Origin: Herminiimonas sp. KBW02
GTDB lineage: Bacteria > Pseudomonadota > Gammaproteobacteria > Burkholderiales > Burkholderiaceae_D
Direction: 5' to 3'
NCBI RefSeq assembly: GCF_003852535.1
Contig: NZ_QAJP01000004.1
Location: 186,001-250,000, forward strand
DNA length: 64,000 nt
Each line of letters starts with the position of its first letter. Positions within the stretch are counted from its first letter, which is position 1. Position numbers and translations under genes: made by a program. This document shows, piece by piece, positions 1 to 64,000 of this stretch. The notes under the pieces were generated by a model, which made no database searches, was not told where the DNA came from, and saw only the letters and a program-made list of their open reading frames with translations.

Positions 1-2330
1 ACGGCGGTGAGACGCAGATCGGCAATCGCTTGCGGGTTGGCGCGCGTTTCCGGTGAGAATCGTACGGTCATGTCGTAGTTCTTTTCGCCTACATACAATT
101 GCCCGATGGAGGCGCCGCCTATCCCGGTCGAAATTAACTGTGCAACGTCGGCTGCATTGATGCCATAACGTGCGGCCGCAGCCCGGTCCAGGTCGATGCG
201 CAGGTTGGGCAGCGGAGGTTCTACATCCACTACCACATCGGCTGCGCCTGGCACCTTGCGCAATGTGACGGCCACTTCCTCTGCGATACGGCGGTCTTCT
301 TCCAGATCGGGGCCAAATATTTTCACCGTCAAGTCGCTATGCGCGCCGGACAGTTTGTCTTGCACACCATCTATCATCGGTTGCATGAAACCGATGGCAT
401 AGCCCGGCATCTGCGCATAACGTTCACCCAGGCGACGTATCAGTTCCTGTTTGCTGATGCCGGATTTCCACTCACCGTAGGGATGCAAGCCTATGCTTGC
501 TTCGATATGCGAAGGCGTCCAGTAATCGGTGCCGTCATCGTTGCGGCCGGTTTGCGTAATCACGGTGGAGACTTCCGCAAATTCCAGTGTTGCCTTGCGT
601 AGCTCGGTGGCCATTTCGCTGGCTTTGTCCAGCGTGATGCCGGACGGCATCTGCACTTGTAACCAGATCGAACCTTCATCCAGGTAGGGCAAGAAATCCC
701 GGCCGATGGTGCCAGCCAGCAGCATTAGCGTGACCAACATGGCAGCGATACTGGCTGCAAGCCAGCGCCAGTGTCCCACCGTACGATGGAGGAAAGCGGC
801 GTAGCGTGTGTTCAGCCGTTCCAGCACCAGGTTGTGGAAGATTTTGCGTGGTCGACGGAATGCCAGCCATGCCAGGCCGGGTGTCAGCATCAGAGCGACC
901 GCGAGTGCGCCGACCAGTGCCGCGCCGACCGCATACGCCATCGGTGAAAACAGCTTGTACTCTATGCGTTCAAAAGCGAATAGCGGCAGATAGGCAGCGG
1001 CGATAACGCTCATGCCAAAGAAGATGGGACGCGCTACCTGCAGCGTGGCGGTGATGGCGTCACGCGGCGTCAATACTTTCCCTTCCTGTTTTTCGCGTCG
1101 TCGCAGGATGTTTTCCACGACTACCACCGCACCATCGACCAGAATGCCAAAGTCGATCGCGCCCAGCGACAGCAGATTGGCCGGTACCTTGGCATGGTGC
1201 ATGAAGATGAAAGCGAACAGAAGTGCCAGCGGCACCGTAAGTGCGACGATCAATGCGGCACGCGGGCTGCCGAGGAAGAGCAGCAGTACCAGCGTGACGA
1301 CGATCATGCCTTCCAGCAGGGTCTTGCCGACTGTTTGCGTCGTACTCTCGATCAGGCTGCTGCGATCCAGGTACGGCACCAGCTTGACGCCGCGCGGCAG
1401 CAGTTTGTCATTGATCTCACGTACGGCGTCGTGAATACCGTTCAAGGCAATCGACGGATTACTATCCTTGAGCAGCAGGATGACGCCGGAAATCGAATCC
1501 GCCTTGTCGTCCTTGCCGAGGATGCCGCGCCGTTCGACATTGCCGTAAGTGAGTTTGCCCAGATCCTTGGTGAGGACCGGCACGCCGCCTACACTTTTGA
1601 TGACGACATTTCCCATATCATCCAGTGAGCGCAGCAGGCCGACGCCACGTACGACATAAGACTGTTCGCCACGATCGATGACGCTGCCGCCGCCGCTTTG
1701 ATTGTTGGCATTAATGGCGTCTATCACTTCACTCAGCGTAAGGCCGTATTGGGTAAGGCGTGCCGGATCGAGTTCCAGCATGAACTGGGTGGTGAGACCA
1801 CCGTAGTTGGTGATATCGACTACGCCTTGTACTTTCTTCAGGCGCGGCATCACGGTCCAGAATTGCAATTCGGATAGTTCACGCAGGCTATGTGTATTGC
1901 TTTCCAGCGTATAGCGATAGATTTCACCGGTCGGCGACGTGTACGGATCCAGCGCAGCTTTGGCGTCGTATGGCAGATCGACTTCATTCAGACGTTCCTG
2001 CAGGCGTTGGCGCGCCCAATAGCCGTCGACGCCGTCCTGAAAAACCACGGTGATCAGTGACAGGCCGAACAGACTGCGCGAGCGTAACACGTGCATGCCC
2101 GGTGTCGTCAGCAATGCGCGTTCCAGTGGTACGGTGATTTGTTGTTCAATTTCTTCCGCTGCGAGGCCGGGGACCTGCGTCACAATTTGCGACGTAACGT
2201 CGGCGATGTCGGGGTAGGCTTCCAGCGGTAATTGCTTCCAGCTGAAGACGCCATACAGCGCGGCGAAAGCAAATACCAGCCAGACGATGCCGCGGCGCTG
2301 AAAGCAGGTATGGACGATGCGTTCAATCAT
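1..2330 (-). CDS. czcA: Heavy-metal RND efflux pump, CzcA/CusA family (3' end outside window)
   Basis: Inner-membrane proton-driven pump that moves metal cations out through a periplasmic adaptor and an outer-membrane channel. About 776 residues are visible from the ATG at 2330; the family is usually a little over 1000 residues, so the C-terminus lies beyond base 1. Seen: an N-terminal membrane segment, and the TM4 motif DFGILVDGAVVVVEN, whose D393, D399 and E406 correspond to the proton-relay acids known from CzcA. The motif DEGSIWLQVQMPSG, also typical of metal RND pumps, is present. The start overlaps the end of the adaptor gene by 8 bases, so the two are translationally coupled. The TM4 signature resembles Czc-type divalent-cation pumps more than CusA-type monovalent ones, but the substrate cannot be fixed from sequence. 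No stop was noted in the parts of the frame I translated. Confidence 0.93.
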   Translation of the reverse strand, partial: MIERIVHTCFQRRGIVWLVFAFAALYGVFSWKQLPLEAYPDIADVTSQIVTQVPGLAAEEIEQQITVPLERALLTTPGMHVLRSRSLFGLSLITVVFQDGVDGYWARQRLQERLNEVDLPYDAKAALDPYTSPTGEIYRYTLESNTHSLRELSELQFWTVMPRLKKVQGVVDITNYGGLTTQFMLELDPARLTQYGLTLSEVIDAINANNQSGGGSVIDRGEQSYVVRGVGLLRSLDDMGNVVIKSVGGVPVLTKDLGKLTYGNVERRGILGKDDKADSISGVILLLKDSNPSIALNGIHDAVREINDKLLPRGVKLVPYLDRSSLIESTTQTVGKTLLEGMIVVTLVLLLFLGSPRAALIVALTVPLALLFAFIFMHHAKVPANLLSLGAIDFGILVDGAVVVVENILRRREKQEGKVLTPRDAITATLQVARPIFFGMSVIAAAYLPLFAFERIEYKLFSPMAYAVGAALVGALAVALMLTPGLAWLAFRRPRKIFHNLVLERLNTRYAAFLHRTVGHWRWLAASIAAMLVTLMLLAGTIGRDFLPYLDEGSIWLQVQMPSGITLDKASEMATELRKATLEFAEVSTVITQTGRNDDGTDYWTPSHIEASIGLHPYGEWKSGISKQELIRRLGERYAQMPGYAIGFMQPMIDGVQDKLSGAHSDLTVKIFGPDLEEDRRIAEEVAVTLRKVPGAADVVVDVEPPLPNLRIDLDRAAAARYGINAADVAQLISTGIGGASIGQLYVGEKNYDMTVRFSPETRANPQAIADLRLTA

Positions 2331-3543
2331 TGAGGAGCACTCCATCCTTGATGACGATGCGGTCGCCGGCCTTCAGGCCCGAAGTCACTTCAACCCGGTC
2401 ATTGAGCTGCGCGCCGACAGTGACGGTGCGCGGTGTGTATTTGTATGGCTCCTGTTCGATGAAGACACGTACTTCCAGTCCGTTTTGCTGGATAGCGGAC
2501 AGCGGTATGGTCAGCGCTTCCTGTTTCTTTCCGTCAAACGCTACATGGGCAAACATGCCCGGACGAAAACGTCCGTCGGTGTTGCTCACTGCTACACGTA
2601 CTTTGACGCTGCGGGTTTCCGGATCAAGTATTTCACCGACATAGCGCACGATGCCTTCGACTTGCTGGTCGGGGTAGGCATTGAGTGTGATGTGCGCTTT
2701 TTGTCCTATAAATACTTGTCCGAGATTGCGTTCTGCCACATTCGCAGTGAGCCAGACGGTGGACAGATCAGCGACCGTCATGATCGGCGCATTGATGTCG
2801 TTCCAGTAGCCGCCTTGCGAGCCATCCATCTCAATCACACGTCCGCTGATTGGTGAGCGCAATACATATTCGCTGCGGGTATGGGCTTGCGTAGCGACGC
2901 CCAATTGCGCGAGGCGGTCGGCTGCCGCATGGGCATCGCTGTCGGCGCTATCCATGGTCAGTTGCGCGGCTTCGTAATCCTTTTTTGCCGTGATGTCTGC
3001 GTCAAACAGCAACTTCTGCCGTGCAAAATCACGCTGTGCCTGTGCTTGTGCGTTACGGGCTTTCGTATATTCGGAGCGGGCGCTGGAGATTTCCGCCGAG
3101 TCGAGTGTGAAGAGCGGATCGCCGGCCTTGACCGGATCGCCCAGCGTGCGTTGCAAACGGATGATGCGGCCCGGGACCGGCGGCGCAACCTTGACCAGTT
3201 TTTCCGCGACCGCTTCTATGACGCCGGGTGCAATCAGCGGGCGTTCGATCTCGCTGACCTCTACCGCGCCGATCATCAGACGCGCGCGCAGCGGCGAGGC
3301 TTCCGGCACTTCGATGACCTTGCCTTTATGTATGACTGCTGCGCCGCTGTCTTTATGAGTTTCCGCCTTCGCAGCCTGTTCATCGCAGCCAGCTATGGCG
3401 ACGCATAGCAATACCAGTGCTGCTACAGCTATTAATTTACGTCTGTTTTTTTGGGGCGACACATGCGGTGTCGTGTCCCTGATTGCGTTATCCGTGACCT
3501 GGGACAGTTCGGTGTACACACCGGTAACGAGTAGGGACATCAT
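2323..3543 (-). CDS. czcB: RND efflux periplasmic adaptor (CzcB/CusB, HlyD family)
   Basis: Membrane-fusion protein linking the RND pump to an outer-membrane channel. A basic stretch and hydrophobic segment end in a lipobox (VAIAGC), so it is probably a lipoprotein. A barrel-sandwich/lipoyl-like half-motif (APPVPGRI) and a long coiled-coil hairpin (residues about 150-210) follow, then the second half (LRSPISGRV) and a beta-barrel domain. The ATG-ATG at 3543 has a strong GGAGG eight bases upstream and overlaps the TGA of the preceding small gene. That start leaves about 26 residues before the lipoprotein signal, which is unusual; a GTG at 3462 would give a conventional signal peptide but has a weak ribosome site. 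The usual outer-membrane gene czcC is not upstream and may lie beyond czcA. Confidence 0.9.
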   Translation of the reverse strand: MMSLLVTGVYTELSQVTDNAIRDTTPHVSPQKNRRKLIAVAALVLLCVAIAGCDEQAAKAETHKDSGAAVIHKGKVIEVPEASPLRARLMIGAVEVSEIERPLIAPGVIEAVAEKLVKVAPPVPGRIIRLQRTLGDPVKAGDPLFTLDSAEISSARSEYTKARNAQAQAQRDFARQKLLFDADITAKKDYEAAQLTMDSADSDAHAAADRLAQLGVATQAHTRSEYVLRSPISGRVIEMDGSQGGYWNDINAPIMTVADLSTVWLTANVAERNLGQVFIGQKAHITLNAYPDQQVEGIVRYVGEILDPETRSVKVRVAVSNTDGRFRPGMFAHVAFDGKKQEALTIPLSAIQQNGLEVRVFIEQEPYKYTPRTVTVGAQLNDRVEVTSGLKAGDRIVIKDGVLLND

Positions 3544-3839
3544 GCGAATTGCCTCCGGAGTTGATGAGCCGGGATGCGGCAAGGATTAGCGATGTTTTGC
3601 TCCAGCTGAAAACCCATAGGGCGCAGTTTTTCGCGTGCGCTATGTGGCAGGTGGCGCAATACGGAAGTGCGTTCCGAGGCGGCGAGCAGTGATAGCGCAT
3701 CTGCGGCGACGCGTGGTGAGCAGTTCAGCAGTGCTTCGGTAAAGGCGAGTACGCCGTGCTCTGAGAAGAGTTGCTGCAGGTTGGCGATGCGACGGCTGGC
3801 AACGGCTGCGCGGAGTGCAAGGTAGATGTGGTGTTTCAT
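3540..3839 (-). CDS. Small MgtE-N-like helical protein, first gene of the RND efflux operon
   Basis: 99-residue soluble, helix-rich protein with no signal peptide or membrane segment. The middle (AADALSLLAASERTSVLRHL) resembles the helical repeat of the intracellular N domain of MgtE magnesium transporters; that resemblance is by eye only. Supported as a real gene by a good ribosome site (AAGGA about 8 bases before the ATG at 3839) and by its TGA overlapping the czcB ATG, so it belongs to the efflux operon. Its ribosome site can be hidden in a 7-bp hairpin, and a leader ORF lies upstream, which suggests translation is controlled. The last 15-20 residues after the Gln/Glu-rich point look less conserved. 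Function unknown; a cytosolic metal- or pump-regulating role is a guess. Confidence 0.62.
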   Translation of the reverse strand: MKHHIYLALRAAVASRRIANLQQLFSEHGVLAFTEALLNCSPRVAADALSLLAASERTSVLRHLPHSAREKLRPMGFQLEQNIANPCRIPAHQLRRQFA

Positions 3840-3844
3840 GAGCA

Positions 3845-3874
3845 GCTTCCTTAAGTAAGGATCCGACAGGAAGC
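3845..3874 (-). promoter_or_regulatory. Hairpin covering the ribosome site of the small efflux-operon gene
   Basis: On the minus strand GCTTCCT (3868-3874) is a perfect complement of AGGAAGC (3845-3851), which contains the Shine-Dalgarno of the gene starting at 3839. The loop is 16 bases. It lies between the stop of the 31-codon leader ORF (3886) and that gene, so ribosome position on the leader could decide whether the hairpin forms. Seven pairs is modest; function is inferred. Confidence 0.45.
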
Positions 3875-3885
3875 AGGCTCAGTGA

Positions 3886-3981
3886 TCAGGTGATGAGCGG
3901 CCTCCGGCCAGGAGCCAGATGAATGGAAAGTGATAAAGAAATAAGGAGAGTGTTGTGACTACAACTAGAGTCGGGGTCCAT
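3886..3981 (-). CDS. Putative 31-aa leader peptide of the RND efflux operon
   Basis: A short ORF read on the minus strand from ATG 3981, with an AGGAG ribosome site six bases upstream. It ends at TGA 3886, about 46 bases before the first structural gene. The peptide begins MDPDSSCSHN, has a Leu/Ser/Ile run in the middle (LLISLSLSIHL) and ends LAPGRRPLIT. It has no recognisable domain. Position, ribosome site and the downstream RBS-hiding hairpin fit a regulatory leader peptide like those known before Mg2+ transporter genes, but no homology to them is claimed. It could also be a chance ORF. Confidence 0.45.
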   Translation of the reverse strand: MDPDSSCSHNTLLISLSLSIHLAPGRRPLIT

Positions 3982-4040
3982 GCTCAGCTCCTGGGTTAGT
4001 GAAAAAGCGGTCAACTAACGAGCCCGCTGCGATATTGCGA

Positions 4041-4081
4041 TGCCGCATAAACACTTACGTTCCGGTATTTATGCAACGGCA
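4041..4081. promoter_or_regulatory. Imperfect dyad, candidate operator
   Basis: GCATAAA (4045-4051) and TTTATGC (4068-4074) are perfect inverted repeats 16 bases apart. TGCCG (4041-4045) and CGGCA (4077-4081) extend the symmetry outward. It lies between two divergent units (metal efflux and fmdA) and could bind a regulator of either. No regulator gene is adjacent, so the assignment is open. Confidence 0.35.
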
Positions 4082-4092
4082 TGAATTTTGCC
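4077..4092 (+). promoter_or_regulatory. Possible sigma-54 (-24/-12) promoter for fmdA
   Basis: CGGCATGAATTTTGCC has GG and GC exactly 10 bases apart and matches the sigma-54 consensus TGGCACGNNNNTTGCW except at three flanking positions. It points toward fmdA, and amidase operons are often under nitrogen control in the family. Against it: the ATG is about 300 bases downstream, so the untranslated leader would be long. Confidence 0.3.
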
Positions 4093-4391
4093 ATTCACGT
4101 CAGTTGAGAACCAGTGTGTCTTAGGCTCTATTTACTGACCATGTGCATACCTAACATATACGAAGGTATATCTGCGAAGTTGCAGGGGACGATACGGTCG
4201 GGATGAGGATGTTGCAGGTGCACAGGGAATTCTCTTTTTCCACTGCAGCTCCCCGTCCGGCACGCTTCGGCGCTGGATTTGACAACAAATCGTACGCTTG
4301 CAGACAAGATTCCGGAATCAGGCGCTCCTATGATCTGAACCAGACCACGACACAGTGGCATATCAGAATAAATAATTAGGAGACGAGCATT

Positions 4392-5815
4392 ATGTCAGAC
4401 CATATTTGTAGTGCTGGATGTAATCACTTTTCACATCTGAACGACCCTGACTTGATGGGGGAATTCGCCGAAGCGCGCAAGAACCTGCGCACCGCCATCG
4501 GCGGTACACCAAGCGCTGGTGCCCTGGGCCTGGCCGGTGTCACCCAGCGTGCACTGCCATCCAAGAAAGCTGGCGAACAAGTCAATCACTATTACGTTCC
4601 TGCCAACGATAAAACCGTACATTGGGGTTTCTTCAGCAAGAAGATGAATCCGCTGCTGAAGGTGGAGTCCGGCGACTACGTCACGATAGAAACCGTGACC
4701 CATCACTCGAATGACGATATCGAACGCATGGTCAAGGGCGACCAGGGCGTGGAAGCCATTTTCCATTGGGATGCCAAGAGCAAGGCAGTTGATCGCCGCG
4801 GCATGGGCCCTATGGATCATCCGCTCGGTGCGGGTGGCGGTATCGGTGTCCACGTATGTACCGGCCCCGTCTATATCAATGGGGCGGAACCGGGCGACGT
4901 GCTCGAAGTACGGATCGTCGACACCATGCAACGCCCATCGGGCAACCCTGACTACCGTGGCAAAACCTTCGGTTCCAATGCCGCGAGTAACTGGGGCTTC
5001 CACTACAACAACCTGATCACCGAGCCTAAAGGCCGTGAAGTCATCACGATTTATGAAGTCGATGCCAAAGGTGAGCAATCGTGGGCCAAGGCTGTATATA
5101 ACTATCGCTGGACGCCGCAAACCGATCCGTTCGGCAAAGTCCACCCGATCATCGATTACCCGGGCGTGCCAGTCGATAAGAACTCGATCAAACCAAACTA
5201 CGACGTGCTCAAGGGCTATGAAATCCCTGTGCGTCCGCACTTCGGCATGATCGGTGTCGCACCGGTTGAGGCAGACATCGTGTCATCGATTCCACCTGGC
5301 TACACCGGCGGCAACTTCGATAACTGGCGCATGGGCAAAGGCGCAACCGCATTCTTCCCGGTCGCAGTGGCTGGCGGCATGTTTTCGGTTGGTGATCCGC
5401 ACGCATCGCAAGGTGACGCGGAACTGTGCGGTACCGCGATCGAATGTTCGCTGACCGGCTTGTTCCAATTCATCCTGCACAAGAAAGCAGATCTGCCAGG
5501 TACCAAGCTGTACGGCCTCGACTATCCATTGCTGGAAACAGCAAGCGACTGGTCCTGCACGGCTTCAGCGTGCCGAACTACCTGAAAGAACTCGGCGACA
5601 ACGCAGAGACCAAGATCCTGGAGAAATCATCGCTGGATACCGCGATGACTGACGCGTTCAACAAAACCCGTCGTTTCTTCATGGATACCCGCAACCTGAC
5701 TGAGGACGAAGCGATCTCGCTGATCTCGGTCTCGGTCGACTTTGGTATCACGCAGGTGGTAGACGGCAACTGGGGTGTACACGCCATCATCAAGAAAGCC
5801 ATTTTCCCGAAGTAA
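4392..5815 (+). pseudogene. fmdA: Acetamidase/formamidase, interrupted by a frameshift
   Basis: Acetamidase/formamidase family: releases ammonia from formamide or acetamide. The start at 4392 has an AGGAGA site. The first frame runs to 5585 and is typical of the family up to ...LLETASDW; the next 90 residues (VLHGFSVPNYL ... WGVHAIIKKAIFPK) continue in another frame to 5815. The break is at about 5550-5552: one extra G after GACTGG would restore a single protein of about 474 residues. No slippery heptamer is present, so programmed frameshifting is unlikely. Either the gene is a recent pseudogene (the product would lose about 80 C-terminal residues and gain a short foreign tail) or a base is missing in the assembly. 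Two XapX-domain genes follow in the same direction. Confidence 0.88.
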
Positions 5816-5910
5816 AAGAGACTGCCTGGCACTGACGAAAGTCGGGTGCCAGCCAGATGCAACAATTTTAAGCGGCAAATATTGCCGACCAACCAGGAGG
5901 AGAAGTAAAC

Positions 5911-6120
5911 ATGCAAGTAGAACACGTCTATGTCGGCAGAAATGAAATCGTGGCGCTGGTCGTCGGTCTCATCACAGGCACCCTGTACTCATGGCTGAGT
6001 TTGCCGATTCCGGCACCACCGGTGCTCGGCGGGATCTTCGCGATCATCTTTACCTATGTCGGTTACCTGATCGTCCAGCGCGTACGCAAAGCGGTAGTCT
6101 TCGGCGCGCCGAAAAAATAA
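5911..6120 (+). CDS. XapX-domain (DUF1427) small membrane protein, first copy
   Basis: 69-residue protein with a strong GGAGGAG ribosome site. It contains the XapX signature: a first membrane segment (EIVALVVGLITGTLYSWLS), the loop PIPAPPVLGG, a second membrane segment (IFAIIFTYVGYLIVQ), then a basic tail. XapX proteins are short two-helix inner-membrane proteins of unknown biochemical role. It sits 95 bases after fmdA and 43 bases before a paralogue, so the three probably form one transcript. A role in amide or ammonium passage is only a suggestion from the neighbourhood. Confidence 0.85.
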   Translation: MQVEHVYVGRNEIVALVVGLITGTLYSWLSLPIPAPPVLGGIFAIIFTYVGYLIVQRVRKAVVFGAPKK

Positions 6121-6163
6121 GGCACTTACGCCATCACTCATTTAAAAAATACAGGAGACTATC

Positions 6164-6355
6164 ATGGTTGAAATTGGCTTCGGTCAAACCGAAATTCTGG
6201 CGTCCGTTGTCGGACTTGTTACCGGCCTCATCTACACATCGGTGCGCGCACCGATCCCGGCGCCGAACGTACTGGGCGGCATCTTCGCTATTCTTGGCAC
6301 CTTCATCGGTTACGTATTCGTTGCCGCGTTGCGTGGTCAACTGGTGTTTGTGTAA
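6164..6355 (+). CDS. XapX-domain (DUF1427) small membrane protein, second copy
   Basis: 63-residue paralogue of the preceding gene, with an AGGAG ribosome site. The same layout is seen: helix (EILASVVGLVTGLIYTSV), PIPAPNVLGG loop, helix (IFAILGTFIGYVFVAAL). It lacks the basic C-terminal tail of the first copy. The tandem pair suggests a hetero-oligomer or a local duplication. A terminator follows at 6399. Confidence 0.85.
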   Translation: MVEIGFGQTEILASVVGLVTGLIYTSVRAPIPAPNVLGGIFAILGTFIGYVFVAALRGQLVFV

Positions 6356-6398
6356 GGTGTGATTTGCCTGCGCTGGATGCGCAGGTGTAAGTCAAACA

Positions 6399-6436
6399 AA
6401 AAGGGCAGTCCTGTTTGCAGGATTGCCCTTTTGTTT
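6399..6436. terminator. Bidirectional rho-independent terminator
   Basis: A 15-base arm (6399-6413) pairs with 6418-6432 with one G-T wobble and a TTTG loop. A-run and T-run flank both sides, so it can end both the XapX transcript (plus) and map (minus). Confidence 0.85.
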
Positions 6437-6451
6437 TCTGATGGTAGCTGG

Positions 6452-7243
6452 CTAGCCAGTGATAGCAGGGTAGCTGCCATAGCCATCCGGCCATGGCGTC
6501 AGGACTTCAAATCCGGTTTCTGTCACCGCCACCATATGCTCCCACTGTGCAGAGAGCGAGTGATCCTTGGTCACCACGGTCCAGCCGTCCGCTAATTCTT
6601 TTGTGTGGCGTTTGCCTGCATTCACCATCGGCTCTATGGTGAAGACCATGCCGGGACGAAGCAGGACACCTTCTCCTGGCCGTCCATAGTGCAGCACCTG
6701 CAAGTCTTCGTGATAAATCCGGCCTATGCCATGACCGCAATATTCGCGGACGATGCTGAACCCTTCATGATGCGCGACCGATTGGATTGCATAGCCGACG
6801 TCGCCCAAAGTCGCACCTGGCCTGACGGCGAGTATGCCGGCACGCATGGCTTCATAAGTCGTTTCGACCAGACGTTTGGCCAGTATGCCTGGTTGTCCGA
6901 CGTAATACATGCGGCTGGTATCGCCGTGCCAGCCGTCCTTGGTCAGGGCCACGTCGATATTGATGATGTCGCCGTCCTTCAATACTTTGTCGGATGGGAT
7001 GCCATGGCAGATGACATGATTGACCGACGTGCATATCGTTTTGGGAAAGCCGTGATAACCGATGTTGATCGGTACTGCATGCAGCACATCAACAATGTAA
7101 TCGTGGCACAGCTTGTCCAGCTGATTGGTGGTGACACCGGGTTTGACGTGTTCAGCGATCATGCGCAGGACGTCTGCCGCCAGACCACCGGAAATACGCA
7201 GCATCGCCATATCGGCGGCGCTTTTGATTTCGACTTTAGGCAT
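6452..7243 (-). CDS. map: Methionine aminopeptidase type I, coupled to a ParD-like gene
   Basis: Dinuclear metalloprotease that removes the initiator methionine from nascent proteins in the cytosol. 263 residues, normal for bacterial type I enzymes. All ligands are visible: D97, D108, H171, E204 and E235, plus the substrate-site H80. The ATG overlaps the TGA of the upstream ParD-like gene (ATGA), which implies translational coupling. The usual location of the housekeeping map gene in this group is next to rpsB; this copy is not, so it may be a second, accessory enzyme. That cannot be confirmed within the window. Confidence 0.93.
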   Translation of the reverse strand: MPKVEIKSAADMAMLRISGGLAADVLRMIAEHVKPGVTTNQLDKLCHDYIVDVLHAVPINIGYHGFPKTICTSVNHVICHGIPSDKVLKDGDIINIDVALTKDGWHGDTSRMYYVGQPGILAKRLVETTYEAMRAGILAVRPGATLGDVGYAIQSVAHHEGFSIVREYCGHGIGRIYHEDLQVLHYGRPGEGVLLRPGMVFTIEPMVNAGKRHTKELADGWTVVTKDHSLSAQWEHMVAVTETGFEVLTPWPDGYGSYPAITG

Positions 7244-7470
7244 CAGGTTTTTTCCAGTGAGAGGTTGATATCACGACTGGATGCTCCCGCCTGCTGCTCG
7301 GCCTCTATCAATTTCTGACAGATCTCGTTGTAGCACAGCCCCGGGTTCAATTCCGCAATCATGCCTACGCGCAGCCAGTGTTCGGCTTGCGAGTTGATGG
7401 AGCGACTCATCGCGCCGCTGGTCAGGCGCAGATTGGTGTGCATTTCTTCGGTGATTTTGACGATGCCCAT
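7243..7470 (-). CDS. ParD-like antitoxin-family protein
   Basis: 75-residue protein of the ParD-like family, which is annotated by similarity to type II antitoxins. Seen: an N-terminal ribbon-like strand (GIVKITEEMHTNLRLTS), then MSRSINSQAEHWLRVGMIAE, typical of a ribbon-helix-helix DNA-binding fold. No ParE/RelE-type toxin follows; the partner in the overlapping reading frame is methionine aminopeptidase. The region upstream carries several GTATAC-like repeats that could be its own operator. The ribosome site is weak. Confidence 0.8.
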   Translation of the reverse strand: MGIVKITEEMHTNLRLTSGAMSRSINSQAEHWLRVGMIAELNPGLCYNEICQKLIEAEQQAGASSRDINLSLEKT

Positions 7471-7490
7471 GATATTGGTGTTTATATAAA

Positions 7491-7520
7491 GTATGTATAA
7501 ATCGTATACGAAACGTATAT
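7491..7520 (-). promoter_or_regulatory. GTAT-core repeats upstream of the ParD-like gene
   Basis: GTATGTATA (7491-7499), the palindrome CGTATACG (7503-7510) and CGTATAT (7514-7520) recur at about 11-base spacing in an AT-rich stretch 20-50 bases before the ATG. This is what an autoregulatory ribbon-helix-helix operator over a promoter would look like. No experimental support. Confidence 0.4.
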
Positions 7521-7556
7521 TATCATGGCTGCGACAAAGTGACAGCTGTCACCGCA

Positions 7557-8999
7557 TTAAGTCTTCTGTATGTGCGGCAAGCTAATCTCAAACTTAATCC
7601 GTGCCTGCTCTGAAGTAGCTTGCACCGTCCCGCCATGTGCTTCGGCTATGGACTTCACGATAGCCAGACCCAGCCCGGCACCCGATGCTTTCCGCTTGCG
7701 TGAGGGATCGGTGCGGAAGAAACGATCAAACAATTTCGGCAAGTCTTCCTGGATGATCTGTTCGCTCGGATTCTCTACGCTTACCGTCGTCCCCTGTTTG
7801 TCCTGCGCCAGGCGCGCGATGACGATAGAGCCGGGGGCGGAGTATTGGATGGCGTTGGAGATGAGATTGCTAAGTGCGCGCAGCATCATTTCGCGGTCAC
7901 CCTGCACAGGTGCTGCATGTCCTTCCAGCTTCAGGGTGATGTTGGCTTCTTCGGCGAGCGCTTCAAAGTAGTCAAACAAGTCCTGGATCATGGCTGTGAT
8001 CGAGATTTCCGACAGATGCAGATTGTGCGGATCGTTCTCAGTCTGGGCCAGGAATAGCATGTCGCTGATCATACGGCTCATACGCTCGAATTCTTCCAGG
8101 TTGGAATAGAGGATTTCGCGATACTCGGCGGATGAGCGGCTTTGACTGAGTGCGACTTCGGTTTGCATGACGAGGTTGGTGACGGGTGTACGCAGTTCGT
8201 GGGCGATATCGGCAGAGAAGTTGGCCAGCTTCGCGAAGCCGTCTTCTATGCGTCCCAGCATATCGTTAAACGATGCAGCCAGTTCTTCCAGCTCAATCGG
8301 GACTTCGGTCGGGTCGAGGCGCACATCCAGACGCGACGAGCGGATGGCGCGGATATCGCGCGAGACTTTGCGTATCGGGCGATGGCCCCATTGCACTGCA
8401 CACCAGGCGACGATGAGTGCGATGACGGAAACGATCAGCGTGGCCCACCATAAGATGGTTTTGAACATCGTCAGGAATTCGAGATGGAAGTCGATGTCCA
8501 TTGCAATCGCGACGATAAACGGCGTGCCGCCAGGTGTGGCTTCAGGTCCCACTTCGAGTGCCGCGCCACGATAGGAGCGGCCCTGGTCTTTCCAGATGAT
8601 GACGTCATCGTCGTTGATGGCAGAGCCGAACTTGTCACGTTGGATTAAGCGGCTAAGGTCTGCGCCATGACCGATGTAAACCGGGCTGCCTGATTTTGTG
8701 TACACGCTGTAGGTGACGCCGTGACGGCCGATGGCGATGGCGGCAAGCTGTTGCGATATCGCGGAATCCTTGCCTTCCTGATGCGGTACTTCATTCAAGG
8801 TTTTGACGACGGCGCTGGCGACCGCTTGCAGTTCGGTGGTGTCCTGCTCGGCGAAGTGCATTTCCAGCGAACGTACGATGACCCAGTTAAAGGCCATGAA
8901 TACCAGCGTGGTAGTGATGCCGACGAGTATGGTGACTCGCAGCGCGAGCGAAGCGGGGCGGCGTTTATCGGTGACAGTGCCAGCCATATCAGCTTTCAT
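7557..8999 (-). CDS. copS: Heavy-metal sensor histidine kinase (CopS/CusS type)
   Basis: Membrane sensor kinase that phosphorylates CopR when periplasmic copper rises. 480 residues: TM1 about 19-43, a periplasmic sensor region to about 180, TM2 about 181-203, HAMP linker, HisKA with the phospho-acceptor in [13 protein letters not shown] (H267), and an HATPase domain with N-box ([12 protein letters not shown]) and G-box ([12 protein letters not shown]). It starts inside the last codons of copR (10-base overlap). The neighbouring copABCD genes point to copper as the signal; related kinases respond to silver, zinc or cadmium. Confidence 0.92.
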
Positions 9000-9672
9000 C
9001 CGGAATATCTAATGTGTAACCCATGCCACGCACGGTATGGATGAGTTTGGGCTCGTAGGGTTCGTCCATCTTGGCGCGCAGGCGGCGTATTGCAACGTCG
9101 ATGACATTGGTGTTGCTGTCGAAATTCATGTCCCAGATTTGCGATGCGATGAGTGAGCGTGGCAGCACTTCACCGCGACGTCGGGCCAGCAGTTCAAGCA
9201 AGGCGAACTCTTTATTGGTCAGCACGATGCGCTGGCCCATGCGCGTGGCCTTGCGGCGTGTGAGATCAAGTACCAGGTCGGCGATCTGCAACTGGTCGGA
9301 CTGGGCGGGGACATTCCTGCGGCGTAACAGGGTTCTGACGTGCGCCAGCAATTCGGCAAAAGCAAACGGTTTGATCAGGTAGCTGTCCGCGCCCAGCTCC
9401 AGTCCTTTGACGCGGTCATCGACGCTGCCACGTGCTGTCAGGAATAGTACCGGCACCTGATGCCCGGCATCGCGCAGGGATTTGACGATGTGCCAGCCAT
9501 CCACATCGGGCAGCATCACGTCCAGCAGCACCAGGTCGTAAGACTCGTTCATGGCCATGTGATGACCGTCGAGGCCATTGCGCGCCACATCAACCACGAA
9601 CCCGGCTTCCCGCAGGCCTTGCCGGATATAGTCCGCAGTCTTGTTCTCGTCTTCTACAACCAATATTTTCAT
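8989..9672 (-). CDS. copR: Copper-responsive response regulator (OmpR family)
   Basis: 227-residue regulator: receiver domain with acidic cluster VVEDE, phospho-acceptor D51 (LLLDVMLPD) and the conserved Lys in the IKPFAF motif, then a winged-helix DNA-binding domain ([26 protein letters not shown]). The start at 9672 is chosen because AGAGGAAG lies just upstream; a longer frame reaches 9699 without a better site. Cotranscribed with copS and divergent from copA, with a perfect dyad between them that is the likely binding site. Confidence 0.93.
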
Positions 9673-9780
9673 TACTTCCTCTGTAGGTAGTCCGGCCACT
9701 GCTGGGTAAGCCCGTGCGCAGGCGTATTTTTACACGCCAGACCGGCTACTTGACGCAATCCGGCGTGAAGATGACATCAA

Positions 9781-9798
9781 CATTACACGAATGTAATG
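9781..9798. promoter_or_regulatory. Cop box: perfect dyad between copR and copA
   Basis: CATTACA-CGAA-TGTAATG is a perfect 7-bp inverted repeat with a 4-base spacer, about 113 bases before copA. Its TTACA-N4-TGTAA core resembles the CopR/CusR/CzcR operators known in proteobacteria. It probably controls copABCD and perhaps copRS. Confidence 0.7.
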
Positions 9799-9910
9799 AA
9801 GTGGTAATTCACCTGACAGTCGTAGCCGCATAGGATAGCTACCGTCGCGTCGCATCTGATTCTGCAAGACGCCGTCTGAACCGCTGTCAGATCTACAAGG
9901 AAAGTTAAAC

Positions 9911-11782
9911 ATGTCACGTCGATTACCGATCATCCTTCCTTCTGCCGGATTGAGCCGCAGGCGGTTTGTGCAGGGCCTGGCTGCGGGCGGGGTGTTGACC
10001 AGCCTGTCGGTGCCGGTCCTGAGCGCCGTCGCGCGTGGGGAGCAGGTAACTCGCGGTGCGGCGCCGGTGCTGCGTGGTAATGAGTTCGATCTGGTGGTGG
10101 AAGAGCTGCCCGTTAACTTCACCGGCAAGCCTGGTCTGGCTGCAACGATTAATGGTTCGCTGCCAGCACCTACATTGCGTTGGCGCGAAGGCGAGACCGT
10201 CACCATCCGCGTGCACAATAAACTGAAAGAGAGCACCTCGATACACTGGCACGGCATCATCCTGCCGTATCAAATGGACGGCGTGCCGGGCATCAGCTTT
10301 GCAGGCATACCTGCAGGCACGACCTTCACTTATCGCTTCAAGGTCCAGCAAAGCGGGACTTACTGGTATCACTCGCACTCCGGCATGCAGGAACTGACTG
10401 GCATGTACGGCGCCATCATCATCGATCCCGCAGGCCCGGAAACTATACGCGCTGATCGCGATCACGTCGTGCTGCTGTCCGACTGGACCGATGAAGATCC
10501 GATGCGCGTGTTCGCCAAACTGAAGTCGCAGGGCGATTACTACAACTACAACCAGCCTACCGTTATCGATTTCTTCCGCGATGCTGCGCGCGATGGATTT
10601 GGCGCGGCCTTTGACAAGCGCAAGATGTGGAACGAGATGCGCATGAGTCCGACTGACCTGGCGGATCTGTCGTCCAAAACCCTGACTTACCTCACCAATG
10701 GCATCACACCTGCCGGCAACTGGACTGGATTATTCCGCCCGGGTGAGCGGATACGCCTGCGCATGATCAATGGCACTGGCAATACTTTTTACGATGTGCG
10801 CATACCCGGCCTGAAACTGAAGGTAGTGCATGTCGATGGCCTGGACGTCGAGCCGGTGACGGTAGACGAATTCCGCTTCGGCCCCGGCGAAACCATAGAC
10901 GTCATGGTGGAACCCAGGGATGAGGCTTACACCTTGTTTGCACAGTCGATGGACAGAACCGGCTTTGCGCGCGGCACGCTGGCGGTACGTGAGGGTTTGC
11001 AGCCCCCCGTTCCTGCATTGGACAAGGCCGAATGGCTGACCATGCGCGACATGATGGGCGACATGCAGCATGGCTCTGGCGGTCACGGCGGCATGAGCCA
11101 TGGTGGCATGGCCGGTATGGACCATAGCGGTATGGCTGGCATGGATCACAGTGCTATGTCCGGCATGGACGATGACAGCATGATGAGCATGGATGGCATG
11201 AGCATGATGGATGGCGACTCCAAGCCAGCCAAATCAGGACTGGCGGTGCCGTCCACGATCGCACGACATGCACGCACCGAGTATGGCCCGAGTACCGATA
11301 TGCGCGTCGATATGGCGCGTACCAATCTGGATGACCCGGGCATAGGCTTGCGTAACAACGGTCGTCGCGTGCTGACGCTGGCTGACTTGCGTTCACCAAC
11401 AGGCCCGATAGACAAACGTGAACCCGGGCGGGAAGTGGAGCTGCATCTTACCGGCAATATGGAACGTTACAGCTGGTCCATAGACGGGCTGGAATTCGGC
11501 AATTCCACACCCATCCATTTTCGTTATGGCGAACGTCTGCGCGTCATTCTGCATAACGACACCATGATGACGCATCCGATGCATTTGCATGGCATGTGGA
11601 GTGATCTGGAAAGTCCGGAAGGCGAGTTCCTTGTGCGCCGTCACACATTGCCAGTGCAGCCGGCGCAACGTATCAGTTTCCTGGTAACGGCCGATGCGCT
11701 GGGTCGCTGGGCCTGGCACTGCCACCTGATGTTCCACATGGACGCGGGCATGTTCCGCGAGGTCGTGGTGTCTGAAAGATGA
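9911..11782 (+). CDS. copA: Multicopper oxidase, copper resistance protein A
   Basis: Periplasmic copper-tolerance oxidase, probably oxidising Cu(I). 623 residues. A twin-arginine signal (SRRRFVQG) precedes a hydrophobic stretch and an A-rich cleavage region. Copper-ligand motifs are complete: HWHG, WYHSHSG, HPMHLHG and WHCHLMFHMDAGM. Between cupredoxin domains 2 and 3 lies a Met/His/Asp-rich stretch (about residues 380-435, repeats of GGMAGMDHSG type), typical of CopA and thought to hold extra copper. First gene of copABCD; its TGA lies just before copB. Confidence 0.96.
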   Translation: MSRRLPIILPSAGLSRRRFVQGLAAGGVLTSLSVPVLSAVARGEQVTRGAAPVLRGNEFDLVVEELPVNFTGKPGLAATINGSLPAPTLRWREGETVTIRVHNKLKESTSIHWHGIILPYQMDGVPGISFAGIPAGTTFTYRFKVQQSGTYWYHSHSGMQELTGMYGAIIIDPAGPETIRADRDHVVLLSDWTDEDPMRVFAKLKSQGDYYNYNQPTVIDFFRDAARDGFGAAFDKRKMWNEMRMSPTDLADLSSKTLTYLTNGITPAGNWTGLFRPGERIRLRMINGTGNTFYDVRIPGLKLKVVHVDGLDVEPVTVDEFRFGPGETIDVMVEPRDEAYTLFAQSMDRTGFARGTLAVREGLQPPVPALDKAEWLTMRDMMGDMQHGSGGHGGMSHGGMAGMDHSGMAGMDHSAMSGMDDDSMMSMDGMSMMDGDSKPAKSGLAVPSTIARHARTEYGPSTDMRVDMARTNLDDPGIGLRNNGRRVLTLADLRSPTGPIDKREPGREVELHLTGNMERYSWSIDGLEFGNSTPIHFRYGERLRVILHNDTMMTHPMHLHGMWSDLESPEGEFLVRRHTLPVQPAQRISFLVTADALGRWAWHCHLMFHMDAGMFREVVVSER

Positions 11783-11793
11783 TGGGGAAACAC

Positions 11794-12789
11794 ATGATAT
11801 TGAAAGCAAGAAATCTTCAGGCCGTGGCGCTAGTCTGCGCGACCTTTGTGAGTATCGCCGTGCATGCTCAAAGCGCAGACCCGCATGCAGGTCATGGCGC
11901 AATGCAAATGAATGCTGCCGATCCGCATGCAGGTCACGATATGAGCGTCAAACCAGACGCAACTGATCCGCACGCAGGCCACAACATGTCAGGCAGTGCC
12001 GGGCCTGAGGCGTCTATGGATCATGGCGCTATGCAAATGCAGGGTGGTCCGGCACCTGCAGATGCGCGCGATCCGCATGCTTATTCCGACGGCATCAAGC
12101 TGGGTGAGGGCGACTACATGGTGCCTGGCGTTCATCGCCTGATGCTGGCAGATGAACATACCTTTGTATCGATACGTGGTGAACAACTGGAGCGCAGGTT
12201 TAACGACGGTGGCAATGATTCGACCGCATACAGCTTGCAAGGCTGGTATGGCACTACCTACAACCGCTTTGTCATCAAGGCTGAAGGTGATGTAGACAAA
12301 CGCCGGGTGCAGGAATCACGCACCGAGTTGTTGTGGAGTCGCGCCATCGCTTCGTACTGGGATGTGCAGGCAGGTGTGCGTCTGGATTCCAGTCGCGAAG
12401 GCCCGGATCGCCAGTGGGCGGCGTTTGGTATTCAGGGTCTGGCGCCGTACTGGTTTGAAGTCGATGCGACAGCCTATGTTGGTAGTGGCGGACGCACCGC
12501 ATTGCGACTTGAAGCCAGCTACGAACTCCTGATTACGCAAAAACTGATACTCGAACCCAAGATAGAGCTGCAGGCATTTGGTAAACGCGATCCGGCGCTC
12601 AGGTTAGGCAGTGGCCTGGCCGAAGCATCAGCAGGTTTGCGCCTGCGCTATGAATTCACACGTCAGTTTGCGCCTTACATTGGTGTCGAACGTGCCGGCA
12701 GCTTTGGCGAAACGGCGGATTTCGTGCGCGCTGAGGGCGGCAAACCAGTCAAGACGCGCATCGTTGCCGGTTTGCGTTTCTGGTTTTAA
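11794..12789 (+). CDS. copB: Copper resistance protein B, outer membrane
   Basis: Outer-membrane beta-barrel partner of CopA. A signal peptide (basic start, hydrophobic core, cleavage after VHA) is followed by a Met/His-rich segment with three copies of DPHAGH, then the conserved CopB barrel (EGDYMVPGVHRL, GVRLDSSREGPDRQWAAFG) ending in an aromatic residue. The start at 11794 follows GGGGA; an in-frame ATG at 11779 overlaps the copA stop but has a weaker site. About 331 residues. Confidence 0.93.
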   Translation: MILKARNLQAVALVCATFVSIAVHAQSADPHAGHGAMQMNAADPHAGHDMSVKPDATDPHAGHNMSGSAGPEASMDHGAMQMQGGPAPADARDPHAYSDGIKLGEGDYMVPGVHRLMLADEHTFVSIRGEQLERRFNDGGNDSTAYSLQGWYGTTYNRFVIKAEGDVDKRRVQESRTELLWSRAIASYWDVQAGVRLDSSREGPDRQWAAFGIQGLAPYWFEVDATAYVGSGGRTALRLEASYELLITQKLILEPKIELQAFGKRDPALRLGSGLAEASAGLRLRYEFTRQFAPYIGVERAGSFGETADFVRAEGGKPVKTRIVAGLRFWF

Positions 12790-12826
12790 ACCTGGTTTCA
12801 TCAACTACTGAAAGAAAGGAATACTT

Positions 12827-13213
12827 ATGTCTCTCTCTCGTTTATCCAGCAAAATTACTGTCGCTGCAGCAGCCATGTTTTTTGCAGCATCGGCCTACGC
12901 GCATCCTGAGCTGGTGTCGTCTACTCCGGCGGACAAGTCCGAAGGTGCCGCGCCCGCGACTATCGAATTGAAATTCTCGGAAGCGCTGAACAAAAAGTTC
13001 TCCGGTGCCACACTGACCATGACCGAAATGCCGGGCATGGCGGATCACGGCGCGATGAAAATGAGTGCCGGTGTAGCAGGTGGCAGCGATGACAAGACCA
13101 TGGTGATTACGCCAGCCAAACCGTTGGTCGCAGGCACCTATCGTGTGGACTGGCGCGCGGTTTCTGCAGATACGCACCCGATCAAAGGCAGCATCTCCTT
13201 CCAGGTGAAGTAA
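12827..13213 (+). CDS. copC: Copper resistance protein C, periplasmic copper carrier
   Basis: 128 residues with a strong AAAGGA ribosome site. The signal peptide ends at AYA, leaving a mature N-terminal His (HPELVSSTP) as in CopC proteins, where it is a Cu(II) ligand. A short Met/His stretch (MTEMPGMADHGAMKMS) and the C-terminal SADTHPIKGSISF motif match the family. It probably delivers copper to CopD, encoded four bases downstream. Confidence 0.94.
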   Translation: MSLSRLSSKITVAAAAMFFAASAYAHPELVSSTPADKSEGAAPATIELKFSEALNKKFSGATLTMTEMPGMADHGAMKMSAGVAGGSDDKTMVITPAKPLVAGTYRVDWRAVSADTHPIKGSISFQVK

Positions 13214-13216
13214 GTC

Positions 13217-14149
13217 ATGGCTGACGACGGACTCAATATCGCACTGCGATTTGGTCTCTACGTCAGCATGGCTGCACTGTTTGGCGTGGCCGTATTCGGA
13301 CTTTATGCGTTGCGGCTAACGGAGAAGTTCGCTTACTTTGAGCGGCAGTACGTCATCTTCACAGCGACGGTATCTGTTCTTAGCCTGATTCTGTCAGTCG
13401 CATCCATGCTGGTGCTGGCCAAGGCGATGTCAGGTGCCGAGAGTTACAGTGAGTTGACTATCCATCTCCTGGGTATGGTCATCACCGGCACCGACATGGG
13501 TCTGGCATGGGTGCTACGTATGGTGGCCTTGCTTGCATGTGTCATCGTCGTGGCCAGCTCAGGTGCGCGCTTCCATTACGGCTTGCTCGCTGCATTTTCT
13601 GCCGTTGCGTTAGCGACACTGGCCTGGTCCGGTCATGCAGCAATGAATGACGGCGTGCAAGGTACGCTGCATCTGGTTTCAGATATTGCGCATTTGTTTG
13701 CTGCCGGTGCCTGGGTCGGCGCGCTGTTTTCGTTTGTGATGCTGGCGCTGATGAAGCCCAGTCTCTATCCCGATGCACCGACAGTGCTGAGCAAGACAGC
13801 TAACGGGTTTGCACAATTCGGAACCGTGATCGTAGTGACCTTGATGAGCACCGGCATAGCGAACTATTTATTGATCATAGGGCCGTCGATCAAAGGCCTG
13901 GTCGCAACGCAGTACGGCATGTTGCTATCCGTGAAGCTGGCGCTATTCACGGGCATGCTGGCACTGGCGACGGCAAACCGATTTTTCCTGGGGCCACGTG
14001 TGGAACAGGCGATGCAGGCAGGTAAGCACGAAGAAGCGGTCAGCTTGTTGCGCCGAAGCTTGCTGACGGAAACCGCGCTGGTGGTGCTCGTCATCGCCTG
14101 TGTAGCGTGGCTGGGTGTGCTCGCACCTACACAACGGAGTCTTGCCTGA
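13217..14149 (+). CDS. copD: Copper resistance protein D, inner-membrane protein
   Basis: 310-residue polytopic inner-membrane protein of the CopD family with about eight hydrophobic segments. Conserved features include WSGHAAMNDG and HLVSDIAHLFAAGAWVGALF, where His residues of the CopD domain lie in membrane helices. The known role is copper import together with CopC. It starts three bases after the copC stop, and a terminator follows at 14227. Confidence 0.92.
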   Translation: MADDGLNIALRFGLYVSMAALFGVAVFGLYALRLTEKFAYFERQYVIFTATVSVLSLILSVASMLVLAKAMSGAESYSELTIHLLGMVITGTDMGLAWVLRMVALLACVIVVASSGARFHYGLLAAFSAVALATLAWSGHAAMNDGVQGTLHLVSDIAHLFAAGAWVGALFSFVMLALMKPSLYPDAPTVLSKTANGFAQFGTVIVVTLMSTGIANYLLIIGPSIKGLVATQYGMLLSVKLALFTGMLALATANRFFLGPRVEQAMQAGKHEEAVSLLRRSLLTETALVVLVIACVAWLGVLAPTQRSLA

Positions 14150-14226
14150 ATCGTTAGAAAGCGTGCGCGTACGAAAAAATCATAGGGTGAATGCGGTGTG
14201 ATATCACCGTGAGGCTTGCTAATAGG

Positions 14227-14256
14227 AAGGGCGATCATTGATCGCCCTTTTTTATT
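14227..14256 (+). terminator. Rho-independent terminator of copABCD
   Basis: AAGGGCGAT (14227-14235) pairs with ATCGCCCTT (14241-14249), followed by a T-run. Confidence 0.85.
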
Positions 14257-14497
14257 GGGCATGTCGCGGCCATCCACTCCCAGTTATGAACGTTGCTCCA
14301 TATGCAACATTTCCTTAAGTGCATGATTACAAGCGTTTATTTTTCAAACAGAAGGGGGCCGTCCGTTGCTTATTAATAGTGATCGCTGATTTCTATATAC
14401 GTTTTTCTTCTAACAAAATGCAAAAAGATTCGTTTTCTTTATAACGCCTAAGTGTAATTATTGCAGCCTGTTAGCCATATTTGTAATAAGAGACCCT
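14257..14497 (+). promoter_or_regulatory. cysT upstream region, likely CysB-controlled promoter
   Basis: About 240 AT-rich bases with no convincing gene. T-rich stretches and an ATAAC/TTCGTT arrangement near 14430-14445 resemble known CysB sites, and TGTAAT at 14453 could serve as a -10. CysB is encoded four genes downstream. No sulfate-binding-protein gene is present here. Confidence 0.4.
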
Positions 14498-15361
14498 ATG
14501 TCAGCCGTCCTTGCCCTTCCTGTCAGGAAACAAACCGCATCCAGGGTTTTGCCCGGATTCAATTTGTCGCTTGGCTTTACGATCTTGTATCTCAGCCTGA
14601 TCGTCCTGATCCCGTTGTCCGCCGTGTTCCTGAAAACATTCACGATGACGTGGGATGCTTTCATCGCTGCGGTGACTTCGGATCGCGTGGTGGCTTCTTA
14701 TAAGCTGACCTTTGGTGCATCCCTGATCGGTGCTGTTTTGAATGCCTTGTTCGGCGGCATCGTGGCGTGGGTATTGGTGCGTTACAAATTCCCGGGCAAG
14801 AAGATTATTGATGCGATGGTCGATTTGCCGTTTGCATTGCCGACTGCGGTTGCCGGTATCGCCCTGACTGCCTTGTATTCGCCGAATGGCTGGATCGGTC
14901 GCTACCTGGAAGCCATCGGTATCAAGGTGGCGTTCACCCCGCTGGGCGTGATTATCGCGCTGACGTTTATCGGCTTGCCTTTCGTTGTACGTACCGTACA
15001 ACCGATCCTGGAAGATGCCGAGCGCGAGCTGGAAGAAGCTGCAGCCAGCCTGGGTGCGAGCCATTGGCAGACCTTTGCCAAGGTGATTTTCCCGACCGTG
15101 CTGCCGGCTTTGCTGACTGGTTTTGCACTCGCGTTTGCTCGTGCCACAGGTGAATACGGTTCCGTTATTTTCATTGCCGGCAATATGCCGATGGTGTCGG
15201 AAATTACACCGCTGTTTATTGTGACCAAGCTGGAGCAGTACGACTATGCAGGTGCAACTGCGATTGCGGTGGTGATGCTGACGGCTTCGTTCCTGATGTT
15301 GTTGACGATTAATTTATTGCAAGCCTGGACCCGCAAGCGTGGTCAGGCGGAGAAGGTTTGA
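14498..15361 (+). CDS. cysT: Sulfate/thiosulfate ABC transporter permease CysT (CysU)
   Basis: 287-residue inner-membrane permease subunit for sulfate/thiosulfate uptake. Six hydrophobic segments and the ABC-permease EAA loop ([21 protein letters not shown]) are visible, along with [16 protein letters not shown], typical of the CysT/CysW family. The ATG at 14498 follows AAGAGA. The stop is one base before the cysW start. Confidence 0.95.
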
Positions 15362-15362
15362 T

Positions 15363-16271
15363 ATGTCCGCTATAGCTCCTCCAGCCAGTGCTGGGTTCCC
15401 GGCTGCGGCCGCACGTGCACCGCGCGTACCAGCCGCGACGCTGGAACCGGTCTGGGTACGTACGTTACTGATTATTGTTGCGCTGGCTTTCCTGACGCTG
15501 TTCCTGTTTGTGCCGCTGGCATCGGTGTTTGCCGAAGCATTGAAAAAAGGGTGGGACGCCTATGTCGCGGCGATCCTTGAAGAAGATGCGGTGTCGGCCA
15601 TCAAGCTGACCTTGCTGACTGCGGCGATTGCAGTGCCGCTGAATCTGGTGTTTGGTGTAGCTGCTTCGTGGTGTATCGCCAAGTTTGATTTCCGCGGCAA
15701 AAGCATTTTGCTGACCCTGATCGATTTGCCGTTTTCGGTTTCACCTGTTATCTCCGGCCTGATTTATGTCTTGCTGTTTGGTGCGCAGGGCTGGTTCGGT
15801 GGCTGGTTGCAGGAACACAATATCAAGATCCTGTTTGCAGTACCTGGCATTGTATTGGCAACGATTTTCGTGACTTTCCCGTTTGTGGCACGTGAATTGA
15901 TTCCGCTGATGCAGTCGCAGGGGAGTGAAGAGGAAGAGGCGGCGCTGGTACTCGGCGCTTCCGGCTGGAAAACCTTCTGGCATGTGACCCTGCCAAATAT
16001 TAAATGGGGTCTGCTATACGGCGTGATTCTGTGTAATGCACGTGCGATGGGTGAGTTTGGTGCGGTATCGGTGGTGTCCGGTCATATCCGCGGCCAGACG
16101 AATACGATTCCTTTGCAGGTCGAGATTCTGTATAACGAATACCAATTTTCGGCGGCATTCGCGGTAGCATCGTTGCTGGCAATGTTGGCACTGGTTACAC
16201 TGGCGCTCAAATCATTCATTGAATGGCGTTTAAGAGATACACACGAACAGTTTCAGGAGCAGGGATCATGA
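15363..16271 (+). CDS. cysW: Sulfate/thiosulfate ABC transporter permease CysW
   Basis: 302-residue second permease subunit, partner of CysT. EAA-loop [22 protein letters not shown] and [19 protein letters not shown] identify CysW. The start at 15363 has GGAGAAGG upstream; the longer frame to 15339 lies inside cysT. Its stop overlaps the cysA start (ATGA), so translation is coupled. Confidence 0.95.
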
Positions 16272-17335
16272 GCATCGAAGTCAAGAATATTCAAAAGCAA
16301 TTTGGCAATTTTGTCGCACTTAATAATGTGTCGCTGGACTTTCCGGCCGGCGAACTGACTGCGCTGCTGGGACCTTCCGGCTGCGGCAAAACCACCTTGT
16401 TGCGCATCATTGCGGGTCTGGAACAACCGGATCACGGCCAGGTGTTGCTGGATGGTGAAGATGCTTCGGCGCGTCACGTGCGTGAACGCCAGGTCGGCTT
16501 CGTGTTCCAGCATTACGCATTGTTCAAGCATATGACCGTGTTTGAAAACATCGCGTTTGGTTTGCGTGTACGCCCATCGGCGACCCGTCCGTCGGAATCG
16601 CAGATCAAGGAAAAAGTCACCAAGCTGCTGGAACTGGTGCAACTGGATTGGCTGGCTGATCGTTATCCGCCGCAATTGTCCGGTGGTCAGCGTCAGCGTA
16701 TTGCGCTGGCACGTGCACTGGCAGTTGAGCCGCGCGTACTGTTGCTGGACGAACCATTCGGTGCACTGGATGCGAAAGTCCGTAAGGAATTGCGTCGCTG
16801 GTTGCGTCGCCTGCATGACGAGCTGCATGTCACCAGTATTTTCGTGACCCATGATCAGGAAGAAGCACTTGAAGTTGCGGATCAGATCGTGTTGATGAAC
16901 AAGGGTAATGTCGAACAGATCGGTGCGCCTAAAGATGTGTATAACAACCCGGCTTCGCCTTTCGTCTACGGCTTCCTTGGCAACGTCAACCTGTTCCATG
17001 GCCGTGTGCATGAAGGCATTCTGCAATCGTCGGGTATCGCATTCGATGCGCCTGAGCATGCAGAAACACAGGATACCAAGGGTATCGGCTATGTCCGTCC
17101 GCATGACCTGGAAGTGGATCGTTACACGACAGGTGCAGAAGGCATCGTGGTGCAATTGCGCCGTGCCCATGCGATCGGCCCGCTGGCCCAGCTGGAACTG
17201 GAGCGCGACGATAACGGCGAGTTGATTGAAGCGGTGATTTCGAATGAGCGCTTCGGTAATTTGAAATTGAAAGAGGGCGAAACACTGATTGTTCGTCCTA
17301 AACGTTTGCAAGTGTTCGTTGACGAATCGGTGTAA
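16268..17335 (+). CDS. cysA: Sulfate/thiosulfate ABC transporter ATP-binding protein CysA
   Basis: 355-residue ATPase energising CysTW. Walker [11 protein letters not shown]-loop VFQHYALF, signature [15 protein letters not shown], Walker [13 protein letters not shown] and H-loop THDQEEALE are all intact. The C-terminal third is the TOBE-like regulatory part seen in CysA ([13 protein letters not shown]). The start at 16268 overlaps the cysW stop. Confidence 0.96.
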
Positions 17336-17397
17336 GCGTTAAACGCTGACCGTTCGTCACCACACTATTGCGCAAGTACAGATAGAGGTGCCTGGAT

Positions 17398-18324
17398 ATG
17401 AATTTTCAACAACTACGATCGATCCGCGAGACCGCGCGTTGCGGTTACAACCTGACCGAGGTGGCGAATGTGCTGTTCACATCGCAGCCTGGCGTCAGCC
17501 GCCAGATTCGCGAGTTGGAGGAAGAGCTGGGCGTCGATATCTTTGAACGCAATGGCAAACGCCTGACCGGCCTGACCGATCCTGGTCGCGGCATCCTGCA
17601 AATCATAGACCGGCTGTTGCTGGAAGCAGAAAACCTGCAACGCGCGAGCCAGGAATATGCCGGGCAGGAAATCGGCACCCTGGCGGTGGCGACGACCCAC
17701 ACGCAGGCACGCTACATGTTACCGAAAGTGGTGCAGGTATTCCGTAAGGAGTTTCCGAAGGTGCGGATCGCCCTGCAGCAAAGTACACCTGAACATATTG
17801 CGGAATGGGTACTGTCCGGCAAGGCAGATATCGGTATCGCAACCGAGGGTTTGAGCCAGTTTGAAGATCTGGTGTCGTTCCCTTGCTATCGCTGGCATCA
17901 CTCGGTAGTAGTACCGGATGGCCATCCTTTGCTGGATAAGAAATTGATCACGCTGGCTGACCTGGCGCAGTATTCATTGATTACCTATGACCTTGGCTTT
18001 ACCGGTCGTGGCCATATTGATGAGGCATTTAAGCAGGCCGATATCACCACCGATATCGTCCTGACGGCGATGGATTCAGACGTTATTCAGCAATACGTGT
18101 TGCTGAATCTGGGTGTTGGTATTGTCGCTTCGATGGCGCTGCAGCAGAACGGCAGCAATGGTCTGAAGGTGATCGATGCATCGCATCTGTTTGCGCAAAA
18201 CGTGACGCGTCTGGCGGTACGTCGTGGTGCTTACCTGCGTCAATACACGTATGACTTCATCCAGCAATTTGCGCCGGAACTGACACGTGCCGATATCGAT
18301 GAAGCGATGAAGATACATTCCTGA
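17398..18324 (+). CDS. cysB: CysB, LysR-family regulator of sulfur assimilation
   Basis: 308-residue LysR-type activator. N-terminal helix-turn-helix (LTEVANVLFTSQPGVSRQIRELEEELG) and a C-terminal effector domain with the CysB-typical TTHTQARYMLP and TYDLGFTGRG segments, which bind N-acetylserine or sulfate in homologues. It follows cysA by 62 bases, so it is probably in the same operon and activates it. Confidence 0.94.
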   Translation: MNFQQLRSIRETARCGYNLTEVANVLFTSQPGVSRQIRELEEELGVDIFERNGKRLTGLTDPGRGILQIIDRLLLEAENLQRASQEYAGQEIGTLAVATTHTQARYMLPKVVQVFRKEFPKVRIALQQSTPEHIAEWVLSGKADIGIATEGLSQFEDLVSFPCYRWHHSVVVPDGHPLLDKKLITLADLAQYSLITYDLGFTGRGHIDEAFKQADITTDIVLTAMDSDVIQQYVLLNLGVGIVASMALQQNGSNGLKVIDASHLFAQNVTRLAVRRGAYLRQYTYDFIQQFAPELTRADIDEAMKIHS

Positions 18325-18345
18325 TTGAATTGGTCGGGATCAAAT

Positions 18346-18374
18346 AAAAAGGAGCGCATTGCGCTCCTTTTTCA
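18346..18374 (+). terminator. Rho-independent terminator after cysB
   Basis: AAAAAGGAGCGC (18346-18357) pairs perfectly with GCGCTCCTTTTT (18361-18372) around a three-base loop. The A/T symmetry means it may also end the convergent minus-strand gene. Confidence 0.85.
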
Positions 18375-18394
18375 TTTCAGGTCTGATCTGTTGA

Positions 18395-19471
18395 TCACGG
18401 CACCAGGTTTTGTTTCGCTGCCTGTTTGGCTTTGATTTCGCTGACTGTCTTGTCGATTACGGTGATGCGATACGCAGTGGCTGGATGAATCGCAGTGTAG
18501 CTATTGCTTACGCTGGCTGGATATTGGGTTGCCAGGCGTTGCCAGAAGCTGCTGACGCCATCAATGTTGTAGCCGCCACGTACCAGCATATAGAGCGCCA
18601 GGCGATCCGCTGCGGCATCGGTTTCTTGCGGTACTGCCTTGATACCACCGCTGCCACCGAGTGGGCCTGCGTCCGGTGTGATGCGGATCATGTTATCGAT
18701 GACGCCGCCTACAGTCGCGCTCATTCTTTGCTGTGCCGGATGACCCAGCGCGTTATGTGCGAGTTCTTTCGCCAGTACGTACGCGACTTCATTGTCGTTG
18801 CGTGCAAAGTTCAGCATGCCGCGTGTAACCAGTACACGGCGACCGTCGGCGTAGGCACTGACGTTGTCGGTGTTGCCCAGCTCGATGCCAAAGCCGCAGG
18901 CGCGGGTCAGCGGTACGGTGACGGCAACGTTGCTGCCGTTACGGATCAGGCCGAGTTTGACGTTGGAGACCGAGTTGACCAATGGGCCGAGCACCGCAGC
19001 CGCCTGACGTTCTGCGTTCGGTCCTTGCGGCATCGGTTTGTCCTGCACTGTCGTCAGGATGTCGCCGCGTTTGACGCCGGCACGTGCGGCGCCGCTATTG
19101 TTCAGGACGCCAGTGACTTGCAGGCGTTCATCGAAGCCCAGCGATTGCGCTGCCTCGACATAATCTTCCGAGAATGAATACTTGGTCTTGGCGCTAAAGC
19201 CGATCAGATTGCGCGCATTGCCTTTGCACAACGGCGCATTGTTGACCAGCAGCGGAGCTGCCAGGCGATACAGGCGATCCTGTTGGGCGGTGACGCTGCG
19301 CAGCGCTTGCTTTTGCGCTGATTCGGTCACCGGAGCCGGTGCTACCGGGCCGGGACGGGGAGTAGGAGTGTCGAGCGATACAGTGCTGCAACCGGCCAGC
19401 AATAAAGCGAGAGGGAATAAGGCAGTGGTGGCCTTCGTTTTACTTAGTACGGGTTGCAGCAGGGCATGCAT
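18395..19471 (-). CDS. M48-like lipoprotein with PDZ domain and altered zinc motif
   Basis: 358 residues with an AGGAG ribosome site. A lipoprotein signal (LALLLAGC, Cys28) is followed by a Pro-rich linker, a PDZ-like region about 115-190 (GVLNNSGAARAGVKRGDIL), and an M48-type peptidase region from about 205. The expected HExxH reads KELAH: Lys235 stands where the first zinc-binding His should be (codon AAA), while E236, H239 and the downstream Glu/Asp of ETDAAADR remain. Without that His the protein is probably not an active metalloprotease of the usual kind; it may act as a binding or chaperone-like protein. The gene is complete and not otherwise decayed. Confidence 0.8.
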   Translation of the reverse strand: MHALLQPVLSKTKATTALFPLALLLAGCSTVSLDTPTPRPGPVAPAPVTESAQKQALRSVTAQQDRLYRLAAPLLVNNAPLCKGNARNLIGFSAKTKYSFSEDYVEAAQSLGFDERLQVTGVLNNSGAARAGVKRGDILTTVQDKPMPQGPNAERQAAAVLGPLVNSVSNVKLGLIRNGSNVAVTVPLTRACGFGIELGNTDNVSAYADGRRVLVTRGMLNFARNDNEVAYVLAKELAHNALGHPAQQRMSATVGGVIDNMIRITPDAGPLGGSGGIKAVPQETDAAADRLALYMLVRGGYNIDGVSSFWQRLATQYPASVSNSYTAIHPATAYRITVIDKTVSEIKAKQAAKQNLVP

Positions 19472-19486
19472 AAAATTCTCCTAGAT

Positions 19487-19936
19487 TCAGTGTTTCCCGG
19501 TGCTGCCGAAGCCGCCAATACCGCGTTCGCTTGTATCAAATTCGTCAACTACATTGAAGCCGACTTGCAGGACCGGAACGATGACCAATTGCGCCAGGCG
19601 TTCCATAGGATTGAGCGTAAATTCTGTCTGACCGCGATTCCATGTCGACACCATCAATTGGCCCTGGTAATCGGAGTCGATCAGGCCCACCAAGTTCCCC
19701 AGTACGATGCCATGTTTATGACCCATGCCGCTGCGTGGCAGGATCATCGCTGCATAACCCGGATCCGCCAGATGGATCGCCAGGCCGGTCGGTACCAGAT
19801 GGGTTTCGCCCGGTTTGATGACGATAGGTGCATCGAGGCAAGCACGTAAATCCAGACCAGCACTGCCGGGTGTGGCGTAGGCAGGCAGTTGTTCTTGCAT
19901 GCGCGGATCAAGGATTTTTACTTCGATAGTCTTCAT
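19487..19936 (-). CDS. dut: dUTP diphosphatase (dUTPase)
   Basis: 149 residues, normal for trimeric dUTPases. It hydrolyses dUTP to dUMP, keeping uracil out of DNA. All five motifs are seen: [39 protein letters not shown] and the C-terminal [10 protein letters not shown]. The start MKTIEVKI at 19936 is chosen; the open frame extends further upstream into coaBC but lacks family similarity. The gene lies 31 bases after coaBC, the classical coaBC-dut order. Confidence 0.96.
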
Positions 19937-19967
19937 GGGCTGGAGGAAAGTTAAATAGTAATTCGGA

Positions 19968-21161
19968 TTACGGCAGGCGCTGCGCGATTTCATGCACCAG
20001 CTGGCGTGCCAGCTTCTGCTTGTCGGCCAGTGGCAAGGCAGTATGACCTTTATCGTCGAACAGCACGAGTTCGTTCTGGTCCTGGCCGAAAGTCTGGTGG
20101 CCAATGTTGCCTACCAGCAGCGGGATATTCTTTTTCTTGCGCTTGGCTTCGCCGTATTCGAGCAGGTTTTCCGACTCGGCGGCAAAGCCGACGCAGTACG
20201 GTGCCTTGGGCAGTGCAGCAACTGCCGCCAGGATGTCGGTGTTTTGTTCAAACGCGAGCGACGGTGCATCACCGGCTGCATTCTTTTTCAGTTTCTGGGC
20301 ACTGACATTCGCCACGCGCCAGTCAGCCACGGCGGCGACGGCGATGAAGACATGTTGGGAGCTGATGCGCGACATGACGACATCATGCATTTGCTGTGCA
20401 GTCTGTACGTTGATGCGGTGCACGCCATACGGTGTTGTCAGTGCAGTCGGGCCGGACACCAGCGTAACGTCGGCACCGGCTTCACGTGCAGCGCGTGCGA
20501 TGGCATAGCCCATTTTGCCGGACGAGAGGTTGGTGATGCCGCGTACCGGATCTATCGGTTCAAAGGTCGGACCAGCGGTGATCAGCACGCTTTTGCCTAC
20601 CAGCAGGTTGGGCTGGAAGGTGGCAATGATTTCTTCCAGCAATTGTTCCGGTTCCAGCATGCGTCCCATACCGGTTTCGCCGCAAGCCTGTGCGCCGGCA
20701 TCAGGGCCGAGTACTGCGATGCGGTCTGCCTTTAATTGCGCGACATTGCGGCGGGTTGCCGGGTTTTGCCACATCTCTACATTCATCGCCGGTGCGACCA
20801 GCAGCGGCACGGTGTCAGGACGGGCGACGCATAGTGTGGAGAGCAGGTCATCGCAGGCGCCATGCGCGAGCTTGAAGATGAAGTCAGCAGAGCAGGGCGC
20901 GATCACGATGGCGTCGGCATCGCGCGTCAGGTCGATGTGCGGCATGTTGTTGGCAACGCGCGCATCCCACTGATCGGTGACGACCGGATGGCCGGACAGT
21001 GCTTGCATCGTGACTGGCGTGATGAAATGGGTGGCGGCATCGGTCATGACGACTTGTACCTGTGCGCCAGCCTTGCCGAGCGCCCGTGTCAGTTCCGCTG
21101 CTTTATAGCAGGCAACGCCACCAGTTAATCCCAGTACGATTTTTTTACCGGCAAGATCCAT
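19968..21161 (-). CDS. coaBC: Bifunctional phosphopantothenoylcysteine decarboxylase / phosphopantothenate-cysteine ligase
   Basis: 397-residue coenzyme A biosynthesis enzyme. N-terminal CoaC flavoprotein half: [15 protein letters not shown], the PAMNVEMW motif and [14 protein letters not shown]-terminal CoaB half: [27 protein letters not shown] and the VAAVADWR segment. AGGAG precedes the ATG at 21161. Confidence 0.96.
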
Positions 21162-21237
21162 AAAGGACTCCTGAAAGATGTGCGGGCTAGTGTATCAGCT
21201 TACGGTTGTGAATCTGTAGATCCGCTGGAGATGCTGA

Positions 21238-21738
21238 CTACTTTCCGACACGCCTTAATTCATCGTAGATAAACAATACTGCGCCTATGCAAATCGCGCT
21301 GTCGGCGATGTTGAAAGCAGGCCAGTGCCAGCCGCCGACATGGACGTCGAGGAAGTCGATGACGTGGCCGTACAGTACGCGGTCTATGACATTGCCTACT
21401 GCACCGCCGAGTATGAGTGCCAGCGCCCAGCAAAACAGGCGTTGACCAGCGTGTTTTTTCAGCAGGTAGACGATGAAGATGGCGGCGCCTATCCCCATGA
21501 TCGTAAAGAAGTAACGCTGCCAGCCGGTCTCCGACGCGAGGAAGCTGAACGCTGCGCCCTTGTTATAGACCAGTACCAGGTTGAAGAAGGAAGTTACCGC
21601 GTGCGATTCGCCGTAGACGAAGAGGCGGGTGATAGTGATTTTGGTGATTTGATCGAGCAGGATGAGGATGGCGGCGATGCCTAGCCATGGAACCATGCTG
21701 CTGGAAGATGAAAAATATCGTTTGTTAGAAGAAGCCAT
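21238..21738 (-). CDS. lspA: Lipoprotein signal peptidase II
   Basis: Inner-membrane aspartyl protease that removes lipoprotein signal peptides. 166 residues with four membrane segments. Catalytic aspartates lie in [15 protein letters not shown] and FNIADSAI. The ATG at 21738 has a weak ribosome site; an in-frame ATG at 21696 would remove the first 14 Ser-rich residues. It follows ileS in the conserved ribF-ileS-lspA order. Confidence 0.95.
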
Positions 21739-21825
21739 CGCTATCTTTGCCCGTAAATGTCATGGAAATCACTCCGGCCGGAGCCGGAGCGAAGTGTGGC
21801 GCAATGATGCCGTGTTACGCAAGTC

Positions 21826-24702
21826 TTATGCAAAACGACGTGCTTCGCCTTTGCCGAACAGATTGGCAACGCAGCGGCCGCACAGACCTTCATGTTCTGC
21901 ATGGCTGCCGACGTCGGCGCGATAGTGCCAGCAACGTTCGCACTTCTGCGCTGCCGATGGTGTGACTGCCACGCTTTCTTCTTCTGCCGTGGCGACTTTG
22001 CTGACGCTGGCTTGTGAAGTGATGAGTACGAATTTCAGATCATCCTCAAGGCTGGCCAGTGCATCGAACTTGTCGCCGCTGGCTTGCAATGCTACTTCCG
22101 CTTGCAGCGAAGAACCGATGCTGCCTGCCACGCGTACTTCTTCCAGTTGCTTGGTGACGTTGTTGCGCACTTCGCGCAGCAGCGCGTACTTGCTCAGCAG
22201 GGCAGCACCGTCCGCCACTTCCGGCAATTGATAGTAGGTGTGCGTGAAGATGGTGCCGTCTGCATTCATTTCCGGGCTGGCAAATACTGCCCACGCTTCT
22301 TCTGCAGTGAACGACAACATCGGTGCCATCAGGCGCAGCAGGGAGTGCGTCAGGTGCCAGATCGCGCTTTGTGCAGAACGACGTGCATGTGAGGTCACGC
22401 CACTGGTATAGAGACGATCTTTCAGGATGTCGAGGTAGAAGCCGCCCAGGTCTTCCGAGCAGTACATCTGCAGTTTCGACACGACCGGATGGAATTCATA
22501 AACCTGGTAATGCGCCTGGATTTCCGCTTGCAGCGCGTTCATTTGCGCTATCGCATAGCGATCGATTTCGAGCATGTCGGCGACCGGTACCAGGTCTTTG
22601 GCTGCGTCGAAGTCCGAAGTATTCGACAGCAGGAAGCGCACGGTATTGCGGATACGGCGATAACTTTCGGTCACGCGCTTGAGGATCTCATCCGAAATCG
22701 ACAGTTCGCCGGAGTAATCGGTGGAGGCGATCCACAAACGCAGGATGTCGGCGCCCAGGGTGTCCGAAATCTTTTGTGGTGCCAGCGTATTGCCGAGCGA
22801 CTTCGACATTTTCTTGCCTTCGCCATCGACCGTGAAGCCGTGTGTCAGCAATGCCTTGTAGGGTGCGCGACCATTCATCATCGACGAAGTCAGCAGCGAC
22901 GAGTGGAACCAGCCGCGATGCTGATCCGAACCTTCGAGGTAGAGATCAGCCGGGAAGGCCAGTTCTTCCTTGTGCGAACCGCGCAAGACGGTCTGATGGG
23001 TACAACCCGAATCAAACCAGACGTCCAGCGTGTCTTTGTTCTTCAGGTACATATCGGCATCGGCACCGAGCAATTCTTTCGGGTCCAGTGTCAGCCATGC
23101 TTCTATGCCGTCTTTTTCCACGCGTTGTGCGATCTGTTCCAGCAACTCAGGAGTACGTGGATGCAGGTCGCCGCTTTCCTTGTGGACAAAGAACGCCATC
23201 GGTACACCCCACTGGCGCTGGCGCGACAGCGTCCAGTCCGGACGATTCGCGATCATGCCGTGCAGGCGTGCCTTGCCCCAGCTCGGGAAGAATTCGGTTT
23301 CTTCGATTGCCTGCAATGCAGTTTCACGCAGGGTCGCGCCCTGATTCTTCGGCATCACATCCATACCGGCAAACCACTGCGAAGTGGCGCGGTAGATGAT
23401 AGGTGTCTTATGGCGCCAGCAATGCATATAGCTGTGGTCGAACATCACCAGCTTGAACAGCGAGCCGACTTCATCCAGCTTCGCGCAGATCGGTTTCGAT
23501 GCTTCCCAGATGGTCAGGCCGCCGAACAAAGGCAACCACGATGCGTATTTGCCGTCGCCCATGACCGGCGCGATGATTTCATCGTCGCGCATGCCATGTG
23601 ATTTGCAGGAAATAAAATCTTCGATACCGTAGGCAGGTGCCGAGTGCACGATGCCGGTGCCGCTGTCAGCGGTGACATAGGTACCGGTGTAGATAGGCGA
23701 CAAACGGTTGTAACCAGGATCAACATCTGCAAACGGATGCTTGAATTTGATCATGGCCAGCGCTTCGCCGACGCAGGTTGCGATGACGGTACCGGTCAGG
23801 CCGTAACGTTGCAGTGTGGCCTCCACCAGATCGGCGGCGAGGATCACGAGGATGGTTTCGCCATTGCGTTCGGTTTGCACCAGCGCGTAGGTGAATTCAG
23901 GATGAACGTTCAACGCCTGGTTGGCCGGGATGGTCCACGGGGTGGTGGTCCAGATGATGGCGTAACCTTTGTTGGTTGGCAGCTTGGCCAGTCCAAATGC
24001 TTTCGCTACTTTTTCCGGTTCGGCAAACGGGAAGCCGACGTCGATGGCCGGGTCGCGCTTGTCCTGATATTCGACTTCTGCTTCAGCCAGCGCCGAGCCG
24101 CAATCGAAACACCAGTTGACTGGTTTCAGGCCGCGATAGACGTAACCTTTTTCCAGCAGGCTGCCGAGTGCGCGCAGTTCATCAGCTTCATTGCCGAAGT
24201 CCATGGTCTTGTATGGCTTGTCCCATTGACCGAGGACGCCAAGACGGATGAAGTCTTTCTTTTGGCGCTCGACTTGTTCATTCGCATAAGTACGGGCCTT
24301 GGACAAGACTTCAGCAGTCGGCAGGTTTTTGCCGAATTGTTTTTCGATCTGGATTTCGATCGGCATGCCGTGGCAATCCCAGCCTGGTACATACGGTGCG
24401 TCAAAGCCGGCGAACTGGCGCGTCTTGACGATCATGTCTTTCAGGATTTTGTTGACGGCGTGTCCGAGGTGAATATCGCCATTCGCATACGGTGGGCCGT
24501 CGTGCAGAATGAATTTCGGGCGGCCTTTGGAAGCCTTGCGAATTTTTTCGTAAACCTTTTGCTCTTGCCATTGCTTGACCCATTGCGGTTCGCGTTTGGC
24601 GAGGTCACCGCGCATAGGGAATGGGGTGTCGGTCATATTGACCGGGTATTTACTTTGCGGTTTTGCTGCCGGCTTGCCAGGTTTGTTTTGATTGTCGGAC
24701 AT
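21826..24702 (-). CDS. ileS: Isoleucyl-tRNA synthetase
   Basis: 958-residue class I synthetase charging tRNA-Ile. HIGH motif as HLGH ([10 protein letters not shown]), KMSKS intact ([10 protein letters not shown]), editing domain with [14 protein letters not shown], and a C-terminal zinc site CERCWHYR...CGRC. Length is normal for the bacterial form. It lies 58 bases after ribF. Confidence 0.97.
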
Positions 24703-24760
24703 AATATTTTTTCGAGGGTGATCGGTGTAACAACGGTCGTGATACTTCAGCGAGTCATCG

Positions 24761-25741
24761 TCAAATTCGGTCGGTCGCGGAAGTGGCCGCGTCGGTCAGT
24801 TGCTTGAAATAGGCGCGTGCTTCCACAGCGTCGCGGTTGATCGCGGCGGTCAGCGTGGGCAGGTCTATGTATTTCTCTTCATCGCGCAGTTTCTTGAGGA
24901 ATTCCACACGGATCAAACGGCCATAGCATTGCTGCTCGTAGTCGAACAAATGCGTCTCCAGCAGCACGCGGCCGCTGTCGTCTACCGTTGGACGTACGCC
25001 TATGCTGGCCACGCCGGGCAAGGGATGGTCGTCGAGGCCATGCACTTGCACTATATATATGCCGGACACGGCAGGGTGTTTGTGCGCGACGCGTACATTC
25101 AGCGTCGGGAAGCCGATGGTGCGACCCAGCTTCTTGCCATGGATGACATGGCCGGACATCGCATACGGATGGCCGAGCAATTCTTCGGCATGGGCAAAGT
25201 CGCCTTGCAGCAAGGCTTCCCGTACTGCCGACGACGAGATGCGGGTGCCAGTGCTGCTGGTCACAGTCGGTTGCGATTCGACATGGAAGCCGTATTGCTT
25301 GCCTGCTTCGATCAGGGTCGCGACATTGCCTGCGCGTTTGGCACCGTAGCAAAAGTCATCGCCGACGATCAGCCATTTGACGTGCAAGCCTTGCACCAGG
25401 ATTTTTTCCACGAATTCCTGTGGCGACAAGGAGGCGAAGTGGGCATTGAAGTGTTCGACAATGACGCGATCGACGCCTGCTTTGGCCAGCGATTGCAATT
25501 TGTCGCGCAGGCTGGCGATGCGGGTAGGAGCCTTGGAAGGATCACCGGCACGCGCGGCAAAGAATTCACGCGGATGCGGCTCGAACGTCATGACCGCCGA
25601 TTCCAGCCCCATTTTTGACGCGACTTCGCGCAGGCGCCCCAGCAGGGCCTGATGCCCGCGATGCACACCGTCGAAATTGCCTATCGCCAGCGCGCAGGGC
25701 GCACGGGATGCAGCATTGGGAAGTCCGCGAAATACCTTCAT
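24761..25741 (-). CDS. ribF: Bifunctional riboflavin kinase / FAD synthetase
   Basis: 326 residues making FMN and FAD. N-terminal FAD synthetase domain ([18 protein letters not shown]) and C-terminal riboflavin kinase domain ([27 protein letters not shown]). First gene of the ribF-ileS-lspA set. Confidence 0.96.
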
Positions 25742-25850
25742 GTAATGAGTGAGTGAAACTGTCGCAAAACCTTGAATTATAAATGCTTTCGTCAGGTTTC
25801 CCTGCGACTAAGATGGCAGAAGGGGACAAACCGGCCTGTGATTAGCTGAT

Positions 25851-25876
25851 TTTCCGCATAAGGCGGCGTGCGGAAA
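25851..25876 (-). terminator. Hairpin downstream of rsmE
   Basis: TTTCCGCA (25851-25858) and TGCGGAAA (25869-25876) form a perfect 8-bp stem just after the rsmE stop. No T-run follows on the minus strand, so it may be an mRNA-end structure rather than a classical terminator. Confidence 0.4.
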
Positions 25877-25882
25877 CGCCTG

Positions 25883-26608
25883 TTACATCTCGCCCCAGAC
25901 CGCATTCAGCGCGGCCAGCGCCGACAATCCGGCGGTTTCGGTACGCAGTACGCGTGGCCCCATTGCCAGCATTAATACGCCTTGTGCCAGCGCCAGGTCT
26001 TCTTCCTTGTCAGTAAAGCCACCTTCCGGGCCTATCATGATCGCTACCGATTGCGGCGGGTGATGACGCGCCCAGTCGGACAATGACTGCTCGGCACGCG
26101 GGCTGAGCATGATGCGTTTATGTAAATCCTGTTGCTGCACCCACTGATTGAAATCGACTGGCTCGGCCAGCGCCGCCAGGCGATTGCGTCCGCTTTGTTC
26201 GGAGGCGGCGACGATGACGCCTTGCCAATGCTGCATTTTTTTGGCGGCGCGTTCGGCGGACAGCCGCACCACGCAGCGTTGTGCGGCCAGCGGCTGGATC
26301 GCATGGGCGCCGAGTTCGACCGCTTTTTCGATGATCCAGTCCATTTTGGAGGCTTCGGGCAGTGCCTGCGCCACGGTCACCGCGTACGGCAGCTCGACCT
26401 CACGCGGTTCAAACAGTTTGATTTCAGCTGTCACCCGTTTCTTTTCTATGGTGGTGATGGTGGCGGTGTATTCGCCGCCTTCGCCATTAAAGAGGGTGAT
26501 ATGGTCGCCGCTACTGAGGCGCACCACCTGGATATGGTGGGCGACATGCTCGGGCAAGGTGATTACCGCGCCGATGGCGAGCGGCTGCGGGCAATAAAAA
26601 CGAGGCAT
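25883..26608 (-). CDS. rsmE: 16S rRNA (uracil-1498-N3) methyltransferase
   Basis: 241 residues, SPOUT-fold methyltransferase acting on the 30S subunit. N-terminal PUA-like domain (PRFYCPQPL, HHIQVVRL) and the SAM knot motifs IGPEGGFTDKE and LGPRVLRTETA-like (MGPRVLRTETAGL). The start MPRFY at 26608 fits the family; the frame stays open upstream to 26665. Divergent from tkt. Confidence 0.94.
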   Translation of the reverse strand: MPRFYCPQPLAIGAVITLPEHVAHHIQVVRLSSGDHITLFNGEGGEYTATITTIEKKRVTAEIKLFEPREVELPYAVTVAQALPEASKMDWIIEKAVELGAHAIQPLAAQRCVVRLSAERAAKKMQHWQGVIVAASEQSGRNRLAALAEPVDFNQWVQQQDLHKRIMLSPRAEQSLSDWARHHPPQSVAIMIGPEGGFTDKEEDLALAQGVLMLAMGPRVLRTETAGLSALAALNAVWGEM

Positions 26609-26834
26609 CTGTGATCCGTTGCTTGTCTTTTCGACATGGTTTTGCGAGGCTGGCGGGCGTCGCAATAATTAAATTAGGTGAAACTTTGGCATCAGGCCGG
26701 AATTCGATTTTAGTCTGAGCGCGCCACTCTGGTAAAATATGCGGCTTCGCAGCAATGCATTTTAAATTTGCTTGCAGCAGTACTTGTTCCGGATTTGATT
26801 CTATTCCATTCGACTCGCCATCTACACAAATCAC

Positions 26835-28829
26835 ATGACTTCCACGCTCCCGACTACCAAAATGGCCAACGCAATCCGTGCGCTGGCAATGGATGCAGTA
26901 CAAAAGGCCAATTCCGGTCACCCCGGTATGCCTATGGGGATGGCAGATATTGCCGTCGCTTTGTGGGCTAATCATTATTCGCACAATCCGGCCAATCCTA
27001 AATGGGTTAACCGTGATCGCTTTGTGTTGTCGAACGGTCATGGCTCGATGTTGCACTACGCTTTGTTGCACCTGACCGGTTACGACCTGTCTATGGATGA
27101 AATCCGCAACTTCCGTCAATTGCACTCGAAAACCCCGGGACACCCTGAGGTAGATATCACCCCAGGTATCGAAACCACCACCGGCCCACTGGGTCAGGGC
27201 ATCACCAACGCCGTTGGTATGGCATTGGCAGAAAAACTGCTCGCGGCTGAATTCAATCGCCCGGGTTTTGATGTCGTTAACCACCACACCTATGTTTTCC
27301 TCGGCGACGGTTGCCTGATGGAAGGCATTTCGCACGAAGCATGCTCGCTGGCCGGCACCTTGCGCCTGTCCAAGCTGATCGCTTTGTATGACGACAACGG
27401 CATCTCGATCGACGGCCATGTCGAAGGCTGGTTCACCGACGATACCCCTAAACGTTTTGAGTCCTACGGCTGGAACGTCATCCGCGCAGTAGACGGCCAC
27501 GACGTCAATGCAGTCGATGCCGCGATCAAGCAAGCCAAAGTATCCGACAAACCAACCCTGATCTGCTGCCGTACCGTGATTGGTAAAGGTTCGCCGAACA
27601 TGGAAGGCACCCACAATGTGCACGGCGCAGCGCTGGGCGACAAGGAAATCGCAGCAACCCGCGAAGCGATGGGCTGGACCTATGCACCGTTCGACGTGCC
27701 TGCAGATGTCTATGCAGCATGGGATGCAAAAGAAAAAGGCCAGGCACTGGAATCCAACTGGGATACCTTGCTGAAATCGTATAGCGAAAAATTCCCGCAA
27801 GAAGCAGCTGAGCTGGCACGTCGCATGGCCGGTGAATTGCCGGGCGACCTGAACAAGGCCGTTGATGCATACATCGCAGCATGCGTAGAGAAAAAAGAAA
27901 CCATCGCGACTCGTAAAGCGAGCCAGAACGCGATCCAGGCACTGGCACCGGTATTGCCGGAATTCCTCGGCGGTTCGGCTGATCTGACCGGTTCCAACCT
28001 GACCAACTGGAAAGAATGCGTAGCAGTTCGCGCTGACCAGGCTGGTAACCACATCAACTACGGTGTGCGCGAATTCGGTATGAGCGCGATCATGAACGGT
28101 ATCGCCCTGCACGGCGGTTACATTCCGTTCGGCGCAACCTTCCTGACCTTCTCTGATTACAGCCGTAACGCATTGCGCATGGCTGCCTTGATGAAGCTGC
28201 GCTCCATCTTCGTCTTCACACACGATTCTATCGGCCTGGGCGAAGATGGCCCGACCCATCAATCGATAGAACACGTTTCCAGCCTGCGCCTGATCCCTAA
28301 CCTGGACAACTGGCGTCCATGCGACACCGTCGAATCCGCGGTGGCATGGGAGCAAGCGGTTAAACGCAAAGACGGCCCAAGCACGCTGATCTTCTCGCGC
28401 CAAAACCTGCCATTCCAGGAGCGCACCGCAGAACAAATCGCCGACATCAAACGCGGTGGTTATGTCTTGCGTGACGCACCGAATGCGAAAGCTATCCTGA
28501 TCGCAACCGGTTCCGAAATCGAATTGGCGACCAAGTCGGCAGATGAGTTGGCCAAGCACGGCGTGGCAGTGCGCATCGTTTCGATGCCATCGACCGACGT
28601 CTTCGACCGCCAGGAAGCAGCATACAAAGCCAGCGTCCTGACCAAAGGCGTGCCACGCGTTGCAATCGAAGCTGGCGTGACCAGCTTCTGGTACAAATAT
28701 GTAGGCCTCGAAGGTGGCGTCATCGGTATTGATACCTTTGGCGAATCGGCTCCGGCTGGCGTGCTGTTCAAGCACTTCGGCTTCACCGTCGAGAACGTCA
28801 TCGCTGCAGTCAAAAAGACACTGGCGTGA
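26835..28829 (+). CDS. tkt: Transketolase
   Basis: 664-residue thiamine-diphosphate enzyme of the pentose phosphate and Calvin pathways. N-terminal substrate and ThDP residues ([31 protein letters not shown]), GDG motif ([10 protein letters not shown]) with the Mg2+-binding Asn, and the C-terminal [19 protein letters not shown] and [16 protein letters not shown] segments. It overlaps the next gene (GTGA) and gapA follows, a carbon-metabolism cluster. Confidence 0.97.
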
Positions 28830-29368
28830 CCGAGATCACTTTCCGCCGCGCGACGGCTAACGATGCCGGGGCCATAGCGGCCTTGCGTGTAGAAAGCTGG
28901 CGCACGACTTATCGTGGCGTGATGCCGGATGCCTATCTGGACAGCATGCGCGCGGAAGAAAGTACGGCCATGTGGTCGCAGGTATTGCAGGCCGATTTGC
29001 CGACGATTTCGATCTTCGTGGCGGAAGCAGGAACCGAGCTGGTGGGTTTTGCTGCCGGTATGTTCCTGATGCCGGAAAAGTTTGATATGAATGCCGAACT
29101 GACGGCAATTTATCTCAAGCCTATCGCTCAGCGTGGCGGCGTCGGCCGTCGTTTGCTGTCGCTGATCGCTGAAGCCTTGCAAAAGCAGGGCGCGCATAGC
29201 CTGCTGGTATGGGTGATTGCCGGGAATCAGGGCGCGCGTCAGTTCTACCAGCAACTGGGCGCTGAACTATTGGTCGAACAACCGTTCACATGGGACGGGC
29301 TGGATTTGATGGAAGCCGGTTACGGCTGGCGCGACTTGCCTGCATTGCAGCAGGCGTGCGCCATATAA
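28826..29368 (+). CDS. GNAT-family N-acetyltransferase
   Basis: 180 residues starting with GTG at 28826, overlapping the tkt stop. Acetyl-CoA-binding motif A is seen ([24 protein letters not shown]), followed by motif B ([14 protein letters not shown]). The substrate is unknown. The overlap with tkt means its translation is coupled to that of a highly expressed enzyme. Confidence 0.85.
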
Positions 29369-29413
29369 ATACTGAATATTTTTGTTTGCTGTTGATTTTT
29401 TCTGGAGAAAAAG

Positions 29414-30424
29414 ATGACCATCCGCGTTGCAATTAATGGCTACGGCCGTATCGGCCGCAACATCCTTCGCGCACATTACGAAGGCGGCAAAAAGAATGAC
29501 ATTCAAATCGTTGCGATCAATGATCTCGGCGATGCAAAATCGAATGCACATCTGACCCGTTACGACACCGCGCATGGCAAATTCCCAGGCACCGTTGAAG
29601 TAGACGGCGATTACATGGTCGTCAATGGCGATAAAATCCGCGTCTTTGCGCAACGCAATCCGGCTGAAATCGGCTGGGGTGAACTGAACGTAGACGTCGT
29701 GCTGGAATGCACCGGCTTCTTCACCACCAAGGAAAAAGCATCGGCTCACCTGAAAGGCGGCGCCAAGAAAGTCATCATCTCGGCTCCAGGCGGCAAAGAC
29801 GTGGACGCAACCGTGGTCTTCGGCGTCAACAACAATGTGTTGAAATCCACCGATACCGTGATTTCGAACGCATCGTGCACCACCAACTGCCTGGCACCAC
29901 TGGTCAAGCCTTTGAACGACAAAATCGGCCTGGTCAACGGCTTGATGACTACCGTACACGCGTACACCAACGATCAGGTACTGACCGACGTGATGCATGA
30001 AGATCTGCGTCGCGCACGTTCGGCTACCCAGTCTATGATCCCGACCAAAACCGGTGCAGCTGCAGCGGTAGGCCTGGTCTTGCCTGAACTGAACGGCAAA
30101 CTGGACGGTTACGCGATCCGCGTTCCGACCATCAACGTCTCCATCGTGGACTTGTCCTTCATCGCTGCACGCGACACGACCGTTGAAGAAATCAACGCGA
30201 TCATGAAGGAAGCGTCGGAAGGTGCATTGAAAGGTATCCTGACTTACCAGACCGAGCCGCTGGTTTCGGTTGACTTTAACCACAATCCGGCGTCGAGCAA
30301 CTTTGATTCGACTTTGACCAAAGTGTCGGGTCGTCTGGTGAAGGTGTCGTCGTGGTATGACAATGAGTGGGGCTTCTCTAACCGTATGTTGGATACTACG
30401 GTTGCATTGATGACTGCCAAGTAA
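29414..30424 (+). CDS. gapA: Glyceraldehyde-3-phosphate dehydrogenase, type I
   Basis: 336 residues, NAD-dependent glycolytic enzyme. Rossmann start [14 protein letters not shown], catalytic Cys in [13 protein letters not shown], and the C-terminal [12 protein letters not shown]. Ribosome site TGGAGA. The terminator at 30443 ends the tkt-GNAT-gapA run. Confidence 0.97.
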
Positions 30425-30442
30425 TTCAGGTTTTGATTTAAT

Positions 30443-30474
30443 AAAAACGCCCCGGAGTTCGGGGCGTTTTTTAT
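30443..30474 (+). terminator. Rho-independent terminator after gapA
   Basis: AAAAACGCCCCG (30443-30454) pairs perfectly with CGGGGCGTTTTT (30460-30471) with a five-base loop, followed by further T residues. Confidence 0.9.
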
Positions 30475-30747
30475 TGGCTTAGCGCTGTAATGCGCCTGGG
30501 AAAATCTGCCTCTGGAACTAAGTTAGCCAGACTACTCGTTACTTGCGCTCAGACTACGCCTATCTTTTTTCATTTCTTCAGGTCCGTACGCGATGGAATA
30601 AAGCGATGTGTATAAGTCCTGAAGTTATCCCCGTTTTTTGTGCACAGGCTTGTGGATAAGCTCAGGGTAAGTCACTTATCTCATTGATAGATAAGCGATT
30701 TCATTTCATGCTCAAATGTGGGCATGCGCTGACATGAGTGGGGAGTA
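30475..30747. other. Gene-free gap between gapA and glnE with DnaA-box-like elements
   Basis: No ORF of interest. TTATCCCC (30625-30632) and TGTGGATAAG (30651-30660) are inverted DnaA-box-like sequences. A perfect 7-bp dyad CTTATCT/AGATAAG (30675-30681 / 30689-30695) follows. The two genes converge here; no T-rich terminator for glnE is seen. Confidence 0.45.
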
Positions 30748-33465
30748 TTAGCTGAATACCGCGCTCCACAAAGCTTCTACGTCTGCAATTTCCTCGGCCA
30801 CCCGCTCAGTCTCAACCCGAGCCCGCTCCGCTCCTTGCAACCGTATCTGATGCTGCATTTTGCGGAAGGTACGGTAAGCATCTGCTACCTTGCCGGACAG
30901 CGTCTGATCTATCAGTCCCAGTTCCCCGCACAGCTTGAGCAGGGCGATGTTCCCGATGTCGCCGGTCAGTCGTGCATGCTGTGCCGAGTCGCGCAGGACC
31001 AGGAATTGCACGATGAATTCAATGTCTATCATGCCGCCGTTGTCATGCTTGAGATCGAACAGGTCGGTGCGGTTTGGATGGGCGTCGTGCAGTTTCTTGC
31101 GCATGTCCAGCACGTCGGTTTTGAGTTTCACCGGATCACGTTGCTGACGCAGGACTTCGACGCGTATTGCTTCAAAGCGCGCGCCGATGTCGGCATCACC
31201 GGCGCAGTAACGGGCGCGCGTGAGGGCCTGATGTTCCCACGGCCAGGCTGAGGTGGTCTGGTATTTCTCGAACGACGAAACGGTAGAGACCAGCAAGCCA
31301 CTGGCACCGTCAGGACGCAGCGCGATATCGACATCGAACAGGATGCCGGCTGGTGTATGTGCCGTCATCCAGGTGATGAAGCGTTGCGCCAGTTTGGCAT
31401 ACAGACCGGGGGCTTCCTGATCGTCGTCATCGTAGAGGAAGATGACGTCGAGGTCGGACGCGTAGCCCAGTTCCTTGCCACCCAGCTTGCCATAGGCGAT
31501 GACAGAGAATTTGGGTTCTTCGCGATGGCGCGTGGGCAGGGTTTTCCAGATTGCGTGTATGGTTTCTGCGACCAGCTTGTCGGCCAGTTCGGACAAGTGA
31601 TCGGCCAGGCGTTCTACGCTGAGGTCGCCGACCAGATCCTGTGCCAGCAGGCGGATGAGTTGTGCGTGATGCATTTCGCGCAGCGCGTCCATCTGCCTTT
31701 CGGTATCGCCCGGCGTTTCGTCCAGGCGGCGACGGCAGTCGCGCGCGAAGGCGTTCCAGTCCGGTGTTGCCTTCAGCGTGCGGTCATCCAGCAATTCGTC
31801 GAGCAGGATGGGGTGGCGCGTCAGGTAACGGGCGGCCCATTCGCTGGCGGCGATCATGCGTATCACGCGTTCCAGCGCATGCGGGTATTCGGTCAACAGC
31901 GCCAGGTAAGCCGCACGCCGCGCAATTGCCTCAAAGAAATTCAGCAGGCGATTGAGTGCCAGCGAACGTGTTTCCGTGACTTTGGCGACGATGGGCAGTG
32001 ATGCGTTGACCAGCGCCACCAGCTTGTTGCGACTGGCTTCCGGCAGCGATTGCAGGCGCGGTGAGTGCCAGGTTGCGAGCAGGCGCTGTGCGGCATCGGC
32101 TGCATGGTCGAAGGAGAGGGTGTTGAGATAGGCTTCTATCGCACCTGCATTGTCGGTGTCGCTCAGGACCGCACTCAGTTCTGCATCGACGTTTTCCTCG
32201 TTGCTGTCGCTGGCCTTGTCGCTGAAGATTTCATCGAATTGGGTGGCGACCAGTTTGCGTTGTTCTTCCAGCGCAGCCAGCAGGGACGGCACGTCCTGAT
32301 ACCCCATCATGTGCGCGACGATCAGGCGATCCGCTTCATTCGCGGGCAGCGTATGGGTTTGCGCGTCATCCAGGTATTGCAGCCGGTGTTCCAGGTTGCG
32401 CAGGAAGGTGTAGGCATGCAGTAACTGATCGACCACTTCGGGTTTGAATAATTGCTTTTCTGCCAGGATGCGCAGGGTGCGGCGGGTCGAACGGTCGCGC
32501 AGTGCGGCATCGCGGCCACCTCGTATCAGCTGGAATACTTGCGCCAGGAATTCGATTTCGCGGATGCCGCCGCGGCCCAGCTTGACGTTGTTGCTGCGGT
32601 CCGGGTGGCGCGCTTCCTGCCGGGTGACCTCGGCGCGGATTTGCGCATGCATGTTGCGTATTGCGTCGATGGAGCCGTAGTCCAGGTAACGGCGATAGAC
32701 GAAGGGGCGGATGATTTTTTCCAGCGCTTCGATATCTGCCGGTTTGCCGGTCAGCGCGCGCGCCTTGACCCACGCATAGCGTTCCCATTCGCGGCCTTGC
32801 ACGATCAGGTATTCCTCCACCATGCCGAAGCTGGCGGCCAGCGGGCCGGATGCGCCGTTCGGGCGTAAGGCCATGTCGACGCGGAAGGTAAAGCCGTCTT
32901 CGGTGATCTCCGACAGCGCGGCGATCAGCTTCTTGCCCAGCCGGGTAAAGAATTCATGGTTGGACAGCTGGCGCTGCTCCGGCGTGGTGGTGACGGTTTC
33001 GCCGTCTTCCGGGTAGACGAAGATCAGGTCGATATCTGAGGAAACGTTGAGTTCGCCGCCACCCAGCTTGCCCATGCCGAGTACGATCATTTCCTGGGTT
33101 TCGCCCGATTCCGCACCTACCGGCGTGCCGTGGATGGCCACCATATCGGCCATGACCGCCGCCAGGTGGCGCTGAACCGCGAAGTCGCCAAAAGCGGTCA
33201 TGGTATCGACCACTTCCGCCAGATCGGCCTGGCCGCTGAGGTCGCGCCGGATCAGGGTGGCGATGACCAGGTTGCGCAAGCGGCGCATGGCGGCCGGCAG
33301 CGCGGCACCGGCATCTGTTTCGTTTTGTAAAATCCGAGCGAAAACCTCGGGGTTCAGGGATAATTTGCCGACTTCGGCTACCTTTTGTGCGCGGGTGTCA
33401 TCCGCGTTAATCCATCGGGTATAAAACCGGGATGCAGCAACTTGGGTCAAAGGTATGTTCGTCAC
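30748..33465 (-). CDS. glnE: Bifunctional glutamine synthetase adenylyltransferase/deadenylase
   Basis: 905 residues; adds or removes AMP on glutamine synthetase in response to PII, so it links nitrogen state to glutamine synthesis. Two nucleotidyltransferase domains: GMGKLGGGELNVSSDIDLIFVY (N-terminal, deadenylase) and AYGKLGGKELGYASDLDVIFLY (C-terminal, adenylylase). Each has the expected pair of Asp residues. Length is typical. Divergent from yhdP. Confidence 0.95.
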   Translation of the reverse strand: MTNIPLTQVAASRFYTRWINADDTRAQKVAEVGKLSLNPEVFARILQNETDAGAALPAAMRRLRNLVIATLIRRDLSGQADLAEVVDTMTAFGDFAVQRHLAAVMADMVAIHGTPVGAESGETQEMIVLGMGKLGGGELNVSSDIDLIFVYPEDGETVTTTPEQRQLSNHEFFTRLGKKLIAALSEITEDGFTFRVDMALRPNGASGPLAASFGMVEEYLIVQGREWERYAWVKARALTGKPADIEALEKIIRPFVYRRYLDYGSIDAIRNMHAQIRAEVTRQEARHPDRSNNVKLGRGGIREIEFLAQVFQLIRGGRDAALRDRSTRRTLRILAEKQLFKPEVVDQLLHAYTFLRNLEHRLQYLDDAQTHTLPANEADRLIVAHMMGYQDVPSLLAALEEQRKLVATQFDEIFSDKASDSNEENVDAELSAVLSDTDNAGAIEAYLNTLSFDHAADAAQRLLATWHSPRLQSLPEASRNKLVALVNASLPIVAKVTETRSLALNRLLNFFEAIARRAAYLALLTEYPHALERVIRMIAASEWAARYLTRHPILLDELLDDRTLKATPDWNAFARDCRRRLDETPGDTERQMDALREMHHAQLIRLLAQDLVGDLSVERLADHLSELADKLVAETIHAIWKTLPTRHREEPKFSVIAYGKLGGKELGYASDLDVIFLYDDDDQEAPGLYAKLAQRFITWMTAHTPAGILFDVDIALRPDGASGLLVSTVSSFEKYQTTSAWPWEHQALTRARYCAGDADIGARFEAIRVEVLRQQRDPVKLKTDVLDMRKKLHDAHPNRTDLFDLKHDNGGMIDIEFIVQFLVLRDSAQHARLTGDIGNIALLKLCGELGLIDQTLSGKVADAYRTFRKMQHQIRLQGAERARVETERVAEEIADVEALWSAVFS

Positions 33466-33597
33466 GGGCTGGGAGAGAGTATCCTAGGGGTTCTTGATGA
33501 TTGCGGTGTAAGTCCGCGCTGTTGTCGGCGAATGTCAGTTTTTTGCTGGCCGACTGTTTTATTCTACGCGAAGTCGACTCACCGACCTTTTTGATTG

Positions 33598-36500
33598 ATG
33601 CCTACAGACCAACGTCCACCAGAACAGCCCCAAACTGCCAATAAGCTGCAGGTGTGCTGGCGCTCGCTGCAGGCCTCATTGCGCTATGCCAACCGGGCCA
33701 GCTTCAATGCCTTGTGCTGGCTGGGCAAACTGTTGCTGGTGGCTTACTTCGTTTTTTGCGCGCTGTTCCTCAGCTTGCGCTATGTGGTTTTGCCACAGAT
33801 TTCCAATTATCGAGTTGATGTAGAAAACGTCGCGACCAAGGCGATCGGCCGTCCGGTCACTATCGGAGCGATTGATGCATCCTGGCATGGCTTGCGTCCT
33901 TTCCTGTCGCTCGACAATGTCGCGATTTATGATCAGGGCGGGGATGTTGCCTTGCGTTTGCCTAAAGTGTCGGCCACCGTATCGTGGTGGTCGGTGATGG
34001 TGGCGGAGCTGCGCCTGCATAACCTCGAGATCGATAAGCCGAATATGGACATCGAGCGCGATGTCGACGGCAAGTTTTATGTCGCCGGAATGCTGGTCGA
34101 TTTGCAGCAGGACGGCGACGGCAAGGCTGCCAACTGGATCTTGTCGCAACGCGAGATCAGGATCAGGGATGGGCAGTTACGCTGGCAGGATAAGGTGCGG
34201 CAAGCACCGGACCTATTGCTGAGCAAAGTCGATGTGGTCTTGCACAATGAAGGCCGTCGCCATCAGTTCGCATTCAAGGCTACACCGCCGACCGAAATTG
34301 CCGCGCCACTGGATGTGCGTGCGACTTTTGATCATCCTTATTTCTCCAAGAAAATTTCCGATGCGACGCGCTGGACCGGCACCATTTATTCCGCGGTGCG
34401 CGATACCGAACTGGCGAGCTGGAAACCTTATATCGACTTCCCGTTCGACTTGCAGCATGCCAAGGGGTCGTTGCGCGCATGGCTGGCGTTTGACCATGCA
34501 CGGATTGCAGATCTGACTGCCGACCTGGCCTTGTCCGATGTGTCGGCACAACTGCGCAAGGACCTGGTGCCGCTGGAATTGACGTCTGCAAATGGCCGCG
34601 TCGCGATCAGCGAACCACTGGATGCGAGCTCACGCGACGGTACGCCGACCTTCGGTGCAAAGGGTTACACGATTTCGCTGATGGATTTTTCCTTGCAGAC
34701 CCGTGATGGCCTGACTTTGCCAAGTACGACCTTCAGCAAGCGTTATGTGGCGGCGAAGAAAGACGCGCCTGAGCATGCAGAAGTCATGGTGAAACAGCTG
34801 GATTTGCAGGCCTGGGCCAACTTTGCCGGACGCCTGCCGTTGCCGGAAGAGCAGTTGCGCCTGATCAGCGATTTCGCACCGCGTGGCGTATTGAAGGATT
34901 TCACCGCGCAGTGGCAGGGTGCTTATCCGGAGATTGCTTCGTACAAGCTCAAAGGTGATTTTTCGCATCTGTCGATGAATGCCCAGCCTGCGCGTTCTGC
35001 ACGTGCCGCTACCAAGACTACACCAGCGCAAGCAGCGGTACCCGCGATTCCCGGTTTTGAAAATTTGTCCGGACGCATCGATGCAAACAGCCAGGGCGGC
35101 AATATCGTGCTGGCATCGGATCAGCTGAAGCTGGCTTTGCCGACTTATTTCTCCGAGCCGGAAGTGGCGTTTGATACTTTCAATATGGATGCGCAGTGGG
35201 CATTCCAGAAGAATGATCAATTCCTGCTGACTGTGAAGGGTCTGAATTTTATGCAGCAGGGATTGACGGTCGGCCTGTCCGGCAGCCACCTGATGCCCTT
35301 GCATAAGCAGGCCGGAGACAAGCTGGGCACGATAGATGTGACAGGCACTATCTCCGGACTGGAGTTGAACAAGATAGGCAATTATCTGCCGACGGCGATG
35401 AATCCTGACTTCCGTAATTGGTTGTCGCATGCGCTGATTGCCGGCACCTTGCGCGACGGTCGCATCAAGCTGAAGGGTGATCTGGCGCACTTCCCGTTTC
35501 ATACCAGCAAGCCGAATGAAAAACCGAAAGGTGAATTCACCTTTGGCGGCAGGATAGAAGACGGCGGCTTGAACTATGCGCCGGATTTGTTCGCGAAAGA
35601 TGGCAAGGCACCGATGTGGCCGTTGCTGGAAAAAGTCCAGGGCACCATCCTGTTCGATCGCACCCGCATGGAAATCAAGGGTGAAAGCGGCAAGACCAAC
35701 GGTGCCGATGTATCGAATGTGAAAGCGGTGATTCCGGATCTGCTGGCCGATGCGCCGGTACTGGATATTGATGGTAACGCCGCCGGTACCTTGCAAAACC
35801 TGGTGCAGTACACGCTGGATAGCCCGGTTGCGACCTGGATTGATCACTTTACAGATGAAACCAAAGCGACTGGCAATGCAACGCTGGCTCTGAAGTTGCA
35901 TTTGCCACTGCACAAAATGATCGACGCCAGGGTCAAGGGCATACTGAAATTCAATAACAATAATGTGACCTTGCAAAACGTGATCCCGATGATGTCGGGA
36001 ACGACCGGCCAGTTGGAATTTGATGAAAAAGGGTTGACGCTGAACGGCGTTAAATCGACGTTCCTCGGTGGTCCGCTGACGGTTTCTGGTGGCACGCAAA
36101 AGGACGGCAACATTCTGATCAAGGCAGACGGTACGCTCACAGCACTGGGTTTGCGCAAAAACTATCCGTCGCCTGCCATGCAAAAACTGACCGACAAGAT
36201 TAACGGCAGCACGCGTTTTGGCGTCAGTATCGGGGTGCGTAGCAAGCGCGTGGATATCGTGGTCGATTCCAATCTGCGCGGCCTGGGACTGGATTTCCCA
36301 GCGCCACTGAACAAGGCAGCCAAAGATGCCTTGCCGCTTAAGTTTGAACAAATCAGCTCGCCGTCCGATAGTGCCACCATGATGCGTGACAACATCAAAG
36401 TAGCGCTTGGACCTTCGATCAGCGGCAGCTATGCACGCGAGAAAAATACCGCGGTGGCTAATCCCGAATGGCGCGTGGTCTATGGCGGCATAGGAGTGAA

Positions 36501-37788
36501 TACACCGGCGCCGACGCCTATCAGCGGACTGGCACTCAACCTCAGCATGCGTAGCCTGAATGTCGATGACTGGCTCAAAGTAATGTCGACCGATGCACCT
36601 GATCCGAAGAAGAAAGTGGCGGCAGATCCTTTAAGTGTCGTCAATTTGTCGCAGTATGTTGATCCGACCAGCATTGCAGTGCGTGCGACGGAGTTGAATC
36701 TCCTCGACAAGAAATTCGACAACGTCGTGCTGGGCGCCACGCATGACAAAGGTGCGTGGCAAGCCAACGTCGATGCGGCGCAAATGTCCGGCTATATCAC
36801 CTGGATAGAATCGTCATCCGGACGTGGCCTGGGTAAAGTGACTGCCAGGTTGTCGTCGCTGACGGTGCCGAAGACAGCCAATACCGAAGTCAAAAACCTG
36901 CTTGACGGCGTCGATACCGCAACTGAAATGCCGGCGCTGGACATCATTGCTGATAACTTTGAATTGATGGGCAAGAAGCTCGGTCGCCTGGAGCTGATTG
37001 CACACTATGTACGTGCCACCGAAGGTCGCGAATGGCGTATCCGCAATCTGGCACTGAGCAATCCGGATGCGAGCCTGAAGGCGAGTGGTAGCTGGCTGGC
37101 GAAGAAGGGCGGGAATAGTTCCAGCCTTGATTACAGTATGAATATCAATAACGCCGGCAACTTGCTCGGTCGTTTTGGCTTTGCCGATGTCGTACGTAAC
37201 GGCAAAGGAAAAATGGATGGCACCATCAGCTGGAAGGGCTTGCCGTTCTCCATCGATTACCCTAGCTTGTCCGGCAACATTAACCTGGACATGGCAACCG
37301 GGCAGTTCCTGAAGGTTGAGCCGGGTGCCGCCAAATTGCTGGGCGTGCTGAGTTTGCAATCGATACCGCGCCGCCTGACGCTGGATTTCCGCGATATATT
37401 CGCCGATGGTTTTGCCTTCGACGGCATCACCGGCAGCGCGAATATCAATAACGGCGTAGCTTCCACCACCAACCTGAAAATGCGCGGTGTCAGCGCGACG
37501 GTATTGATAGAAGGTTCGGCCGACATCGACAAGGAATCGCAAAACCTGCGCGCAGTGGTGATCCCGGAAATCAATGCCGGTGCTGCTTCGGTTGCTTACG
37601 CGCTGGCGGTTAATCCGGTCATCGGCGCCGGCACCTTCCTGGCACAATTGTTCCTGCGTGAACCCCTGGCGCGCGCGTTCACATTTGAATACATGATTAC
37701 CGGGCCCTGGAAAGACCCGAACGTGACCAAGGTAGAGCGCAAGAATGAACAATCTTCAAGCCCTGCGCCATTACCAACGCCGGGTTAA
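33598..37788 (+). CDS. yhdP: YhdP family AsmA-like transport protein
   Basis: 1396 residues. One N-terminal membrane helix (about 37-60, LLLVAYFVFCALFLSLRYVV), then a long beta-rich periplasmic body with the DUF3971-type central domain and an AsmA-like C-terminal region (LLGVLSLQSIPRRLTLDFRDIF). Members of the AsmA/TamB/YhdP clan form bridge-like grooves that carry phospholipid to the outer membrane. The ATG at 33598 is used; a TTG one codon earlier is possible. The gene is complete despite its size. Confidence 0.9.
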   Translation: MPTDQRPPEQPQTANKLQVCWRSLQASLRYANRASFNALCWLGKLLLVAYFVFCALFLSLRYVVLPQISNYRVDVENVATKAIGRPVTIGAIDASWHGLRPFLSLDNVAIYDQGGDVALRLPKVSATVSWWSVMVAELRLHNLEIDKPNMDIERDVDGKFYVAGMLVDLQQDGDGKAANWILSQREIRIRDGQLRWQDKVRQAPDLLLSKVDVVLHNEGRRHQFAFKATPPTEIAAPLDVRATFDHPYFSKKISDATRWTGTIYSAVRDTELASWKPYIDFPFDLQHAKGSLRAWLAFDHARIADLTADLALSDVSAQLRKDLVPLELTSANGRVAISEPLDASSRDGTPTFGAKGYTISLMDFSLQTRDGLTLPSTTFSKRYVAAKKDAPEHAEVMVKQLDLQAWANFAGRLPLPEEQLRLISDFAPRGVLKDFTAQWQGAYPEIASYKLKGDFSHLSMNAQPARSARAATKTTPAQAAVPAIPGFENLSGRIDANSQGGNIVLASDQLKLALPTYFSEPEVAFDTFNMDAQWAFQKNDQFLLTVKGLNFMQQGLTVGLSGSHLMPLHKQAGDKLGTIDVTGTISGLELNKIGNYLPTAMNPDFRNWLSHALIAGTLRDGRIKLKGDLAHFPFHTSKPNEKPKGEFTFGGRIEDGGLNYAPDLFAKDGKAPMWPLLEKVQGTILFDRTRMEIKGESGKTNGADVSNVKAVIPDLLADAPVLDIDGNAAGTLQNLVQYTLDSPVATWIDHFTDETKATGNATLALKLHLPLHKMIDARVKGILKFNNNNVTLQNVIPMMSGTTGQLEFDEKGLTLNGVKSTFLGGPLTVSGGTQKDGNILIKADGTLTALGLRKNYPSPAMQKLTDKINGSTRFGVSIGVRSKRVDIVVDSNLRGLGLDFPAPLNKAAKDALPLKFEQISSPSDSATMMRDNIKVALGPSISGSYAREKNTAVANPEWRVVYGGIGVNTPAPTPISGLALNLSMRSLNVDDWLKVMSTDAPDPKKKVAADPLSVVNLSQYVDPTSIAVRATELNLLDKKFDNVVLGATHDKGAWQANVDAAQMSGYITWIESSSGRGLGKVTARLSSLTVPKTANTEVKNLLDGVDTATEMPALDIIADNFELMGKKLGRLELIAHYVRATEGREWRIRNLALSNPDASLKASGSWLAKKGGNSSSLDYSMNINNAGNLLGRFGFADVVRNGKGKMDGTISWKGLPFSIDYPSLSGNINLDMATGQFLKVEPGAAKLLGVLSLQSIPRRLTLDFRDIFADGFAFDGITGSANINNGVASTTNLKMRGVSATVLIEGSADIDKESQNLRAVVIPEINAGAASVAYALAVNPVIGAGTFLAQLFLREPLARAFTFEYMITGPWKDPNVTKVERKNEQSSSPAPLPTPG

Positions 37789-37821
37789 TGTGTGGAAAAC
37801 AAGCGTACAGAAAGCTGAATC

Positions 37822-38631
37822 ATGACGAACCCACTCTCGCGTGTTGCCGCGATCCAGATGATTTCTACTCCGTCGATAGAGGAGAATATCGCGACGGCCG
37901 GGCGCCTGATAGCGCAAGCTGCACAGCAAGGTGCGCAACTGGTGTTACTGCCAGAGTACTGGGCGGCGATGGGCATGCACGAAACTGACAAGCTGGGCTA
38001 TGCCGAGCAGGTGGATGTCGGGCCTATCCAGGAATTCATGGCAGCGACTGCACGCGAACATCAGATCTGGCTGATAGGCGGTACCCTGCCGCTGGCGGCG
38101 CAAGTCGCTGATAAAGTCCTGAACACCATGATGGTGTACAACCCGGCTGGCGAGCGCGTACAGCGTTACGACAAAATCCATCTGTTCAGCTTCACCAGGG
38201 GTGAAGAATCCTATGACGAAGCGCGCACCATCGTGGATGGTCATGATGTGACGACCTTCGATGCGCCGTTTGGCAAAGTCGGTTTGTCGGTTTGCTACGA
38301 CTTGCGTTTCCCGGAGCTGTACCGTGCGATGGGGGATTGCACACTGATCGTGGTACCGGCTGCATTTACTTATACAACCGGTAAGGCGCACTGGGAAATC
38401 CTGCTGCGTGCCCGCGCCATAGAAAATCAATGTTATGTGCTGGCGGCAGCGCAGGGCGGACGTCATAAAAACGGCCGTACCACCTGGGGCCACAGCATGC
38501 TGATCGATCCGTGGGGCGAGGTAAAAACCGTGCTGCCAGAGGGCGAAGGCCTTGTAATTGGCGACATTGAACCCCATTATTTATCAGGTGTTCGGGAAAA
38601 TCTTCCTGCATTGAAACATCGCAAGCTGTAG
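37822..38631 (+). CDS. Carbon-nitrogen hydrolase (nitrilase superfamily, Nit/NitFhit-like)
   Basis: 269 residues. The catalytic triad is visible: Glu in LLPEYW, Lys in YDKIHLF, Cys in SVCYDLRFPELYR. This subgroup (bacterial Nit1/YbeM-like) includes deaminated-glutathione amidases that repair a transamination by-product; that activity is plausible but unproven here. It is sandwiched between yhdP and tldD, an arrangement common in this group of bacteria. Confidence 0.9.
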   Translation: MTNPLSRVAAIQMISTPSIEENIATAGRLIAQAAQQGAQLVLLPEYWAAMGMHETDKLGYAEQVDVGPIQEFMAATAREHQIWLIGGTLPLAAQVADKVLNTMMVYNPAGERVQRYDKIHLFSFTRGEESYDEARTIVDGHDVTTFDAPFGKVGLSVCYDLRFPELYRAMGDCTLIVVPAAFTYTTGKAHWEILLRARAIENQCYVLAAAQGGRHKNGRTTWGHSMLIDPWGEVKTVLPEGEGLVIGDIEPHYLSGVRENLPALKHRKL

Positions 38632-38716
38632 TAGTTGGGGGCGAAGGAGCCATTTGCTCTACAATTCGCCTATCCGAATCAATTTTTGCGCTTGACGCGT
38701 AAATAGCAAAGACACA

Positions 38717-40177
38717 ATGACTCCATTCGAACCAAATCTCAAAACGCTAGCCGTCGCCCGCGATGTATTGTTGACGCCTTTTGGCCTGGATGAATCCATC
38801 CTGATCAAAACGCTGGGGTCGATGTTTACGCATCGCGTTGACTATGCAGATTTGTACTTCCAGTTCACCAAGAGTGAAGGCTGGAGTCTGGAAGAAGGCA
38901 TCGTTAAGACCGGTAGCTTCTCCATCGACCAGGGTGTCGGCGTGCGCGCCGTATCCGGCGACAAGACCGCATTCTCGTATTCGGATGAAATCTCCGAACG
39001 CGCCTTGCTCGAAGCCGCACAGGCGACGCGTACCATCGCGCGCCAGGGCGCAGGCAAGATCAAGGTAGCGTCGGCGATCCAGCACGCTGGCGGCCGCTCG
39101 CTGTACCTGCCGCATGATCCGCTGACGTCGCTGGATGCAACGGAAAAAGTAAAGCTGCTGGAAAAAATAGAACGTATCGCACGCGCCAAAGATCCGCGTG
39201 TGGTGCAAGTCATGGCTGGCCTCGCTGGCGAGTATGACGTCGTACTGGTGGTACGTAGTGATGGCGTGCTGGCTGCCGATATCCGTCCTCTGGTACGCGT
39301 GTCGATTACCGTGATTGCAGAACAAAATGGTCGTCGTGAAATGGGTTCCAGCGGTGGCGGTGGTCGCTATAGCTATGCCTACTTCGACGATGAATTGCTG
39401 GAAAAATATGCGAGCGAAGCAGTTGCTTCTGCGCTCGTGAATCTGGATTCGCGTCCGGCGCCTGCCGGTCCGATGACCGTGGTGCTTGGCCCTGGCTGGC
39501 CGGGTGTCTTGTTGCACGAAGCCATCGGTCACGGTCTGGAAGGTGACTTCAATCGTAAAGGTTCGAGTGCATTCTCCGGTCGCATCGGCGAGCGTGTCGC
39601 AGCGAAAGGCGTAACGGTAGTGGATGACGGTACGATCGCTGATCGTCGTGGTTCGCTGAATATTGATGACGAAGGCAATCCGACGCAGTGCACTACGCTG
39701 ATCGAAGACGGCATTCTGAAAGGCTATATCCAGGACACCATGAATGCGCGCCTGATGAAAATGCCGGTGACTGGTAATGCACGTCGCGAATCGTTTGCGC
39801 ACCTGCCTATGCCACGCATGACGAACACTTATATGCTGGGCGGGGATAAAGATCCTGCTGAAATCCTGGCGTCGGTAAAGAACGGTTTGTATGCGGTGAA
39901 CTTCGGCGGCGGTCAGGTTGATATCACCAACGGTAAATTCGTATTCTCGGCCAGTGAAGCCTACATGATCGAAAACGGCAAGGTGACTTACCCGGTCAAA
40001 GGCGCCACCCTGATCGGCAATGGCCCTGACGTGTTGAATCGTGTATCGATGATAGGCAATGACATGCGTCTCGACAGTGGCGTGGGCGTGTGCGGCAAGG
40101 AAGGCCAGAGCGTGCCGGTAGGCGTCGGTCAGCCGACCTTGCGTATCGATGGGGTGACAGTGGGCGGTACGGCCTGA
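38717..40177 (+). CDS. tldD: Metalloprotease TldD
   Basis: 486 residues. The zinc motif HEAIGH ([14 protein letters not shown]) is intact, with the downstream Cys of the family nearby ([19 protein letters not shown]). TldD works with TldE/PmbA to degrade unfolded peptides and process modified peptides. TldE is not in this window. A TTGACG sequence upstream could be its -35. Confidence 0.95.
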
Positions 40178-40295
40178 TAGTGTTGGTATTCAGGCCATAA
40201 TTGTTATATCTGTCACGCCTTTTAACCGTTTTGCTTGCGAAACCCACGGATTTATTGCACTATTACCGACAGATAACCGCATTACACCTGAAAAC

Positions 40296-40367
40296 ATGAC
40301 TTCTTCGCGCTTCCAATTTTACTTTTACTTTAGCTATTCCAGCCCAACGGCGGTGGAGAAGCGGTAA
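40296..40367 (+). CDS. Putative aroG leader peptide rich in Phe/Tyr codons
   Basis: 23-codon ORF (ATG 40296, TAA 40365-40367). The peptide starts MTSSRFQFYFYFSYSS and ends TAVEKR: four Phe and three Tyr fall within nine residues, including an unbroken FYFYF. It is followed by a terminator and then by aroG. The GGCGGT near its end can pair with the 5' arm of that terminator. The ribosome site is weak (no clear AGGAG). Composition and layout match classical attenuation leaders such as pheL; assignment is inferred but strong. Confidence 0.75.
   Translation: MTSSRFQFYFYFSYSSPTAVEKR
40349..40365 (+). promoter_or_regulatory. aroG antiterminator arm
   Basis: GGCGGT (40349-40354), with a second copy GCGGT (40361-40365), is complementary to ACCGCC in the 5' arm of the terminator at 40404. 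A ribosome stalled on the Phe/Tyr codons at 40317-40337 leaves it free. A ribosome at the leader stop covers it. Confidence 0.6.
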
Positions 40368-40403
40368 GCGCGCAGGTAAAAAAAGCTTAGACCGAAATTC
40401 TTT

Positions 40404-40437
40404 AAAAAACCGCCCGCGATGGCGGTTTTTTATTTTT
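40404..40437 (+). terminator. Attenuator terminator before aroG
   Basis: AAAAAACCGCC (40404-40414) pairs perfectly with GGCGGTTTTTT (40421-40431) around a six-base loop, then ATTTTT. It lies 29 bases before the aroG ATG and 227 bases after the tldD stop, so it is more likely an attenuator than only the tldD terminator. Confidence 0.85.
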
Positions 40438-40465
40438 GCAGAACAGATTTTGACTGGAGAAAAAC

Positions 40466-41533
40466 ATGCCACGCACAGATGATTTACGGATTCGAGAAAT
40501 GAAAGAACTGACGCCACCATCGCATTTGATACGTGAGCTGGGCATTACCGAAAAAGCAGCAACGACCGCAGCGAATGCGCGCGTCGCCCTGCATCGCATT
40601 TTGCATGGACAGGATGACCGCCTGATGGTGGTGATCGGACCTTGCTCCATCCACGATCCTAAAGCCGCGATGGAATACGCGAACCGCCTGATCAAGGAGC
40701 GTGAGCGTTTCGCTGGTGAATTGGAAATCGTGATGCGCGTGTATTTCGAGAAGCCACGTACCACGGTCGGCTGGAAAGGCCTGATCAACGATCCGTACAT
40801 GGACAATAGCTTCCGCATCAATGACGGTTTGCGTATTGCGCGTGAGTTGCTGTTGAACATCAACGAACTGGGCCTGCCTGCAGGTACAGAGTTCCTCGAC
40901 GTGATCAGCCCGCAATACATCGCCGACCTGATCAGCTGGGGCGCGATTGGTGCGCGTACCACCGAGTCGCAGGTACACCGTGAACTGGCATCCGGCCTGT
41001 CGTGCCCGGTCGGTTTCAAGAACGGAACCGATGGCAACGTGAAAATCGCAGTTGATGCGATCAAGGCCGCATCGCAGCCGCATCACTTCCTGTCGGTGAC
41101 CAAGGGCGGTCATTCAGCGATTGTCTCGACGCTCGGTAATGAAGATTGCCACGTCATTCTGCGCGGCGGTAAAACGCCTAACTACGATGCTGTCAGCGTT
41201 GAGCAGGCATGCAAGGATATCGCTGCAAACGGCCTGGCTTCACGTTTGATGATCGATACCTCGCACGCGAACAGCTCGAAGAAACCGGAAAACCAAATCC
41301 CGGTATGCGCCGATATCGCCAAGCAGGTTGCCGGTGGCGACACCCGCATCGTCGGTGTGATGGTTGAATCGCATCTGGTGGCTGGTCGTCAGGATCTGAT
41401 CCCGGGCAAGGAATTGGTCTATGGCCAGTCCGTCACCGACGGTTGCATTAACTGGGAAGACAGCCTGGGCGTGCTGGAAGGTCTGGCGGAAGCGGTCAAA
41501 CAACGCCGTCACGTCAAGGATCCGGACGCTTAA
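40466..41533 (+). CDS. aroG: 3-deoxy-7-phosphoheptulonate (DAHP) synthase, class I
   Basis: 355 residues; condenses PEP and erythrose-4-phosphate, the first step of aromatic amino-acid synthesis. Conserved VIGPCSIHDPKAAMEYA, RVYFEKPRTTVGWKGLINDP, GARTTESQVHRELASGLSCPVGFKNGT (metal and substrate sites) and DTSHANSSKKPE. Ribosome site TGGAGA. Which amino acid inhibits it cannot be told with confidence; the leader peptide points to Phe and Tyr control of expression. Confidence 0.96.
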   Translation: MPRTDDLRIREMKELTPPSHLIRELGITEKAATTAANARVALHRILHGQDDRLMVVIGPCSIHDPKAAMEYANRLIKERERFAGELEIVMRVYFEKPRTTVGWKGLINDPYMDNSFRINDGLRIARELLLNINELGLPAGTEFLDVISPQYIADLISWGAIGARTTESQVHRELASGLSCPVGFKNGTDGNVKIAVDAIKAASQPHHFLSVTKGGHSAIVSTLGNEDCHVILRGGKTPNYDAVSVEQACKDIAANGLASRLMIDTSHANSSKKPENQIPVCADIAKQVAGGDTRIVGVMVESHLVAGRQDLIPGKELVYGQSVTDGCINWEDSLGVLEGLAEAVKQRRHVKDPDA

Positions 41534-41551
41534 GAGCGCCAAGTCGAAATC

Positions 41552-41585
41552 AAAACGGGCACTGCTTGCAGTGCCCGTTTTTTAT
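41552..41585 (+). terminator. Rho-independent terminator after aroG
   Basis: AAAACGGGCACTG (41552-41564) and CAGTGCCCGTTTT (41569-41581) pair perfectly, followed by T residues. It is nearly identical to the terminator at 42460. Confidence 0.88.
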
Positions 41586-41691
41586 TCTGCGACCGAAAAC
41601 CATGGTTTCCGGCGATTTTTAAGACGTTTAAAGATTGATAATGTCGGGAAACTAATTACACTATGGATTCCCTTATCTTTCCTTCATCACT

Positions 41692-42414
41692 ATGAAAATC
41701 CTCATTACGCTCGCTTGTGCTGTGTGCTTCTCGGGTATCGCTACTGCGGCGACGCAGGAAGATGATGTCAATCGTTATGTGCAGATATTCTCCAGCAGCC
41801 AGACTTTTGATCAGCACGCGGTAGAAGCATTGGCCTGGATGGGCGTTTCGGATCCACGTGTATTCGACGTCGTTGAGCGTCGTGTGCTGGCCGGTGTGGC
41901 ACAGGGCCAGCCTGATAAACACACGAAGAATGAGATCGGACTTTCGATACGCGCGCTGGGCTTCTCCGGGCAGCCTAAGTACAGAGATACCTTGTTGCAG
42001 ATTTCGGCAGATCGCGTCTACGGACGCTACGCCAAAACAGCATTGGAAGATTTACCCGATTACCAGAAATGGAATCCGATCATTTCCAATCGTGCGAACT
42101 TTGATCCTAAATATAGCGATGATGTAAATCGCGTCCTGATCATGCTGCGCTCCGATGATTTTGAATTGAAAAAGATAGGTGCCAAACGTATCTATTTCCA
42201 GAATAAGGATGAGGTATTGCTGGATGCGTTGGTAGAGCAGATCCGTGCAAGCTATCAGTACAGCAATGCACAACGCAGCGATACGATAGCGTGGATGGTC
42301 AAGGCACTGGGCAGCGCCAAACAAGCCAAGTACCGTCCTGTATTGGAAGAGGTCGTTACTTTTACAACCGATCGCAAGATTGCGAGACACGCCAAAGAAG
42401 CTTTGGAAAAGTAA
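41692..42414 (+). CDS. Exported HEAT-repeat-like protein of unknown function
   Basis: 240 residues with a clear signal peptide (MKILITLACAVCFSGIATA, cut near AAT). The mature part is almost all alpha-helical, in units of about 35 residues resembling HEAT repeats (for example VEALAWMGVSDPRVFDVVERRVL and SDTIAWMVKALGSAKQAKYRPVLEEV). No catalytic motif. Probably a periplasmic protein-binding scaffold. It is flanked on both sides by near-identical terminator hairpins, so it is a single-gene transcript. Confidence 0.75.
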   Translation: MKILITLACAVCFSGIATAATQEDDVNRYVQIFSSSQTFDQHAVEALAWMGVSDPRVFDVVERRVLAGVAQGQPDKHTKNEIGLSIRALGFSGQPKYRDTLLQISADRVYGRYAKTALEDLPDYQKWNPIISNRANFDPKYSDDVNRVLIMLRSDDFELKKIGAKRIYFQNKDEVLLDALVEQIRASYQYSNAQRSDTIAWMVKALGSAKQAKYRPVLEEVVTFTTDRKIARHAKEALEK

Positions 42415-42459
42415 TACATTCCTGATCGCGGCAGTCTGAAAACTGTCGGGGCACTATGT

Positions 42460-42494
42460 AAAACGGGCACTGTATGCAGTGCCCGTTTTTTATT
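42460..42494. terminator. Rho-independent terminator after the HEAT-like gene
   Basis: AAAACGGGCACTG (42460-42472) pairs with CAGTGCCCGTTTT (42477-42489), then TTTATT. Same arms as the terminator at 41552. With A/T on both sides it can also end the convergent minus-strand gene. Confidence 0.88.
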
Positions 42495-42512
42495 GTCGGC
42501 CGTGTCTGACTA

Positions 42513-43157
42513 TTAAAAACGCTTGGTCAGCAGCATTTGCTCGCCTTCACGGCGCATTTCGGTGCGCTTCAGGAAAGACATGCCGAGCAAGGCAAAGCCC
42601 AGATCGTTTTCCTGTACCAGTGCATCGACCTGATTGAGCACGATGTCACCGACTTTCACTGTATTCAGGACGACGTGGTAGGCGGGGATGGTACCGTTGG
42701 CCGTGCTGACGTAGGTCTGGCGTCCTTTTTTGTAGTCTATGCCCAGTCGTCGAGCATCGGAGGCAGACAGCGCGATCATCGATGCGCCGGTATCCACCAG
42801 CATGCGCATGCTGCCACCGTTGATCTGCCCCTGTACCAGGAAGTGACCGTGCGTATCAGCTTGCAGGGTGACGCTGCTGGCGCCGGAAGGCGCGATGCGA
42901 TTGACATGGCCGCCTATTTCTATCCGTTGCTTTTTGCCATTGCTGGCTACGGTCGCGGTGGTCTGGTCTACGTCGGTCAGTGTAATACCCGGGGTGATGG
43001 TGTTGCCGACCGCGTAGGTTCGGGGCGCGCCGCCGTTTATGACCAAGACTGCTTTGCCGGGAAACAGACCAACCACACTGATGTTGGTGGCGGAATCCGC
43101 TGCATGTGCCTGCCAGCTGAGCAGGCACAGGAGAGTTGCAAGCAGTGTAGTTTTCAT
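42513..43157 (-). CDS. Periplasmic retropepsin-like aspartic protease (clan AA)
   Basis: 214 residues. Signal peptide ends at AHA. The C-terminal half is a single-lobe retropepsin fold: active site MLVDTGASMIAL (D122) and the second hydrophobic-hydrophobic-Gly element ALLGMSFLKRTE. Such proteins work as dimers. The N-terminal part (GLFPGKAVLVINGGAPRTYAVG) is the extra domain typical of this bacterial subfamily. Substrate unknown. Confidence 0.87.
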   Translation of the reverse strand: MKTTLLATLLCLLSWQAHAADSATNISVVGLFPGKAVLVINGGAPRTYAVGNTITPGITLTDVDQTTATVASNGKKQRIEIGGHVNRIAPSGASSVTLQADTHGHFLVQGQINGGSMRMLVDTGASMIALSASDARRLGIDYKKGRQTYVSTANGTIPAYHVVLNTVKVGDIVLNQVDALVQENDLGFALLGMSFLKRTEMRREGEQMLLTKRF

Positions 43158-43202
43158 GGCGGTGGCCTGAGGTTGTTGGGACTGCTTGCAGCGATTGAAT
43201 GA

Positions 43203-43688
43203 TTAATCGCGATAGTTATCGAAAGTCAGCGGCAAATCTTTTACTTCTTTCAATAAGAGGGCCTGAGCTTCTTGCAAGTCATCCCGCTTTGCGCCGGTAA
43301 TGCGGACGGCATCGCCTTGTATGCTTGCTTGTACCTTCAATTTGCTATCTTTGACGAGGCGGACGATCTTTTTAGCAGCGTCCGATTCAATGCCGTTTTT
43401 GATTTTAATAACCTGCTTTAACTTGTCTCCACCGATTTTTTCGATGTTGCCATGGTCCAAAAAGGCCAGATTGAATTTACGTTTGCTGAACGTATCTGTC
43501 ACCACGTCTCGTACCTGGTCCAATTGGAAGTCGGAATCAGCATAAATGCTGATGTCACGTTCTTTCAATTCAACGCGCGCGCTGGTTCCCTTGAAATCAA
43601 AGCGTGTATTAATGATTTTCTCTGCTTGGATAATAGAGTTTTTGACGGCTTCTAAGTCGGCTTTTGACACGGTATCAAACGATGGCAT
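43203..43688 (-). CDS. yajQ: YajQ-family nucleotide-binding protein
   Basis: 161 residues of the YajQ/UPF0234 family ([29 protein letters not shown] end). Family members bind nucleotides, in some species cyclic di-GMP, and affect transcription. The start at 43688 has AAGGAA upstream; the open frame continues to 43811 without similarity. Confidence 0.93.
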
Positions 43689-43812
43689 GGTGATTTCCTT
43701 CTTGCGGGGCTCGCGGCAGGGAGCCGGCGTAAGCCTGTTGTTCATTCGGTTTGGCTGCCATTCTAACGGACAAAAAACCGGGCAGCTAGTGCTGCGATTA
43801 TAATCGCCCACT

Positions 43813-44841
43813 ATGACTCATTCTTTGCCCGTACAGCACCATTTTTCCTTGCGCCACCTGAATACCTTCGGGGTAGCGGCGAGTGCGCAAGCCTATCTTC
43901 CTGTCAGCAAGGTCGAGCAGCTGGAACAGGTGCGGCAGGATCCTGCGCTGGCTGCTTTGCCACGCCTGGTGCTGGGTGGCGGCAGCAATATCCTTTTGAC
44001 ACGTGATTTCCCCGGGCTGGTGCTGCATATGGGCATCAAGGGCATGGAAATCGTCGGTGAAGATGAGGTCGCCACCTATGTTCGTGCTGCCGCCGGGGAA
44101 AACTGGCATCAGTTCGTGCTATGGACGCTGGAACAAGGACTGGGCGGGCTGGAAAACCTGTCCCTGATACCGGGCAGTGCAGGGGCGGCGCCTATCCAGA
44201 ACATCGGCGCCTATGGCATAGAGATCAAGGACAGGTTTCACGCGTTAACAATGTTTGATTTCGCCACGGGTGAACAGCGCGTGCTGGACAAGGCCGCCTG
44301 CCGCTTTGCTTACCGCGACAGTGTCTTCAAGCACGAGTTGCGTGATCGCGCAGTGGTACTCGATGTGACCTTTGCCTTGCCCAAGCAATGGCAGCCCAAT
44401 GTGCGCTATGCCGATGTGGCGCAGGAACTGGCAGCACGTTCGATTACCGAACCGACACCGCAGGACATCAGTGCTGCCGTGATCGCCATACGCACGCGTA
44501 AATTGCCCGATCCTGCCGTCATCGGGAATGCAGGCAGTTTCTTCAAGAACCCGGTAGTGACGCCGGCACAACGCGATAACTTGCTGCAGCGCTATCCGCA
44601 GATGGTCAACTATGCGCAGCCGGATGGCAGCGTCAAGCTGGCGGCGGGCTGGCTGATAGACCAGTGCGGCTGGAAGGGCAGGACGGCAGGCGCAGCCGGG
44701 GTCTATGAGAACCAGGCGCTGGTGCTGGTGAACCGTGGCGGTGCCAGCGGTGCCGACATCGCACAACTGGCTGCAGCAATACAGGCCGATGTGGCGCAAC
44801 GCTTCGATGTGCAGCTGGAACCTGAACCGATTTTTCTTTGA
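43813..44841 (+). CDS. murB: UDP-N-acetylenolpyruvoylglucosamine reductase
   Basis: 342-residue FAD enzyme reducing UDP-GlcNAc-enolpyruvate to UDP-MurNAc in peptidoglycan synthesis. Type I MurB: NTFGVAA start, FAD site [36 protein letters not shown] and the catalytic region [12 protein letters not shown]. Confidence 0.95.
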
Positions 44842-44850
44842 GTTCTAATA

Positions 44851-45159
44851 ATGGATAGCAAGATTTTATTGCAGGTGCTGGGTAGTTATTTCACACTCAG
44901 TCTGTTGAGCTTTGCCGCGTACGCGATCGATAAATCGGCTGCGCGCAAAGGCACGTGGCGCATTAGCGAAAACAATTTGCATGTGCTGGATTTCCTCGGC
45001 GGCTGGCCGGGCGGATTTGTGGCACAAAGAATGTTGCGGCATAAAACCAGCAAAGCCTCATTCCAGCGTATTTACTGGGTGACGGTGGTGCTGCATTGCG
45101 CGTTGGTGGGGTGGTTGCTGTCGCCGTATGGCAGCGATGTCTTGCGGAGTTTGGCTTAA
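44851..45159 (+). CDS. DUF1294 membrane protein
   Basis: 102 residues, two to three hydrophobic helices. The signature DKSAARKGTWRISENNLHVLDFLGGWPGG...RHKTSKASF identifies the DUF1294 family (function unknown). It starts nine bases after murB, so it is probably cotranscribed. Confidence 0.85.
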   Translation: MDSKILLQVLGSYFTLSLLSFAAYAIDKSAARKGTWRISENNLHVLDFLGGWPGGFVAQRMLRHKTSKASFQRIYWVTVVLHCALVGWLLSPYGSDVLRSLA

Positions 45160-45169
45160 TTCATACAGA

Positions 45170-45209
45170 CAGTGTCGGTTCCAGAAAATCTACACTGAAA
45201 CTGACACTG
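45170..45209. terminator. Imperfect hairpin between DUF1294 gene and HDAC-like gene
   Basis: CAGTGTCGGTTCC (45170-45182) faces GAAACTGACACTG (45197-45209) with two non-Watson-Crick positions. A second small hairpin GCTCTG-TT-CAGAGC follows at about 45215-45228. The two genes converge here, so this may be a shared transcript end, but T-runs are weak. Confidence 0.35.
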
Positions 45210-45231
45210 CCTTTGCTCTGTTCAGAGCGTC

Positions 45232-46536
45232 TTACTTGGACAAGTAAATATCCTTGTCCTTGTCTTGCAGGAAGACTTGCGTATAGCGTCCGATAGTCGC
45301 ATTTGCGTATTGATCTTCACCATAGCTACGGCACGGTGCACATGCATAACGCGGGATTTGCACCGCCAGGATGTGGTTGCGGGTATCGTTGCAACGCGAA
45401 TCGATGACTACCGTACCACCGCAATCCGGGCAGGAACGCACCGTTTCATTGATGTTTTCGCGGATGCCGTCGGTGTCGTAATATACGTCCATGCTGCGCT
45501 TGTGGAATTCCTGTTCCGGATAAACCTGCTCACGCAACTCATGTCGGTTGTTCCAGTGATGGAAGGTCGCGTCTTTCAGTTTTTCCAGATAGGCGGTGAT
45601 GTTGGCCGGTTGCTTCTGACTTTCCGCATCGTAGTCCGGTTCCTTGATATGGCTGAAGTCCATGCCTGCCATCGCCAGGATGATGCCGGTGTTGATATAA
45701 GGCAGCGCCGTTTCTATCGAGTAGCCACCTTCCAGCACGGCCAGGTCCGGTGCCAGTCGCTGATTCAGTACCGCGTAGCCACGCGCGGTGAATTTCATGT
45801 TGGTGATCGGATCGGAGTAGTGGTTATCCTGTCCGGCCGAGTTGATGATGAGGTCGGGTTTGAATTCGTCGAGGATAGGCATGACGATTTCATCCAGCAC
45901 ATACAGGAAACCTTCTTCGCAGGTGTCCGGTGGCATCGGCAGGTTGATGGTGGTGCCGAAAGCATTCGGGCCGCCGAGTTCATCAGCAAAACCGGAGCCA
46001 GGGTAGAGCGTACGACCATCCTGGTGCATGGAAATGAAGAGCGTATTCGGATCGTGCCAGAAGATATCCTGCGAACCGTCACCGTGATGGCAATCGGTAT
46101 CGACGATGGCGATTTTCTTCACGCCATATTTGTGGCGGATGTACTCGACCATGATGGCTTCCATGTTCAGCGTGCAAAAGCCGCGGCTGCCATGTACCAC
46201 GCGATAAGAGTGGTGGCCGCAAGGGCGTACCAATGCAAATGCATTGTCCACTTCCTTGGTCATCACCTTGTCTGCCGCCGTGATGCAGCCACCGACCGCG
46301 ATCAGGTGCGATGCATGCACGATTTCATCGATACCTGGCACGCAGAAATGTACGCGCTGGATATCTTCGACGGTAGCGACGCCGGGTTTGAATTCCTTGA
46401 TGTTGTCGAAATCCAGCAAGCCTTCTTCAAACACCTGATCCTGCGTGTACAGCAGTCGCTCTTCACGTTCCGGATGTGTGGGTGAAATCGCATAATCAAA
46501 TGCGGGGAAAAATACCAAACCTGTTTTTTTAGTCAC
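45232..46536 (-). CDS. Histone-deacetylase-family amidohydrolase with C-terminal Cys-rich tail
   Basis: 434 residues. The HDAC/acetylpolyamine amidohydrolase core is complete: GHHSYR, zinc ligands in VDTDCHHGDGSQDIFW and AGQDNHYSDP, and LEGGYS. Unlike most bacterial members it carries about 100 extra C-terminal residues with CPDC ... RC ... CAPC, suggesting a zinc ribbon. It lies 21 bases after a hydantoinase/oxoprolinase gene, so the pair is one operon. Substrates of such enzymes include acetylated polyamines or other N-acyl amines; the true substrate is unknown. Confidence 0.88.
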   Translation of the reverse strand: MTKKTGLVFFPAFDYAISPTHPEREERLLYTQDQVFEEGLLDFDNIKEFKPGVATVEDIQRVHFCVPGIDEIVHASHLIAVGGCITAADKVMTKEVDNAFALVRPCGHHSYRVVHGSRGFCTLNMEAIMVEYIRHKYGVKKIAIVDTDCHHGDGSQDIFWHDPNTLFISMHQDGRTLYPGSGFADELGGPNAFGTTINLPMPPDTCEEGFLYVLDEIVMPILDEFKPDLIINSAGQDNHYSDPITNMKFTARGYAVLNQRLAPDLAVLEGGYSIETALPYINTGIILAMAGMDFSHIKEPDYDAESQKQPANITAYLEKLKDATFHHWNNRHELREQVYPEQEFHKRSMDVYYDTDGIRENINETVRSCPDCGGTVVIDSRCNDTRNHILAVQIPRYACAPCRSYGEDQYANATIGRYTQVFLQDKDKDIYLSK

Positions 46537-46557
46537 GATGTGTTCCTCACGCTTTGC

Positions 46558-48216
46558 TTATTGTTGTTGCTTGATAAGTCCGGGTTTGATCTGCAAGCGG
46601 ACACGTATATTTTTGCCGGTAGTGGCGTAGCCATGAATGACGTTGAATGATTGCAGGTCCGCGACTTCGACTTCAAGGTCTTCATCACGTGCACCGGCAG
46701 CCCGGGCGATTTCCAGCAATCGTTCCTTGCCAATCTCGACGATTTCATCGACGCTGGTGCGCGAAGAAATTTTCTGTTTGCGGCCGTCTTCGGCGAAGCT
46801 CAGTTGCTGCGATTCGGTATCGGCCAGCAAATTCAGTTCGACCGTGGTGCGTGCCATCGCTGCACCGCTGGCATTGATCACTTCCGAGTCCTGCGGCACG
46901 ATGGCCGGCAAGGCCAGCAACGCACCTACCTGTTCGGCGATATAAGGAGCAGGGCCGCCGACGGCGATCAATTGTTGCGGTTGCAGGACTTTGCCTTCCA
47001 GTAGTTCATGGATGGTGTACACCGGTTTGCTGTTGACCTCTGCAATCATTTCATTGACCTTGGTCGCGATGCGGCCGCACATGGTGTCGACGATCGCTTG
47101 CGCCACCTGTTGTGGTGTTTGCTGCAGGCTGGCCGCCAGGCCTTCCATCGCACGCAGCGCCTTGGCCGGGTCGCCGATGTTGGCGCGACCAAGTACGATC
47201 AATGCATCAGTAGGTGTCGGGAATGGGCCATCGAATGCCATGGCCGAACCTTTGCGTTCCGGACCGATTTGCAATCCGCCATCGACGACCTGTACCTGGC
47301 TGTCGCCACCGAGTGCCATCGAATGTGTGAGCAAGCCGCGTATCAGTGTCTTGTGTCCTTCGATCTCTACGCCTTGTGGTTCCAGCAGCGGTGCGCCATC
47401 GGCGAACAAGGCGATGTCGGTGGTGGTGCCGCCGACGTCTATCGATACCGAGTCCGCCGTCGAGCTGACGAAAGGCAGTACGCCCATGATGGTCGCAGCC
47501 GGGCCGGACAGGATGGTTTGCACCGGATACTTGCGCGATTGTTCGACGCCTATGGTGCCGCCGTCTGCTTTCAGGATGAAGAGCGGGACATCGACGTTCA
47601 GTCCTTGCAGGTAGCTGGCCAATTGATCAACCATACGGCTGTGCAGGCGCCAGATCGCCGCATTGAGGTAGGTGGTGGCGATGCGGCGCGGGAAGTTCAG
47701 CACGCCGGATTGATGGTGACCCAGCGAAACATGACTGGACTGGCTATCAAAGTAGGCGCCGACTTCCTGCTCGTGTACCGGATTACGGGTAGAGAATTTG
47801 CCGATCACGGCCAGGTTCTCGATCTTGTCCTTGCTGAATTGCTGTTTCAGGGCAGCCAGCTCATCGTCGTCCAGCGCTTCTGCTTCTATGCCGCGATGAT
47901 TCATATAACCGGCGATCAGCGTGGTCTGGTCAGCCAGCGGCAAGTCCCTGGGCGACACGCCCGGGCCGTTCATGACGATCAGGCCGACCGGATCGAGCTG
48001 GTTCTGCGCCACTGCATTGGTAGAGATGGTGGTGCTGAGGACGATGCGATGCAGTTGCTTGATATCGTCAGGCGTAGCGACAGCCTGGGTAGCGCGCATG
48101 ACGCATCCGAGGATATCGTTCTTGTCGGTCAGTACTTTGGATTTGCGGATAATTTTGCGGTTTTGCATCAATACCGAATCGGTATGGGTGCCGCCGACAT
48201 CAATTCCAAGAATCAT
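46558..48216 (-). CDS. Hydantoinase/oxoprolinase family protein (HyuA-like)
   Basis: 552 residues. Two ASKHA-type phosphate motifs: ILGIDVGGTHTDSVLM at the N-terminus and VSIDVGGTTTDIALF near residue 260; also KADGGTIG and LSGPAATIMG. Family members use ATP to open cyclic amides (5-oxoproline, hydantoins). No HyuB partner is adjacent; instead the next gene is an HDAC-family amidohydrolase. The promoter region carries a nested palindromic repeat beginning 46 bases upstream. Confidence 0.9.
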   Translation of the reverse strand: MILGIDVGGTHTDSVLMQNRKIIRKSKVLTDKNDILGCVMRATQAVATPDDIKQLHRIVLSTTISTNAVAQNQLDPVGLIVMNGPGVSPRDLPLADQTTLIAGYMNHRGIEAEALDDDELAALKQQFSKDKIENLAVIGKFSTRNPVHEQEVGAYFDSQSSHVSLGHHQSGVLNFPRRIATTYLNAAIWRLHSRMVDQLASYLQGLNVDVPLFILKADGGTIGVEQSRKYPVQTILSGPAATIMGVLPFVSSTADSVSIDVGGTTTDIALFADGAPLLEPQGVEIEGHKTLIRGLLTHSMALGGDSQVQVVDGGLQIGPERKGSAMAFDGPFPTPTDALIVLGRANIGDPAKALRAMEGLAASLQQTPQQVAQAIVDTMCGRIATKVNEMIAEVNSKPVYTIHELLEGKVLQPQQLIAVGGPAPYIAEQVGALLALPAIVPQDSEVINASGAAMARTTVELNLLADTESQQLSFAEDGRKQKISSRTSVDEIVEIGKERLLEIARAAGARDEDLEVEVADLQSFNVIHGYATTGKNIRVRLQIKPGLIKQQQ

Positions 48217-48261
48217 GCTTTTCTTTCTTAGTTAAAACACAGCGGGTAGGTCAAGCGATAT

Positions 48262-48530
48262 TAGAACTCATTTCATCAATATCCGTGAGATGCGTTCTTA
48301 CCAAAAGCGGTGCTGGCAAGGCGTGCGACGCGTCGCATAGCGGGCTATGCGCAAGGAGCACAACGCGGCCAGCGCCGCTTTTGGTAAGAACCCGAAGGGA
48401 ACGGGCTATTTGGGCGTATTGCTGCGTTGCGCCGCTTGCCAAGGGGACCACCCTTGGCTGCGCGACACGCCTTGCACTACCTCCCAAATAGCCGCGTTCG
48501 CACTCGCGGATATTGATGAAATGAGTTCTA
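48262..48530. repeat. Nested-palindrome repeat element (MITE/BIME-like), about 270 bp
   Basis: Outer 28-base inverted ends (48262-48289 and 48503-48530) match at 27 positions. Inside are: a 24-base pair (48294-48317 / 48368-48391, 23 matches); 10 bases (48316-48325 / 48466-48475); 11 bases (48404-48414 / 48483-48493); 8 bases (48428-48435 / 48441-48448); a 12-base palindrome (48325-48336); and a 7-bp hairpin (48335-48350). No transposase and no plausible gene; short ORFs inside are by-products. The architecture is that of a non-autonomous mobile or structured intergenic repeat. Confidence 0.8.
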
Positions 48531-48615
48531 GTTAATTCAAACTGGCAGAGAGCAATCTTTAACAGCGTCATTATGGTGGAAGGCATGCAGGGCCGTCCAG
48601 ACGGCACCGTTTATG

Positions 48616-48650
48616 AAAAAGCCCGCCTTCATGACGAAGCCGGGCTTTTT
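48616..48650 (-). terminator. Rho-independent terminator of the argF-argG-ppnP-trpS run
   Basis: A 15-base arm (48616-48630) pairs with 48636-48650 with one mismatch; A-run and T-run flank the stem. It lies directly after the trpS stop. Confidence 0.85.
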
Positions 48651-48677
48651 GTAAGCTATGCAATCAAATGCGCTAGC

Positions 48678-49712
48678 TTAGTCAAAGTAGTTCAGTCCCA
48701 TTGAAGCATTGACTTCAGACAGTGTTTTGGCTGCGACTGCACGTGCACGCTCGGTACCGCGTTTGAGCATGGCGAGCACTTCGCCTTTGTCTTGCGCATA
48801 TGTTTCGCGGCGGGTACGTATCGGCTCTATCATCGCTTGCAGCTGCGCTTCCAGGCGGCGCTTGACCACGCTGTCACCCAGACCGCCACGGCGATAATGC
48901 GCTTTCAGCTCTTCTACTGCAGCCTTGTCGTCATCAAAAGCATCGAGGAAGGAAAACACGACGTTACCGTCAACCTGGCCGGGATCTTCGACCTTCAGGT
49001 GATTCGGGTCGGTGTACATCGCATTGACGGCTTTTTTGATCTCTGCCGCAGTGGCGCCCAGCGCGATCGAGTTGCCGAGCGATTTGCTCATCTTGGCTTT
49101 GCCATCGATGCCAGGCAGGCGGCTGGTGGCGGACAGCAATTCCTTGCATTCGACCAGGATATCCTTGCCGACCACGCTGTTGAACTTGCGCACCAGCTCA
49201 TTGGTTTGCTCGATCATAGGCAACTGGTCGTTACCGACTGGTACCAGGGTCGCCTTGAACGCGGTGATGTCTGCGGCCTGGCTGACCGGATAAGTCAGGA
49301 AGCCGGCCGGGATGTCGCGTTCAAAATTGCGCAGGCGAATTTCTTCCTTGATGGTCGGATTGCGCTCCAGGCGCGAAACCGTCACCAGATTCAACAGCAC
49401 CATCGACAGTTCATACAGCTCAGGGATCTGCGACTGGATGAAGATCGTGGATTTCTCCGGATCGATACCGACCGCCAGATAGTCGAGCGCAACTTCGAGG
49501 ACGTTTTCGGTCACGCGTTGATGGCGGCCGACGTTATCGGTCATCGCTTGCGTATCCGCCAGCAGGATGAATTGCTTGTGGGTGTCCTGCAGTTCCAGGC
49601 GCGACTTGAGTGAGCCGATGTAGTGGCCGAGGTGCAAGGGACCGGTCGGGCGGTCGCCGGTCAGGACGATGGCAGGGGAAGCGGCTGCTGCCGATGGGGC
49701 GTTCGAAGACAT
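48678..49712 (-). CDS. trpS: Tryptophanyl-tRNA synthetase
   Basis: 344-residue class I synthetase. HIGH motif as PLHLGHYIGSL, KMSKS intact ([11 protein letters not shown]), and the GDRPTG start of the TrpRS family. The start MSSNAP at 49712 has GGAG upstream; the frame is open to 49757. The C-terminus resembles the longer TrpRS form common in betaproteobacteria. Confidence 0.95.
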   Translation of the reverse strand: MSSNAPSAAAASPAIVLTGDRPTGPLHLGHYIGSLKSRLELQDTHKQFILLADTQAMTDNVGRHQRVTENVLEVALDYLAVGIDPEKSTIFIQSQIPELYELSMVLLNLVTVSRLERNPTIKEEIRLRNFERDIPAGFLTYPVSQAADITAFKATLVPVGNDQLPMIEQTNELVRKFNSVVGKDILVECKELLSATSRLPGIDGKAKMSKSLGNSIALGATAAEIKKAVNAMYTDPNHLKVEDPGQVDGNVVFSFLDAFDDDKAAVEELKAHYRRGGLGDSVVKRRLEAQLQAMIEPIRTRRETYAQDKGEVLAMLKRGTERARAVAAKTLSEVNASMGLNYFD

Positions 49713-49804
49713 GTTTACTCCGTGATATGCGACTATGCGTCCGGCAAAAAAGCACAAAGACCGGTTGGTTTATCCGGTCTTTGGTTTGCGTCAGACGAAA
49801 TTTT

Positions 49805-50119
49805 TTAGACGAAGTGGCAAACGTAGTCCAGGGTATCGATGGTTTCGATATCGAAGCTGGAGTTGGCCGGGACGTTGAATTGCTGACCACCTTCATAGGT
49901 TTCCCAGTCAGTTGCGCCAGCCAGACGGATGCGGCATTTGCCTGCATTCAATTCCATGATTTCTGCTGCGCCGGTGTTGAACTTCAGCGTCGATGGGAAA
50001 ATCACGCCTATGGTTTTTTTGGTGCCGTCAGCAAACAGGACGCTGTGCGATACGCATTTGCCGTCGAAGTAGATATTGGCTTTCTTGATGACGCTGACTT
50101 GATCGAATTGTGTGCTCAT
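49805..50119 (-). CDS. ppnP: Pyrimidine/purine nucleoside phosphorylase PpnP
   Basis: 104 residues, cupin-like PpnP/YaiE family ([47 protein letters not shown]). It splits nucleosides with phosphate. It lies 47 bases after argG and 92 before trpS. Confidence 0.92.
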
Positions 50120-50166
50120 GAGATCTGCTCTGATAAGGGATAAGTTAAAAATTATTCGTCTAAAAA

Positions 50167-51534
<1,368 letters not shown>

Positions 51535-51580
51535 TTAGGTCAGTGGTGACTGAGCGGGGAAATGGTTGTGTGGTATCTGA

Positions 51581-52495
51581 TTAATCTAGTCGACCGAGGA
51601 CGAGGTATTCGAGCAAGGCCTTTTGTACATGCAGGCGGTTCTCTGCTTCATCCCAGACCACGGATTGCGGTCCGTCTATGACTTCGGCTGCGACTTCTTC
51701 GCCACGATGTGCCGGCAGGCAGTGCATGAACAATGCATCCGGCTGCGCGCGTTTCATCTTGGCGGCATCGACGATCCAGCCGTCAAAGGCTTTCAGGCGT
51801 GCTGCGTTTTCTTCTTCAAAGCCCATGCTGGTCCAGACGTCGGTCGTGACCAGGTGCGCCCCGGCACAAGCGTCCGATGGCGATGCATGCAGCGTGTAAT
51901 GCGTGTTGTCCATCGCGACCAGGGACTGGTCGATTTCGTAACCTTTCGGCGTCGAGACATTGACGTGAAAGTCGAATACCTGCGCTGCCTGCAGCCACGA
52001 GTACAACATATTGTTGGCATCACCGACCCAGGCGACCGTCTTGCCCTTGATCGAACCGCGATGTTCGATAAAGGTAAAGACATCGGCCAGTACCTGGCAG
52101 GGATGATGTTCATTGGTCAGGCCGTTGATCACCGGTACGCGCGAATTCGCAGCGAAACGCTCGATGATTTCCTGGCCGAATGTACGGATCATGATGATGT
52201 CGCACATGCGGGACATCACTTGTGCTGCATCTTCTACCGGTTCACCGCGGCCAAGCTGGCTGTCGCGGGTGTTGAGGTAGATCGCTGCGCCGCCGAGCTG
52301 GTGCATGCCGGCTTCAAAGGACAGGCGGGTGCGGGTGGAATTCTTTTCGAACACCATCACCAGCGTACGGTCGCTGAGCGGATGGTAGGGCTCGTAGTTC
52401 TTGAATTTGCGCTTGATAACACGGGTACGTTCTATGACGTGCTCGAATTCATCCAGCGTTAAATCGGAAAACTGCAGAAAGTGTTTGATTGCCAT
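51581..52495 (-). CDS. argF: Ornithine carbamoyltransferase
   Basis: 304 residues. Carbamoyl-phosphate site STRTRLSFE, HQLGG loop, and the ornithine-site HCLPAHRGEEV are all present. It makes citrulline for ArgG, encoded next. Confidence 0.96.
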   Translation of the reverse strand: MAIKHFLQFSDLTLDEFEHVIERTRVIKRKFKNYEPYHPLSDRTLVMVFEKNSTRTRLSFEAGMHQLGGAAIYLNTRDSQLGRGEPVEDAAQVMSRMCDIIMIRTFGQEIIERFAANSRVPVINGLTNEHHPCQVLADVFTFIEHRGSIKGKTVAWVGDANNMLYSWLQAAQVFDFHVNVSTPKGYEIDQSLVAMDNTHYTLHASPSDACAGAHLVTTDVWTSMGFEEENAARLKAFDGWIVDAAKMKRAQPDALFMHCLPAHRGEEVAAEVIDGPQSVVWDEAENRLHVQKALLEYLVLGRLD

Positions 52496-52593
52496 AATTG
52501 AAAACGGCGGCTAGGTTGGCGCCTGCCGCCGATTGTTGTAACTGCTTCAATTATAAGGGATTTCGATCTAAAAGCCAGCTTTAAGGCCGGAGC

Positions 52594-53487
52594 CTAGTAC
52601 AGCTTTTGTGATGATTCATGCAATAACTGCAGGTAGAGCGCATGCCGCATAGGGGCAATGGCTCCGTCCGCAACTGCGGTACGGATCGCACATTCAGGCT
52701 CATTTGTATGATGGCAGTTATAAAACTTGCAGTGTCCCAGATACGATGCAAATTCCGGGAAAGCGCGCTCCAGCATGCCTTCGGTCAAATGATAAAGACC
52801 AAATTCCTGGAAACCAGGCGAATCGATAATCGCTGTTTCGTCATCAATTGTGTACAAGCGTGTGAAGGTCGTCGTGTGCTTGCCGGTATCGAGCGCGGCC
52901 GAGATTTCGCGTACTGCAATGTCGGCATCCGGCACGATCAGGTTGATGATCGACGATTTACCCATGCCCGACTGTCCGATCAGGATGGTCGAATTGCCTG
53001 TTAATAATGGCAAGAGTGCGGCACAGGTCGCTTCCGGTTGCGTGGTGGCTGATACTTCATGTACCGGATAGCCGAGGCTGGCATAGAAGGCGACGCGTTG
53101 CCGGGTTTTCTCCAGCGAGGCGACGACGTCTATCTTGTTAAGGATGATGTGTACCTTGACGCCCGCTGCTTCGGCGGCCACCAGCGAACGCGATACCAGG
53201 TCATCGGAAAAGCCCGGTTCGGTCGCCACCACGATGAAGAGTTGCGACACATTCGCGGCCAGCAGCTTGGATTTGTACTGGTCGGAGCGATACAGCAGGG
53301 TGTCCCGTTCGGTGATTTCTTCGATCACGCCCTGGTTGGCCGAGGTCAGTTTCAGTTTGACGACGTCGCCTACTGCGACATCGCTCTTTTTGCCACGCGT
53401 GACACATTGCAGTTTCGCGCTATCGGTTTGCACCAGATAGTGGCGGCCATGTGCGGCTATGACGATACCGGTAATGAGTGTGGTCAT
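52594..53487 (-). CDS. rsgA: Ribosome small-subunit-dependent GTPase A
   Basis: 297 residues, circularly permuted GTPase acting late in 30S maturation. OB-fold N-terminus, then G4 (NKID), G1 ([12 protein letters not shown]) and G3 (DSPGFQEFG) in permuted order, and a C-terminal zinc site [14 protein letters not shown]. The ATG at 53487 overlaps the stop of the upstream gene (ATGA). Confidence 0.95.
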
Positions 53488-53849
53488 CAGGATGCAGTCC
53501 GTGCTACTGACTGCGCGTAAATCGCATCGAGTTTGGCAGCGCAAATGAAATCGTTGAGCGACAGGCCACCCAGGCCGTTATTCACGGAATGGGTGTCGTA
53601 TTTCACTACGCATTGTTTATAAGTGATGACCAGCTCGGGATGATGGTCTTCCGTGTGGATGGTGTAAGCGATGGCATTCACAAAAGCCAGCGTCCGGTAG
53701 TAATTCTGGAAGGCATAGACCCGTACGATTTTGCCGTCTTGCAGCTGCCAGTCAGGCAGTGCCTGCAAATAAGTCGCGACTTCCGTTGCAGGCAATGCCG
53801 ACGTTTGCGGTCGGCATGTTTGCAGGCGTAAGTCGGCGGCGCTGTTCAT
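53487..53849 (-). CDS. phhB: 4a-hydroxytetrahydrobiopterin dehydratase (pterin carbinolamine dehydratase)
   Basis: 120 residues. The active-site pattern [23 protein letters not shown] is typical of PCD/DCoH. It recycles the pterin cofactor of phenylalanine hydroxylase, which is not encoded in this window. The ATG at 53849 is chosen; an in-frame TTG at 53864 overlaps the upstream gene. Coupled to rsgA by a 4-base overlap. Confidence 0.9.
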
Positions 53850-53860
53850 GATGTCCAGAT

Positions 53861-55120
53861 TCAACCTGCCGCCAGCAGTTTGTTGATACGCACTGTGGCA
53901 GGCGGATGGCTATCGTAGAACGCCGAATGCAGCGGATCAGGCGTCAGCGTCGATGCATTGTCTTCATACAGTTTGACCAGTGCCGATACCAGGTCTTGCG
54001 AATTGGTATGTTGCGCGGCGAATGCATCTGCTTCAAATTCATGTTTGCGTGAGCTGAGCGAAGTCAGCGGCGAGAACAGGAAGGAGAAGACCGGCAAGAC
54101 CAGTGCAAACAGGATCAGTGCCATTGCATCATTGCTGGCGCCCATCATCGGTTCGACGCCGAGGCCGGTGTAGAACCAGGTCTGGTTTTTCAGGTAGCCG
54201 AGCACGGCGAGGAAAGCGAGCGAAGCGGCAAACATGACGACGATGCGCTTGACGATGTGCTTGAGTTTGAAATGGCCGAGTTCATGTGCCAGTACCGCTT
54301 CGATTTCATGCGGGGCCAGGCGCTCCAGCAAGGTGTCGAAGAAGACGATGCGTTTCGCCGCACCGAAACCGGAAAAGTAGGCATTGCCGTGCGCGCTGCG
54401 ACGCGAGCCGTCCATGACAAACAGGCCGCTGGCCTTGAAGCCGACACGTTGCATCAGGTTTTCGATACGGGTGCGCAGGTTTTCATCTTCCAGTGGCTGG
54501 AATTTGTTGAACAGTGGCGCAATAAAGAGCGGTACCAGTACCAGCATCAGCATCTGGAACGAGCACCAGAGTATCCATGCATACAGCCACCACAGGTCGC
54601 CGGATTGCTCCATCAGGACAATGGTGACCCAGACCAGGCCGAGGCCGAGAGAGAGCGAGATGACGGTGCTTTTCGCCAAATCGGTAAAGAACAGGCGCGG
54701 CGACATGCGATTGAAGCCGAAGCGGGCTTCCAGTACGAATTGACGGAAGTAATCAAACGGCAGTTCGATCAGGCCGGAGATCAGGGCGAAGGCCAGTACC
54801 AGCGCCAATTGATAGCGATAGCCGGGGCCGAAGATAAACAGCGCGCTTTCCGACAGCCATTGCAAACCGCCCATCAGCGTAAAGCCGATCAGGGTGGCGG
54901 CGTTCAGGATCACGATGAACAGTGCGAATTTGGTTTTGGCGACCGAGTAGTCGGCGGCCTTCTGATGCGCTTCCAGCGGTATTTTCCCGACGAATTGCGG
55001 CGGCACGGCGGCACGATGCGCCTGTATGTGGCGGATGTGGCGCGAGGCCAGCCAGAAACGTACCAGCAGGCTGATAAGCAGAAAAGTGACAAACAAAACG
55101 GTAAACGCGAGGGATGACAT
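53861..55120 (-). CDS. Ste24-like M48 membrane metalloprotease
   Basis: 419 residues, several membrane helices. Zinc motif HELGH (VLAHELGHFKLKH) with the downstream Glu in HEFEADAFA, both intact. The N-terminal region (IPLEAHQKAADY, LIELPFDYFRQFVLEARFGFN) matches the CAAX-protease-like Ste24 subfamily. Bacterial roles are probably membrane-protein quality control. The start at 55120 has CAGGAAAAG upstream. Divergent from orn. Confidence 0.92.
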   Translation of the reverse strand: MSSLAFTVLFVTFLLISLLVRFWLASRHIRHIQAHRAAVPPQFVGKIPLEAHQKAADYSVAKTKFALFIVILNAATLIGFTLMGGLQWLSESALFIFGPGYRYQLALVLAFALISGLIELPFDYFRQFVLEARFGFNRMSPRLFFTDLAKSTVISLSLGLGLVWVTIVLMEQSGDLWWLYAWILWCSFQMLMLVLVPLFIAPLFNKFQPLEDENLRTRIENLMQRVGFKASGLFVMDGSRRSAHGNAYFSGFGAAKRIVFFDTLLERLAPHEIEAVLAHELGHFKLKHIVKRIVVMFAASLAFLAVLGYLKNQTWFYTGLGVEPMMGASNDAMALILFALVLPVFSFLFSPLTSLSSRKHEFEADAFAAQHTNSQDLVSALVKLYEDNASTLTPDPLHSAFYDSHPPATVRINKLLAAG

Positions 55121-55170
55121 TCTTTTCCTGTGAGAAAATGGCGGATTGAGCAGGCTAAAGGAAAACAATT

Positions 55171-55758
55171 ATGTCACAAGCTACTGAATTAGAGTCGTCA
55201 TCTGCCACCCCATTGCGCCCGAATGAGTTCAACCTGATCTGGGTCGATATGGAAATGACCGGACTCGATCCAGACAATGACCGCATTATCGAAGTTGCCG
55301 TCGTGGTAACTGATTCGAACCTGAACATCCTGGGCGAGGGCCCGGTATTTGCCATCCATCAATCAGATGAAGTGCTGGATGGCATGGATGCCTGGAACAA
55401 GGGTACGCACGGCCGCTCCGGCCTGATCGACCGCATCAAGGCGTCCACCGTGACCGAAGCCGAAGCGGAAGCCGCGCTGATCGAATTCCTGAAGAAATAC
55501 GTCCCTAACGGCAAATCGCCGATGTGCGGCAATACCATCTGCCAGGATCGCCGCTTCATGGCGCGTGGGATGCCGAAGCTGGAAGCCTTCTTCCACTATC
55601 GCAACCTCGACGTCTCTACCTTGAAAGAGCTGTGCCGTCGCTGGAAGCCTGAGCTGGTCAACGGCTTCAAGAAACATCAAAAGCACACCGCGCTGGCCGA
55701 CATCCTCGAATCGATAGAGGAATTGCGCTACTACCGCGAGCATTTCATCAAGGAATAA
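55171..55758 (+). CDS. orn: Oligoribonuclease
   Basis: 195 residues, DEDDh 3'-5' exonuclease finishing RNA decay and degrading pGpG. Exo [15 protein letters not shown], exo II with [16 protein letters not shown], exo [20 protein letters not shown]. Length is usual. Confidence 0.96.
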
Positions 55759-55777
55759 TGCAGGTCATACCTGACGT

Positions 55778-55806
55778 AAAAAAGCCGGCTAGTGCCGGCT
55801 TTTTTA
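55778..55806. terminator. Bidirectional terminator between orn and the UPF0149 gene
   Basis: AAAAAAGCCGGC (55778-55789) pairs perfectly with GCCGGCTTTTTT (55794-55805). It serves orn (plus) and probably the convergent gene. Confidence 0.9.
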
Positions 55807-55822
55807 TGAGTCACTTATTTGA

Positions 55823-56527
55823 TTACTCTGCGCTGTCGGCATTCGCCGCGCCGCAGCATTTTTTATACTTCTTGCCGCTGCCGCACGAGCAATCATCGTT
55901 ACGGCCGATTTTCGGTTCTTCGCGCTGTACGGTTTTAACCGCGGATTTGCGATGTGGCAGCCAGAACTTGTGGATTTCCGGAATCGCGGATTCGATTTCG
56001 ATGGTCAGCTTGTGGCATTTGACCGGATTATCGACCAGCACCATTTCTTCTTCTTCGATTTCTTCCGCACCGAGCAGATAGATAGGGCGCATCAGCGGCG
56101 CGATATTTGAGGTATTGATCGGCTCCCAGGCTTCGGCGCGCAGACTCATGCCCAGATTGAAGCCCCAGGCCCACGCTTCACCATCGAGTACCGGCTTGCC
56201 TTCCCATTCGTGTTCGCAGAACAGCGGTTCGTATTCTTTCGGTGCGACTTCCAGCGTGATGGCGATTTCATTCATGAAACGTGCGATCAGGCCGACGATG
56301 CGATCGTATTCCTTGTCGTTCTTGAATTTCGGTACCGCTTCCGCATTTTCGCCCCAGACATGCGGCAACCATTCGACCAGCGGTACTTCTTCAGGGCCGA
56401 CCACCAGTGCGGTCAGGTAGCCGTGCAGCGAATCCATCGCCATGCAGTCGTCTGCAGTGCGGTCGGAAAGCAGGAATTTGTCGAGTTCGTCGAATTCCTT
56501 GTCGGAGAGGGGCTGGTCGAGATGCAT
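55823..56527 (-). CDS. UPF0149 (YecA-like) protein with C-terminal SEC-C motif
   Basis: 234 residues. The N-terminal UPF0149 helical domain ([20 protein letters not shown]) is followed by an acidic linker and a SEC-C zinc motif [18 protein letters not shown], the type that in SecA contacts SecB and ribosomes. YecA-like proteins have been linked to ribosome or Sec contact; its exact role here is unknown. Confidence 0.88.
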
Positions 56528-56660
56528 GGCGGGATTTTCTTCAATGATGATCAGGGCGACAGTGTACCAGTACCCCTTAGCCTAAGCGATGGCTGCACAG
56601 CAATGAAATCTATTGATATTGAGTAAGAGGCTATGAGGCGCGGCACCGTACAATAGGCAA

Positions 56661-57653
56661 ATGAATGATTCCACCCCTTTGTCCTTTTCCACACTGACGC
56701 CGGATTGCGTACTCGATGCGCTGGAAAGCGTCGGCCTGTATAGCGATGGTCGTTTGCTGGCTTTGAACAGCTATGAGAATCGCGTCTATCAGGTCGGCAT
56801 GGAAGATGGACCGCCGCTGGTTGCCAAATTTTACCGCCCCGCACGCTGGACGGACGCTGCCATCCTGGAAGAGCATGCCTTTGTCCATGAGCTGGTGGAA
56901 AGCGAGATCCCGGTGGTACCTGCCACCGCGCTGGCCAACGGCAAGACCTTGCATGCGTTTGCCGGTTATCGCTTTGCCGTCTTTGCCCGCCACGGCGGGC
57001 GCGCACCTGAACTGGATGATCCGGCTACCCTGGAATGGCTGGGACGTTTCATCGGCCGCATCCATGCGGTGGGCGCATTAAAGAACTTCGAGCATCGTCC
57101 GGCGCTGAATATCCAGACCTTTGGTATCGAGCCACGCGATTATCTGCTGGCGAACAATTTCATTCCCCCCGATTTGCTGGATGCGTATCGCAGCGTAGTG
57201 ACGCAGGCGCTGGATGGCGTGCAGCGTTGTTACGAGCGGGCGGGAGACGTTTCCACTTTGCGCCTGCACGGCGATTGCCATTGCGGCAATGTGCTGTGGA
57301 CCGATGCCGGGCCGCACTTCGTGGACTTTGACGATAGTCGCAGCGGACCGGCGATACAGGATTTGTGGATGCTGCTGTCCGGTGAACGACGCGATATGGT
57401 GCGGCAGTTTTCTGACTTGTTGGCGGGTTATGAAGACTTTGCCGAGTTTGATACACGCGAACTGCATTTGATCGAAGCCTTGCGTACCTTGCGCCTGATC
57501 CATTATGCCGCATGGCTGGCGCGGCGCTGGGATGATCCGGCGTTCCCGGTTGCTTTCCCCTGGTTTAACACGCAGCGTTACTGGCAAGACCGGATACTGG
57601 AATTACGCGAACAGGTCGCGTTGATGGACGAAGCGCCGCTGTGGACAAATTGA
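56661..57653 (+). CDS. srkA: Stress response kinase A (YihE/RdoA family)
   Basis: 330 residues, APH-like Ser/Thr kinase fold. Visible: NRVYQVG...VAKFYRP with the ATP-site Lys, catalytic loop LHGDCHCGNVLW and the metal-binding DFDD segment. Homologues lower stress-induced cell death. Confidence 0.9.
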   Translation: MNDSTPLSFSTLTPDCVLDALESVGLYSDGRLLALNSYENRVYQVGMEDGPPLVAKFYRPARWTDAAILEEHAFVHELVESEIPVVPATALANGKTLHAFAGYRFAVFARHGGRAPELDDPATLEWLGRFIGRIHAVGALKNFEHRPALNIQTFGIEPRDYLLANNFIPPDLLDAYRSVVTQALDGVQRCYERAGDVSTLRLHGDCHCGNVLWTDAGPHFVDFDDSRSGPAIQDLWMLLSGERRDMVRQFSDLLAGYEDFAEFDTRELHLIEALRTLRLIHYAAWLARRWDDPAFPVAFPWFNTQRYWQDRILELREQVALMDEAPLWTN

Positions 57654-57660
57654 TCGTCTG

Positions 57661-58407
57661 ATGGACGCCATCTATCTCTTCATCATTGTGGGTGGCATCG
57701 CTGCAGGCTTCGTGCAAGGCCTCTCTGGCTTTGCCTTCGGCATGACAGCCATGTCGTTCTGGGCCTGGGGTATGGATCCGGTGATAGCGGCATCGCTGGC
57801 GGTATTTGGCGCGCTGACCGGGCAAATCATTGCAGCGTTCACCGTGAAGCGTGGCTTCGACTGGCAGTTGTTGTTGCCATTCTTTGTCGGCGGCGCCGTC
57901 GGTATCCCGTTCGGAGTGTTGCTGCTGCCACTGTTGAATATGGATATGTTCAAGGCCATGCTGGGTGCGATATTGATCGTTTGGTGCCCGTCCATGCTTT
58001 TGGTGTCGCGCTTCCCCAGACTGAAACCGCAAGGGCCGCTGGCTGACGGTGCGATAGGCCTGATCGGTGGAGTGATGAGCGGCTTCGGCGGCTTTTCCGG
58101 CATCGTGCCAACTTTGTGGTGCACACTGCAGGGCATGGCCAAGGACAGGCAGCGCGTCATTATTCAAAACTTCAATCTGGGCGCTTTGACATTCACGATG
58201 CTGGCCTATTTATATAAGGGCCTCATCACAGTCAGCATGCTGCCTTACTTTGCCGTGCTGGTGCCGGCGATGCTGATACCTTCGTTGTTGGGTGCAAAGC
58301 TGTATCATCGGATTTCCGATGTGGCGTTCCGGCGGCTAGTGTTGAGTTTGCTTACGCTGTCCGGCATTGCATTATTGAGTTCATCCTTACCCAAACTGCT
58401 AAGCTAA
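57661..58407 (+). CDS. TauE/SafE-family membrane permease
   Basis: 248 residues, about eight hydrophobic segments, two similar halves. The GFVQGLSGFAFG and GVMSGFGGFSGIVP motifs mark the TauE/SafE family, which moves sulfite, sulfonates or similar organic anions. It starts eight bases after srkA. The substrate is not predictable. Confidence 0.87.
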   Translation: MDAIYLFIIVGGIAAGFVQGLSGFAFGMTAMSFWAWGMDPVIAASLAVFGALTGQIIAAFTVKRGFDWQLLLPFFVGGAVGIPFGVLLLPLLNMDMFKAMLGAILIVWCPSMLLVSRFPRLKPQGPLADGAIGLIGGVMSGFGGFSGIVPTLWCTLQGMAKDRQRVIIQNFNLGALTFTMLAYLYKGLITVSMLPYFAVLVPAMLIPSLLGAKLYHRISDVAFRRLVLSLLTLSGIALLSSSLPKLLS

Positions 58408-58452
58408 ACGCAGCCGCTAATAAAAATCGCGATAAAGAAGATGGTCTGATCT

Positions 58453-59535
58453 ATGCCTAGCTTGAGTTGGTTATCCAGTCTTGCCCCACAGCCGTCCGCG
58501 ATAGGTACCGAACTTGGTCAGGCCAGGTTTCGCGTCCTGAATGTCACACCTTTTTGTCTGTACCTCATCCTCGCCTGGTATTTCCGCTGGCAGACAGTGC
58601 CGCTCAGTGTGGTGCTTGGTGCGGTTGGCTATATCGCCTACGCCATGATCTGGGTCGCGGTCGTCCGTTACTCTGTCTTCAGTACCAATGTGCGTCGTAC
58701 TCTGGCCACCATATTGGATCAGGCTTTACCCGCGCTGGGCATGTATCTGGCGGGTTTCCTGGCCGGGCTGGTGGCGTGGGTGCCAGCGCTGGGTGCAATC
58801 GGCAACGGTCTTCGTTTCGGTACGCGCTATACCTGGTTGTCGTCGGTATTGGGCGGGACGCTGATGTCTGTCGCGTTTTATTTTTCGCCGGAGTGGCGTT
58901 CGATACCCGGCGTTGCGACTGGCATCATCCTGATTAATGTCCTGGTGCCGCTATATGTCGTCGTGCTGGTCAAGCGGCTGGAACAGGACAAGCAAGCATT
59001 TGAGCAACGCGCCGCACACTTCGAAGAAGCGACCAAGCATGATCATTTGACCGGCTTATTGAATCGCGCCGGGTTTGCCGATGTGTTCGATGATTTATTC
59101 AGGCCGCCCAAAGCGCGTATCGAGAGCAAGGAAGTGAGCGCAGTCCTGTTGCTGGATCTGGATGGATTCAAGGCGATCAATGATGGCTGCGGTCATGCCG
59201 CCGGAGATGCAACCTTGCAAAAGGTTGCGTTCGCCCTGACCGGGTGTGTCCGCGCGTCGGACCGGGTAGCGCGACTGGGCGGCGATGAGTTTGGCATTCT
59301 GTTGCGCCATGTCAGCCATCCACAAGACGTTGAGCTGGTGGCGGAAAAAATACTGGCTGCGATCGTTGCAGTGAGCGCGCCACGCAGCGATCTGAGTCTG
59401 GGCGCCAGCATAGGAATTTGTGTGTTGCCTCATCCCGACCTGCAAACCTACGAAGAGATCATGCAGGCAGCGGATCGCCTGATGTATGAAGCGAAAGCAG
59501 GCGGGAAAAAGCAATTCCGCAAAATGGCGGCCTGA
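58453..59535 (+). CDS. Diguanylate cyclase with N-terminal membrane sensor
   Basis: 360 residues. About six hydrophobic segments (residues 30-180) form a membrane sensor region without a clear named domain; a short helical linker follows, then a GGDEF domain (about 195-358). The active site reads RLGGDEFGIL. An inhibitory I-site RASD lies five residues before it, so the enzyme is probably active and product-inhibited. It makes cyclic di-GMP. Confidence 0.9.
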   Translation: MPSLSWLSSLAPQPSAIGTELGQARFRVLNVTPFCLYLILAWYFRWQTVPLSVVLGAVGYIAYAMIWVAVVRYSVFSTNVRRTLATILDQALPALGMYLAGFLAGLVAWVPALGAIGNGLRFGTRYTWLSSVLGGTLMSVAFYFSPEWRSIPGVATGIILINVLVPLYVVVLVKRLEQDKQAFEQRAAHFEEATKHDHLTGLLNRAGFADVFDDLFRPPKARIESKEVSAVLLLDLDGFKAINDGCGHAAGDATLQKVAFALTGCVRASDRVARLGGDEFGILLRHVSHPQDVELVAEKILAAIVAVSAPRSDLSLGASIGICVLPHPDLQTYEEIMQAADRLMYEAKAGGKKQFRKMAA

Positions 59536-59572
59536 TCTCCGGTTCGCCAGATCGCTTCAGGCCGCAGCAGCT

Positions 59573-59911
59573 TCAGACTTTTTGCGCGTTCCTGGTCAAT
59601 GCATCCAGCCTGGCGATGACTTGATCTACATCGGCGTCGCTGTTGGCGATCAGTACTGCATGTTCGATCGCATCGTCACGTTTGGTGCTGGCGAAATAGT
59701 CGAGCAGGTAATCACCATTTTCCGTTTTGGATACATTGCGGCTGTCATCCTTGGCCAGGCGTCTGGCGTACCAGACAGCGTAGCCGTTCGACTCTTCACA
59801 GCAATAGACTTCGGCCGAATGATGCGGGCCCAGCGGATACACTTCCGGATCGGTGTACCAGACCGTCTTGCGCCAGAGGTGATTCTTTTTCGATTCAGGG
59901 ATAGGACTCAT
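59573..59911 (-). CDS. Small protein of unknown function
   Basis: 112 residues from ATG 59911, which has GGAG upstream; an ATG at 59938 lacks one. Aromatic- and charge-rich, soluble (WRKTVWYTDPEVYPLGPHHSAEVYCCEE, GYAVWYARRLAKDD). No domain recognised. It lies between the diguanylate cyclase and the phosphorelay gene, convergent with the former. Confidence 0.65.
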   Translation of the reverse strand: MSPIPESKKNHLWRKTVWYTDPEVYPLGPHHSAEVYCCEESNGYAVWYARRLAKDDSRNVSKTENGDYLLDYFASTKRDDAIEHAVLIANSDADVDQVIARLDALTRNAQKV

Positions 59912-60060
59912 GTTCTTGCTTACTCCGGCTTGTTTCATCGTTAGTCAGGCTAGTGCGGCTATTGTAGTGATATGTGGCACCGGACAGGAATAGAAATACT
60001 TCCCTGTCGTCAGGAATTCAAATTTAAGGTGGGGTAGTCTCTTGCTGTCAGAGCTTGGTT

Positions 60061-61632
60061 TCAGAGCTTATTATGCGCCCCTGGCGGCAGCTCTACATGC
60101 GGCGCGGTACGGGCCAGCATGTCACGCAGTTTCTTGTCTATGCGCGCATATTCAAGTTCGATTTCCGTCAGACGCAAGCTGGCATCGCCGAGGATGTTGT
60201 TCTTCGCCCGGATTTCCAGTTCGCGACACAAGGCCGCCAGCGTGGTCGCACCTATCGAGGAAGTACTGCCGCACAAGACGTGGGCAAACTTGGCCACTGT
60301 CGGCGCATCATTGGCCAGTATCGCTTCATGCAGGAAGACAAAACGCTTGGGACTATCGGTCAGGAACAGGTCCACCAGTTCAGCAAAGTCAGCGCCAAAC
60401 ATTTCCTGCGTGGCTTCCAGTTCATCATCATTACGCACCATAGAACGCTCCGTCGAGGCTGGCTTTAACCAGCGACTCAGCATGTCGCTTAGCGGACGCA
60501 TGCGTATCGGTTTAAAAATAAAGTCATCCATGCCTATCGCCAGGCAGGTGTCACGTTCGCTGCGGTTGACGCCTGAGGACCAGCCTACTATTGGTACATG
60601 TTCGTCGCCGGTTTCGGCTGCGCGCAGCAGGGCAGTGGTCTGATAACCGTCCATATTCGGCATCTGGCAATCCATCAGGATCAAATCGTAATTCCGGATG
60701 TGCACCATGCGCAGCGCCTGTTGTCCGTCGCCGGCAGTATCGACCTGGCAGCCAAAACGCGCCAGCATGCGCTCGGCAATTTGCAGGTTGACCGGATTGT
60801 CATCTACTGCGAGCACCCGGGTATGGGTATACACATGCGCATTATCGGAGACGAGATAATCGGTATTCAGATGTACGCCGGCGCAGACGAAGCGCGGTGC
60901 ATCCTTCTTGGCTATGCAACTGCAGAGCAGGCTCAGGGTATCGAGCAACATGGTTTGCTGCAGCGGCTTCGGCAGCCATGCGGAGAAACCGGCTTGCGCC
61001 AGGCGGTCTGCATCATGTTGCGTATGTTCATCGCTGATGAGTACCACCAGCGTGTCACGGTACAAAGGTGAGCTGCCTATCGCGGTTCCCAGTGTTTCGC
61101 CATCGATGCCAGGAATGTTTTGATCAAACAGGGCGATGCGGTAGGGATCGCCTGCAAGAGCCGCACTTTCCAGTGCCGCCAGTGCGATTTTCGGTACTTC
61201 AAAGCCTTCCACCCGCGCACCGCGCTGCTGTAGCTCACGTATCACGTGCGCACGCACTTCGGCATTGCTGTCTATGAGCAGCATGCGGACGCCGTTCAGC
61301 GAACCGAGTGCACCCTGGGCTGGCTGGTTGATGCCGAGGTCGGTGTTCGATTCGAGCAGTTGGGCAACATTCAGCAGCAAGCGGTCGGCGCTGCTTTGCG
61401 CCAGGTGGACCATGTCGCGCTGATCCGCTGTCAGATCGTTTTGCCGGATCATTTCCAGTGCGCCGATGATGCCGTTCATCTGACTGTTAACCGTGCGTTG
61501 CAGATCCTCGAGCAAACGCTCGTCCAACTGTGTGTTAGTCAGTGTGCTGTTCTGGCCTTCCCGGCGACGTGCTATGCGCAGGCGCTGCGCAGAACTGATT
61601 TTTTTTGTTATGAACGGCAGATATGAAGACAT
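60061..61632 (-). CDS. Phosphorelay protein: degenerate HisKA, two receivers, HPt, no kinase ATPase domain
   Basis: 523 residues from ATG 61632 (GGGAA upstream). Residues about 38-95 look like a HisKA dimerisation helix, but the H-box MNGII is preceded by QRTVNSQ, with Arg46 where the phospho-acceptor His should be. No HATPase follows. Receiver 1 (about 115-235) has D170 (ALFDQNIPGIDG) and K222. Receiver 2 (about 271-390) has VDDNPVN, D321 (LMDCQMPNMDG) and K374. A C-terminal HPt domain has H451 (FAHVLCGSTSSIGA). The architecture resembles a BarA-like hybrid kinase that has lost its catalytic core but kept the relay parts. Its phosphate source must be another kinase. Confidence 0.85.
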   Translation of the reverse strand: MSSYLPFITKKISSAQRLRIARRREGQNSTLTNTQLDERLLEDLQRTVNSQMNGIIGALEMIRQNDLTADQRDMVHLAQSSADRLLLNVAQLLESNTDLGINQPAQGALGSLNGVRMLLIDSNAEVRAHVIRELQQRGARVEGFEVPKIALAALESAALAGDPYRIALFDQNIPGIDGETLGTAIGSSPLYRDTLVVLISDEHTQHDADRLAQAGFSAWLPKPLQQTMLLDTLSLLCSCIAKKDAPRFVCAGVHLNTDYLVSDNAHVYTHTRVLAVDDNPVNLQIAERMLARFGCQVDTAGDGQQALRMVHIRNYDLILMDCQMPNMDGYQTTALLRAAETGDEHVPIVGWSSGVNRSERDTCLAIGMDDFIFKPIRMRPLSDMLSRWLKPASTERSMVRNDDELEATQEMFGADFAELVDLFLTDSPKRFVFLHEAILANDAPTVAKFAHVLCGSTSSIGATTLAALCRELEIRAKNNILGDASLRLTEIELEYARIDKKLRDMLARTAPHVELPPGAHNKL

Positions 61633-61860
61633 GGTTTCCCGACGGGTTGTCCTGCATCGTAAGCTGGGCCGGCAAAGGCTGGCTGCAACGAAAGAATATA
61701 TCAAAGCACGGTTTCAAGCGTAAACCTAAATAAAAACCCGCGCTTGCCCCGATATTTAGCCCACCTTGGAATTGCAAAAAACGCATTTTTTCATGTAGTC
61801 TTGCGAAAGTTATTTTCCGTGCGGAAATGCTATTGAAGGAAAAGATTGCAATTGTCTGTG
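61633..61860 (+). other. Gene-free region upstream of the DyP operon leader
   Basis: Contains the divergent start of the phosphorelay gene. From about 61760 the sequence is AT-rich and probably holds the promoter of the DyP operon; no confident -35/-10 pair could be assigned. Confidence 0.4.
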
Positions 61861-61993
61861 CCGGATCGGGGCCGGTATGCCATAGGCGTACCGAGCATAG
61901 GGCCTAAGTAGCCCCTTGCCGACGGATGCGCAGACATGTTTGGTAAAGCGAGCGCATTTGGTATGCGGTGGCATACCTGTGCGCTTTTTATTT
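61861..61993 (+). promoter_or_regulatory. Structured leader with terminator/antiterminator switch before the DyP operon
   Basis: A 9-bp hairpin with an ATA loop (61873-61893) is enclosed by GGGGC/GCCCC (61868-61872 / 61911-61915). Downstream is a terminator. GGTATGCC inside the first hairpin (61874-61881) is perfectly complementary to GGCATACC in the terminator 3' half (61970-61977), so the two folds exclude each other. I recognise no known riboswitch class in it. Confidence 0.6.
61951..61993 (+). terminator. Terminator just before the first gene of the DyP operon
   Basis: AGCGCA (61951-61956) and GGTATGC (61960-61966) pair with GCATACC (61971-61977) and TGCGCT (61980-61985), followed by TTTTATTT. 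It ends 24 bases before the ATG at 62018, leaving room only for the ribosome site, which suggests premature termination as control. Confidence 0.75.
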
Positions 61994-62017
61994 AGCAGCT
62001 GCAAATAGGGGAAATGC

Positions 62018-62638
62018 ATGTCCAACATTGCTGGGAAGGCATATGCCATGAACGTGATCACGCCGATCCGTTGGTATATGACCTGGATTAATAAGGTGAT
62101 TTTCTGGGTAGCGCTGAGAAAGCCAGCCACCCTCAAGGGTTTGATCACGCTGTCGCTGATACATTACGCCCGCTGGGTCATCATCGGCAAGAATCAGTTT
62201 CCGCATCTGGATGAGCGCCAACCGAAAGAAAAGCTGAACTATGCGTATATGCTGTTCTTCAGTAATTTCAACGGTAGCTGGGCGCAATACGTCGATTCCT
62301 TCACGTTTGCCATTCCGAGCGGACTGGATCTGTTCTGGAAATGGAATATCCGCTATCCGAAGTCGGTCCCGCTGACGCCATTTCACTCTTACATACAATT
62401 CAATCAGGTCCAGACTGACCACTACTACAACGCCTATCCGATGGCGGCTGCGAATGATGTCAAGGCGGCCAAGACACTGAAAGCCGAACTGATCGCTTTC
62501 GACGCCAGTTATGGCCAGGCGGAACCTGAGCAATTCCTGAAGCAGTACAAGGCCCTGTTGCGCAGCCTGCAGCATGACCTCGGCGATATGCAACCGACGC
62601 CGATCGTCAGCCTGGCAGATCAGGCGAAGGGGGAATAA
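62018..62638 (+). CDS. Unknown protein associated with DyP peroxidase (first gene)
   Basis: 206 residues with an AGGGGA ribosome site. It starts SNIAGKAYAMNVITPIRW and has a hydrophobic stretch near residues 20-60, perhaps a surface or membrane-associated helix. A strongly patterned core (LNYAYMLFFSNFNGSWAQYV, then PLTPFHSYIQFNQVQTDHYYNAYP) follows. The strand-turn-helix pattern around NYAYMLFFSNFNG resembles the ferredoxin-like halves of DyP peroxidases, but no haem ligand is evident. It lies two bases before the next gene. Function unknown. Confidence 0.75.
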   Translation: MSNIAGKAYAMNVITPIRWYMTWINKVIFWVALRKPATLKGLITLSLIHYARWVIIGKNQFPHLDERQPKEKLNYAYMLFFSNFNGSWAQYVDSFTFAIPSGLDLFWKWNIRYPKSVPLTPFHSYIQFNQVQTDHYYNAYPMAAANDVKAAKTLKAELIAFDASYGQAEPEQFLKQYKALLRSLQHDLGDMQPTPIVSLADQAKGE

Positions 62639-62640
62639 GC

Positions 62641-63336
62641 ATGGGTAATGTCAGCAATAACGCGTATGCCATCACCTGCCTGTGCCCGATCCAGAAAGGC
62701 CATATCGGCGGTACCGCGTACAGCGATGAAGTGCGTCGTCGCCTGCAGGATTGGGGTCTGAACGAAATGAGCCCGATGGCCAAAGTGCCGCAAACCTATT
62801 TGTGTCGCTACTTTGTGCTCGACGATGTGTACTACGAATCGCTGCCCGGCACCGATTTCGGCGGAACCTGGTACGACTTCCTGTCCATTTTCTCCGATCG
62901 TTTCCGCCGCGCCGCCTTGCCGGAAGAAGATCATCTGCAATCCAAATACCTGGTGTGGTGCTGCAATATCCACGGCGATCCGGATGCTTACCTGCGCGAT
63001 ATGTGGAACGCCATCAGTGATGACATCCGTCACCTGTGGGGCTTCTGCTATGGCTTCGAGCATGTCTCCGACGCCGACAGCTTCATTGCATATATCAAAA
63101 AGTGCCAACTGAAAGCGGCCTTGTTCTTTGTCGGTTCGAATGATGAACCGCTGCCGGAACAGCTGAAGGGACTCTATCTGAAGCAAGAGTTCTCGCGCTT
63201 CGTGACTGAACATCAGGGTTTGCCGGCGGCTGAATTGCAGCAGGCTTATCAGGCATTTATCCAGCGGGTAGCACCGACGAATCTGCAGGAGCCGACATGG
63301 CTGCCCGGGCAATCCACTGTACAAAAACAATCGTAG
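62641..63336 (+). CDS. Unknown protein associated with DyP peroxidase (second gene)
   Basis: 231 residues. The N-terminus NNAYAITCLCPIQKGH echoes the AYAMNVITPI of the preceding protein. The core has QTYLCRYFVLDDVYYES and later CQLKAALFFVGSNDEPLPEQ, which again suggest ferredoxin-like alpha/beta units. Four to five Cys and many Trp/Tyr, no signal peptide. It ends 12 bases before the DyP start. Not recognised as any named enzyme. Confidence 0.75.
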   Translation: MGNVSNNAYAITCLCPIQKGHIGGTAYSDEVRRRLQDWGLNEMSPMAKVPQTYLCRYFVLDDVYYESLPGTDFGGTWYDFLSIFSDRFRRAALPEEDHLQSKYLVWCCNIHGDPDAYLRDMWNAISDDIRHLWGFCYGFEHVSDADSFIAYIKKCQLKAALFFVGSNDEPLPEQLKGLYLKQEFSRFVTEHQGLPAAELQQAYQAFIQRVAPTNLQEPTWLPGQSTVQKQS

Positions 63337-63348
63337 AAGGATCTTCTT

Positions 63349-64000
63349 GTGAGTAAAGTTCTGGACTTGATGGATATCCAAGGCAACGTGATACGGGCCT
63401 ATGGACGCTACAACTTTCCGTATGCACGTTATGTATTTCTGAATATCCGCGATGGTGCGCGCGGACGTGAGTTTGTACGCCTGGTGACCGAACAGGTCAC
63501 CACTGCCGTGAATTGGGGGCAGGGACCGAATCCGATAGAAAAACCAATGTCGACTGTGAATGTCGCCTTCACTTATCCCGGCCTGAAGACGCTGGAATTG
63601 CCTCGTGCTTCGCTGATCGGCTTCCCGATGGAATTCGTGATGGGTATGAAGAAGCGGGTCGATATCCTGGGCGATGACAAGCGCAGCGCACCTGAGTATT
63701 GGGACCCGATCTGGAAAGAGAGTCGCGAACATGACCGTCATAAAGACGTGCATGTGTGGATCTCGATCAATGGCCAGACGCGCGCCGCCATGCAGGAGAA
63801 GTATGAATGGCTGCAAAAGATCGTGCATGACAGCGCCGGTGGCGTGGCTATTCTGTCCGGTCATCGCGGCGACGATGGTGCCGAGCATTTGCCGTTCCAG
63901 GACGTGCATGCAGTCTTTGAAGACGGCAAGCCGACCAGCAAGGAGCATTTCGGTTATACCGACGGCATCGGTGATCCGGTATTTGAAGGTTTGCCGGGCA
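63349..64000 (+). CDS. DyP-type haem peroxidase (3' end outside window)
   Basis: About 217 residues visible from GTG 63349 (AAGGA nine bases upstream). DyP features: DIQGNVIRAYGRYNFPYARYVFLNI at the start, NVAFTYPGLKTLELP, and the active-site GYTDGIGDPVFEG whose Asp is the catalytic residue of GxxDG. The distal Arg and proximal His lie beyond the window. No Tat or Sec signal is visible, so it is probably cytosolic or encapsulated. Oxidises organic substrates with H2O2 in characterised relatives. Confidence 0.92.
   Translation, partial: MSKVLDLMDIQGNVIRAYGRYNFPYARYVFLNIRDGARGREFVRLVTEQVTTAVNWGQGPNPIEKPMSTVNVAFTYPGLKTLELPRASLIGFPMEFVMGMKKRVDILGDDKRSAPEYWDPIWKESREHDRHKDVHVWISINGQTRAAMQEKYEWLQKIVHDSAGGVAILSGHRGDDGAEHLPFQDVHAVFEDGKPTSKEHFGYTDGIGDPVFEGLPG

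Follow-up and report, generated by a model that had tools for sequence, protein, structure and literature searches.

The aroG gene of Herminiimonas sp. KBW02 is very probably controlled by a ribosome-mediated transcription attenuator, a reading to which we assign, from the sequence, a probability of about 0.92. The original prediction, made within a stretch of 64,000 nucleotides (the window), took the region in front of the gene for a Phe/Tyr attenuator. This is supported by the conservation of the sensor codons, by computed folds, by the co-fitting of the pairing segments and by the linkage of the element to aroG. The elements are the following.

40235-40263, plus strand: predicted promoter, TTGCGA at 40235-40240, a 17-nt spacer and CACTAT at 40258-40263, a block common to 27 upstream regions.
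40296-40367, plus strand: leader ORF MTSSRFQFYFYFSYSSPTAVEKR, 23 codons, ATG at 40296-40298, TAA at 40365-40367.
40323-40331, plus strand: sensor codons Phe-Tyr-Phe, conserved in a 42-sequence alignment.
40333-40344, plus strand: predicted segment 1, GCUAUUCCAGCC, from the fold of 40329-40366 and the cross-family swap test.
40349-40362, plus strand: predicted segment 2, GGCGGUGGAGAAGC, partner of segment 1 or 3, from the folds and the swap test.
40404-40414, plus strand: segment 3, AAAAAACCGCC, the 5' arm of the terminator, of which 40409-40414 would pair with 40349-40354 in the antiterminator.
40421-40431, plus strand: segment 4, GGCGGUUUUUU, the 3' arm of the terminator, read directly and folded.
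40466-41533, plus strand: aroG, DAHP (3-deoxy-7-phosphoheptulonate) synthase, 355 aa (NCBIfam NF006723, Pfam PF00793).

From these elements we infer the start site, the translation of the leader, the stalling and the response to Phe and Tyr. The RNA would start near 40270, and a ribosome would translate the 23-codon leader during leader synthesis. Under a shortage of charged Phe- or Tyr-tRNA it would stall at 40323-40331 and cover segment 1 (40333-40344), which would leave segment 2 (40349-40362) free to pair with segment 3 ahead of the synthesis of segment 4. With 2:3 formed no terminator would arise, and aroG would be transcribed. When Phe and Tyr are both plentiful, the ribosome would reach the stop codon at 40365-40367 and cover segment 2, 3:4 would form, and transcription would end at about 40431-40437. 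If no ribosome is loaded, 1:2 would form and the terminator too.

The perfect 11-bp terminator claimed for 40404-40431, just 5' of aroG, was confirmed by reading the letters: AAAAAACCGCC at 40404-40414 and GGCGGTTTTTT at 40421-40431 enclose a 6-nt loop and are followed by ATTTTT. It folds at −16.1 kcal/mol (z −4.11 against shuffles), and an equally good terminator was obtained in 0 of 1000 dinucleotide shuffles of 40178-40465. GGCGGT was found at 40349-40354 as predicted, and its pairing with 40409-40414 (2:3) is supported by masked folding and by the swap test described below. The attenuation geometry originally proposed was borne out for 2:3 and 3:4, but the 1:2 hairpin, which the mechanism needs, had been missed. 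The stretch 40329-40366 folds as 40333-40344 with 40349-40362 at −12.3 kcal/mol, and the addition of this pairing completes the classic 1:2 / 2:3 / 3:4 design. Taken as single sequences, 1:2 and 2:3 fold near shuffles (z −1.80 and −1.19).

Folding was then computed with the stretches occupied by a ribosome masked, their extents being an assumed ribosome footprint. With the A site on Phe 40329, Tyr 40326 or Phe 40323 and without segment 4, 2:3 formed (−20.8 kcal/mol); with the ribosome at the stop codon 3:4 formed; and without a ribosome the fold was 1:2 plus 3:4. The predicted switch, from 2:3 upon stalling at the Phe/Tyr codons to the terminator with the ribosome at the stop, was reproduced in this way. 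If segment 4 is included while segment 1 stays masked, the terminator is at equilibrium the lower of the two (−29.8 versus −24.9). Antitermination must therefore be kinetic, that is, a matter of timing. Several features by which an attenuator is judged are found in front of aroG: a short ORF rich in codons for the products of the pathway, an intrinsic terminator between this ORF and the gene, a mutually exclusive antiterminator that shares a segment with the terminator (by computation), and a protector 1:2 masked by the sensor-stalled ribosome (by computation, with weak within-family covariation).

The terminated RNA is predicted to be about 165 nt long, and the excerpts of PMC10117765 and PMC7298713 on rnTrpL/peTrpL in Sinorhizobium offer a precedent for a terminated leader RNA or leader peptide that also acts in trans, attenuation being one of two functions. 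It is nevertheless unlikely that the aroG leader does the same; its peptide is unconserved outside the sensor and the paired segments.

The 23-codon Phe/Tyr-rich leader ORF before aroG had been placed exactly to the base, as re-reading confirmed. When the intergenic region 40178-40465 was shuffled 5000 times with dinucleotides preserved, a leader with at least six aromatic codons in eight arose in 37 shuffles. Two leader peptides searched against NCBIfam and Pfam matched no family. Conservation of the sensor was assessed in 42 sequences, namely the window and 41 of the 47 loci that are not Burkholderia-like among 80 named aroG loci. The codon at 40323-40325 is TTT (Phe) in 41 of the 42, that at 40326-40328 encodes Tyr in 40 and Trp in two, and that at 40329-40331 is TTT (Phe) in all 42; both TAC and TAT are in use for the Tyr of the sensor, which is a synonymous change. 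Six of the 48 not-Burkholderia-like sequences (L014, L075, L037, L039, L040 and L032) stand outside the alignment. L037, L039 and L040 read F-W-F at the sensor and are aromatic at all three places; L032 reads T-Y-F, with Thr in the first place. Non-conservation of the leader codons had been set beforehand as a refuting outcome; what was found is a sensor, F-Y/W-F, nearly invariant in the 42 sequences. The further S-Y pointed out in the leader is present, but its Tyr codon (40335-40337) is not conserved, being Tyr in only 18 of the 42 and otherwise Asn (11), His (6), Asp (3), Phe (2), Ser (1) or Gly (1); this codon sits within the 1:2 stem. As judged from the alignment, it is F-Y-F at 40323-40331 that makes up the conserved sensor, and S-Y is no part of it.

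Downstream of the sensor, the C-termini of the leaders seem to be conserved by clade (SSPTAVEKR; LRPLADREG), as might be expected if the nascent peptide arrested the ribosome on a free amino acid in the manner of TnaC, instead of a response to tRNA starvation. However, the leader frame 3' of the sensor differs in Collimonas, Herbaspirillum and others (KSGKRS versus EKR; L018, L031 and L015 have frame-changed C-termini) while the pairing segments are retained, and arrest by the peptide was rejected because of this shift. The N-terminus and length of the leader are also variable across families, and a biosynthetic gene requires induction at scarcity, not at excess. We consider such arrest highly improbable and keep to stalling on the sensor codons.

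In lineages further removed, the ten codons 5' of segment 2 were counted in 36 diverged elements. Every one of the 36 has Phe, 34 have Tyr and 18 have Trp, with totals of 131 Phe, 64 Tyr and 20 Trp codons; the aromatics of the window's own leader are Phe and Tyr only. These counts suggest that leaders of other lineages may sense Trp.

A check of compensatory base pairs had been proposed, and its outcome was divided: the segments co-fit across families, but covariation within the family is weak and absent from 3:4. Formal covariation was run inside the own family, with a slid structure and shuffles as controls. For 1:2, two pairs changed on both sides, and 31 of 500 shuffles scored as high; a structure slid by +3 still paired 74.8% and had a higher covariation score; for 3:4 no covariation was detected within the family. 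The weakness arises because the element hardly varies there, and since the within-family analysis was uninformative, a cross-family swap test was used. Native halves were compared with halves swapped among 36 elements less than 75% identical, with 20,000 permutations. For 1:2 the mean was −12.39 with native halves and −11.21 with swapped ones, and 33 of 20,000 permutations came as low as the native mean; for the 2:3 duplexes the means were −20.26 (native) and −18.13 (swapped), with 0 of 20,000 as low. These counts are not exact probabilities, because related elements are not independent. In the control, in which the following 20 nt were used, 18,399 of 20,000 permutations reached the native total. 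The effect on 1:2 is moderate: taken singly, the native hairpin beat 90% of swaps in 5 of 36 elements with the 5' half kept and in 6 of 36 with the 3' half kept.

The finder that supplied these elements requires GGCGG, at least four aromatics in the ten preceding codons and a fixed terminator pattern, and its recovery is 70/80 for the named loci, 55/69 for the model hits and 22/100 for the sampled regions. The swap test, the codon counts, the promoter block and the analyses of the Shine-Dalgarno (SD) sequence and of the −10 spacing are based on finder-recovered elements only, and the counts of 77/80, 65/69 and 41/42 given below come from a detector independent of it.

The start codon of aroG, ATG at 40466, is preceded by GGAG. 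AroG is a type-I DAHP synthase (592 bits to NF006723, cut-off 568; Pfam PF00793 also matches) and is 99% identical to the AroG of Herminiimonas contaminans (L073). No class-II DAHP synthase was found in the genome, and the only other DAHP_synth_1 match there is KDO-8-phosphate synthase. Therefore aroG is the only DAHP synthase found, and one gene must serve all end products. Behind aroG, a hairpin with a T run at window positions 41550-41583 is likely the aroG terminator; two sub-threshold Rfam matches at the same place look like chance.

Leader and terminator lie in the intergenic region between tldD, which ends at 40177, and aroG. As 68 of the 110 loci tested have tldD no more than 1500 nt upstream, the terminator might simply serve to end the tldD transcript, with the ORF there by accident. 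This candidate was rejected as extremely improbable, since the element is kept in 41 of 42 loci without tldD upstream (the exception is L075) and so belongs to aroG. In addition, it stands just before aroG, its sensor codons stay aromatic, and leader plus terminator occurred in 0 of 2000 shuffles.

Of the 80 named aroG loci, 77 passed the automatic test for leader and terminator; L014, L046 and L075 failed. L046 has the aromatic run and the terminator with the frame shifted, and the frame is shifted in L066 too. L014 and L075 are without the attenuator; in L014 a mere 36 nt separate aroG from the stop of an ORF that matches the tldD end, which leaves no place for the element. An RNA model built from 56 elements matched 110 of 116 own-family genomes (E up to 0.01). 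A search of the own genome with E up to 1 gave only the aroG site and, weakly, the terminator of that site on the other strand. The Phe leader is among the described Rfam leader families. A search of window positions 39000-42000 against Rfam gave four matches at E ≤ 1, none of which attains the gathering score, and in 15 relatives nothing at the element reached that score, the sole hit being SRP RNA elsewhere in L117. That another signal, a riboswitch or an RNA-binding protein, works the same terminator is hardly credible, given sub-threshold matches alone on its side, no Rfam family at gathering score on the element, and a conserved upstream feature that is an in-frame run of aromatic codons.

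For the attenuator to work, the leader RNA would have to include the leader ORF. Invariant in the 27 aligned upstream regions is CTTG, mostly in the form CTTGCCAA; a CACTAT/TATAGT-like hexamer follows after about 17 nt, and both lie 5' of the leader. In the window the distance from the end of this hexamer to the leader ATG is 33 nt, and transcription is predicted to start near 40270. As far as the sequence allows a judgement, a start downstream of 40367 seems unlikely, because this promoter-like block precedes the leader. A plain consensus promoter scan did not list the shared block; its only site, 40174-40201, is different from it. An SD-like sequence is absent before the leader in 32 of the 36 diverged elements, the window included. 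The spacing of the −10 element was examined in 20 diverged elements outside the own family and the Burkholderia-like loci. TAnnnT ends 7-10 nt 5' of the leader ATG in 12 of these 20 (L165-L168, L179, L192, L200, L212, L213, L221, L222 and L230), for which a simple binomial that ignores relatedness gives a chance of about 3e-10. With such spacing the leader RNA would begin at or very near the AUG, and it is therefore probably leaderless in these lineages.

The reach of the element was examined in two ways. First, the RNA model matched 104 of 399 genomes of the order (E up to 0.01). Among the 69 hits inspected, the remainder being mostly weaker, 65 have aroG directly downstream, all of them with leader and terminator; 64 of the 65 carry at least five aromatics in eight codons and one carries four. 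L145, L149, L151 and L154 are model hits without aroG. Secondly, a sample independent of the model gave 110 aroG-type matches in 85 of 110 genomes of the order, of which 100 upstream regions were taken, the locus of the window and the nine weakest matches being set aside. A strict test for leader and terminator was passed by 23 of the 100; L212 and L221 fell just short of it, through four aromatics in the leader or through the length of the loop, and for the remaining 75 the test found no leader and terminator pair. The pair was found in 0 of 2000 shuffles and on 0 of 100 reverse strands. By itself, an aromatic leader was found in 26 of 100 regions, versus 21 of 2000 shuffles and 3 of 100 reverse strands. 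The attenuator is not universal before aroG in the order.

The element was first considered as one of betaproteobacterial aroG, but its range is wider: the attenuator stands before aroG in further families of the order, in a single family beyond the order (f63) and in three families of another class. Among 274 genomes of the class outside the order (E up to 0.001), aroG-linked hits were found in two genomes of family f63, one of them with the leader MNAARASFYFWYYFPKPLAEEGLRSP; in a sample of 40 f63 genomes there were full-length hits in eight, with aroG downstream in 8 of 8. Among 249 genomes of the phylum, 12 hits fell in families f244, f247 and f251 of the other class, which we infer to be Alphaproteobacteria. 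Ten of the 12 were inspected; aroG lies downstream in 10 of 10 and a leader is visible in nine (L262, L263, L265, L267, L268 and L270-L273, aroG genes with the same kind of attenuator). In this other class, aroG and its attenuator may have been transferred or inherited together. A further hit, L274, appears to be a chance match, no aroG being seen there.

On a tree of 88 AroG proteins, made by a quick method from hand-chosen rows with a midpoint root, the presence and absence of the element need 12 changes, with 0 of 500 shuffles as low; at least six of the 12 lie on starred branches. AroG of the f63 carriers, and of those in the other class, is placed close to distant paralogues. This pattern fits an old element with many losses, and repeated gain or transfer is also compatible with it. 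That the aroG attenuator is an old and widespread proteobacterial module, which gauges two or all of the three aromatic amino acids to control entry into the shikimate pathway, came to different classes with aroG by transfer or descent, was lost many times and in several lineages is read from a leaderless RNA starting at the AUG of the leader, is a tentative view to which we give somewhat less than an even chance.

The aroG element adds to the known leader-peptide transcription attenuators, among which its breadth, its proposed pooled sensing at the entry point and the probable leaderless geometry in several lineages stand out. The multi-amino-acid attenuators of ilvGMEDA and the thr operon also let one leader read several end products, but with branched-chain or Thr/Ile codons and in other pathways. 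The enterobacterial pheL leader has Phe only; pheL/pheA is likewise ribosome-mediated attenuation in the Phe pathway, but governs a terminal branch and not the entry enzyme. Enterobacterial pheM/pheST shares a Phe/Tyr-rich leader, alternative hairpins and a terminator with the aroG element, but its gene is a tRNA synthetase and its codons are mostly Phe. The rnTrpL/trpL of Sinorhizobium meliloti is an aromatic leader-peptide attenuator too, and its leaderless leader ORF resembles the geometry proposed for several other families with the aroG element, whereas it is a Trp attenuator of trpE with known trans functions. In the excerpts available of the respective papers, the pheST attenuator is established (PMC1262725), pheA is under attenuation in E. 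coli (PMC5343134), the trpL leader ORF is leaderless in Sinorhizobium and forms the Trp attenuator of trpE (PMC10117765), and putative attenuators of tyrA operons are tabulated (PMC1173090, Table 7). No paper on an aroG attenuator was among the matches listed in a search of openly licensed literature; Vitreschak 2004, Panina 2001 and Merino's database may hold predictions. The strings of the leader peptides were not found in openly licensed literature either.

Carbon is committed to the whole set of aromatic amino acids at the DAHP synthase step, and in E. coli aroG is under TyrR control. According to the excerpt of PMC5343134, E. coli has three DAHP synthase isoenzymes, and the repressors TyrR and TrpR act on the pathway. 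In Herminiimonas sp. KBW02 control of the single enzyme seems to lie with an attenuation that reads codons and pools Phe with Tyr; other lineages may bring Trp into the pool as well. From this come a testable hypothesis on the balancing of three end products in bacteria that have a single DAHP synthase, and a handle for aromatic production in betaproteobacteria. The element is also a compact RNA, and since its sensor has switched between Phe/Tyr and Phe/Tyr/Trp codons, the specificity can be tested by comparing natural variants.

The model also led to genes other than aroG. In two f222 genomes (L264 and L266) it found a leader (14 letters, not shown) before pheS, called by NCBIfam in L264 and by eye in L266, which we take to be the known pheM; its recovery is an unplanned positive control for a model built on aroG. 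In L159, of family f156 of the class, a hit with E 9e-4 has the leader MIHNLPQIGRIYYFRPAGSVCLLKT and a G+C-rich terminator. The gene that follows is by eye MFS transporter-like and not aroG, and L159 is perhaps an attenuated amino-acid transporter.
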